DNA of 28,774 bases. Origin: a virus. The position numbers were made by a program, and so were the translations under genes. Positions 1 to 28,774 of this stretch are shown one piece after another. Numbering within the stretch: the stretch's first letter is position 1; every line of letters starts with the position of its first letter. A model generated the notes under the pieces. The model ran no database searches, had not been told where the DNA came from, and was given only the letters and a program-made list of their open reading frames with translations. The DNA lies in the IMG/VR virus record IMGVR_UViG_3300047667_000849, positions 1 to 28,774 of that record; one strand, 5' to 3'.

Positions 1-555
1 TACATGGCAATGATGACAGTTAATATCTTAGAAGGCTTGCGTTTTTATGTTAGCTTTGCTTGTACGTTTGGCTTTGGCGAGCTTAAACTTATGGAAGGCA
101 GTGCTAAGATTATTAGTCTTATTGCTCGCGACGAAGCACAACACCTAGCACTAAGCACACATGTATTAAAACTTTGGGCTCAAGGCAAAGACGATCCAGA
201 GATGGCGTCCATTGCTAAAGAGTGCCAAGACGATGTGTATGAAGCTTGGCGTGATTGTGTTCTAGAAGAAAAAGACTGGGCAGAGTATTTGTTCAAAGAC
301 GGATCAATGATTGGTCTTAACACTACATTGCTTAATCAATATGTAGAATACATTGCTAACCGTAGACTGAAAGCACTTGGATTAACTGCTATCTTTGATC
401 AACCAGTAAACACTAACCCGCTACCGTGGACACAGCACTGGTTGTCAAGTTCAGGCTTACAAGTAGCACCACAAGAAACAGAAGTAGAGTCTTACATTGT
501 TGGCGGCATTAAACAAGATGTGTCAACAGAAAGTTTAAAAGGCTTTTCATTATGA
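1..555 (+). CDS. nrdB: Ribonucleoside-diphosphate reductase beta subunit, C-terminal part (5' truncated)
   Basis: This is the radical-generating small subunit of class Ia ribonucleotide reductase, which works with NrdA to make deoxynucleotides for phage DNA. Only the last 184 residues are in the window; the reading frame is open from base 1, so the ATG at 4 is internal. The visible part follows E. coli NrdB closely. It has the iron-ligand helix (ILEGLRFYVSFA), the second ligand motif ARDEAQH, the EKDWAEYLFKDGSMIGLN block, QYVEYIANRR, and the VAPQETEVESY tail ending in an acidic/hydrophobic segment that in the family docks NrdA. The stop overlaps the next gene, glutaredoxin, by four bases (ATGA), the expected partner for recycling reductase disulfides. 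Phage-encoded nrdAB is common in T4-like phages. Confidence 0.97.
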   Translation, partial: YMAMMTVNILEGLRFYVSFACTFGFGELKLMEGSAKIISLIARDEAQHLALSTHVLKLWAQGKDDPEMASIAKECQDDVYEAWRDCVLEEKDWAEYLFKDGSMIGLNTTLLNQYVEYIANRRLKALGLTAIFDQPVNTNPLPWTQHWLSSSGLQVAPQETEVESYIVGGIKQDVSTESLKGFSL

Positions 556-803
556 TCGAAATCTGGGGCAAACCAGCGTGTCCATTTTGCGATCAAGCAA
601 AGGCACTCTGCGAGTCTCGACAGTTAGAGTATACCTATAAACAATTAGGTACAGACTTTAATCGAGAAGAAGTACTGGAAAAGTTTCCAGGAGCAAGAAC
701 GTTCCCACAGATTAAAGTAAACGATGAAAACATCGGTGGGTACGACAAGCTAGGTGCATACCTAGAAGACACTAACTATAACGGAACAGGATGGTCACTA
801 TAA
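552..803 (+). CDS. Glutaredoxin (NrdC-like)
   Basis: An 83-residue glutaredoxin that reduces protein disulfides, most likely as hydrogen donor for the ribonucleotide reductase encoded just upstream. The redox motif CPFC lies at residues 10-13 after the first beta strand (IEIWGKPACPFC). The cis-proline motif TFPQI and the glutathione-side GGYD motif follow in the usual order. Length matches small phage glutaredoxins such as T4 NrdC. Translation is probably coupled to nrdB through the ATGA overlap. A thioredoxin is unlikely because the active site is CPFC and the protein is short. Confidence 0.95.
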   Translation: MIEIWGKPACPFCDQAKALCESRQLEYTYKQLGTDFNREEVLEKFPGARTFPQIKVNDENIGGYDKLGAYLEDTNYNGTGWSL

Positions 804-1094
804 ATGTTAATTGAAGCACCTTATAAAGTCGGAGACGTAGTATCTCTAAAACTAAGTTCAGGAGAAGAAATCCTTGGACGCCTTGAGGCAGAAGTTGAAA
901 ACAACGTTACACTTAAAAAGCCAATGGTACTTATTGCACAAGAGAAAGGATTAGGACTTGCTCCTTTTATGTTCTCAGTGTCACCAGACGGCAAGTTCGT
1001 TATGAAAGCAACAGCAATTAGCTGTATGGCAAAAACTGAAGCAGAGATTGGTAAGCAGTATACATCACAAACTAGTGGAATTGCACTAGTATAA
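804..1094 (+). CDS. Small conserved protein with an Sm/Hfq-like fold signature
   Basis: A 96-residue protein that starts directly after the glutaredoxin stop and ends in a TAATG overlap with the PAAR gene. The N-terminal half (VGDVVSLKLSSGEEILGRLE, then NNVTLKKPMVL) has the rhythm of an Sm/LSm-type SH3-like barrel: a strand that ends on SGEEILG, a loop, and a second strand. It has no signal peptide and no membrane segment. Similar small proteins occur in marine T4-like phages. If the fold assignment is right it could bind RNA, but no RNA-binding residues can be named, so function is open. The nearest AGGA lies about 12 bases before the ATG. Confidence 0.8.
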   Translation: MLIEAPYKVGDVVSLKLSSGEEILGRLEAEVENNVTLKKPMVLIAQEKGLGLAPFMFSVSPDGKFVMKATAISCMAKTEAEIGKQYTSQTSGIALV

Positions 1095-1360
1095 TGCCAG
1101 GAATTAGTCGAGACAACGACACAGCAGTTGGAGATTTAATTCCAAGTCAGACCACTGTTTTTGCAAACGGTGAACTAGTCATTGTTGACGGCGACGATGT
1201 AGAAGGTCACGGAACTGGCGCCCATGCTAGTCCAACTATGATAGCAGGTTCTAACAATGTATTCATTGGCGGAGTTGCTGTTGTAAACGCAGGTGACCTT
1301 GCTACATGTGGAGATGCTGCAACAGGTAGTGCTAACGTAAACGTTGGCAATCCTAGCTAA
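1094..1360 (+). CDS. PAAR-repeat spike-tip protein
   Basis: An 88-residue PAAR-domain protein of the kind that caps the central spike of contractile tails and sharpens it for membrane puncture (T4 gp5.4 type). It is rich in Gly, Ala, Val and Asn with short strand-turn repeats (IVDGDDVEGHGTGAH, FIGGVAVVNAGDLATCGD). Histidines near residues 38 and 43 and the cysteine in LATCGD fit the zinc site that holds the PAAR cone tip together. It overlaps the preceding gene by one base. Family role is well established; zinc ligand assignment is by eye. Confidence 0.88.
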   Translation: MPGISRDNDTAVGDLIPSQTTVFANGELVIVDGDDVEGHGTGAHASPTMIAGSNNVFIGGVAVVNAGDLATCGDAATGSANVNVGNPS

Positions 1361-1429
1361 ACCACTTTTAACACCCCTTAAACGCAGATCACTTAAATAA
1401 ATTTGTAAAACATAAAACTGGAGAGCATT

Positions 1430-1606
1430 ATGGCGACACATGAAGAAATTGTACAATCGTACAACAACTACTTGGCAGAGCATGCAACTTTCGAAGAGAA
1501 AGGTGTAAAAGCTGCTGCAACAAGAGCCCGAAAGGCACTTGGTGACTTAGGTAAACTTACCAAAGATCGCAGAAAAGAAATCATTGAGAAGAAGAACTCA
1601 ATGTAA
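1430..1606 (+). CDS. Small basic conserved protein (58 aa)
   Basis: A 58-residue protein. The start is set by a Shine-Dalgarno-like ACTGGAGAG just upstream of the ATG at 1430, and the stop overlaps the next ATG (TAATG). The protein is helical and ends basic: an N-terminal HEEIVQSYNNYLAEHATFEEK segment is followed by an Ala/Arg/Lys-rich part (GVKAAATRARKALG, LTKDRRKEIIEKKNSM). Proteins of this composition recur in marine T4-like phages and are sometimes labelled histone-like. That would fit DNA binding but is not shown by a specific motif here. No function is claimed. Confidence 0.8.
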   Translation: MATHEEIVQSYNNYLAEHATFEEKGVKAAATRARKALGDLGKLTKDRRKEIIEKKNSM

Positions 1607-1818
1607 TGAGTGGACAGCGGCGGTGGTTAAAGTTTTGGTCGCGAACAGTTGGTATGCCAATAGGTGTAACTGACGATGACAAGCCAGAGTTTTTACCCAT
1701 CACCCAACAGGAAGTACGGAAGGCACTAGCTTTTCGTACTTTTTGGATTGTTCTACATATAGTAACATGCTGTATGATTATCGCAGGAAATACAAAGGTA
1801 ATCTTCTTTTCAGATTAG
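1606..1818 (+). CDS. Small single-pass membrane protein
   Basis: A 70-residue protein translated from an ATG overlapping the previous stop. It begins with a basic, aromatic stretch (SGQRRWLKFWSR), has a short acidic middle (DDDKPEFLPITQQEV), and ends with one hydrophobic helix around residues 45-66 (FRTFWIVLHIVTCCMII). The charge pattern suggests N-in topology. No family is recognised with certainty. The pairing with the 58-residue basic protein suggests joint expression. Confidence 0.75.
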   Translation: MSGQRRWLKFWSRTVGMPIGVTDDDKPEFLPITQQEVRKALAFRTFWIVLHIVTCCMIIAGNTKVIFFSD

Positions 1819-1853
1819 CCCAGTCAATAAATGTAACTGGTTTCATCTGAAGA

Positions 1854-1861
1854 GATAAATA
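1854..1861 (+). promoter_or_regulatory. T4-type late promoter, GATAAATA
   Basis: This octamer matches the T4 late promoter TATAAATA at seven of eight positions and lies 57 bases before the ATG of the outer-membrane-type gene at 1919. In T4 the motif is read by the gp55 late sigma with the sliding clamp. Spacing leaves room for a short leader with its AAGGA ribosome site. Confidence 0.55.
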
Positions 1862-1918
1862 TTATCTGCGTATGATAACATGACACGCACAACAATAATA
1901 ATAATTAAAAGGAATTAT

Positions 1919-2518
1919 ATGAAAAACATATTATTATCAATAGTAGCACTAACTTTTATGACTGGGTCAGTTTTTGCTGAAGACTACAATAACACTGGAG
2001 TCTCAGTAAATGTTGCAAAGGACGATATTAGTTTTGGTTACGCAAATGGTACACACGCAGACTTTGCTGATGACGCAGAAGTGTTTTCACTAAGCTACGG
2101 TGGCCTACCAGTGGACTTTGGTCTTCAAGTAATTAACGATAACTCAGTAAATGACTATCGTCTTAACTTGAGTAAAAGAGTTGACTACACACTAATCAAC
2201 CTAAATGTATATGGTGTTGCAGAAGCACACTATGATTTTGGTGATTCATACGCAGATAACAGACTAGTTCTTAGTCCGTATGTTGGTGTTGAAATGCCTG
2301 TAGGTGGAATTACTCCATATGCAGAGCTAGGATATGATATTGCATCAACAGACGCAGACTGGGTAGACTTTAATAGAGTAGACAGCTACGGCGCACTAGG
2401 TGTAAAAGTATCAGTTAACGAAAGAACTGAAGTCAACTTGCAATTATTGCAGAAGATGGACACAGACTTCGATAGCACAGACAGAGAATTTATGATTGGA
2501 TTCAACTTCGCGTTGTAA
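1919..2518 (+). CDS. Exported outer-membrane beta-barrel-like protein
   Basis: A 199-residue protein with a clear Sec signal peptide (MKNILLSIVALTFMTGSVFA, cleavage before EDYNN). The ATG at 1919 is preferred over an in-frame ATG at 1880 because it has an AAAGGAATT ribosome site and begins the signal peptide. The mature part alternates polar and hydrophobic residues with many Tyr, Asp and Gly, and ends in a strand with a C-terminal hydrophobic pattern (FMIGFNFAL). This is typical of small outer-membrane barrels. It is flanked by a late promoter and a terminator, so it is probably a late monocistronic unit. Possible roles are masking the host surface or excluding competing phages; this is inference. 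No exact family is recognised. Confidence 0.82.
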   Translation: MKNILLSIVALTFMTGSVFAEDYNNTGVSVNVAKDDISFGYANGTHADFADDAEVFSLSYGGLPVDFGLQVINDNSVNDYRLNLSKRVDYTLINLNVYGVAEAHYDFGDSYADNRLVLSPYVGVEMPVGGITPYAELGYDIASTDADWVDFNRVDSYGALGVKVSVNERTEVNLQLLQKMDTDFDSTDREFMIGFNFAL

Positions 2519-2539
2519 TTAAGAATACATTTTTTATTA

Positions 2540-2567
2540 AAAAGGTTGCCTTGTGCAGCCTTTTTTT
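2540..2567 (+). terminator. Rho-independent terminator
   Basis: The stem AAGGTTGC/GCAGCCTT (one G-T pair) with a CTTGT loop is followed by seven T. It closes the outer-membrane protein unit just downstream of its stop codon. Confidence 0.85.
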
Positions 2568-2578
2568 ATGACTGAATG

Positions 2579-2586
2579 TATAAATA
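2579..2586 (+). promoter_or_regulatory. T4-type late promoter, TATAAATA
   Basis: A perfect match to the T4 late consensus, placed between the terminator at 2540-2567 and the gene at 2615. The leader would be about 25 bases and contains the ribosome site ACTGGAGAAC. Confidence 0.75.
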
Positions 2587-2614
2587 TATGTAAGCAACGT
2601 AACTGGAGAACAAA

Positions 2615-3169
2615 ATGCGAAAGATCAAACTAAAAAATACAAAAACAGGCGGCGGCGCACCAGTTCCACAAGTAGGCGAACTACTCCTTAGCGGACAACA
2701 ACTTAGACTAGGCAATGGCGTAGATGCTTTTGGTAACCTAGCAAGTGCAGGTGCAGCATACGAACAGTTTACACAGAAAGTAATTACTCCTGCAGCAGGA
2801 TATACACAAGCTGGAAATTTTGGAATTAATCCAAGTCCTATACAAGAGCTTGAAGTTTACCGTGGTGATAATATGTTGGCAGATTATACAGGCGGTGATG
2901 AGACTAAAGACTATGACGTAGATTTATTTACAACCAAATGTATTTCATTAAAAAACGAGCTGGGTGCAACTGGCGCAATTGATCTTGTTTGGTGGGCATT
3001 TTTTCCAGATGGAAAAACTTTAATGGTCAGTCTCGAAAGTGACGACGAAGATCCTGTTGAAATAAAATACTATCGCGGATCAACTCAAAAATCAATTACA
3101 GTAACATGGGAACAGCCAGTTATGTTTGTAAATATGAGTTGGTGGACACCTTTTCAAGGCGTAGCATAG
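2615..3169 (+). CDS. Unrecognised late protein, possibly virion-associated
   Basis: A 184-residue protein with a good ribosome site (ACTGGAG) and its own late promoter and terminator, so it is a single-gene late unit. The first 20 residues are basic and Gly-rich (MRKIKLKNTKTGGGAPVPQ). The rest is acidic and strand-like, with Trp clusters (LVWWAFFPDGK, MSWWTPFQG). It has no signal peptide, no transmembrane helix and no recognised catalytic motif. Late expression and composition fit a small structural or decoration protein, but nothing in the sequence proves this. Confidence 0.75.
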   Translation: MRKIKLKNTKTGGGAPVPQVGELLLSGQQLRLGNGVDAFGNLASAGAAYEQFTQKVITPAAGYTQAGNFGINPSPIQELEVYRGDNMLADYTGGDETKDYDVDLFTTKCISLKNELGATGAIDLVWWAFFPDGKTLMVSLESDDEDPVEIKYYRGSTQKSITVTWEQPVMFVNMSWWTPFQGVA

Positions 3170-3197
3170 AAGTTAATATAACATAATAAACTAAATT

Positions 3198-3220
3198 AAG
3201 AGCCTTAGGGCTCTTTTTTT
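3198..3220 (+). terminator. Rho-independent terminator
   Basis: The stem AAGAGCC/GGCTCTT with a TTAG loop runs straight into a T tract. It closes the gene ending at 3169. Confidence 0.88.
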
Positions 3221-3223
3221 ATG

Positions 3224-3231
3224 ACTAAATA
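3224..3231 (+). promoter_or_regulatory. Possible late-promoter variant, ACTAAATA
   Basis: Six of eight positions match TATAAATA. It sits directly after the terminator and 36 bases before the SNase gene, the same layout as the clear late promoter at 2579. A CTAAATA core recurs before the ATG at 25999, so it may be a tolerated variant. Confidence 0.35.
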
Positions 3232-3267
3232 TAATGTGGGCATATTATAACTTAGAGGGAAAACACA

Positions 3268-3747
3268 ATGCAACATAATGAATATGACGTAAAAGTCATT
3301 AAAGTAGTAGACGGTGACACAGTAGACGTAGATATTGATCTAGGCTTTGGTGTAACACTAACAGACGAACGTGTAAGAATTATGGGCATTGATACGCCCG
3401 AGTCACGCACAAGAGATAAAGTAGAAGACTTGTTTGGCGAAGCGGCCAAAGCAAGACTAAAAGAGCTTATGAAGGACGGTGGTAAACTTATTACTACTGA
3501 AGATCGCAAGGGTGAAGATATGAAAGGTAAGTTCGGACGTGTCTTAGGAGACTTCAAAGTAGACTACAATGGCGAAATGAAGAAAGTAACCGAGATCATG
3601 ACAGAAGAAGGACATTGCGTTCCTTACTTCGGCGGATCAAAAGAAGATACACAAGCTGCACATATGGTAAACAGAACACGTTTACTTACTGAAGGCGTAG
3701 TAACCCAAGAAGACTACGACAAAGCTGTCGCTAAAATGGCAAAATAA
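3268..3747 (+). CDS. Thermonuclease-like (SNase family) nuclease
   Basis: A 159-residue protein of the staphylococcal nuclease family, calcium-dependent phosphodiesterases that cut DNA or RNA. All main active-site elements are visible in order: VVDGDTVDVDID (metal Asp, about residues 15-20), ERVRIMGIDTPE (Arg37, Asp42 and Glu45, matching Arg35/Asp40/Glu43 of the Staphylococcus enzyme) and KGKFGRVLGDF (Arg91, matching Arg87). There is no signal peptide, so it would act inside the infected cell, perhaps in host DNA breakdown for nucleotide reuse together with the phage reductase. It has a ribosome site (AGAGGG) and is closed by the hairpin at 3765-3813. Confidence 0.93.
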   Translation: MQHNEYDVKVIKVVDGDTVDVDIDLGFGVTLTDERVRIMGIDTPESRTRDKVEDLFGEAAKARLKELMKDGGKLITTEDRKGEDMKGKFGRVLGDFKVDYNGEMKKVTEIMTEEGHCVPYFGGSKEDTQAAHMVNRTRLLTEGVVTQEDYDKAVAKMAK

Positions 3748-3751
3748 AAGG

Positions 3752-3780
3752 TTGACAATCAACTAAACTCCTGCTATACT
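3752..3780 (+). promoter_or_regulatory. Sigma-70-type promoter TTGACA-17-TATACT
   Basis: The -35 is TTGACA at 3752-3757. The -10 is TATACT at 3775-3780, with a 17-base spacer and an extended -10 (TGC before TATACT). It drives the gene at 3814, with a start site near 3787. The -10 lies inside the left arm of the hairpin described at 3765-3813. Confidence 0.88.
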
Positions 3781-3813
3781 GTATAGACAGTAACAAATAG
3801 TAGGAGTTTTTTT
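3765..3813 (+). terminator. Terminator hairpin overlapping a promoter and a ribosome binding site
   Basis: The left arm AAACTCCTGCTA (3765-3776) pairs with TAGTAGGAGTTT (3798-3809) over 12 positions with one G-T pair. Inside, TACTGT/ACAGTA (3777-3782/3787-3792) closes an ATAG loop. The structure runs into a T tract to 3813, so it can terminate read-through from the SNase gene. The left arm contains the -10 of the next promoter and the right arm contains AGGAG (3802-3806), the ribosome site for the ATG at 3814. Transcripts started at the internal promoter lack the left arm and leave AGGAG free. Confidence 0.8.
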
Positions 3814-4266
3814 ATGACTATGGGACTTGTAAGGGGAATGTCTACGCTGAATACTAAGAAGCGTAAGAAAAAACCTCTAACACCAAAAGATGTAGAACGA
3901 TACACTACCGAGTTTCGCAAGCATAATAAGTCTATGCGCCGAGCAAACAATCACTCATTACAATATGCTACAGTTGAAGACTACATTGCATATGTACGGG
4001 GCGAGTATAAAGCACCTAAGCAAACAAGAGAAATATACAAGCCAGATACCAGCTGGCGCAAGGAAGAACCTAGAATCCCTTCCGCAATGGAAGAAGCGAT
4101 CAAAGCAGGTACCTTCAATAGAGGTTGTTCAGGTGGTACTAAGAAAGAAACACCTAAGTACACAGGTGATCTTATTGTAGGCATTGCGACAATGCATAAG
4201 TCAAATGCTGTTCCAGTTATGCGTGGAACAGATCAAGCAAAAGAGATAGCGAGGATGGCCCGATGA
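3814..4266 (+). CDS. Conserved basic phage protein of unknown function
   Basis: A 150-residue, strongly basic protein without signal peptide or membrane segment. The start at 3814 is set by AGGAG seven bases upstream; other in-frame ATGs follow at 3820 and 3838. The N-terminus is Lys/Arg-rich (NTKKRKKKPLTPKDVERY). The C-terminus carries a distinctive block, DLIVGIATMHKSNAVPVMRG, that I associate with a conserved family in marine T4-like phages. Transcribed from a strong early-type promoter and overlapping the wall hydrolase gene by four bases. Function is unknown; the basic charge would fit nucleic-acid binding. Confidence 0.8.
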   Translation: MTMGLVRGMSTLNTKKRKKKPLTPKDVERYTTEFRKHNKSMRRANNHSLQYATVEDYIAYVRGEYKAPKQTREIYKPDTSWRKEEPRIPSAMEEAIKAGTFNRGCSGGTKKETPKYTGDLIVGIATMHKSNAVPVMRGTDQAKEIARMAR

Positions 4267-4769
4267 ATAAATTTTTAACAGCATTATTAGTATGCATTGC
4301 ATTTGTTAGTACAACACAAGCAGGACAGACTAAAGGGTTATTTACAGCAGAAGAACGTCCTGAGATGTGGTGTTTAGCACAAAATGTATATTACGAAGCA
4401 CGTGGTAGTAATCTAGCCGATCGTATGGCTGTTGCAGATGTAGTTCTTAATCGAGTTTCACACAATTACTATCCTAATACTATTTGCGGAGTTGTACAAC
4501 AAGGCAAACAATATGCAAGTGGATCAATGATACGTAATATGTGCCAGTTCAGCTGGTATTGTGATGGCAAGAGTGATTGGCCTACTGACATAAATGCTTG
4601 GGTAGAGGCACAACAGATTGCATATAATATATTAGTGTTTGGTGACGTCCGTGGTATTACTGAAGGTGCGACACACTATCATGCAAACTATGTAGAACCA
4701 GCATGGGCAAAAGACTTTGCACTAGTTGGACGCATTGGTGTACATATCTTTTACCGTTGGGAAAATTAA
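4263..4769 (+). CDS. SleB/CwlJ-type cell wall hydrolase with signal peptide
   Basis: A 168-residue member of the hydrolase_2 (SleB/CwlJ) family, glycan-cleaving enzymes acting on peptidoglycan. Residues 1-20 form a Sec signal peptide (MNKFLTALLVCIAFVSTTQA), so the enzyme could reach the periplasm without a holin. Family motifs visible are LAQNVYYEARG (catalytic Glu about residue 45), VADVVLNRV, QFSWYCDG and the C-terminal GATHYHA. It overlaps the preceding gene by four bases. The lipoproteins and large inner-membrane protein that follow make an envelope-directed region, so this is the best endolysin candidate in the window. Confidence 0.9.
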   Translation: MNKFLTALLVCIAFVSTTQAGQTKGLFTAEERPEMWCLAQNVYYEARGSNLADRMAVADVVLNRVSHNYYPNTICGVVQQGKQYASGSMIRNMCQFSWYCDGKSDWPTDINAWVEAQQIAYNILVFGDVRGITEGATHYHANYVEPAWAKDFALVGRIGVHIFYRWEN

Positions 4770-4772
4770 TGG

Positions 4773-4801
4773 TTGACACTTACCTTTGATGATTGTATAA
4801 T
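4773..4801 (+). promoter_or_regulatory. Consensus sigma-70-type promoter TTGACA-17-TATAAT
   Basis: TTGACA (4773-4778) and TATAAT (4796-4801) with a 17-base spacer. It drives the lipoprotein genes. The inferred start near 4807 rules out the in-frame ATG at 4793 as the first lipoprotein start and supports the ATG at 4835. Confidence 0.9.
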
Positions 4802-4834
4802 ATAAACTTAATGAATAGGCTAATGGAGGCACAG

Positions 4835-5326
4835 ATGAAAAATATGTTAAAAACAACGGCTATTGCTGGTGTCATGTTGACACTCGGAGCATGTAGCTCA
4901 ATGACAACAATTGCAGAACGTGACGAATATGCACAACCTAAATGGTATGCAAGTTGCGCTCAATCAGGCGCTGAAGGTTACTTTTGGTGGAAGGAAGAAT
5001 TTGCATATGCGTGTGGCGCAGGCGAATCAGTACACCAGCAAGCGGCCGAAGAGCAGATGTATGCTATTGCAATGAACAACTTTGCAAAACGCATTAACGG
5101 CAAAGTGAACAGTGAAACTAATTTATCCTTCGTAAACGATGTTAAGCAAACGAGTACTAGGATTGCTTACACAGTTGAAGACACATCCATCGTTCAACAC
5201 CTTGAAGAAGAGCGTTCAACATATGTATACAACAGCAAACAGTATACATTTGTAAAACTTAAAATGCCAAAAATTGTATTCGATCAACTGTTAGCACAAA
5301 ACACAGTAGCTACAGTAAATGATTAG
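4835..5326 (+). CDS. Lipoprotein 1, LPP20-like
   Basis: A 163-residue lipoprotein. The start at 4835 follows a strong GGAGG (4825-4829). The N-terminus MKNMLKTTAIAGVMLTLGAC is a lipoprotein signal with lipobox LGAC, so Cys20 would be acylated. The mature part contains an ACGAGESVHQQAAEEQMYAI segment and a helix-plus-strand body, which resembles LPP20-type or LptE-type small outer-membrane lipoproteins; that assignment is tentative. It is the first of three lipoprotein genes that overlap one another, between a wall hydrolase and a coiled-coil membrane protein. A role in envelope rupture or surface modification is inference. Confidence 0.85.
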   Translation: MKNMLKTTAIAGVMLTLGACSSMTTIAERDEYAQPKWYASCAQSGAEGYFWWKEEFAYACGAGESVHQQAAEEQMYAIAMNNFAKRINGKVNSETNLSFVNDVKQTSTRIAYTVEDTSIVQHLEEERSTYVYNSKQYTFVKLKMPKIVFDQLLAQNTVATVND

Positions 5327-5645
5327 GCTCGTACTATTACTTGGAGTAGTTGCAACGCTAGGAGCATGCACTACTTCACAGCATCACAACTATACGCCAC
5401 AGTACTGTTATACCGATCAAACAATCGAACGTACAGGCAATATAGTTAATAGCGAAACTAAATTAGAATGCACAGATAGACCAGGACAACAAGTAGCAAC
5501 ACAACGTGCAGGTATTGACAAGGGTTGCAAAGAGTTTTGGTATACTGAAAATAGGCGCGGCAAATTAATTCAACAGCGAGGAGTATATTGTGAGAAGCTC
5601 GACGGTAGCACTGAAATCATTAATATTGACGGCAATAATAGTTAG
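5319..5645 (+). CDS. Lipoprotein 2, small Cys-containing
   Basis: A 108-residue lipoprotein overlapping the previous gene by eight bases. The signal is MIRLVLLLGVVATLGAC with lipobox LGAC, acylation at Cys17. The mature protein has four further cysteines (QYCYTD, LECTDRP, GCKEFW, GVYCEK), an even number suited to two periplasmic disulfides. The C-terminal part (KEFWYTENRRGKLIQQRGVYCEK) resembles the end of small alphaproteobacterial surface-antigen domains, but the match is weak. Its last 56 bases are also the start of lipoprotein 3 in another frame. Confidence 0.8.
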   Translation: MIRLVLLLGVVATLGACTTSQHHNYTPQYCYTDQTIERTGNIVNSETKLECTDRPGQQVATQRAGIDKGCKEFWYTENRRGKLIQQRGVYCEKLDGSTEIINIDGNNS

Positions 5646-6030
5646 CGTTTCCGCTTGCTCGTCTACTCCGTATCAAACAAGAGCTGTTGAAGTTCCGACT
5701 GTAACAAGTCCGACTAGCGGTGTAAGCGTATTAGTAGATGTTATGCAAGGCGTGTACCTAACTAGCAAGTACGGACTTGACAACCAACAAAAGCAAAAGC
5801 AGACAGGTGCATTTTATACAGCACTTGAAAGCGACTATGGCAAAGTTATTAGTTGGTACGAACGTGATGCAAAAGGACATGTAAAGGCTGTACACGGTTA
5901 CCCACAAGGTAGTGGGTTTTGTAGAGTAGTCTATAGTTTAGTTACTGTAAAAGGACGCTCTAGACACTTTGAAGAAACAGTATGTAAAAAACATGCAGAA
6001 GATACTAGGTGGCACTTTGTCAGAAAGTAA
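5590..6030 (+). CDS. Lipoprotein 3, RT0821/Lpp0805-like surface protein
   Basis: A 146-residue lipoprotein starting at a GTG (5590) inside the end of lipoprotein 2. The choice is supported by GAGGAG a few bases upstream and by the complete lipoprotein signal that results (SLILTAIIVSVSAC, acylation at Cys23). The C-terminal domain, W-Y-E-R then GFCRVVYSLVTVKGRSRHFE and CKK...TRWHFV, follows the pattern of the RT0821/Lpp0805 surface-antigen family known from alphaproteobacteria, with its two cysteines and terminal Trp. A capture from an alphaproteobacterial host is plausible. Function in the phage is unknown. Confidence 0.8.
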   Translation: MRSSTVALKSLILTAIIVSVSACSSTPYQTRAVEVPTVTSPTSGVSVLVDVMQGVYLTSKYGLDNQQKQKQTGAFYTALESDYGKVISWYERDAKGHVKAVHGYPQGSGFCRVVYSLVTVKGRSRHFEETVCKKHAEDTRWHFVRK

Positions 6031-6031
6031 C

Positions 6032-6039
6032 GATAAATA
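6032..6039 (+). promoter_or_regulatory. T4-type late promoter, GATAAATA
   Basis: Seven of eight matches to TATAAATA, directly after the stop of lipoprotein 3 and 17 bases before the ATG at 6056. It supports that start and gives the large membrane protein its own late expression. Confidence 0.55.
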
Positions 6040-6055
6040 CATAGAGGAAAACACT

Positions 6056-7792
6056 ATGTTACTAGGTATTTTAACATTACTCACGGCCTTATGTATTAGT
6101 GCTGTGGCAATTTACTATTCTGTTGCAGGTCTTGTAGCAATCTTTGCCGCCGCGGCGGTGCCTATTATGATTATGGGCGGAGTGCTAGAAGTTGGCAAAC
6201 TAGTCACGGCTGTATGGCTACACAAACACTGGAAGCAGGCTGCATGGTGGTTAAGATCTTATCTCGCCTTTGCGGTGTTTGTTCTTATGCTTATAACAAG
6301 TATGGGTATTTTTGGCTTTTTAAGTAAGGCACACATCGAACAAACTAGTGCAGGCGAAGAAAGTGTTGCACAAATAGAACGTATTGATGATGAGATCGCT
6401 AGGCAAATTAGCATTGTTGGTCGTTCAGAAAACAAAGTAAGAGAACTAGAATCAAGTACGTTCAGCAACGATACGCAAATACAAGAACAAATAGACAAAG
6501 AACAAATACGTATTGAGTCAGCATACAACCGTGTTCAACCTGCTATTGATGAGCAGAATGTTATCATTGCCGGCGTCACAAAATTATTCCAAACAGAGCT
6601 AGACAAGATTGACAACGATCTAACGATCTTACAAAGCTATGTAAACAATGGCGAAGTTAAAAAAGCACAACAAATGATTGGCGCAAGTGCTGATGGTGTG
6701 TTTGGTAAAAAGACAGCAGAAAAGATCGGCGACTGGAAAGACGTAAGGCAACAAGACCGTGATAAGTGGTTAACTAGACTACAAGAGTCTGCTAACTCGC
6801 CTACTGTACAAGAGGCACGTAAAGAAATAGCAAGACTAAGAAGTGTTGCTGACGATAACATCACACAGTCAAACACACTAATAAACAGACTACGTGAAAA
6901 GTTAGGCACTGGTGCGCCAAACATTGATGCATTAATCGACGAACAGTTTGCTAGAGTAAAAACAGCAAACACAGAAATTGAAACACTAACTGATGAGAAG
7001 TTTGAACTTGAATCAGAGTATCGCCAACTAGAAGCAGAAGTAGGACCAATCAAGTATATTGCTGAGTTTGTATACGGAGAAACAGCAGACCGTAACATGT
7101 TAGAAGAAGCTGTACGTTGGGTAATAATCATTATTATCTTTGTGTTTGATCCACTTGCTGTACTATTGCTAATAGCAAGTCAGTACACGTTTGAATGGAA
7201 CAAAAATCGCAAGCCTCAAACATCTCTAACAGATGATGACTTCGAAGAGTACGATAGAATGAGAGCAGAACTAATTGCTGCTAATATTCCACCGTCAGTC
7301 AAACCGGCAGTACCAGAAGAAGAACTTAAATTTGAAGACATTGATCAAGAAACAATAGACAATGAATTTAAAGATGAAGGATATGAAGAACGCAAAGAAC
7401 GATATGAACGAGTAATGGCTCCGCATCGTTCAAAAGATATTCAACCTGAATCTACAATTAATAAAGAGTATCCAGATACTAAAAATGCTTTCTTCTTTGC
7501 AGAGGAAATCGAACAAATCAAAAAAAAAGAAGTGATACTTAAAGCTGAACTCGACGAAACACCAGAACAAAAACAAAGACGTGAACATGTAGACCTACTA
7601 GAGGCAGATGCTTCAATAGCCGAACGTAAACGGTATTGGAAAGACCACAATCCAAATGAGAACCTTAAGAGCTGGAAAACCTTATATATACAAGGCAGGA
7701 TTGATAAGTTACCGTGGGTACCAGATGAACAAGGGTACGTACAGAACAGCGAACAGTCCGACGATACTATTTGGAAACGGTTGAAAAAATAA
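6056..7792 (+). CDS. Inner-membrane protein with long periplasmic coiled coil and peptidoglycan-binding-like motif
   Basis: A 578-residue protein. The ATG at 6056 is chosen for its AGAGGA ribosome site and late promoter over an upstream in-frame ATG at 5969 inside lipoprotein 3. Three hydrophobic segments fill about residues 2-24, 27-55 and 70-90. A Glu/Gln/Lys/Arg-rich coiled coil runs to about 345, a fourth helix spans about 353-378 (RWVIIIIIFVFDPLAVLLL), and a charged tail follows. Positive charges after helices 2 and 4 (HKHWK, EWNKNRK) place the coiled coil in the periplasm. Within it, about residues 198-228, KKAQQMIGASADGVFGKKTA matches the core of the PG_binding_1 motif (Q..LG..aDGvfG..T). 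It could tether membrane to wall, or help lysis or superinfection exclusion. No family function is known to me. Confidence 0.85.
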   Translation: MLLGILTLLTALCISAVAIYYSVAGLVAIFAAAAVPIMIMGGVLEVGKLVTAVWLHKHWKQAAWWLRSYLAFAVFVLMLITSMGIFGFLSKAHIEQTSAGEESVAQIERIDDEIARQISIVGRSENKVRELESSTFSNDTQIQEQIDKEQIRIESAYNRVQPAIDEQNVIIAGVTKLFQTELDKIDNDLTILQSYVNNGEVKKAQQMIGASADGVFGKKTAEKIGDWKDVRQQDRDKWLTRLQESANSPTVQEARKEIARLRSVADDNITQSNTLINRLREKLGTGAPNIDALIDEQFARVKTANTEIETLTDEKFELESEYRQLEAEVGPIKYIAEFVYGETADRNMLEEAVRWVIIIIIFVFDPLAVLLLIASQYTFEWNKNRKPQTSLTDDDFEEYDRMRAELIAANIPPSVKPAVPEEELKFEDIDQETIDNEFKDEGYEERKERYERVMAPHRSKDIQPESTINKEYPDTKNAFFFAEEIEQIKKKEVILKAELDETPEQKQRREHVDLLEADASIAERKRYWKDHNPNENLKSWKTLYIQGRIDKLPWVPDEQGYVQNSEQSDDTIWKRLKK

Positions 7793-7795
7793 TAC

Positions 7796-8188
7796 ATGCC
7801 TCAAATTAAAGTAATTACTCCGCCGGATTTATTGCATAATAGCGATCCCAGTATACTATTAATATATCCAAGTTCAGCTCTTAAAGAAGAGTTTCAAAAC
7901 ACTGTACAACATTGGGATCTTTCTTTTAACTTGTACATTTACTCACCACAAGCTAACGACCACAACCTAGATTGGTTACTGTCATTAGTTAAGATGTGTG
8001 ACCAAACTATTATAGACTTAGACCATTGTGACTCACAAGTACGTGACCTAGCGTCATATATTATTGCACAAAGTAACACTTTGTGGTTGACAAATGCGGT
8101 GGAAACAGTGTATAATAAATTAAGTATCAATCGAATATACGATTTACAACAACTAACGGAAGGAGTACTTAGTGCCAAGCAACAATAA
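7796..8188 (+). CDS. Conserved hypothetical protein (130 aa)
   Basis: A 130-residue soluble protein directly behind the membrane protein. It alternates hydrophobic strands and amphipathic helices (SILLIYPSSALKEEF, FNLYIYSPQ, DQTIIDLDHCDSQVRDLASYII), which looks like a small Rossmann-type or nucleotide-hydrolase-like alpha/beta fold, but no nucleotide-binding loop is present. The promoter for bS21 lies inside its 3' end, and its last 17 bases overlap the bS21 gene. Function unknown. Confidence 0.75.
   Translation: MPQIKVITPPDLLHNSDPSILLIYPSSALKEEFQNTVQHWDLSFNLYIYSPQANDHNLDWLLSLVKMCDQTIIDLDHCDSQVRDLASYIIAQSNTLWLTNAVETVYNKLSINRIYDLQQLTEGVLSAKQQ
8087..8116 (+). promoter_or_regulatory. Sigma-70-type promoter TTGACA-18-TATAAT
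   Basis: TTGACA (8087-8092) and TATAAT (8111-8116) with an 18-base spacer, inside the preceding coding region. It would start transcripts near 8122, just before the bS21 gene at 8172, giving that gene early expression of its own. Confidence 0.82.
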
Positions 8189-8456
8189 ATTTAGTAAGAA
8201 CTTTAACAGTGGCCAGCGTTGGAACAACGCAGCTAAAGAACAACCTAAGGGGTTGACTGTAGAAGTTCGCAACGGGGATGTAACGAAAGCAATGCGTATC
8301 TTTAAGAAGAAGGTACAAGAAGCTGGCATACTACAAGAAGTTCGCGAACGAGAGTTTTACGAAAAACCATGTGAGAAACGCAACCGTAAAAAGAAAGCGG
8401 CAGTTAATAGACACAAGAAGAACTTAGCAAAGAGAAAATCAGACTTAGGATTCTAA
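8172..8456 (+). CDS. rpsU: Ribosomal protein bS21 (phage-encoded)
   Basis: A 94-residue homologue of small-subunit ribosomal protein bS21, which sits near the anti-Shine-Dalgarno region and helps select mRNAs. From about residue 28 it follows the family: LTVEVRNGDVTKAMRIFKKK, then GILQEVREREFYEKPCEKR, and a basic helix KKKAAVNRHKKNLAKRK. An N-terminal extension of about 25 residues is unusual. The start is a GTG at 8172 with AGGAG upstream. Phage bS21 genes are known from pelagiphages and huge phages and are thought to replace host bS21 and bias ribosomes towards phage mRNA. It has its own sigma-70-type promoter and is followed after one base by a 2OG oxygenase gene. Confidence 0.95.
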   Translation: MPSNNKFSKNFNSGQRWNNAAKEQPKGLTVEVRNGDVTKAMRIFKKKVQEAGILQEVREREFYEKPCEKRNRKKKAAVNRHKKNLAKRKSDLGF

Positions 8457-8457
8457 G

Positions 8458-9036
8458 ATGGCAATGCACACAGAATTGTGGTTTCCAAGTGTAGTTTGGA
8501 GCTCAATGATACATAGTGGTAAGAATGAAGATCTCAAACAATACGCATACGATCTAAAAAAGAATTCTCAAACACGAGTACTGAGCAACTACGGAGGCTT
8601 CCAAAGTCCTGACATCAAAGCAGGAGAGTCTCAAGCACTTGATAGGCTAATGCAGACTATTAGTGAAGAAGTAGACTTTTGTGGTAACCAAGTAGGACTT
8701 AAACCCTTAGAACTTTATAATGTTTGGATAAACATTAACCCCCCTGGCGCATACAACGAATTACATAATCATGTCGGTAGTGTACTAAGCGGTGTTTATT
8801 ATATAGACGCTGATCCGTCACAAGGTAATATACAATTTGAAAGAAGCGACAACGCAGATTATCACATACCTACAGAAGTAGCCACACATACATATTTTAC
8901 AAGTACTAGAGCAAGTTATGCATCTAAAACAAACGCATTGTACGTTTTTCCAAGTTGGCTAAAACATAGTGTACAAGGCAATACCTCTCGTCGCGACAGG
9001 CTTTCGATTAGTTTTAATTATGGAGAGAAAAATTGA
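8458..9036 (+). CDS. 2OG-Fe(II) oxygenase, TIGR02466-like
   Basis: A 192-residue enzyme of the 2-oxoglutarate and iron dependent oxygenase superfamily. The core is visible: [20 protein letters not shown] with an H-x-H pair, then SGVYYI, and at the C-terminus [14 protein letters not shown] followed by [10 protein letters not shown], which supplies the distal His and the Arg that binds 2-oxoglutarate. This order and spacing fit the TIGR02466 group found widely in marine phages. The substrate is unknown; protein or nucleic-acid hydroxylation are both possible. It lies between bS21 and GuaC and overlaps the GuaC start by four bases. Confidence 0.88.
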
Positions 9037-10193
9037 GAATAGACAACGACACAAAGTTAGACTATAAAGATGTACTTATTCGTCCAAAGCGTAGTACACT
9101 AAGGTCACGCTTACAAGTAGAGTTACGGCGGAGTTTTACTTTCCGTAACTACAAACCATATGCTATGAGTATAGAGTCTATTAAGGATAAACCATCGTAC
9201 GATGGTATTCCTATTATGGCAAGTAACATGGACGGCGTTGGTACATTTACAATGGCAGACAAACTTGCAGAAGGCGGTATCTTTACTTGCTTAGTAAAAA
9301 CATACAGTGCAGATGAACTAATAGAATACTTTGATAGTGACATGCCAGAGCGCACAGAAAATGTTGCTATGAGTATTGGCACAAGTGACGATGACTGGTG
9401 CAAACTTGAAATAGTGTATGCAATAGTCAATGACAAGTTAAAGTACGTGTGTATGGATATCGCAAATGGTTATAGTGATCATTTTGCACAACATGTTAGG
9501 AAAGTACGTAAAGCATTTCCAAATATTGTAATTATAGCAGGTAACGTAGTTACCGGAGAAATGACCGAGGAACTAATCCTCGCAGGAGCAGACATTGTTA
9601 AAGTTGGGATTGGGCCTGGTAGTGTTTGTACTACTAGGATACAGACTGGTGTTGGATACCCGCAGCTATCAGCTGTCATTGAGTGCGCTGATGCCGCTCA
9701 CGGTCTTGGGGGACACATTATTGCTGACGGCGGTTGTACTTGTCCTGGAGATGTAGCAAAAGCATTTGCAGCTGGTGCTGACTTTGTAATGCTAGGTGGC
9801 ATGCTTGCTGGACACGATGAAGGTGGCGGTGAAGTAATCCAGAAGTTTTACAAAACAGGCGAATGGGTCAGTGAAACAATTACAGTTGACAAGATTGAAA
9901 AGACAACTTGGAAAGATGGGATTGAACGAAAACAGTTTGTAGCGTTCTACGGTATGAGTAGTGATGCAGCAAACACAAAACATTTTGGCGGACTTAAAGA
10001 CTATCGTTCGTCAGAAGGTCGTGAAGTACTCGTTCCTTACAGAGGAGAAGTAGCACGAACAATACAAGACTTGCTAGGCGGATTACGTAGTACTTGCACA
10101 TATGCAGGTGCTATGAAACTAAAGCAACTCAGCAAGTGTACAACCTTTGTTCGTTGTACACAACAATTTAACGCAGTTTACGCAGGAAAGTAA
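9033..10193 (+). CDS. guaC: GMP reductase
   Basis: A 386-residue GMP reductase, which converts GMP to IMP with NADPH and release of ammonia. The match to E. coli GuaC is strong throughout: [53 protein letters not shown] with the catalytic Cys199, [20 protein letters not shown] and [13 protein letters not shown]. Translation starts at a TTG (9033) overlapping the previous stop, with GGAGAG upstream; the next in-frame ATG would remove the conserved N-terminus. It is about 40 residues longer than the E. coli enzyme because of insertions around residues 40-57 and 265-298. It may rebalance purines towards adenine nucleotides for AT-rich phage DNA (inference). Confidence 0.95.
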
Positions 10194-10197
10194 TTTA

Positions 10198-11235
10198 ATG
10201 GATTTAAGTATTTTATATAACGGGCAAGTTTATCTTTTCCTAATTGTATTTGTAATGATGATTGCAGGTATGATAAAAGAGAACGACTTGTTCAAAGACA
10301 TCTTCTGTTTCTTTGAACAGAATTTAAAAAGTAAGAAAGCGGTAGTTGCTATCGTAAGTGCCCTAACAGGACTACTACCTATCAAAGGTCGTGTTACAGT
10401 TAGTGCTGGCATGTTAGACACACTTGCACCCGATAAAGGGTGTTGTGGGCGAGAAAAGTTTGGACCAATTGATTATGTAAGCACACACCACTACTACTTT
10501 TGGTCACCACTAGAGAAAACAGTTATTCTGCCGATGGCGGCGTTCGGACTAAGTTATGGCGCATTTATGAGTATGATGTGGCCATTGCTTGCTGTAAGTA
10601 TTGCTTTTATTCTCGGCTACTTGATATGGGGCGTTAAAGAAAGTGATGTTCAATTACAGGATTGCGGAACAGAAATTAAAGTAAGTCGTATCACACGTTA
10701 TGTATTTCCATACATTGCAGGCGTAGTTGCTATTGTAGCTGGCGTAGACTTTATGTGGTCATTTGGATTGCTTACATTGTATTACATGTTTTGTACAGCA
10801 ACATTTGATATTAAGAAGTTACTAGGTTACGTTGACTGGAAACTTATAGGCTGGGTAGCTCTTATTATTGTTGCGGCAAACTTTGCTAGAGAAAACACAG
10901 AAGCAATTAAAACAGGATTAGAAAGTACAGGATTGGACATTAATACTCCGCTTGGCTTTATTGGTCTTAGTGCGTTTAGTTTCTTAGGTGCATTTGCACT
11001 AGGAAGTAGTTCACGCTTTGGTGCTATCACAGTGTTGATGGCAAGTATATATGGATTGGAGTATCTTCCTTGGTTCTTTGCAGTAGACTTTGTAGGCTAT
11101 CTAATTAGCCCTATGCACAAGTGCGTAGCAATTGGTATGCTGTACTTTGGAACTAAGTTGAGATATTACATTACTATATTAGGCTTATGGGGTGGATTAG
11201 TAATCGCCACCGCTGGGTTGATGTTAATAATTTAA
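10198..11235 (+). CDS. Multi-pass membrane permease, DUF401/ion-transporter-superfamily-like
   Basis: A 345-residue integral membrane protein with about nine hydrophobic segments. The ATG at 10198 has CAGGAAAG upstream and lies four bases after guaC; an in-frame ATG at 10147 inside guaC is rejected. Two features suggest the DUF401 branch of the ion-transporter superfamily. One is LLPIKGRVTVSAGMLDTLAP after the second segment. The other is IDYVSTHHYYFWSPLEKTVI, where an Asn/Asp-Tyr...His...Trp-x-x-E arrangement precedes a helix. A symmetric second half contains GAFALGSSSRFGAITVLM. The substrate is unknown; tight linkage to guaC hints at a purine- or nitrogen-related solute but does not prove it. 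Confidence 0.8.
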   Translation: MDLSILYNGQVYLFLIVFVMMIAGMIKENDLFKDIFCFFEQNLKSKKAVVAIVSALTGLLPIKGRVTVSAGMLDTLAPDKGCCGREKFGPIDYVSTHHYYFWSPLEKTVILPMAAFGLSYGAFMSMMWPLLAVSIAFILGYLIWGVKESDVQLQDCGTEIKVSRITRYVFPYIAGVVAIVAGVDFMWSFGLLTLYYMFCTATFDIKKLLGYVDWKLIGWVALIIVAANFARENTEAIKTGLESTGLDINTPLGFIGLSAFSFLGAFALGSSSRFGAITVLMASIYGLEYLPWFFAVDFVGYLISPMHKCVAIGMLYFGTKLRYYITILGLWGGLVIATAGLMLII

Positions 11236-11247
11236 AATAAAAAACTA

Positions 11248-11268
11248 GTAGGCCCACGTTGGGCCTAC
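11248..11268 (+). other. Strong intergenic hairpin without T tract
   Basis: A perfect nine-base-pair stem GTAGGCCCA/TGGGCCTAC around a three-base loop, between the permease and the gene at 11288. No T tract follows, so it is not a standard terminator; mRNA processing or stabilisation is possible. The ribosome site ACGGAG lies just downstream. Confidence 0.7.
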
Positions 11269-11287
11269 AATTACGGAGACTATTCAA

Positions 11288-11911
11288 ATGAAACAACTAG
11301 AACAATTTTTTCACAAACACATAATTAAATTTACACTAATCGTGACACTACCATTATGGGCAGCTTTTGCATTTGCAGAAGACTTTGATTACGTTGAAAC
11401 TAACACATGGATTAAACACAGCGAAAGTGGATATTCTTTTGGAACTAGGCAACATATAGATAAAGATGCACAACAGTACATGGTAAGAAAAGACTTTAAA
11501 GACACACCATATCGCCTTGAGTATAGAAATGTACATAAAGGAGAGCTTCAAGAACACTACTTCAGAGTGCAGAAGAAAGGCTTTCAATTGCACGGCGTTT
11601 GGTTCAATCACAAATTTGAACATCGTATTAGAGAAGAGAAGGATAACATATTTCGGTATCGTCCGGCCTTTGGATACGCTCCGGCTTATCTAACTGTTCT
11701 TGGTGGTAAACCATTTGTTACTTTAGAACCACACTGGCAATATACATATTCATCAGGTGATGCAGGGTACAGTCATTTACAAACCTACGTAGGTTTAGAA
11801 TACAAAGTATATGAAAAATTTACCGTTGTGCCATATATTGAAATAGATTACGATACAAGTTTTACAAAAGATAATGCATTCTTTATTGTTGACTTTAAAT
11901 TCAAACTATAG
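11288..11911 (+). CDS. Exported outer-membrane beta-barrel-like protein
   Basis: A 207-residue exported protein with a long N-terminal signal peptide (FTLIVTLPLWAAFAFA, cleavage before EDFDYVE). The mature part is rich in Tyr, Phe, His and Lys with alternating strands such as YRLEYRNVHKGELQEHYFRV and FVTLEPHWQYTYSS. It ends FIVDFKFKL, a C-terminal strand typical of barrel proteins. It has ACGGAG before its ATG. It is the second such protein in the window; the two share the mature start E-D-F/Y but otherwise look different. Likely a surface or outer-membrane change in infected cells; family not recognised. Confidence 0.78.
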   Translation: MKQLEQFFHKHIIKFTLIVTLPLWAAFAFAEDFDYVETNTWIKHSESGYSFGTRQHIDKDAQQYMVRKDFKDTPYRLEYRNVHKGELQEHYFRVQKKGFQLHGVWFNHKFEHRIREEKDNIFRYRPAFGYAPAYLTVLGGKPFVTLEPHWQYTYSSGDAGYSHLQTYVGLEYKVYEKFTVVPYIEIDYDTSFTKDNAFFIVDFKFKL

Positions 11912-11917
11912 TATAAT
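11889..11917 (+). promoter_or_regulatory. Sigma-70-type promoter TTGACT-17-TATAAT
   Basis: TTGACT (11889-11894) and TATAAT (11912-11917), 17-base spacer, at the 3' end of the preceding gene. It serves the GroES gene at 11942. Confidence 0.75.
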
Positions 11918-11941
11918 ATATATTAATTACTAGGAGAACTT

Positions 11942-12229
11942 ATGAACATACGACCAATACTTGACAAAATTATTGTACAAGTAAACGAACCAGAAGAACA
12001 AACAGCAGGCGGCATTTTTATTGCTACAGCAAAACAAGATGGTATTCTTGAAGCTGACGTACTTGCTGTTGGACCTGGAGCATATGATGACAGAGGCAAC
12101 TTTGTAGTACCTAACGTCAGCGTTGGAGATAGAATTTTAGTCAACCCCGGCACAGGTGATTCATATGAATTAAAAAAAGTAAAATACACAACTATCGTCG
12201 AAAAAGATATAGTAGCGGTCTTACAATGA
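11942..12229 (+). CDS. groES: GroES-type co-chaperonin
   Basis: A 95-residue co-chaperonin that caps the host GroEL ring to aid folding, probably of phage proteins as T4 gp31 does for its capsid protein. Family features are the N-terminal strand IRPILDKIIVQ, the mobile loop (EPEEQTAGGIFIA, about residues 16-28) that binds GroEL, VLAVGPGA, the VSVGDRILVNP block and a C-terminal strand ending DIVAVLQ. Unlike gp31, the sequence is close to bacterial GroES in length and motifs. The start has TAGGAG upstream. No GroEL is encoded nearby. Confidence 0.95.
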   Translation: MNIRPILDKIIVQVNEPEEQTAGGIFIATAKQDGILEADVLAVGPGAYDDRGNFVVPNVSVGDRILVNPGTGDSYELKKVKYTTIVEKDIVAVLQ

Positions 12230-12235
12230 TAAATA
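12228..12235 (+). promoter_or_regulatory. T4-type late promoter, GATAAATA
   Basis: Seven of eight matches to TATAAATA, overlapping the groES stop codon. It would transcribe hsp20 late, with a leader of about 85 bases. Confidence 0.55.
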
Positions 12236-12236
12236 A

Positions 12237-12326
12237 AAGTGTAGAAAGGACTGATTCTTTTTTACACTTAACTGGCACGCCGAAAGGGTGCTAAATTTAA
12301 ATCTTGCTTATTATAAGGAGAAAACA
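12237..12326 (+). promoter_or_regulatory. Structured 5' leader of hsp20
   Basis: The leader can form AAGTGTAGAAAG/CTTTTTTACACTT (12237-12248/12257-12269). A second hairpin pairs GCAC/GTGC plus CC/GG around a GAAA tetraloop (12275-12291) with one bulged G. A short CTTA/TAAG pairing (from 12308) lies next to the AAGGAG ribosome site. Thermosensor-like control is possible but unproven. Confidence 0.45.
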
Positions 12327-12788
12327 ATGACAAGACTAACAACTCTAGACCTACCACAATTCCACAGAGCTACTATTGGCTTTGACAGACTATTTAATGA
12401 ACTCGAAAGAGGCTTTGCAAACAGTCCAAACGGAAATGGTTATCCCCCATACAACATCGCACAAGTCAACGAAGACGAGTATATGATCTCAGTCGCTGTG
12501 GCTGGCTTTAATATGCACAATCTTGATGTTACCAAAGATGGTGATCAATTACAGATTGTAGGGACAGCCCCTAAGGGAGATGAAGATGTCAACTACCTAC
12601 ACAAAGGTATTGGTGGACGTAACTTCCGTAGGGAGTTTACACTTGCAGACCATGTTAATGTTGCAGGCGCAACACTAGAACTAGGTATGCTTAACGTACA
12701 CCTAAAACGTGAAGTACCAGAAGCACTAAAGCCTAAGACAATTAAGATCAATGATGGTCTTACAATTGACGGCAAAAAAAGTAAGTAA
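12327..12788 (+). CDS. Small heat-shock protein Hsp20
   Basis: A 153-residue alpha-crystallin-type chaperone of the IbpA group that holds unfolding proteins until refolded. The ATG at 12327 has AAGGAG and is preferred to an in-frame ATG at 12288 lying within the leader hairpin. The N-terminus (TIGFDRLFNELER) is IbpA-like. The crystallin domain runs from YNIAQVNEDEYMISVAVAGF through GIGGRNFRREFTLADHV to the LELGMLNVHLKREVPE strand. A C-terminal I-x-I-like anchor (KTIKIN) follows. Hsp20 is a hallmark of marine T4-like phages, usually linked to virion assembly. Confidence 0.95.
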   Translation: MTRLTTLDLPQFHRATIGFDRLFNELERGFANSPNGNGYPPYNIAQVNEDEYMISVAVAGFNMHNLDVTKDGDQLQIVGTAPKGDEDVNYLHKGIGGRNFRREFTLADHVNVAGATLELGMLNVHLKREVPEALKPKTIKINDGLTIDGKKSK

Positions 12789-12796
12789 TATGTCTA

Positions 12797-12818
12797 GGGG
12801 GAGTGTAACAACTCCCCC
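12797..12818 (+). other. GC-rich intergenic hairpin without T tract
   Basis: An eight-base-pair stem GGGGGAGT/ACTCCCCC with a six-base loop between hsp20 and clpS, followed by the clpS ribosome site rather than a T tract. Very G/C-rich for this AT-rich sequence. It may protect the 3' end of hsp20 mRNA. Confidence 0.7.
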
Positions 12819-12837
12819 ACTATTAGGAGAATAAGAA

Positions 12838-13149
12838 ATGTCGGTCGACCTAGATATTAAACTAGATGAAAAAATTAAACGAGTAGTTAAACACCCTTCA
12901 AAGTATAAGGTTATATTTCTTAATGATAGCGCCACACCAATGGAGTGGGTAGTTGAGTTATTGATAACTATATTTAAGCATAGTCAACAATCGGCTGAAG
13001 AAATAACTATGACAATACACACAGAAGATAGCGGTGTAGTTGGTATTTACTCTTTTGAAATTGCTGAATGCAGAGCACACGAAGCAACGACACTTAGCAG
13101 GAACCATGGGTTTCCTTTACAAATAAAGATAGAAGAAAACGAAGAATAA
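12838..13149 (+). CDS. clpS: ClpS-type N-end rule adaptor
   Basis: A 103-residue homologue of ClpS, which binds N-degron substrates and delivers them to ClpAP. Conserved positions are visible: KYKVIFLNDSATPMEWVVEL (Asn29-Asp30 and the TPMEWV helix start) and MTIHTEDSGVVGIYSFEIAE with His61, matching the E. coli Asn34, Asp35 and His66 pocket. A poorly conserved N-terminal tail of about 20 residues precedes the core, as in host ClpS, where it controls ClpA. It has AGGAGA upstream and overlaps the heme oxygenase gene by one base. It could redirect host proteolysis. Confidence 0.93.
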   Translation: MSVDLDIKLDEKIKRVVKHPSKYKVIFLNDSATPMEWVVELLITIFKHSQQSAEEITMTIHTEDSGVVGIYSFEIAECRAHEATTLSRNHGFPLQIKIEENEE

Positions 13150-13706
13150 TGACAACAATAAAAGAACTGACATGGGCACACCATCAAGAAGCTGAAAGAC
13201 AAGAGTTTGTAAAGGTATTAATGAGTGGAAAAATTAATCCACAATTTTATGCAACTTACTTATGGAACCAGCACAAAAAATACGATATACTAGAAGCTAT
13301 AGCAACAACACATGGCTTACTAGATGGTTTGTTTGAAATAAGACGTAAAAACGCAATACACGAAGACTATTTAGAATTGTGGAATAATCAATTACCGCCC
13401 CCAATAGTTGAAAGTACAAATGAATACATCGGACATATGAAAGAAATAATGCACGATCCTGATGCTGTTATGGCACACATCTACGTGTTACATATGGGCG
13501 ATTTGAGTGGCGGACAAATGATTAGGCGTAAAGTACCGGGCAAAACTAGAATGTATGATTTTGACGGCGACACAACAGAACTAAAAGAAAAAATTAGATC
13601 AAAGATTAACGACGATATGGCAGATGAAGCAAAGTTTGTTTTTGATTCAGCAACTAAATTATTTAAAGAACTAATGGAGTTAGACATTGAGCGTTATCTG
13701 GGATAA
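13149..13706 (+). CDS. ho1: Heme oxygenase (HO-1 type)
   Basis: A 185-residue heme oxygenase that opens heme to biliverdin IXalpha with release of CO and iron. The N-terminal helix TWAHHQEAERQEFVKVLMSG supplies the proximal His (residue 11 or 12). The distal helix signature HIYVLHMGDLSGGQMIRRKV, with GDLSGGQ at about 117-123, is characteristic. It is shorter than cyanobacterial Ho1, mostly at the C-terminus. It overlaps clpS by one base and the bilin reductase downstream by 20 bases, so biliverdin would be passed to that enzyme. Reduced ferredoxin from the host would supply electrons. Confidence 0.92.
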   Translation: MTTIKELTWAHHQEAERQEFVKVLMSGKINPQFYATYLWNQHKKYDILEAIATTHGLLDGLFEIRRKNAIHEDYLELWNNQLPPPIVESTNEYIGHMKEIMHDPDAVMAHIYVLHMGDLSGGQMIRRKVPGKTRMYDFDGDTTELKEKIRSKINDDMADEAKFVFDSATKLFKELMELDIERYLG

Positions 13707-14394
13707 ACTAATTGAATGCCAAGAACAAATAATTAATATATTTGAGAAGCATGCAAACGAAATACAAGAACCAGGCCTAGCAGACTTTAACCAGCCTGAC
13801 AATGGATGGGTAAATCGTGTGTGGGCTAATAATAATGTACGTAGAGCGCACATAGACGTTGTAGATGCACGTGAAAGCAAAGGCTTATGGATGATGCACG
13901 TATGTTGCTTTCCTACACTAGACAACGATGCACCTATATACGGCTTTGATGTTATTGCAGGTAAGAATAAAATGACTGGAGCATTTCATGACTTCAGTGC
14001 TAGTAGTGGCGGCTCTGATCATCCAATGATAGAAGGTTACAGAGAGTCTGTTAAAGATTTTATACCAACTAAACAACGTAAATTACCAGAGTGGGCTACA
14101 AACATCTTTACTGATAGTATGCTTGCCGCAGGCAATGTTCGTACAGAAGAAGAATCTGTTGCTATTATTGAATTAGCACTTGCTAACTTAGATGCATGGT
14201 TTGATGAAGTGCCACAGTTTGAAGGCAATGCAGACAAGTATCAAACATTAGCTGCACAAAATTACTATTGCGAAAATCAGCAAAAAAATCCACACACAGC
14301 TAACGTAATGAAAACTCTTGGTATCTCAGAAACTGACGTTGACACGTTCTGTAGCGACATGTTGTTTCCTAAATTAGATAAATATTCTATATAA
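13687..14394 (+). CDS. pcyX: Ferredoxin-dependent bilin reductase, PcyX-like
   Basis: A 235-residue enzyme of the PcyA/PebS/PcyX family, which reduces biliverdin to phycobilins using ferredoxin. The core APIYGFDVIAGKNKM (about 82-96) followed by GAFHDFSAS with Asp102 matches the family's substrate strand and catalytic-Asp strand. The start is a TTG at 13687 with GGAG upstream, inside the end of ho1. The pairing with ho1 and the divergence from cyanobacterial PcyA point to PcyX, the type described from marine phages of non-phototrophic hosts and reported to make phycoerythrobilin. No phycobiliprotein or lyase gene is present, so the pigment's role is open. Confidence 0.83.
   Translation: MSVIWDKLIECQEQIINIFEKHANEIQEPGLADFNQPDNGWVNRVWANNNVRRAHIDVVDARESKGLWMMHVCCFPTLDNDAPIYGFDVIAGKNKMTGAFHDFSASSGGSDHPMIEGYRESVKDFIPTKQRKLPEWATNIFTDSMLAAGNVRTEEESVAIIELALANLDAWFDEVPQFEGNADKYQTLAAQNYYCENQQKNPHTANVMKTLGISETDVDTFCSDMLFPKLDKYSI
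14377..14384 (+). promoter_or_regulatory. T4-type late promoter, GATAAATA
   Basis: Seven of eight matches to TATAAATA in the last codons of the bilin reductase gene, 23 bases before the ATG at 14408, with the AAGGGA ribosome site between. It separates late expression of the next gene from the ho1 unit. Confidence 0.55.
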
Positions 14395-14407
14395 GGGATA
14401 ATATACA

Positions 14408-15532
14408 ATGCGATTTCAAGATTTTAAATTAGTCGAAGCACCAGGTGATGAAATACCTGCAAAGAAGATGGCAAATGTAAATGTTGCATCTGATACATTC
14501 GACGGCGACGAAGTAAACGATTTACAACAGCAAGTAGCTGACAGAGTAATGCGTGTGCAAGACCCTAGTGTACTACACAGAGTTGAAGCTATCTTACGTA
14601 AAGGCGGCATTACTAGAATCTCAAATGCATACTTCAAACGTGATAGTGATGCAGAAAAGTTTGTTAACAGACTAGCAACAATGATCATCGAACTTGAAAT
14701 CCCTACTAACGATAAGATCGCATTCCTTAAAGAATTTGCAACTAAAAATTGTATTATCCCAGAAAAGATTTTTGACGGCACAGGAACTCCACAGTCAATG
14801 GACACTTGGTTTGATGGTAGTCAAACAGCAAGAACAATGTTTAAGGCTATGATTAACGATCCAGGACTAATTGGTAAGAACGCTGGTGAAGCAGGACCAG
14901 GCGAACTTGCTATTGCTTGTTTCCACAGAAAGATTACAGCTGGTACAGATCCAAAAGCAAGTTATGATTTAAAGTACGGTAGTGACTTGATTGAAGTTAA
15001 AACATCAGCAGGTGGTAAAGGTGGCGGACGTTGGACAGCAATGAACGACTATCCACTAGACACTTACATACGTAGCACAGAAAGCAAAATAGATCCTAAG
15101 AAATGTCCTAAAAGTGTTAGTATGTTTAGATCAACACGTCAAAGTGCAAAGACATTACCTAATATCGTAGACGTATTAAGTGATCCGCAATACTTAAAAG
15201 AAGAAGGCGGACAGCCTATTATGATTGCTGAACAAAAACAGATATTCAAACGTTTATTACAATACGCATATCCAAATGCAGACGATCAATTAATAACTAA
15301 AGCTGCAAGTTCATATCCTAATCATACAACTAAAGATATTGCTCCAGTAGCGTTTGCAAGTTACAAAGCAAAGCAAGACTTTACAAGTATGCTATTAATG
15401 AGAGCAAGTGGTGATAACATTACAACACTACACTTTAATGACTTGGCAGTAGCTGTTGATAAATTCAAACTAGGCGCCTTATACCTCAACGGACAACAAC
15501 GTGGTATGAGTATGCAAGCAACTCTAGTTTAA
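14408..15532 (+). CDS. Protein with PD-(D/E)XK nuclease-like core
   Basis: A 374-residue soluble protein read from a late promoter. The centre has GPGELAIACFHRKI (about 164-177) followed by SDLIEVKTSAGGKGGG (about 193-208). The arrangement of a Glu-bearing helix, then D-x-x-E-x-K with a Gly-rich loop, is typical of PD-(D/E)XK nucleases. The N-terminus MRFQDFKLVEAPGDE resembles the start of several structural proteins of marine T4-like phages, so it may be virion-associated. Exact substrate and family are unknown. No helicase or ATPase motif is present. It ends just before the regulatory region of the curli block. Confidence 0.75.
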   Translation: MRFQDFKLVEAPGDEIPAKKMANVNVASDTFDGDEVNDLQQQVADRVMRVQDPSVLHRVEAILRKGGITRISNAYFKRDSDAEKFVNRLATMIIELEIPTNDKIAFLKEFATKNCIIPEKIFDGTGTPQSMDTWFDGSQTARTMFKAMINDPGLIGKNAGEAGPGELAIACFHRKITAGTDPKASYDLKYGSDLIEVKTSAGGKGGGRWTAMNDYPLDTYIRSTESKIDPKKCPKSVSMFRSTRQSAKTLPNIVDVLSDPQYLKEEGGQPIMIAEQKQIFKRLLQYAYPNADDQLITKAASSYPNHTTKDIAPVAFASYKAKQDFTSMLLMRASGDNITTLHFNDLAVAVDKFKLGALYLNGQQRGMSMQATLV

Positions 15533-15552
15533 CTCCTAACACTCCTTCTCAA

Positions 15553-15573
15553 TTAGTACATTTACTGTACTAA
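15553..15573 (+). other. Perfect hairpin upstream of the curli operon
   Basis: The stem TTAGTACA/TGTACTAA with a five-base loop, no T tract. It lies between the stop at 15532 and the tandem late promoters. A second short palindrome, TTATAC/GTATAA (15581-15596), overlaps the first late promoter. Confidence 0.6.
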
Positions 15574-15591
15574 CTGCCCCTTATACTTTCG

Positions 15592-15599
15592 TATAAATA
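15592..15599 (+). promoter_or_regulatory. T4-type late promoter 1 of the curli operon
   Basis: Perfect TATAAATA, about 98 bases before csgF and inside a small palindrome. Confidence 0.75.
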
Positions 15600-15637
15600 A
15601 CTACCAATGACTTAGTATTTTATTAAATGAGCGATCA

Positions 15638-15645
15638 TATAAATA
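15638..15645 (+). promoter_or_regulatory. T4-type late promoter 2 of the curli operon
   Basis: Perfect TATAAATA, 51 bases before the csgF ATG and 46 bases after the first copy. Two consensus late promoters in tandem suggest strong late transcription of the downstream cassette. Confidence 0.78.
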
Positions 15646-15696
15646 CATATGAGTAATTCGAAACAGAGCGTGAGGGCGTTCGCAACGGAGAAAATT

Positions 15697-16167
15697 ATGA
15701 AAACCACATTTTCCTTTTTAACTGTAATAACGCTGCTCGTTTATACACAAGCAGCAGGCGCAGACTTAACATGGAAGTTTAAAAACCCTGCCTTCCATAA
15801 CGGAAGTGGATACTCTACACACGTATTAAGTGTAGAACAGTTACAGCATAATCGTAAACAAGAATTAAAAAAAGCTGCAGATGCCGAAGCATCAAGAATA
15901 GAACGAGAACTAGACAATTCTGTATTAAACAAGTTTATTAGAAACTTAGAGTCGAGAATATATGCTACACTATCTAAGCAGATGGTTGATAGCATGTTCG
16001 CCGACTGCGGTGATACTTGTGCAAACAGCGGAACAGCAGAGGTCGAAGGTAATATAATATCTTGGATTAAAGATACAGTAACAGGAACGATTACACTTAC
16101 TATAACCGGTGAAGACGGAACTGTTACAGAAATTACAATCCCTGGAATGGGGGAGTTTAATTTTTAG
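15697..16167 (+). CDS. csgF: CsgF-like curli assembly factor
   Basis: A 156-residue exported protein resembling CsgF, which sits on the outer face of the CsgG pore and helps anchor the growing curli fibre. The signal peptide is TFSFLTVITLLVYTQAAGA. The mature start DLTWKFKNPAFHNGSGYST matches the CsgF family hallmark (T-F-x-F-x-N-P-x-F), the part that binds inside CsgG. A charged helix follows (RKQELKKAADAEASR), then the C-terminal strand-rich portion with TITGEDGTVTEITIPG. The ATG at 15697 has CGGAG upstream; an in-frame ATG at 15649 would bury the signal peptide. First gene of the cassette, one base before csgG. Confidence 0.88.
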   Translation: MKTTFSFLTVITLLVYTQAAGADLTWKFKNPAFHNGSGYSTHVLSVEQLQHNRKQELKKAADAEASRIERELDNSVLNKFIRNLESRIYATLSKQMVDSMFADCGDTCANSGTAEVEGNIISWIKDTVTGTITLTITGEDGTVTEITIPGMGEFNF

Positions 16168-16168
16168 T

Positions 16169-17044
16169 ATGAAATTATTAGCCGCCATTGGATTTATATT
16201 CTTTTTAGGTGGGTGTGCAATGACACCTAGTTTACAAGTATTAGAAGAACATGCAACATCGCCTAAGATGCAACCAAGTCCAATTCAAAAGAGAATGGAA
16301 GATGTACCAGTAGTTGATGGTAGGCCTATTACGATAGCTGTTTACGCATTCAGTGATAAAACTGGACAACGTAAGCCATCGGATATGGTAGCAAGTTTAA
16401 GTAGTGCTGTAACACAAGGCTCAGAAGTATGGGTTATAAAAGCATTACAAGATGTTGGACACGGTGCATGGTTTGAAGTTGTGGAACGTGTTGGCATGGA
16501 TAATTTAATAAAAGAAAGGCAACTAATAAGGCAGACAAGAGAAGTTTACGAGAAAGGACTTTCTACAGGTCCAACACTGTTAAAACCAATGCTATTTGCA
16601 GGACTAATCCTTGAGGGAGGAATAGTCGGGTATGATAGCAACACAGCCGTTGGAGGTGTAGGAGCAAGATACTTAGGATTAGGACTACAAACAGAATATA
16701 GGATTGATACTGTTACTGTAGTAATGCGCCTAGTAAGTGTTAGCACAGGAAAAGTGCTAATGAGTATAGCAACCGAAAAGACAATCGCAAGCTATAGATC
16801 CGGAGCGGATATTTTTAAGTTCTTTGATTTAGGAACTAGATTGGTAGAAACAGAAATGGGATTTTCAGTAAATGAACCTGTTAACTATGCTGTAAGAGCA
16901 GCTGTAGAGCAAGGTGTTATAGAACTCATTTACGAGGGAGAGCGTAAGAAACTCTGGAAGTTTAAACCACCTGTTTCTAAGAAAGAAAACAATAATAATA
17001 AAAATACAACACCTGAAGTTCATGAGAGTATAACTTCAGAATAG
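16169..17044 (+). CDS. csgG: CsgG-like curli export lipoprotein
   Basis: A 291-residue homologue of CsgG, which forms the nonameric outer-membrane channel of the type VIII (curli) secretion system. The lipoprotein signal is MKLLAAIGFIFFLGGC with acylation at Cys16. Family blocks are ITIAVYAFSDKTGQRKPSD, AWFEVVERVGMDNLIKERQL, LFAGLILEGGIVGYDSNTAVGG, RYLGLGLQTEYRIDTVTV and TGKVLMSIATEKTIAS. The start at 16169 lies one base after csgF; an in-frame ATG at 16109 inside csgF is rejected because it hides the lipobox. The C-terminus ends in an Asn/Lys-rich tail. CsgE, CsgC and CsgD are not seen nearby. Confidence 0.95.
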   Translation: MKLLAAIGFIFFLGGCAMTPSLQVLEEHATSPKMQPSPIQKRMEDVPVVDGRPITIAVYAFSDKTGQRKPSDMVASLSSAVTQGSEVWVIKALQDVGHGAWFEVVERVGMDNLIKERQLIRQTREVYEKGLSTGPTLLKPMLFAGLILEGGIVGYDSNTAVGGVGARYLGLGLQTEYRIDTVTVVMRLVSVSTGKVLMSIATEKTIASYRSGADIFKFFDLGTRLVETEMGFSVNEPVNYAVRAAVEQGVIELIYEGERKKLWKFKPPVSKKENNNNKNTTPEVHESITSE

Positions 17045-17055
17045 GGGGCAAATAT

Positions 17056-17751
17056 ATGAATAAATTTATTTTATCAATACCAATGCTTTTTTTAATGGCT
17101 GCGCCTACCTTCGCTAACGATATCTATATTGCACAAATTGGAGACAATTTGGATTTAGACATTGTTCAAGACGGTAGTAACAACGTTATAGGTACTAGTA
17201 CAACTGATGTAACACTGGATGGAGACGACATGACATTTAGTATAACTCAGCAAGGAGATTCTAATACTATAGCGGCTGTAATAAAAGGCAACAATTACAC
17301 AGGAACCTGGAGTTTCGTAGGTAACAGCAATACTGTTGATATGCTATGTGATTCGATCTCAGGCACAAGCTGTGAAACAGTAACAGCAAACATTACTACT
17401 AATGGTAGTAACAACGACTTTACAATCTATACCGGCGAAAGTGCAGATGCTCAAGGATTAGTAGCAAACTTTACAATTGACGGCGACGGTAACACGGTAA
17501 CATCAAATGTTGACGGAACTAGTGTAGCACTAACATTGGTGAGTGATAACTCAGCAAGTGCTGCTGCATCAGGCAACACATTTACAATTGATATAGATGG
17601 TAATGGCGATGTACTAGGACATACTATTAATATGGACGTGACAGGCGGCGGGAGTACTTATAATATTACTCAAAGCGGCATCGGCGACAATATGATAGAT
17701 GCAACGTTTAGCGGTGATAACCAAAATGTCGATATTACACAATCTGATTAA
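17056..17751 (+). CDS. Curlin-repeat protein 1
   Basis: A 231-residue exported protein with curlin-type repeats, a candidate substrate of the CsgG pore. The signal peptide is FILSIPMLFLMAAPTFA; the mature protein begins NDIYIAQIGDNLDLDIVQDG. Clear x-I-x-Q-x-G-x-x-N repeats lie at both ends (FSITQQGDSNTI, YNITQSGIGDN, VDITQSD). The middle repeats are degenerate and Asn/Thr/Asp-rich (TTNGSNNDFTIYTG, FTIDGDGNTVTSNV). It has few charged basic residues, fitting an amyloid subunit. The start follows AGGGGGC. Its 3' end overlaps the FecR gene by 26 bases. It cannot be told from sequence whether it plays the CsgA or the CsgB role. Confidence 0.88.
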   Translation: MNKFILSIPMLFLMAAPTFANDIYIAQIGDNLDLDIVQDGSNNVIGTSTTDVTLDGDDMTFSITQQGDSNTIAAVIKGNNYTGTWSFVGNSNTVDMLCDSISGTSCETVTANITTNGSNNDFTIYTGESADAQGLVANFTIDGDGNTVTSNVDGTSVALTLVSDNSASAAASGNTFTIDIDGNGDVLGHTINMDVTGGGSTYNITQSGIGDNMIDATFSGDNQNVDITQSD

Positions 17752-18880
17752 CCCAGGCATAGTATTTTTATGCGTGGTCCTTTCCAGTCTACCGGCACTG
17801 GCTAATACACCTAATGCAGGTGCAATTGGCTCAATTCAAGGCTCCGGTGTACTTGAAAGGGAAAACCAGGTTATTACAGGAGGCACGGGCGTCTCAGTGC
17901 AAAGTATGGATACGGCTGTTACCGCTAAAGGTAAAATGCGTATTGACTTTGTAGACGATACCCGTGTCGATCTTACTGATCACAGCAGACTAATAATTGA
18001 CGAGTTTGTGTATGATCCAGCAAACGATATAGGTTCAATAAGTTTAAAAGCGTCATTAGGAACAGTGAGATACGCTAGTGGACAAATTGCAAAAAGATAT
18101 CAACAAAACGTAAAAATTAGAACACCAAGCGCAACCATCGGTGTGCGTGGCACAGACTTTATTATGCTTGTAGACGAAATAGGCGGAACTATGGTAACAT
18201 TATTACCTAGTTGCGATACATTAGGTACATGCATTACAGGAGAAATTAGTGTAGAAAGTGATACTGGATTCGTTATTATGAATCAAGCATTCCAAACTAC
18301 TATAATTAAATCTTCTTATTCAAGACCAAGTAAGCCTTTGATATTAGACTTAGACGAAAAGGACATTGGCACACTATTAATATTAAGAAAACGTGGCCCT
18401 TACCAGGAAGAAGAAGTTGCAATATTAAAAAGACAAAGAGCACAATTTGAATTCCTAGACGTAGACTATTTAGACTTTGATGATCTTGACACAGATGCAC
18501 TTACAGACAGCATCAAAGATATTTGGGTAACAGATCTAATGCGTGGATCAGATTATTATCTTGGCGAACTATTATATGATATGATAGATCAGCTTAATCT
18601 ACAGTTGGCAAGGTTATTTAGGAATGAACTAGACAAACAAAATGAACAATTTTTTACAGATCAAAGATTTGGAACTGATCCAACAACTAGAGTTACATTA
18701 GAAAAATCAGACCCTAACTGGGTAGTATCTAGAACTGACGTAGGTGTAGTTAATATTTTTCAACTAACCCTGTCGCAAGAAAGCGGATATATAATAAACA
18801 TGGAGCAGCAAGGCGAATCAATATTAGACTACAGACTTGGTGCTGGCACTAATGCAATTGATATAAGGCAATCACAATGA
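17726..18880 (+). CDS. FecR-domain protein with C-terminal curlin-like repeats
   Basis: A 384-residue exported protein. The ATG at 17726 gives a full signal peptide (IVFLCVVLSSLPALA, cleavage after residue 26); the upstream in-frame ATG at 17699 does not. About residues 40-165 form a FecR domain: GVSVQSMDTAVTAKGKMRIDF, HSRLIIDEFVYDP, LGTVRYASGQI and the hallmark TPSATIGVRGTDF. An acidic helical middle follows. The last 30 residues (IINMEQQGES and NAIDIRQSQ) read like two curlin repeats, matching the ends of its neighbours. FecR domains act in the periplasm as ligand sensors or scaffolds, often beside CHASE2 cyclases. It overlaps both curlin genes, so production is likely coupled to them. Confidence 0.88.
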   Translation: MSILHNLINPGIVFLCVVLSSLPALANTPNAGAIGSIQGSGVLERENQVITGGTGVSVQSMDTAVTAKGKMRIDFVDDTRVDLTDHSRLIIDEFVYDPANDIGSISLKASLGTVRYASGQIAKRYQQNVKIRTPSATIGVRGTDFIMLVDEIGGTMVTLLPSCDTLGTCITGEISVESDTGFVIMNQAFQTTIIKSSYSRPSKPLILDLDEKDIGTLLILRKRGPYQEEEVAILKRQRAQFEFLDVDYLDFDDLDTDALTDSIKDIWVTDLMRGSDYYLGELLYDMIDQLNLQLARLFRNELDKQNEQFFTDQRFGTDPTTRVTLEKSDPNWVVSRTDVGVVNIFQLTLSQESGYIINMEQQGESILDYRLGAGTNAIDIRQSQ

Positions 18881-20052
18881 AAATTACCGGAACACATCTA
18901 GGAGTATTAGTTATAGTATTATACTTTACAGCACAATCCTGTATGGCCAATGATATTTACATCCACCAGGCTGGTGATAACATCGACTTGACTATCGTTC
19001 AAGATGGTGATAACAATAAGATAACTGGTTCGGGTGGAAGGGCTCTAGTGAGTGGTAATAACACAAGCACAACCTTTACACAAACAGGTGACAATAACCA
19101 AGTGTGGTCGTATATGAGTGCTGACAATGGACAACAGACAGTTACACAAACAGGCAATACTAACTATGCTACGTCAGACTGTCACGGCAACAACTGTTCA
19201 ACAACCATTACACAAAATGGTAATAACAATGCGGCAAATTTAGAATTTGGTAACGGCGGCGATTACAATAACACTGGTACAATTACACAAGACGGTAACT
19301 ACAATGCGGCTGGTATGGAAGCAAATGGTGATGACAATACCTTTGTTATAGATCAAGACGGCAATAATAATAGTATTGGAGGGATTACCAGTGCGCCAAT
19401 TACTGGTGATGACAACACATTATCAATAACACAAGATGGTGACTACATGGCTTTTGAAGGACATCTTATAGGTAGTAATAATAGTTTAACATCATTTCAA
19501 GGCGGTGGCGCTAATAGTAGTTTTATTCGTGTTAGTACAGTTGGTAGTAACAACACAGGCAACCTACGTCAAGGTAAGAAGATGGACGGGTCAGTTGATG
19601 GTAATGACAGCGGTAACCATGAACAATACGTAACAGTAGTTGGTGATGGTAATACTGTTGATACGTCACAGGTAAACAGTAACGGTGCAAGTTCAGATCA
19701 TCATATGGCACACGTTATAACAGGTGACGGCAATACACTAAGCCACTTGCAATATGCAGATAAGAAAAAACAAGGCTTCATTGAAATAACAGGCGATGAC
19801 AATACAGTTACACTTGAACAAAGAAATAGTTCAAATCACTTTGCAGACATAGTATTGACTGGAGATGATCATACAGTAACTGGTGTACAACGTGGTGGTG
19901 CCAACGCACATAACTTCTCGGTTGACTTAACTAACTCCGGCGGTGCATACACTGTATCAACTACACAAAACTCAAGTACAGCACAAACTTACAGCCTAAC
20001 AGGTAGTTGTACAAATGCTAACGGGTGCGGCATAGTAGTAAATCAATACTAA
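18877..20052 (+). CDS. Curlin-repeat protein 2 (large)
   Basis: A 391-residue exported curlin-type protein, about twice the usual CsgA length. The signal peptide ends SCMA; the mature start NDIYIHQAGDNIDLTIVQDG is almost the same as in curlin protein 1, so the two are paralogues. The first half holds a ladder of repeats (TFTQTGDNNQ, TVTQTGNTN, TITQNGNNN, TITQDGNYN, VIDQDGNNN, SITQDGDY). The second half is more degenerate with GDGNT/GDDNT turns and ends VVNQY, similar to the CsgA C-terminus. It is rich in Asn, Gly, Thr and Gln and has two CxxxxC pairs. It overlaps the FecR gene by four bases. It is likely the main fibre subunit. Confidence 0.9.
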   Translation: MKITGTHLGVLVIVLYFTAQSCMANDIYIHQAGDNIDLTIVQDGDNNKITGSGGRALVSGNNTSTTFTQTGDNNQVWSYMSADNGQQTVTQTGNTNYATSDCHGNNCSTTITQNGNNNAANLEFGNGGDYNNTGTITQDGNYNAAGMEANGDDNTFVIDQDGNNNSIGGITSAPITGDDNTLSITQDGDYMAFEGHLIGSNNSLTSFQGGGANSSFIRVSTVGSNNTGNLRQGKKMDGSVDGNDSGNHEQYVTVVGDGNTVDTSQVNSNGASSDHHMAHVITGDGNTLSHLQYADKKKQGFIEITGDDNTVTLEQRNSSNHFADIVLTGDDHTVTGVQRGGANAHNFSVDLTNSGGAYTVSTTQNSSTAQTYSLTGSCTNANGCGIVVNQY

Positions 20053-20068
20053 GAAAGGTATAAAACAG

Positions 20069-20290
20069 TTGAACGTTTATACACACGGTAATTTTACGTT
20101 TGAAAATCGCAACAATAAAAGCGTATTGTATAAAGACGGCCGCATACTATTTTTGGGCAATCCATGGTGCGGCATATTAGAATTCTTACATGCAACTAAT
20201 AATGCACCCGAAGTAAGAGAAATGTTTAAGGCACAACTAGAGCAACGTGAACAATTAAGATACAAACTTCAAGAACAATCAATCCAGTAA
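20069..20290 (+). CDS. Small protein of the curli block (73 aa)
   Basis: A 73-residue soluble protein with a TTG start at 20069 and AAAGG upstream. The N-terminal half is strand-rich (NVYTHGNFTFENRNNKSVLY, then GRILFLGNPW). The C-terminal half is a Glu/Gln/Arg helix (REMFKAQLEQREQLRYKLQE). It has no signal peptide. It is not recognised. Its place between the curlin genes and the cyclase suggests a link to that system; the start codon and exact function are uncertain. Confidence 0.6.
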   Translation: MNVYTHGNFTFENRNNKSVLYKDGRILFLGNPWCGILEFLHATNNAPEVREMFKAQLEQREQLRYKLQEQSIQ

Positions 20291-20297
20291 GATAGAA

Positions 20298-20305
20298 AAT
20301 AAATA
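20298..20305 (+). promoter_or_regulatory. Possible late promoter, AATAAATA
   Basis: Seven of eight matches to TATAAATA, but it ends only four bases before the cyclase ATG, so transcripts from it would lack a leader. The gene is more likely read through from the tandem promoters at 15592-15645. Confidence 0.25.
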
Positions 20306-20309
20306 CAGT

Positions 20310-22358
20310 ATGACGAAGTATATCACACATTGGTCAGTAACATTTGTTACAGCACTAATAATCTTTATGTTTCACTATGGTAATAGCACTATAGTAGAAT
20401 CTGTTCGGCTCAAACAGTTTGATTTACTTCAACAAACAGACGAGCAATACCTCTCCCAAGATATTGGAATAGTCGCTATTGACGAAGCCGCCATTGAAAA
20501 GTACGGTCAGTGGCCTTGGAAGCGCGATGTTATCGCAGATATAATCTGGAAACTACGTGAAGCAGGAGCCGGTATCATTGTGATACCTATACTATTTTCT
20601 GAACCTGATAGACTAGGTGGAGATCAAATATTAGCCGAGGCACTTGTAGATAACGGTGTAGTAATAGCTCAAACAGGCACTACATCAGTCAATAGAAACT
20701 CTGTTCCCCGCGGAGTTGCAAAAATAGGTGACCCGTTGCCATTTCTGTTTGAATGGCCAGGCATGCTGGGCCCTATCCCTCTACTAGGTCAAAATGCTGG
20801 AGGTGTTGGAGTTATAAACACAGCACCGGAGGTAGACGGCGTAACTCGTCGTGTACCATTGATTATGCGTATACAAGAAGATACGTACCCGTCACTCGCA
20901 GTAGAGGTAATTAGATTAGCCACAGGACAACCATCGTATCAAGTTAAAGCGAATGCAGGTGGTGTAGAAAAAATCCGTGTTCCTGGTTACCCAGTCATAA
21001 ACACAGATCCTAATGGTCAAATTTGGTTACGTTGGAATAAACAGTTTGACACAATTAGTGCGATCGAGGAAGACTTTAGTGTTTTTCAAGGTCGCACGGT
21101 TGTGATTGGTATAACAGCAGAAGGGTTAGGTAGTATGATTGCAAGTCCTACAGGACCGCAATACAATTATATACCTGCCGCTGTTACACTACAAACTATG
21201 CTAGATGGAGATCAGATAAAGCGTCCGTTTTGGGCAGACTTAGCTGAACTAGGAGTAACAGCCGCTGTTTCAGTATTTGCTATTGTAACAGCGGCTCTTG
21301 CACCGTTTTGGGCAGTAGGCACATTAATAGTACTAGTAGTCGGAGGACTTGCATACGGAGCGTTATATGCTTGGCAAGAGTACTTATACTTGCTTGATGT
21401 TACTATGCCTATACTTGCATTTGTACTTGTAAGTTTACATGCGGTGTTTAATAGGTTTGTAAGCGAGTACTTACAAAAGCAAGAAATCAAGAAACAGTTT
21501 GCAGGCTATGCCAGTCCAACTGTTGTGCGTATGCTACAAGAAAATCCTGCACTAATCAAAGACGGTATGAAGAAGGAAGTAAGTATTTGTTTCTCAGATT
21601 TACGTGGCTTTACACCACTAGGCGAAAGCTTCGGTGATGATGTTAAAGGACTTACTAAAATAATGAATGGCTATATGGATGCCATTACACAACCAATACT
21701 AGATGCAGACGGTATGGTTATTAAATATATTGGCGATGCAAGTATGCACATACACAATGCACCAATAGAAGATCCACATCACCCTAGAACGGCTGTACAA
21801 TGTGGACTAGATATGTTAAAGGCTGTGGAGAAGTTTAATGATAAAATTGTTGCTGAAGGAAGACCTCCCGTTGGTATGGGGGCTGGGATCAATACTGGAC
21901 TTGGATACTTGGGTGAGATGGGAAGCACAGCTAGACACAGTTATGACGTACTTGGCGATGCGGTTAGCACAGCAGCGCGAATCGAAAGCAAGTGCAAAGA
22001 ATACGGATGTGTCCTCTTAGTAGGCGGAGACACATACAAGCATACTAATAATGATTTCTATTATTTAAAAGTAGATGACTTAGCAGTTAAAGGTAAAACA
22101 ATTGGAATTGAAATATATACTGTGTTGGATATTGAGTTAGACAAATATCCAGGTGCAAAACAATGCCACGAAGATATGCATATACATTATCGTAAACAAA
22201 ACTTTGATAAAGCTATTGAGTCATGTAATGATTTGATGGAATGCTTTGACGGTAAAATGTCGGGGTATTATAATATGTGGATCGAACGCTGTGAGTTCCA
22301 AAAAACTCAAAAGTTACCAACGGATTGGTCTGGTGTGTTTATTGCTACAACTAAGTAG
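20310..22358 (+). CDS. CHASE2-domain class III adenylate cyclase
   Basis: A 682-residue membrane enzyme predicted to make cAMP. An N-terminal helix is followed by a periplasmic CHASE2 sensor (about residues 30-300, with DIGIVAIDEAAIEKYGQWPW and GGVGVINTAPEVDGVTRRVP). Three transmembrane helices (about 311-380) and a class III cyclase domain (about 420-590) follow. Metal-binding Asp430 (FSDLRGFT) and Asp476 (YIGDAS) are present. So are Lys472 and Asp546 (YDVLGD), the pair that selects adenine. Arg557 of the transition-state pair is kept, but the usual Asn is Ser553. A C-terminal tail of about 90 residues holds a short TPR-like helix pair. The start at 20310 lacks a clear ribosome site. Last gene of the curli block, convergent with the minus-strand island. 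Confidence 0.93.
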   Translation: MTKYITHWSVTFVTALIIFMFHYGNSTIVESVRLKQFDLLQQTDEQYLSQDIGIVAIDEAAIEKYGQWPWKRDVIADIIWKLREAGAGIIVIPILFSEPDRLGGDQILAEALVDNGVVIAQTGTTSVNRNSVPRGVAKIGDPLPFLFEWPGMLGPIPLLGQNAGGVGVINTAPEVDGVTRRVPLIMRIQEDTYPSLAVEVIRLATGQPSYQVKANAGGVEKIRVPGYPVINTDPNGQIWLRWNKQFDTISAIEEDFSVFQGRTVVIGITAEGLGSMIASPTGPQYNYIPAAVTLQTMLDGDQIKRPFWADLAELGVTAAVSVFAIVTAALAPFWAVGTLIVLVVGGLAYGALYAWQEYLYLLDVTMPILAFVLVSLHAVFNRFVSEYLQKQEIKKQFAGYASPTVVRMLQENPALIKDGMKKEVSICFSDLRGFTPLGESFGDDVKGLTKIMNGYMDAITQPILDADGMVIKYIGDASMHIHNAPIEDPHHPRTAVQCGLDMLKAVEKFNDKIVAEGRPPVGMGAGINTGLGYLGEMGSTARHSYDVLGDAVSTAARIESKCKEYGCVLLVGGDTYKHTNNDFYYLKVDDLAVKGKTIGIEIYTVLDIELDKYPGAKQCHEDMHIHYRKQNFDKAIESCNDLMECFDGKMSGYYNMWIERCEFQKTQKLPTDWSGVFIATTK

Positions 22359-22359
22359 T

Positions 22360-22527
22360 CTAAATAAATAGTGACCACACAAGAATAGTTAGTATACAAC
22401 CTGAAGTAAGTCCAAGCCACCAACCAAGCATTATAAGTTTACTATCTTCTTTAGCGCCACGCTGAAGATATGTTCTAGTTGCTTCTGATTGGTGTTCTAC
22501 CCACACGTCCCATTTAGTTTTAAACAT
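22360..22527 (-). CDS. Small membrane protein (55 aa)
   Basis: A 55-residue protein on the minus strand, starting at 22527 with AAAGGAAA upstream. It has a charged N-terminus (MFKTKWDVWVEHQSEATRTY) and one hydrophobic C-terminal segment (LIMLGWWLGLTSGCILTILV). It follows the holin-like gene by two bases and ends two bases from the stop of the cyclase gene on the other strand. Single-pass, N-in topology is likely. Function unknown; possibly part of a holin/antiholin group. Confidence 0.7.
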   Translation of the reverse strand: MFKTKWDVWVEHQSEATRTYLQRGAKEDSKLIMLGWWLGLTSGCILTILVWSLFI

Positions 22528-22529
22528 TA

Positions 22530-22862
22530 TTATTTTCCTTTCTTTTTAACTGGTTCGTAATCAGTATCAGTAATTTTTTCAATTTCGTCTATGTCCAAGT
22601 CCAGCGATTTGCCGGTAATCTTTTCATATTGTTCTTTGAATTCTAATACCATTTGAATTTTTTGAGTAAGGCGAATCATGTCATTGTCTAACATACGTAT
22701 TCTATCTATTAGTGCTATAAGTGTATTACTTGCTTCGCCTAGCACTGGTTTTATTTCGGTAGTAACCCATTTCCATACATAGTAAACAAAGTAACCTAAT
22801 CCCATTGCCGCTACAATTGGAAATCCGTATTGGTTAATTGCTTCTATTAAGGAGTTGCTCAT
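22530..22862 (-). CDS. Holin-like membrane protein A
   Basis: A 110-residue protein with one N-terminal helix (YGFPIVAAMGLGYFVYYVWKWV). An amphipathic, coiled-coil-like stretch (LIDRIRMLDNDMIRLTQKIQ) and an acidic then basic tail ending VKKKGK follow. The layout, a G-F-P-I-x-A-A helix followed by a heptad-rich region, is like BhlA/UviB-type holin-like peptides and recurs in marine T4-like phages. It is a paralogue of the gene at 23076-23354 (shared GFPI, N-D-L/M-I). It overlaps the 65-residue gene before it by four bases. A role in lysis timing is inference. Confidence 0.78.
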   Translation of the reverse strand: MSNSLIEAINQYGFPIVAAMGLGYFVYYVWKWVTTEIKPVLGEASNTLIALIDRIRMLDNDMIRLTQKIQMVLEFKEQYEKITGKSLDLDIDEIEKITDTDYEPVKKKGK

Positions 22863-23056
22863 AGTTCAGTATTCTGTTGGTGCTTTAACACCATTTCAGT
22901 CAGCTTATCGGTCTTAACTAGCCAGCCACTTTCATTAACAATAAACACATCGCCGGGCTTGTACAACCCCTTGTCCATTATTTCAGTTGGGGTGTCCCCT
23001 TCGACTTTAAAGCCCTTACCTGGTACGCTATTAATTGTATAATCTACCCACATCAT
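22859..23056 (-). CDS. Small conserved protein (65 aa)
   Basis: A 65-residue soluble protein between the two holin-like genes. Its centre (FKVEGDTPTEIMDKGLYKPG, then DVFIVNESGWLVK) has a strand-helix-strand pattern. It starts at 23056 with AAGGAAG upstream and a second Met directly after. The stop overlaps the next ATG (ATGA). No family is recognised and no catalytic residues stand out. Confidence 0.7.
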   Translation of the reverse strand: MMWVDYTINSVPGKGFKVEGDTPTEIMDKGLYKPGDVFIVNESGWLVKTDKLTEMVLKHQQNTEL

Positions 23057-23075
23057 TTTATTTTAGCTTCCTTCA

Positions 23076-23354
23076 TTAGTCTCTCCTTGCATCGTCCTTG
23101 CCTTCGTTAGCAGCTATTCTGTCTACATTAGGCTTTATGTTAAGTGCATAACTTAGTAATGCATCTATTTTAATAAGATCGTTATTCATAGTTTGAACTC
23201 TATTGTTCAACGCACTAATCATTCCTTTAAGTCCTAGTACGCTGCCAGTAACACTGTCAAGAATAAATTTTAATGTTATAAAAACAAATAATCCAGATGC
23301 TAGAGCACCTGCGATTGGAAAACCTACTTCGCCTACTATTTTTAAAAAATCCAT
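23076..23354 (-). CDS. Holin-like membrane protein B
   Basis: A 92-residue protein with one helix (VGFPIAGALASGLFVFITLKFIL) and a heptad-like region (ISALNNRVQTMNNDLIKIDALL), then a short charged tail. The arrangement and the GFPI and NNDLIK motifs match holin-like protein A, so the two are probably a duplicated pair. It has an AGAGGG ribosome site. Pairs of related small membrane proteins often work as holin and antiholin; that is inference here. Confidence 0.78.
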   Translation of the reverse strand: MDFLKIVGEVGFPIAGALASGLFVFITLKFILDSVTGSVLGLKGMISALNNRVQTMNNDLIKIDALLSYALNIKPNVDRIAANEGKDDARRD

Positions 23355-23388
23355 ATATGCCCTCTAGTTAGTACTAAAATTTTTCAGA

Positions 23389-23547
23389 CTATTTAGGTTC
23401 CTCGTCCTCAGGTAGTTGGTGCGAACAACTACCACATAGCCCTGTTTTACTTACATCTCCACAGTGACAGCCTTCACCACACAGCAGACACTTCTGATCG
23501 TTGTCGGGTGCTTTAGGTGTGTGGATATGTTCTGGTAAGATGTTCAT
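23389..23547 (-). CDS. Cys-rich mini-protein, probable zinc ribbon (52 aa)
   Basis: A 52-residue protein starting at 23547 on the minus strand. It has six cysteines in CLLCGEGCHCG and LCGSCSH, two C-x-x-C pairs plus C-x-C and nearby His, a pattern for one zinc knuckle. The ends are acidic (PEDEEPK) and Pro/His-rich. No clear ribosome site is visible, and a CATAAATA motif lies only five bases upstream, so the start is less certain. The motif content makes a chance reading frame unlikely. A regulator or adaptor role is possible. Confidence 0.62.
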   Translation of the reverse strand: MNILPEHIHTPKAPDNDQKCLLCGEGCHCGDVSKTGLCGSCSHQLPEDEEPK

Positions 23548-23552
23548 ATAAC

Positions 23553-23560
23553 TATTTATG
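23553..23560 (-). promoter_or_regulatory. Possible minus-strand late promoter, CATAAATA
   Basis: Seven of eight matches to TATAAATA on the minus strand, ahead of the minus-strand island. It would start transcripts almost at the Cys-rich ATG (leaderless) and could serve the holin-like genes late. It lies between divergent units. Confidence 0.4.
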
Positions 23561-23570
23561 CAGAAAGTGG

Positions 23571-23599
23571 TTGACTTTAACCGTGTAAGGTGCTATTAT
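23571..23599 (+). promoter_or_regulatory. Sigma-70-type promoter TTGACT-17-TATTAT
   Basis: TTGACT (23571-23576) and TATTAT (23594-23599), 17-base spacer and TGC extended -10. A hairpin AGTCAGT/ACTGACT (23605-23623) sits at the expected transcript start, before the AAGGAG of the peroxiredoxin gene, and could protect the 5' end. Confidence 0.78.
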
Positions 23600-23641
23600 A
23601 TACAAGTCAGTGGAAAACTGACTCTAATTAAGGAGTAATTT

Positions 23642-24199
23642 ATGAGTAAAGTAGGAAATGCTGTACCAAGTGTTGATTTTAAGTATCGTGTAAGAACTGA
23701 TGGCTTTCCAATTACACACGTAGACAACACAAATGGTGATGCCAATCCATTTGATTGGAAAACTGTAAATTCAAATGAAATTTTTGAAGGCAAAAAAGTT
23801 GTAGTATTTTCGTTACCAGGCGCCTTTACCCCAACTTGTAGTACATATCAAGTACCGGGATTTGAAAAAATGTATAACGAATTCAAAGCAAAGGGTATTG
23901 ATGACATCTATGTTGTAAGCGTTAATGACACGTTTGTTATGCGTAAGTGGATGATTGATCAAGGTATTCAAAATATTAAATTTATTCCAGACGGCACTGG
24001 CGAGTTTACTGAGAAAATGGGTATGCTTGTATGCAAAGATCATTTAGGATTTGGCAATCGTTCATGGCGTTATGCAATGGTGGTAGACAACGGTACAATC
24101 AGTAACTTCTTTGAAGAGCCTGGTCTAAACCAAGACGGTTCGGATAATGACCCGTACGGCGAAACAGCACCTGAAGCTGTGTTAGAAGCGTTAAACTAA
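23642..24199 (+). CDS. Peroxiredoxin (Prx5-like)
   Basis: A 185-residue thiol peroxidase that reduces hydrogen peroxide and organic peroxides. The active site VVVFSLPGAFTPTCSTYQVP carries the peroxidatic Cys66 with the Pro/Thr pair typical of the Prx5 subfamily. Arg in GNRSWRYAMVVDNG completes the pocket. Another Cys lies near residue 132 (MLVCKDH), so one-Cys or atypical two-Cys chemistry is possible; the phage glutaredoxin could recycle it. It has a strong ribosome site and its own early-type promoter. It probably guards the infected cell against oxidative damage. Confidence 0.93.
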   Translation: MSKVGNAVPSVDFKYRVRTDGFPITHVDNTNGDANPFDWKTVNSNEIFEGKKVVVFSLPGAFTPTCSTYQVPGFEKMYNEFKAKGIDDIYVVSVNDTFVMRKWMIDQGIQNIKFIPDGTGEFTEKMGMLVCKDHLGFGNRSWRYAMVVDNGTISNFFEEPGLNQDGSDNDPYGETAPEAVLEALN

Positions 24200-24208
24200 G
24201 GATTGATG

Positions 24209-24763
24209 ATGCCAGAGATACATGAGTACTATGATTGGAATAATTTAATTAATCGCGGTAGTCGCATGTCTATGTGTAACGATGTTAACACGTTGATATC
24301 TCAGGGCGATGTATGGACTAATAGTCCTAAGTATCAAACTAATGTTAATATGTTTGGATTAGCAAACGAGAACTGGACCAATCTTAAGATGAGTTTTATT
24401 TTTAGTTGTTTTGCATTTATGAAACGCGAAGTAAAGATTAAAAATATTCAAAGTTGGAGTTATAGAACTAGTCTCAAAGACGCTGAGGATAGAGATACTC
24501 TTTGGCATCATCATGATCATAATCCTGATACAACTACAGTAAGCGGCGTATACTATATGCATTTACCAATAGCTGGAGAAGTAGTTGGGCCGCAAACCGC
24601 AGGTACAGAGCTTGCACCAAACGGACCAGAAGGCGATGGAAAATACTTTACGCCTTGGAGAGAAGGACACTGGATGATTTATCCAGGAAAGATATGGCAC
24701 AGGCCAGGCATACTACATACTGACGAAGACAGATATATTGTAGCTGCAGATATGGAGTTTTAA
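24209..24763 (+). CDS. 2OG-Fe(II) oxygenase-like protein
   Basis: A 184-residue protein with the pattern of 2-oxoglutarate/iron oxygenases: TLWHHHDHNPDTTTVSGVYY supplies H-x-H/D candidates, and WMIYPGKIWHRPGILHTDEDRYIVAADMEF supplies the distal His and the 2OG-binding Arg. The ATG at 24209 sits six bases after AAGGA and is preferred to TTG 24203 and ATG 24206. It resembles the oxygenase at 8458 in layout but not closely in sequence. It overlaps the cupin gene by one base. Substrate unknown. Confidence 0.8.
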   Translation: MPEIHEYYDWNNLINRGSRMSMCNDVNTLISQGDVWTNSPKYQTNVNMFGLANENWTNLKMSFIFSCFAFMKREVKIKNIQSWSYRTSLKDAEDRDTLWHHHDHNPDTTTVSGVYYMHLPIAGEVVGPQTAGTELAPNGPEGDGKYFTPWREGHWMIYPGKIWHRPGILHTDEDRYIVAADMEF

Positions 24764-25095
24764 TGCGAGTAGTAAGTATAAAAGACATAGGCGGAGAAGT
24801 TGTAAAAGACAACGAAGTCTACTTGTTAAAGGACAATAAGACACTAAACAATTTAGTACTTAGTTCTACATTCTTAAGAGCAAATCAATGCACAAATGGA
24901 CATTCACATCTAGGACAAGAAGAAGTATACATGTTCATATCCGGCGAAGGCGAAATGGAAATAGACGGAACAAAGATTAATGTGCGTGAAGGCGATTGCA
25001 TACTAATTGAGGACGGAGAGTTTCATAAGGTGTATAATACAGGTCATCTTGGATTATATTTTGTTTGTGTTTTTGATGGAAAGAGAAATCACTAG
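24763..25095 (+). CDS. Cupin-fold protein
   Basis: A 110-residue single-domain cupin. Motif 1 is NGHSHLGQEEVYMFISGEGE, with His-x-His and Glu as metal ligands. Motif 2 is REGDCILIEDGEFHKVYNTG, with the last His. Such small cupins bind a metal and may be isomerases, dioxygenases or sensors. It starts in the stop codon of the oxygenase gene, so the two are probably made together. No specific reaction can be assigned. Confidence 0.85.
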   Translation: MRVVSIKDIGGEVVKDNEVYLLKDNKTLNNLVLSSTFLRANQCTNGHSHLGQEEVYMFISGEGEMEIDGTKINVREGDCILIEDGEFHKVYNTGHLGLYFVCVFDGKRNH

Positions 25096-25098
25096 TGG

Positions 25099-25127
25099 TT
25101 GACAAACTTAACAAAATCAATTATAAT
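25099..25127 (+). promoter_or_regulatory. Consensus sigma-70-type promoter TTGACA-17-TATAAT
   Basis: TTGACA (25099-25104) and TATAAT (25122-25127), 17-base spacer. It directly precedes tRNA-Arg and would transcribe the tRNA together with the gene at 25240. Confidence 0.9.
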
Positions 25128-25139
25128 AAATTATATTAC

Positions 25140-25216
25140 GCGGCTGTAACTCAGCTGGATAGAGTACTTGGCTACGAACCAAGAAGTCAGGAGTTCGAAT
25201 CTCTTCAGCCGCGCCA
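25140..25216 (+). tRNA. tRNA-Arg(ACG)
   Basis: A full cloverleaf: acceptor GCGGCTG/CAGCCGC, D stem ACTC/GAGT, anticodon stem CTTGG/CCAAG with loop CTACGAA (anticodon ACG at 25174-25176), T stem AGGAG/CTCTT with one G-T pair, TTCGAAT loop, discriminator G and encoded CCA. It would read CGU, and CGC/CGA if the host TadA converts A34 to inosine. It forms the start of the transcript for the gene at 25240. Confidence 0.95.
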
Positions 25217-25239
25217 ACTTATACATTCGGAGAACTAAA

Positions 25240-25977
25240 ATGGCAACAACAGAAGAAAAACAAGAAACAATTGAAGCACTAAAAGGTCCTCGCTTTTATA
25301 GACTTACTATTAGCGGATATGGTGGCGAAGGTGCATACATAAACATTAGCGAAGACGCATACAAGTTTTGGAAAGATGTTAGAGAAGAACACGGCAGTGA
25401 CGGCGACTTTATACAGTATCTAACTACAGATGACCCTGCTGAGTACGAGTTTGATGATATAGACGCTGTACCAGTAGAAGCAGACTTTCTTGCTGTTGAC
25501 GGTGAAGACTACAAACATCAGTGGTACGAAGCACCTACTGAATTTTGTCATCAATATGGTGTAGAATACGGAAGCGCATGGATGAACATAGAAGAAGTTA
25601 GTAGCTTAGATTACTCGGCAAGCACTATCAATGATATCATCGAAAATCAAGATGTAAGTGATCTAGTTGACAAAATTGGTGAAGATAGTGATTACGAAAT
25701 CGAACTGTCTGATTGCGGCGAAGGTTACGAGTTTAAAGAAATGGGCGCATACTGTGCTCAAATGTACTCCAGTGAAAAAGGTACATTCTTTGATGGTACA
25801 ATTGAAATCAACGGTGAGTTTGATGTTAACAAACTAAAGTTTATGATCAATGAATATCCAAACGGCGAAGACATTATTGACGGCGTTGAGTATGCTGGTG
25901 AAGAAATTGACAACAACGGTGGCGACACTAATGGCAAAGGGTACTATGCTGAAGTTTGGGCTAACGCACAAAGCTAA
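25240..25977 (+). CDS. Acidic protein of unknown function
   Basis: A 245-residue, strongly acidic soluble protein. The start at 25240 has CGGAG upstream; the open frame running back into the tRNA is not used. Aromatic and acidic clusters dominate (GYGGEGAYINISEDAYKFWK, AEYEFDDIDAVPVEADF). The C-terminal half alternates strands and turns (GTIEINGEFDVNKLKFMINE). No family or motif is recognised. The low charge and early-type promoter would fit a DNA-mimic or an inhibitor of a host DNA-binding protein, but this is speculation. The tRNA in its leader must be cut out by RNase P for mature tRNA. Confidence 0.8.
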   Translation: MATTEEKQETIEALKGPRFYRLTISGYGGEGAYINISEDAYKFWKDVREEHGSDGDFIQYLTTDDPAEYEFDDIDAVPVEADFLAVDGEDYKHQWYEAPTEFCHQYGVEYGSAWMNIEEVSSLDYSASTINDIIENQDVSDLVDKIGEDSDYEIELSDCGEGYEFKEMGAYCAQMYSSEKGTFFDGTIEINGEFDVNKLKFMINEYPNGEDIIDGVEYAGEEIDNNGGDTNGKGYYAEVWANAQS

Positions 25978-25980
25978 ATA
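25973..25980 (+). promoter_or_regulatory. Possible late-promoter variant, GCTAAATA
   Basis: Six of eight matches to TATAAATA across the stop of the acidic protein, 18 bases before the ATG at 25999. It shares the CTAAATA core with the motif at 3224. Confidence 0.3.
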
Positions 25981-25998
25981 TTTATGACAGGAGAACAC

Positions 25999-26196
25999 AT
26001 GAGTAATAAATGGGAATTTAAAGCAGAAGACATTTTTCAAGACATCGACGATGATGCAGAAAATGTTAGCATGACTATACCACAAGAGATATTAGATGAA
26101 AAAGGTTGGGGTCCCGGAACTGAGCTTAAAATATCTTGGAGTGAAGGTCAAATTATACTTGAAGAAGCAACTAAGGAAGTAGATGGCGAAGGATAG
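25999..26196 (+). CDS. AbrB/MazE-like swapped-hairpin protein (65 aa)
   Basis: A 65-residue protein. The ATG at 25999 is preferred to 25984 because AGGAGA lies five bases before it. The segment SMTIPQEILDEKGWGPGTEL, then KISWSEGQIILEEA, follows the SpoVT/AbrB fold: strand, I-P helix, G-W-x-x-G-T turn, two strands. Members bind DNA as dimers, often as antitoxins or transition regulators; no toxin gene is beside it. It is acidic at both ends, which is unusual for DNA binding. It overlaps the IF-1 gene by 14 bases. Confidence 0.8.
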   Translation: MSNKWEFKAEDIFQDIDDDAENVSMTIPQEILDEKGWGPGTELKISWSEGQIILEEATKEVDGEG

Positions 26197-26401
26197 CGAT
26201 TTATTAGAATTAGAGGGAGAAATAGTAAAAGTTCTCCCTAATAATACTTTTAGGGTATTAGTGCAAGACAAGTATGAAATTACATGTTACACTTCTGGAA
26301 AAATGCGTCAATTTAAGATAAAAATGATCGTTGGCGACAAGGTTCGAGTGGAAGTGAGCCCATATGACCTCTCTAAAGGTCGAATAACCTTTAGATTATA
26401 G
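26183..26401 (+). CDS. infA: Translation initiation factor IF-1 (phage-encoded)
   Basis: A 72-residue IF-1, full length for the family. IF-1 binds the ribosomal A site on the small subunit during initiation and tunes IF-2 and IF-3. The match to bacterial IF-1 is clear: MAKDSDLLELEGEIVKVLPN, FRVLVQDKYEITCYTSGKMR, VGDKVRVEVSPYDLSKGRIT. The OB-fold strands and the SGKMR and PYDLSKGRI signatures are intact. The start has AAGGAAG upstream inside the AbrB-like gene. Together with bS21 and tRNA-Arg it suggests phage steering of translation initiation. Confidence 0.95.
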   Translation: MAKDSDLLELEGEIVKVLPNNTFRVLVQDKYEITCYTSGKMRQFKIKMIVGDKVRVEVSPYDLSKGRITFRL

Positions 26402-26402
26402 G

Positions 26403-26430
26403 TTGACAACTACGGTATAGATGCTATAAT
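26403..26430 (+). promoter_or_regulatory. Sigma-70-type promoter TTGACA-16-TATAAT
   Basis: TTGACA (26403-26408) and TATAAT (26425-26430), 16-base spacer with TGC extended -10, starting right after the IF-1 stop. It drives the peptidase and methyltransferase genes. Confidence 0.85.
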
Positions 26431-26462
26431 ATATACATAACTTAGGCAAATAAGGCGTATAT

Positions 26463-26900
26463 ATGTTTATCACAGTGACTGGCGGCAAACTATATCAACA
26501 AAACTACGTAGAAAGTCTGGTAGAGTTCTGTATTGAAACTCTTATGCCACGTATGCGTACTCTTGATATTAATGTAAAACTATGTACTCCTAAAAAAGCA
26601 ATGGGCTATTGCCTAGAGCTTGACACTAACAGAGAGTTCGAACTTGAGATTGACAAAACGCAACCACTTCGTAGACTACTAGAAACAGTAGCACACGAAA
26701 TGGTACACGTAAAACAATTTGCTCGTAGAGAACTACACCCTTCAAATGATACTTGGTTTGGTAAAACATACAATCCTAAAAAAGTAAGCTACTGGGATCT
26801 TCCATGGGAGATAGAAGCACACGGCCGTGAAGTAGGATTGTTTATACGTTGGTGTGAGAAGCATGACTACGGTAGTAGAGCGTGGTCACAAATGCCATGA
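26463..26900 (+). CDS. Zinc metallopeptidase, SprT-like
   Basis: A 145-residue protein with the zinc motif VAHEMVHVKQF (H-E-x-x-H at about 78-82) preceded by a helix and followed by the SYWDLPWEIEAHGRE helix, which offers a third ligand (Glu or His). Length and motif fit the SprT/minigluzincin group, some of which act on DNA-protein crosslinks. No signal peptide, so cytoplasmic. It lies early in a unit with a DNA methyltransferase, overlapping that gene by four bases. Confidence 0.85.
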   Translation: MFITVTGGKLYQQNYVESLVEFCIETLMPRMRTLDINVKLCTPKKAMGYCLELDTNREFELEIDKTQPLRRLLETVAHEMVHVKQFARRELHPSNDTWFGKTYNPKKVSYWDLPWEIEAHGREVGLFIRWCEKHDYGSRAWSQMP

Positions 26901-28042
26901 GTATTGAATCCTACTACAATCATATATGTAACGAATGGGGCGTACAACCTACGTCTCTAGTCTACACAGGATATGAACATGTAGAAGCACAACTAAAGTC
27001 TTATACAAAAGAGCGTTGGTTAGTAGCAAGTGAAGAAGGAAGACAACAAATAGAAGATGAAGTGTTCGACATCTATCGAACAGTAAACATCATCCCTATT
27101 ACGTACTTTAGTTTAGAAGGTTGTAAGAAAGAACTTAAATCACTAGGGCAAAAGAGTCATAATATTGTTGACAGTAAGATCGGCGTTGGTGCTACAGCAG
27201 GACAAAACTTTAGTAGATTTTGGTTTCCTAATATGCAAGAAGCATATACACGTAAAGACAAAATGGTTAGTATGCGAGCAAGATTCTATGACGATACTCG
27301 TTTACGTAGAGCAATAAGTTTTTGTTACAAATATAGAGACGAAACAGATAAAAGCGTACTACCTCAAAACATACGTAGAGCATTAGACTTAGTAAGCGGC
27401 GGCACTATTGCTAACTTTAAACCAATGAACGCTAGAGCTGTGTACGATTACATATGTCCAGCGTTCATGGGTAACGTATTGGACTTTAGTTCAGGCTACG
27501 GAGGACGCATGTTAGGCGCCCTTACAAGCAATCTAAGGTACCACTACACGGGTATAGAGCCTAACACTAAAACATATAACGGATTAGTAGCACTAGGCGA
27601 GCTTATGACTAGTTTAGGACTAGGTAGTGGTTTCGAAATGCATCACTTACCAAGCGAACAGTTTACACCGCAGCCAGGATACTATGATGCCGCATTTAGT
27701 AGTCCGCCTTACTTTAATTTAGAAACATATACTGACGAATCTACACAGTGTATGAATAGTTGTGCTAACTTAGATGAATGGTTTGCAAACTATGTTACTC
27801 CTACAATAGAAATGTTACACACAGCTCTTGCTAAAGATGCTATCTATGCTGTTAATATTGCAGACTACAAAGACGGCAAAGAAGAATTTAACATTGTTGA
27901 ACAATGGAAACAAACTAGTGAACAAGTAGGGTTTACATATCAAAAGCAAATAGATATGGTGTTGAACGTCCGACCGGGTGTTGGCAACGACAAAGCATCA
28001 AATAGTTATAAGTCAGAAGGTATCTATTTGTTCAAAAAATAG
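26897..28042 (+). CDS. DNA methyltransferase (N4-cytosine/N6-adenine type)
   Basis: A 381-residue amino-methyltransferase. About 190 N-terminal residues form an unrecognised helical domain. Then motif I VLDFSSGYGGRMLGA (about 194) and motif IV AFSSPPYFNLETYTDE (S-P-P-Y about 268) give the AdoMet and catalytic sites. S-P-P-Y is typical of exocyclic amino methylation. No restriction enzyme is beside it, so it may protect phage DNA or mark it. The start at 26897 overlaps the peptidase stop (ATGA); an in-frame ATG at 26882 is less likely. Confidence 0.87.
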   Translation: MSIESYYNHICNEWGVQPTSLVYTGYEHVEAQLKSYTKERWLVASEEGRQQIEDEVFDIYRTVNIIPITYFSLEGCKKELKSLGQKSHNIVDSKIGVGATAGQNFSRFWFPNMQEAYTRKDKMVSMRARFYDDTRLRRAISFCYKYRDETDKSVLPQNIRRALDLVSGGTIANFKPMNARAVYDYICPAFMGNVLDFSSGYGGRMLGALTSNLRYHYTGIEPNTKTYNGLVALGELMTSLGLGSGFEMHHLPSEQFTPQPGYYDAAFSSPPYFNLETYTDESTQCMNSCANLDEWFANYVTPTIEMLHTALAKDAIYAVNIADYKDGKEEFNIVEQWKQTSEQVGFTYQKQIDMVLNVRPGVGNDKASNSYKSEGIYLFKK

Positions 28043-28043
28043 G

Positions 28044-28071
28044 TTGACATCTACCTTAAAGATGTTATTAT
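28044..28071 (+). promoter_or_regulatory. Sigma-70-type promoter TTGACA-16-TATTAT
   Basis: TTGACA (28044-28049) and TATTAT (28066-28071) with a 16-base spacer. The spacer is flanked by the short inverted repeat ACATCT/AGATGT, a possible operator. It drives the ParB-like gene after a leader of about 70 bases. Confidence 0.78.
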
Positions 28072-28145
28072 ATAACTGTAGCTAGTATTTCGATACACAC
28101 TACATACACTAACCGCAAAATTATAGTAGCGAACTGGAGAACAAA

Positions 28146-28774
28146 ATGAAAACTAAAGTATACAATCGTCAGATTGAAATTAACAAATATCTCAAAAAAT
28201 TTAAAGTAGTTTTTGAAATAAAAGACGATGCTATTGACACTCGCACAATGGCAGAAAACTACGACAGTGGTATTATTCCACTAGAGGACATTGCAGTTGC
28301 AATAGACATTGCATTAGGTCCAAACAAAAAACCAATTCCAACACCAGATCCATATGACCCTGCAACAGGCATTGTAAAGTTTGCCTATGTACAATGGCCG
28401 CAACTGTACCTTTGGCCACGTTTCCAACGTGATGTAGCACCTAATCACTTGTATAAGATTGAACAAGACTTTGATCATACTTGTGTAATTGTACCAACTG
28501 CTATTAAGATAGGTGACAAGTATATGTTATGGGATGGTCACCATACTACCCACAATATGAAGCGTCAAAACTATACACAGTTTCCTATTTGGTATATCGA
28601 CACTGCTATGATTACTGATGAGCAAGTTAAAGAAGCAGGATTTGATAACAAAACTGAATATGCAGTTTGGCTTGCTGGACAAAACATGATCCGCATTAAC
28701 AGTCGTAACAAGCGTAAGCTATCTGCTTATGACGAGTTTATGATACTACTAGAAACAAAAGATAGTGCTACAGT
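28146..28774 (+). CDS. ParB/Srx-like protein (3' truncated by window end)
   Basis: An open frame from the ATG at 28146 (ribosome site ACTGGAGAAC) to the window edge, 209 residues visible. A ParB/sulfiredoxin-like core is seen: LYLWPRFQRDV, then VPTAIKIGDKYMLWDGHHTT, then the FPIWYID strand, with the D-G-H-H nucleotide-binding motif. Two basic stretches follow (RINSRNKRKL). Proteins like this occur in marine T4-like phages; roles proposed for the fold include nuclease, CTPase and DNA partition. The C-terminus is missing. Confidence 0.82.
   Translation, partial: MKTKVYNRQIEINKYLKKFKVVFEIKDDAIDTRTMAENYDSGIIPLEDIAVAIDIALGPNKKPIPTPDPYDPATGIVKFAYVQWPQLYLWPRFQRDVAPNHLYKIEQDFDHTCVIVPTAIKIGDKYMLWDGHHTTHNMKRQNYTQFPIWYIDTAMITDEQVKEAGFDNKTEYAVWLAGQNMIRINSRNKRKLSAYDEFMILLETKDSAT

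Follow-up and report, generated by a model that had tools for sequence, protein, structure and literature searches.

A phage curli cassette that may couple fibre state to a CHASE2 nucleotidyl cyclase

The viral fragment analysed here (IMG/VR record IMGVR_UViG_3300047667_000849, 28,774 nt, hereafter the window) comes from a marine phage and carries at 15.6-22.4 kb a type VIII (curli) cassette of a kind already known from phages, in which the export genes are linked to genes for a FecR-domain protein and a CHASE2 cyclase, a linkage that has already been published. We propose that this is a late curli-export operon in which the FecR protein links the state of the fibre or envelope to the CHASE2 cyclase, an account to which we give an even chance. 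Late in infection the phage would produce a CsgG/CsgF pore together with two curlin proteins, which would assemble into fibres, and would also export a FecR-domain protein whose N-terminal domain resembles an anchor and whose C-terminal strand resembles curlin. This protein would most likely sit at the junction of fibre and envelope, as an anchor, cap or nucleator, and act as the partner of the CHASE2 domain in the inner-membrane cyclase. The infected cell would thereby read export or fibre state as a cyclic nucleotide, most likely cAMP.

Many ocean phages carry curli cassettes. Together, the proposed coupling of FecR to CHASE2, the existence of bacterial operons and the swapping of catalytic domains recast an AMG cluster that had lacked an explanation as a circuit open to experiment. 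Beyond the description in PMC9599517, the present analysis adds the bacterial operon counterparts, a FecR protein that is not an anti-sigma regulator and an exchange of the catalytic half of the cyclase. Two readings in the literature are corrected as well, namely that bacterial curli operons never include FecR and cyclase genes and that the FecR protein here is an iron regulator.

Organisation of the cassette

The relatives of the cassette and its neighbouring genes indicate T4-like phages; no structural gene was recognised in the window. The 374-aa protein encoded upstream of the cassette has no Pfam or PHROG match, and a scan of the window for known types of RNA element returned only one tRNA. 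The cassette comprises the following features.

15592..15599, plus strand: TATAAATA, T4-type late-promoter-like site 1
15638..15645, plus strand: TATAAATA, T4-type late-promoter-like site 2
15697..16167, plus strand: csgF (Pfam PF10614, 1e-13; phrog_35372)
16169..17044, plus strand: csgG, outer-membrane lipoprotein pore (Pfam PF03783, 8e-46)
17056..17751, plus strand: curlin-repeat protein 1, 231 aa (Pfam PF07012, 7e-5; alignment)
17726..18880, plus strand: exported FecR-domain protein, 384 aa (Pfam PF04773, 4e-8)
18877..20052, plus strand: curlin-repeat protein 2, 391 aa (Pfam PF07012, 4e-16; solved curlin 8c50, 3.6e-6)
20069..20290, plus strand: 73-aa ORF with a TTG start (no Pfam match)
20310..22358, plus strand: CHASE2 domain, TM segments and class III nucleotidyl cyclase (Pfam CHASE2, 5e-41; Guanylate_cyc, 9e-17)

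Open reading frame calls and Pfam agree on the seven co-directional genes that had been predicted from the sequence, and the matches of all named domains exceed the curated cut-offs. The tight spacing of the genes also stands, the gaps being +1, +11, -26, -4, +16 and +19 nt when the preferred starts are used. The csgF reading frame was originally begun at 15649. As the second TATAAATA ends only 3 nt before that ATG, we moved the start to the internal ATG at 15697, which has GGAG upstream, opens a signal peptide and is probably the true start. The csgG start is the ATG at 16169, and that of the FecR gene is probably at 17726.

Homologues of the 73-aa ORF were found in 14 loci, in some of them upstream of csgF, showing that it is not a fixed member of the cassette. 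We considered it as a regulator of the cyclase and rejected this, since it is missing from most cassettes and its position shifts.

Conservation of gene order in related phages

The linkage of the curli genes to a FecR protein and a cyclase had been thought undescribed, which is wrong. Wittmers et al. 2022 (PMC9599517) reported CsgF, CsgG, CsgA/B, FecR, a second CsgA/B and an adenylate cyclase for pelagiphages, both podoviruses and, with HMMs, myoviruses. The GenBank records of Melnitz and HTVC008M show the order csgF-csgG-curlin-FecR-curlin-cyclase, parts of the cassette are discussed in PMC7029224 and PMC9004378, and PHROGs families already exist for CsgF, CsgG, FecR and the cyclase.

The search of related phages for a conserved order, suggested in the original prediction, gave a clear result. 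A scan of IMG/VR anchored on the cyclase returned 416 relatives, of which 80 were kept, and a separate scan was anchored on CsgG. The complete set was present in 60 cyclase-anchored viral or phage loci, all with the order csgF-csgG-curlin-fecR-curlin; in one of them, L027, the cyclase gene lies on the opposite strand. The independent CsgG-anchored scan recovered the same gene order. A curlin gene precedes FecR in 98/98 distinct viral cassettes. Of these 98 FecR loci, 80 lie on a contig long enough to place the cyclase gene, the other 18 being left out of this count owing to contig ends. In 77 of the 80 the gene lies downstream of FecR in the same orientation, and in the remaining 3 it is upstream or in the opposite orientation. 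Among CsgG-anchored loci the cyclase was present in all 40 with a long enough contig.

The CHASE2 cyclase and exchange of its catalytic half

The cyclase retains the metal-binding aspartates D430 and D476, the purine-site residues K472 and D546 and the catalytic R557. On the strength of the purine-site residues cAMP is a plausible product. The transition-state Asn is replaced by Ser553, which defines what we term a type-S catalytic domain, a widespread version, and this substitution could make the activity weaker or alter it. All type-S proteins carry this Ser together with the linked Asp546 and a changed GDASMHIH motif. The bacterial CHASE2 cyclases compared keep the Asn, except for those of two SAR116 genomes, which have Ser. 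In the cyclase-anchored scan 79/82 proteins were of the Ser type, a figure biased by the cyclase query; CsgG-anchored phages gave 20 distinct cyclases with Asp/Ser against 14 with Ser-or-Thr/Asn, and the pairings were always linked.

Comparison of the window protein with its relatives revealed two opposite patterns. Against L073, L061 and L160 the CHASE2 region is 32-38% identical and the catalytic domain 81-88%, whereas against L065 and L055 the CHASE2 region is 68-70% identical and the catalytic domain 43-50%. The identity switches near residues 385-395, where the last TM segment has just ended. When the two halves are placed in separate trees, the groupings conflict, in line with exchange, although these were quick trees with long branches. 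These comparisons indicate that phages trade catalytic halves beneath divergent CHASE2 sensors. That the sensor is kept and the output swapped argues that the nucleotide output matters to the phage.

It is possible, if tentative, that the type-S cyclase is unconventional, with low activity, a different product or a role as a nucleotide-binding switch. Three traits common to all type-S proteins, the Ser at the transition-state position, the linked Asp546 and the changed motif, would fit such an enzyme. Against this, both metal aspartates are intact, as are Lys472, Asp546 and Arg557, a set that matches an ATP-using enzyme, and the chromosomal SAR116 homologues also have Ser. At a similarly tentative level, the cassette may be a fibre-state circuit with an interchangeable output. 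A curlin-ended FecR protein would couple the fibre to CHASE2, the catalytic half would be swapped, the Ser/Asp546 site would change rate or product, and the circuit would have passed between phages and bacteria, because related operons are also found in bacterial chromosomes. Among the genes scanned in the window we recognised neither a cAMP receptor nor a phosphodiesterase, which, like the Ser553 substitution and the lack of clumping in Melnitz cultures, counts against the sensing account that we favour.

Export genes, timing and benefit to the phage

Several features of a type VIII secretion system are present: a CsgG pore with a lipobox, whose Cys16 is invariant across 23 aligned relatives, a CsgF with a signal peptide, and exported curlin-repeat subunits, both matching PF07012. 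No CsgE domain was found in the seven genes by Pfam. CsgE is also reported to be absent from alphaproteobacterial and phage modules (PMC9599517), so its absence is not decisive against the curli assignment. The curlin proteins are well preserved in the alignment. Curlin-repeat protein 1 has the C-terminus ...NVDITQSD, the tail in the window reading ...STYNITQSGIGDNMIDATFSGDNQNVDITQS.

The operon had been placed behind two perfect late promoters. Both TATAAATA sites are present, but the motif occurs 3 times in the whole window against 3.8 expected by chance, so the window by itself proves nothing on late promoters. Among relatives the enrichment upstream of csgF is modest, with the motif in 18/61 csgF-upstream gaps and in 87/597 other same-strand gaps (Fisher p 0.005). 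From these weak promoter statistics, late expression of the cassette is plausible.

Clumping, exclusion and release have all been put forward in the literature as benefits (PMC7029224, PMC9599517, PMC9004378). We consider it rather unlikely that the fibres serve as a surface barrier to superinfection or as a glue for siblings or cells, with the cyclase as a minor regulator. This was proposed in PMC7029224 and PMC9599517 and fits the good preservation of the curlin proteins; however, cultures of Melnitz showed no clumping (PMC9004378), and the linkage of FecR to the cyclase and the exchange of catalytic domains are left unaccounted for. A barrier or aggregate is also compatible with a circuit that senses the fibre, and could be its purpose.

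A repurposed CsgG/CsgF pore, acting like a pinholin in the timing of lysis or in release with the other genes modulating it, appears improbable to us. The idea was put forward for Melnitz (PMC9004378), and the late-promoter-like sites upstream would suit it. It leaves unexplained the two curlins, kept in order across the sampled phages, and the curlin-like tail of the FecR protein. The Melnitz authors scored the curlins as missing, but the Melnitz record holds two.

The FecR-domain protein

In the link from fibre to cyclase that we favour, the FecR protein would be the connecting element. It begins with a signal peptide, followed by a FecR/anchor beta domain, linker helices and a C-terminal beta domain whose last strand is of curlin type. 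Foldseek matches its AF2 model (pLDDT 83) to the signalling domain of PupR, and the N-terminal part resembles the cell-surface anchoring domain of the antifreeze adhesin 5ix9 by profile (E 4e-4) and also by fold. The original description of this protein as a FecR sensor holds for the FecR domain itself, found by Pfam and by fold, but not for the familiar switch. Hydropathy and the model reveal no TM segment beyond the signal peptide, and Pfam and the model no anti-sigma part; since both are absent, this is no FecI/FecR switch, and the protein may instead be the periplasmic partner of CHASE2. In the window the two genes are separated by the gene for curlin-repeat protein 2 and by the 73-aa ORF, whereas they are adjacent in the bacterial operons.

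The window protein has the tail ...SGYIINMEQQGESILDYRLGAGTNAIDIRQS. An end of the form [IVLF]x[IVLF]xQ, a pattern written post hoc after the sequences had been inspected and counted over related loci, closes 123/126 cassette FecR proteins, 202/268 curlins and 10/1430 other ORFs. It is absent from all the listed tails of FecR proteins outside curli operons. We considered homology of the tail to curlin, which neither profile, fold nor HMM established: hhalign gave a non-significant E of 0.054, Foldseek with the C-terminal domain returned no curlin match, and the curlin-repeat HMM scored FecR proteins no better than shuffles. The likeness is at the level of the motif.

By far the least probable reading, and one largely refuted, is that the FecR protein is an iron-dependent regulator and that the cassette answers iron or imports siderophores: the name of the domain, a suggestion in PMC9599517 and the fold match to PupR favour it, but against it stand the lack of an anti-sigma domain and of a TM segment after the signal peptide, the absence of both FecI and a TonB receptor from the scanned genes of the window, the anchor-like domain and curlin-like tail, and the pairing of bacterial FecR domains with CHASE2 proteins.

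Bacterial counterparts

FecR and cyclase genes have been stated not to occur in bacterial T8SS operons (PMC9599517). We identified three chromosomal csgF-csgG-curlin(s)-fecR-CHASE2 cyclase operons, all known from MAG contigs, in two Caulobacteraceae (L087, L091) and in Hyphomonas TMED17 (L088, a contig of 705 kb). As judged from these contigs, they are counter-examples to that statement. The flanks checked, those of L088 and L091, are bacterial, with TonB receptors, alanine racemase, FAA hydrolase, metallophosphatase and amidohydrolase. FecR and cyclase genes beside curli were absent from 44 other alphaproteobacterial CsgF loci (40 in the order that includes G002 and 4 more in the class). The Caulobacteraceae and Hyphomonas operons could be used as cellular models of the phage circuit.

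In the CsgG tree the phages and the three bacterial operons share one 99* branch, apart from ordinary curli, and the CHASE2 tree likewise unites them (100*). The bacterial FecR-cyclase operons are nested within the phage diversity in the CsgG tree. Transfer from phage to bacteria, which we considered, is not established by this nesting, since the test does not reject a monophyletic phage group (p-AU 0.089).

The pairing of FecR with CHASE2 extends beyond curli. It is seen in many Alphaproteobacteria without curli, where we found at least 17 FecR-CHASE2 pairs within 3 kb, at least 13 of them on the same strand with FecR upstream. Such pairs have been published for the Burkholderia BiofilmReg (PMC5192318) and for a cluster with a CHASE2 cyclase in Campylobacterota (PMC9239204).

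Comparison with known systems

With FecI/FecR signalling (FecR, PupR) the window protein has the FecR-domain fold in common, but it comes without the anti-sigma part, TM segment, sigma factor and TonB receptor. With the bacterial FecR-CHASE2 pairs it shares an exported FecR-domain protein accompanied by a CHASE2 transmembrane signalling protein, which in those pairs is encoded next to it; those pairs, however, have no link to curli, and their FecR tails lack the curlin-like end.

The chromosomal operons have the same gene order, and their CsgG, FecR and CHASE2 are related to those of the window, with CHASE2 approximately 34-36% identical. The FecR proteins of the two Caulobacteraceae operons end in ...INVTQD. 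These operons differ in that FecR immediately precedes the cyclase, with no curlin gene between, and in that the catalytic domain has the ordinary Asn.

Relative to the pelagiphage T8SS cassette, the window contains the additional 73-aa ORF and, unlike the podovirus form of Wittmers et al., no histidine kinase recognised directly upstream. Its catalytic domain is type-S, as in Melnitz and unlike HTVC008M. The gene set and the order csgF-csgG-curlin-FecR-curlin-cyclase are common to both.

Cassettes on other contigs

The curli cassette, which ends in a gene for a CHASE2 class III nucleotidyl cyclase, was also observed on three contigs assigned to Pirellulales and Rhodobacteraceae MAGs (L084, L085 and L086). 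The cyclase identity for these cassettes is 51-74%, so the three contigs probably come from phages and were placed in bacterial bins. In three further loci fetched for comparison (L027, L117 and L156) the cyclase lies on the strand opposite to the curli genes, and the operon is therefore not intact in every case.

Genes surrounding the cassette

Outside the cassette the window carries the following features:

8172-8456, ribosomal protein S21 homologue
11942-13149, consecutive GroES-like, Hsp20-like and ATP-dependent-protease-related genes
13149-13706, heme oxygenase (Pfam, 2e-18)
13687-14394, ferredoxin-dependent bilin reductase-like gene (phrog_7278)
14408-15532, 374-aa gene immediately 5' of the cassette
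25140-25216, tRNA-Arg (acg)

The heme oxygenase is followed by the bilin reductase-like gene, forming a bilin-making pair close to the curli cassette. At the DNA level the second gene matches one from Pelagibacter phage Mosig, annotated as a phycocyanobilin:ferredoxin oxidoreductase. The 374-aa product gave no match in Pfam or PHROG; by eye, its LIEVKTS stretch is reminiscent of nuclease folds.

CsgG-like proteins in other phage records

OR851715.1, an unannotated 1499-base record that bears the label Salmonella phage S.Kent 1-2-1, contains a CsgG-like frame with 38% identity, and may be a bacterial curli fragment deposited under a phage name. Distant CsgG-family proteins, one of them annotated as HfaB, are also encoded by large phages of stalked bacteria, the Brevundimonas and Caulobacter jumbo phages (ON529855, MH588545 and others), and may be a distinct case of phages employing CsgG-like pores.

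Follow-up and report, generated by a model that had tools for sequence, protein, structure and literature searches.

A secreted FecR-domain protein with a conserved C-terminal beta domain in phage curli cassettes, and its possible coupling to a CHASE2 cyclase

A curli cassette in a marine phage contig

The window analysed here, 28,774 bases comprising IMG/VR record IMGVR_UViG_3300047667_000849, is a viral record with phage-type genes. It is a contig of a marine tailed phage that is kin to the pelagimyophage HTVC008M and the methylophage Melnitz. Its plus strand carries, in order, csgF, csgG, a first curlin gene, fecR, a second curlin gene and a gene for a CHASE2-guanylate cyclase (Table 1), an arrangement that agrees with the csgF-csgG-curlin-fecR(-curlin)(-cyclase) order of phage curli cassettes. 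The same order, ending in an adenylate/guanylate cyclase, is present in HTVC008M (NC_020484) and Melnitz (MZ577097), and these two phages also provide the closest named relatives of the FecR protein (45% and 44% identity, respectively). A lipobox, LGGC, can be read in the sequence of the CsgG homologue.

Table 1. Positions of the cassette genes and of the FecR domains in the window, with the basis of each assignment
Feature	Position	Strand	Basis
CsgF homologue	15649..16167	+	Pfam CsgF E 1e-13
CsgG outer-membrane pore homologue	16169..17044	+	Pfam CsgG E 6.4e-46; NCBIfam CsgG E 4.1e-52
Curlin 1, fibre subunit	17056..17751	+	Pfam Curlin_rpt E 6.6e-5
Secreted FecR-domain protein, 384 aa	17726..18880	+	Pfam FecR E 4e-8; PHROG 37870 E 4.9e-93
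FecR domain, about residues 30-218	17813..18379	+	VIA-align structural matches
C-terminal beta domain ('tail'), residues 316-384, six strands	18671..18877	+	AlphaFold2 on tail alone; conservation
Curlin 2, fibre subunit	18877..20052	+	Pfam Curlin_rpt E 4.3e-16
CHASE2 sensor with guanylate/adenylate cyclase, membrane-bound	20310..22358	+	Pfam CHASE2 E 5.1e-41, Guanylate_cyc E 9.1e-17

As a sequence-only reading of the window had noted, fecR lies between two curlin genes and all three genes overlap. Curlin 1 and FecR share 26 or 53 nt, depending on whether FecR starts at the ATG at 17726 or at an alternative ATG at 17699, and FecR and curlin 2 share 4 nt. Both neighbours belong to the family of the curli subunits CsgA and CsgB (PF07012), and curlin 2 additionally matches a solved curlin-repeat protein, 8c50 (phmmer, E 3.6e-6). 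The mature chain starts with NDIYIAQIGDN in curlin 1, which ends in VDITQSD, and with NDIYIHQAGDN in curlin 2, such that the mature N-termini are nearly identical over a longer stretch (NDIYIAQIGDNLDLDIVQDGSNN versus NDIYIHQAGDNIDLTIVQDGDNN), again as the earlier reading had it. The signature NDIYIxQxG following a signal peptide is a signal for secretion through CsgG. It is present in 71 of 71 phage curlin 1 proteins and in 41 of 56 curlin 2 proteins, and is found in none of 72 FecR proteins.

The association of these genes is invariable among phage loci with enough flanking sequence. CsgF and CsgG are encoded upstream of fecR in 70 of 70 such loci, curlin 1 adjoins fecR in 71 of 71, and a CHASE2 cyclase gene is located downstream in 46 of 46.

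Curli cassettes of phages have already been published, which a reading made from the letters of the window could not have known. A partial curli operon was first described for pelagimyophages (PMC7029224, available portion), FecR, the second curlin and the cyclase were recognised as parts of the cassette in the available text of PMC9599517, and Melnitz was likewise published with a cassette (PMC9004378, in part). The available text of PMC9599517 also reports that such cassettes are widespread in the oceans and that CsgE, CsgC and CsgD are missing from them. There is no agreement on the function of the phage cassettes, and cell clumping was not seen according to the available text of the Melnitz study (PMC9004378). 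The same text states that csgA and csgB are absent from Melnitz, whereas the Melnitz record annotates two curlin proteins, both of which were confirmed by Pfam.

Architecture of the phage FecR protein

The FecR protein is predicted to be exported by a signal peptide, read from the start of its sequence, and no membrane segment was seen beyond this peptide. In the AlphaFold2 model of the whole protein, a FecR domain is followed by a linker of low confidence that includes a long helix (residues 276-310), and then by a small C-terminal domain of 6-7 predicted beta strands. Structural comparison with VIA-align matched the FecR domain to the signalling domain of PupR (6ovk; Z 15.5, rmsd 2.3, 130 aligned residues), to 4m0n (Z 14.1, rmsd 2.8, 135 aligned residues) and to a cell surface anchoring domain (5ix9; Z 10.1, rmsd 2.2, 73 residues, 23% identity), although in the phage protein the domain aligned with 5ix9 is part of a 384-residue chain with a curli-linked C-terminal domain.

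The phage protein thus shares the periplasmic FecR/signalling domain fold of the FecR and PupR anti-sigma regulators (6ovk, Z 15.5). However, those regulators possess an N-terminal cytoplasmic anti-sigma domain and a membrane helix, and the phage protein has neither. Its signal peptide leads directly into the FecR domain and therefore leaves no cytoplasmic anti-sigma part; the phage FecR does not belong with the anti-sigma FecR proteins. Of the window ORFs that were scanned with Pfam, on a contig that is a fragment, none was recognised as a sigma-factor gene, a FecI-like sigma factor or a FecA-like receptor. The name iron-dependent regulator, which is given to the phage FecR in the available text of PMC9599517, is not supported by this architecture.

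The C-terminal domain and its likeness to curlin

The last 65 or so residues of FecR form the domain that we call the tail. The two motifs that had drawn attention to it, IINMEQQGES and NAIDIRQSQ, are both present, and the tail that holds them is conserved. We assembled 166 distinct FecR homologues from five IMG/VR scans and one genome-contig scan, and 165 of these phage proteins end in a tail, recognised by a loosely defined strand N.I.I.Q; the sole exception is a shortened frame of 277 residues. This last strand is likewise found in 72 of 72 proteins in the analysis of phage loci. A tail alignment of 65 rows has invariant residues at six positions (G, R, Y, Q, G, Q) and nearly invariant ones at six others, to which the N and both I residues of the last strand belong.

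Wherever the flanks permit checking, the tail is accompanied by curli genes. Searches of 385 alphaproteobacterial genomes recovered it only on two contigs of one MAG, both of which carry the phage cassette. Within the material searched, the tail is found only joined to a curli cassette. The tie between FecR and the fibre genes that had been proposed is borne out by this invariable linkage, which embraces FecR and its tail, and by covariation between the tail and curlin 1 (see below). What can safely be said is that the FecR protein of phage curli cassettes is secreted, ends in a beta domain that hardly varies, adjoins curlin 1 in every locus with upstream sequence and precedes a CHASE2 cyclase in every locus with downstream sequence. 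The literature searched, including the available portions of the accounts of the pelagiphage and methylophage cassettes (PMC7029224, PMC9599517, PMC9004378), contains no mention of this C-terminal domain or of its likeness to curlin.

The earlier claim of curlin repeats at the end of FecR holds only in part. Pfam Curlin_rpt gives no match to the last 55, 35 or 155 residues even at E 10, and a single-repeat HMM built from phage and bacterial curlins (I.Q.G..N) scores FecR at background. The few positive scores arise mostly from the last 10-12 residues; 56 of the 64 best FecR matches fall within the last 60 residues, and the best ones span those same last 10-12. Only the last strand (G..N.I.I.Q; NAIDIRQ in the window) resembles half a curlin repeat, and the first motif lacks the Q.G..N spacing. 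The conservation anticipated for the Q-x-G/Q-S pattern is also partial, in that the two Q residues are kept in all homologues but Q-x-G is lost in most, where the Q361-x-G of the window is mostly QGD, QQD, QSD or similar. Compared with CsgA and CsgB, the FecR tail offers a fitting half-repeat, fails the family models and comes without the curlin N-terminal signature.

Profile comparison nevertheless detects a resemblance to curlin 2. With hhalign, the 48-residue tail aligns end-to-end with the last 48 residues of mature curlin 2 at a score of 20.8, versus a mean of 10.0 (sd 1.7, maximum 13.9) for 123 control windows drawn from CsgF, CsgG, CHASE2 and the rest of FecR, and versus 14.1 for the reversed tail. 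With approximately twice as many sequences, tails of 48-75 residues score 19.7-22.3 against curlin 2 and the control maximum is 15.4, such that doubling the sequences did not strengthen the match; the match between the tail and curlin 1 falls to the ceiling of the controls in the larger alignments. Because the probability assigned by hhalign itself is only 4-8%, homology between the tail and curlin 2 is not established. The profile match is weak, above every control window and below family level, and the likeness is not pure chance.

Structural evidence leans away from a curlin-like fold. The tail modelled alone by AlphaFold2 (pLDDT 87.5, pTM 0.76) has a best Z of 3.2 in Foldseek/VIA comparisons, which were made without a curlin model as control and in which no curli structure and no solenoid was matched. 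A BFVD search with this model returned one phage FecR protein (probability 0.97 but E 0.054), and the tail alignment matched PDB sequences of staphylococcal MAP-W/Eap domains weakly (1yn3, 8d4u; E 0.016-0.017). Mean-field residue covariation over 165 sequences, with an effective number of 74 and hence weak, yields pairs 334-345, 335-346, 337-344 and 345-359, which could belong to antiparallel hairpins, and a pair 325-371 that would close the domain. This pattern suggests a self-contained antiparallel beta domain, and we lean against a beta-solenoid. The idea that the tail is a piece of curlin repeat or solenoid is not supported, given the missing Pfam match, the background HMM scores and the lack of a solenoid among the structural matches of the model.

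An ordinary C-terminal beta domain, serving for example in oligomerisation, could resemble curlin only through an alternating beta-strand pattern and shared composition. The low profile probability (4-8%), the repeat HMM scores at background and the absence of a clear PDB relative for the tail model all accord with this explanation. We nonetheless consider it improbable, as it does not account for a curlin 2 score higher than that of the reversed tail and of any of the 99-123 control windows, for the absence of the tail from the 385 alphaproteobacterial genomes outside contigs with the phage cassette, or for the presence of curli genes wherever the flanks of the tail allow checking.

Covariation, bacterial FecR-CHASE2 pairs and a possible role

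Partial correlations of protein distances were computed for 66 phages with a complete cassette and compared with 500 permutations, the cells of a distance matrix not being independent of one another. The known partners CsgG and CsgF served as positive control (0.45), and curlin 1 and CsgF give 0.24. Against this background, the two parts of FecR behave differently. The CHASE2 sensor has a coefficient of 0.28 with the FecR domain (0/500 permutations). The tail covaries with curlin 1 (0.24, 0/500) and CsgG (0.19, 1/500); no covariation of the tail was detected with the CHASE2 sensor (-0.01) or with curlin 2 (0.01). The sensor tracks FecR better than it does its own cyclase domain (-0.03). Since the genes and domains are ordered curlin 1, FecR domain, tail, curlin 2, CHASE2, adjacency alone would predict the opposite pairing. 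Negative coefficients for curlin 1 with CsgG (-0.25) and for the tail with the cyclase (-0.32) indicate collinearity in these partial correlations, and the value for tail and curlin 1 exceeds that for domain and curlin 1 in only 79% of subsamples. An earlier run with 50 phages gave the same picture.

Pairs of FecR and CHASE2 proteins also occur in bacteria. Among the matches listed for the 385 alphaproteobacterial genomes, FecR is encoded within 10 kb of a CHASE2 gene in at least 28 places, as counted by eye from two match lists. HMMs built here detected no curlin in the bacterial FecR-CHASE2 neighbourhoods that were fetched, and neither FecR nor CHASE2 was found within the fetched regions beside sampled alphaproteobacterial curli loci. 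The phage cassette therefore has the look of a curli operon combined with a FecR-CHASE2 pair. According to the available text of PMC5192318, a biofilm operon of Burkholderia encodes a CHASE2 histidine kinase and, next to it, a secreted LysM-FecR protein. The 46 phage loci likewise place a secreted FecR-domain protein next to a CHASE2 membrane enzyme, but they use a cyclase as output enzyme, the phage FecR carries the beta tail and showed no LysM domain, and the pair is embedded in curli genes.

We tentatively propose, while granting that the proposal may well be wrong, that FecR, once secreted, serves as an adaptor linking the CHASE2 cyclase with the curli apparatus. In the best reading, it would be the phage version of the proteobacterial FecR-CHASE2 pairs, and the CHASE2-cyclase protein is probably its signalling partner. 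The FecR domain would act together with the CHASE2 sensor, the periplasmic part of the downstream-encoded cyclase, and the C-terminal domain would touch the curli apparatus at curlin 1, perhaps at the CsgG pore. Cyclic-nucleotide synthesis in the infected cell might then respond to the export or assembly of curlin, or to its failure. The proposal draws on the computed domain content, conservation, linkage and covariation pattern, from which we infer, with the same reserve, the location of the protein, its contacts, the signal and the output. Against it stand the indirect nature of distance covariation and the absence of cell clumping in the Melnitz study, and a regulatory loop may be of little value to a phage that goes on to lyse its host. 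The earlier suggestion that FecR could report fibre assembly remains plausible as regards a reporting role, given that fecR is followed by a CHASE2 cyclase gene in 46 of 46 loci and that FecR-CHASE2 neighbours are common in bacteria (including the example in the available text of PMC5192318).

The missing CsgE and CsgC invite a different explanation, in which FecR replaces them as a periplasmic chaperone or pore gate whose beta domain binds unfolded curlin by strand addition, and in which no signalling takes place. Phage cassettes without CsgE, CsgC and CsgD (PMC9599517, in part), the presence of FecR in most described cassettes as well as in those that were collected through FecR itself, and the covariation of the tail with curlin 1 and CsgG would all follow. 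This explanation does not tell why the FecR domain covaries with the CHASE2 sensor, or why FecR and CHASE2 are neighbours in bacterial loci that lack curlin, and we judge it unlikely.

Least probable, in our view, is that the tail is a curlin-type end piece and that FecR, exported with the curlins, caps, anchors or nucleates the fibre in the manner of CsgB and so ties it to the cell: the last strand present in 72 of 72 proteins, the alignment to the 48 C-terminal residues of curlin 2 at a score that no control window reached, the covariation with curlin 1 and CsgG and the resemblance of the FecR domain to 5ix9 are set against the absent Pfam match, the background repeat HMM, the absent N-terminal signature, the lack of solenoid or curli structures among the model matches, the weak hint of antiparallel pairing and a curlin match that did not grow with more sequences. 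Nucleation of the fibre by the tail is not supported. Nor is the conjecture of a FecR protein incorporated into the fibre or nucleating it, given the signature count of 0 of 72 and the weak residue covariation, which suggests an antiparallel tail.

Returning to the secreted adaptor, a more specific form of it, to which we assign a low probability, would make FecR a phage sensor of amyloid assembly. The curlin-like edge strand of the tail would dock on curlin 1 at the CsgG pore or the fibre base, and the FecR domain would inform the CHASE2 cyclase of the fibre's state, such that the phage could follow the export of fibres in an infected cell without native curli. Treating FecR as one half of a FecR-CHASE2 sensor, and not as an iron regulator, supplies a concrete hypothesis for the function of the cassette, whereby a cyclic-nucleotide signal may let the phage keep track of amyloid export. 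For the FecR-CHASE2 pairs of bacteria, this view would further suggest that they sense the surface structure that the FecR protein bears, which is a testable proposal for what CHASE2 domains detect. In the 385 alphaproteobacterial genomes, the FecR domain mostly heads longer proteins, many of which have low-complexity or adhesin-like continuations.

Curlins of phage Melnitz

The paper describing Methylophilales phage Melnitz states that csgA and csgB are absent, and the pinholin/secretin hypothesis presented there rests on this stated absence (PMC9004378). Two curlin proteins are nevertheless annotated in the Melnitz record (MZ577097), and Pfam detects curlin repeats in both of them.

Architecture of curlin 2

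A conserved segment, Y.[LI]....C.....C.V.V.Q, forms the C-terminus of phage curlin 2 proteins. It also terminates one alphaproteobacterial curlin and may serve as a curlin end cap. Curlin 2 of Pelagibacter phage HTVC008M (gp018) carries a PA14 domain N-terminal to its curlin repeats (Pfam, E = 2.7e-6), so that an amyloid subunit is here joined to a second domain of extracellular type. In another phage locus (L065), the place of curlin 2 downstream of FecR is occupied by a 481-aa protein that lacks a Pfam match and whose start resembles a signal peptide.

Other genes in the window

Overlapping genes encode a heme oxygenase (Pfam, E = 2e-18) and a ferredoxin-dependent bilin reductase (E = 1.2e-16), a predicted bilin-making pair carried by a phage with relatives that infect non-photosynthetic hosts. 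Tandem Hsp20 and ClpS genes lie immediately upstream of the heme oxygenase gene. Directly past the cyclase gene, and on the opposite strand to it, reside the two PHROG 18771 genes, one of whose products has a weak match to holins.

Locations of the features discussed
Feature	Location	Strand
Hsp20 small heat-shock protein, ClpS protease adaptor	window 12288-13149	
Heme oxygenase, then bilin reductase (Pfam)	window 13149-14394	
Small protein, PHROG 18771	window 22530-22862	-
Small protein, PHROG 18771 (paralogue)	window 23076-23354	-
HTVC008M gp018	L006:9016-10338	
481-aa protein	L065:5609-7081	
Alphaproteobacterial curlin	L167:10194-11177
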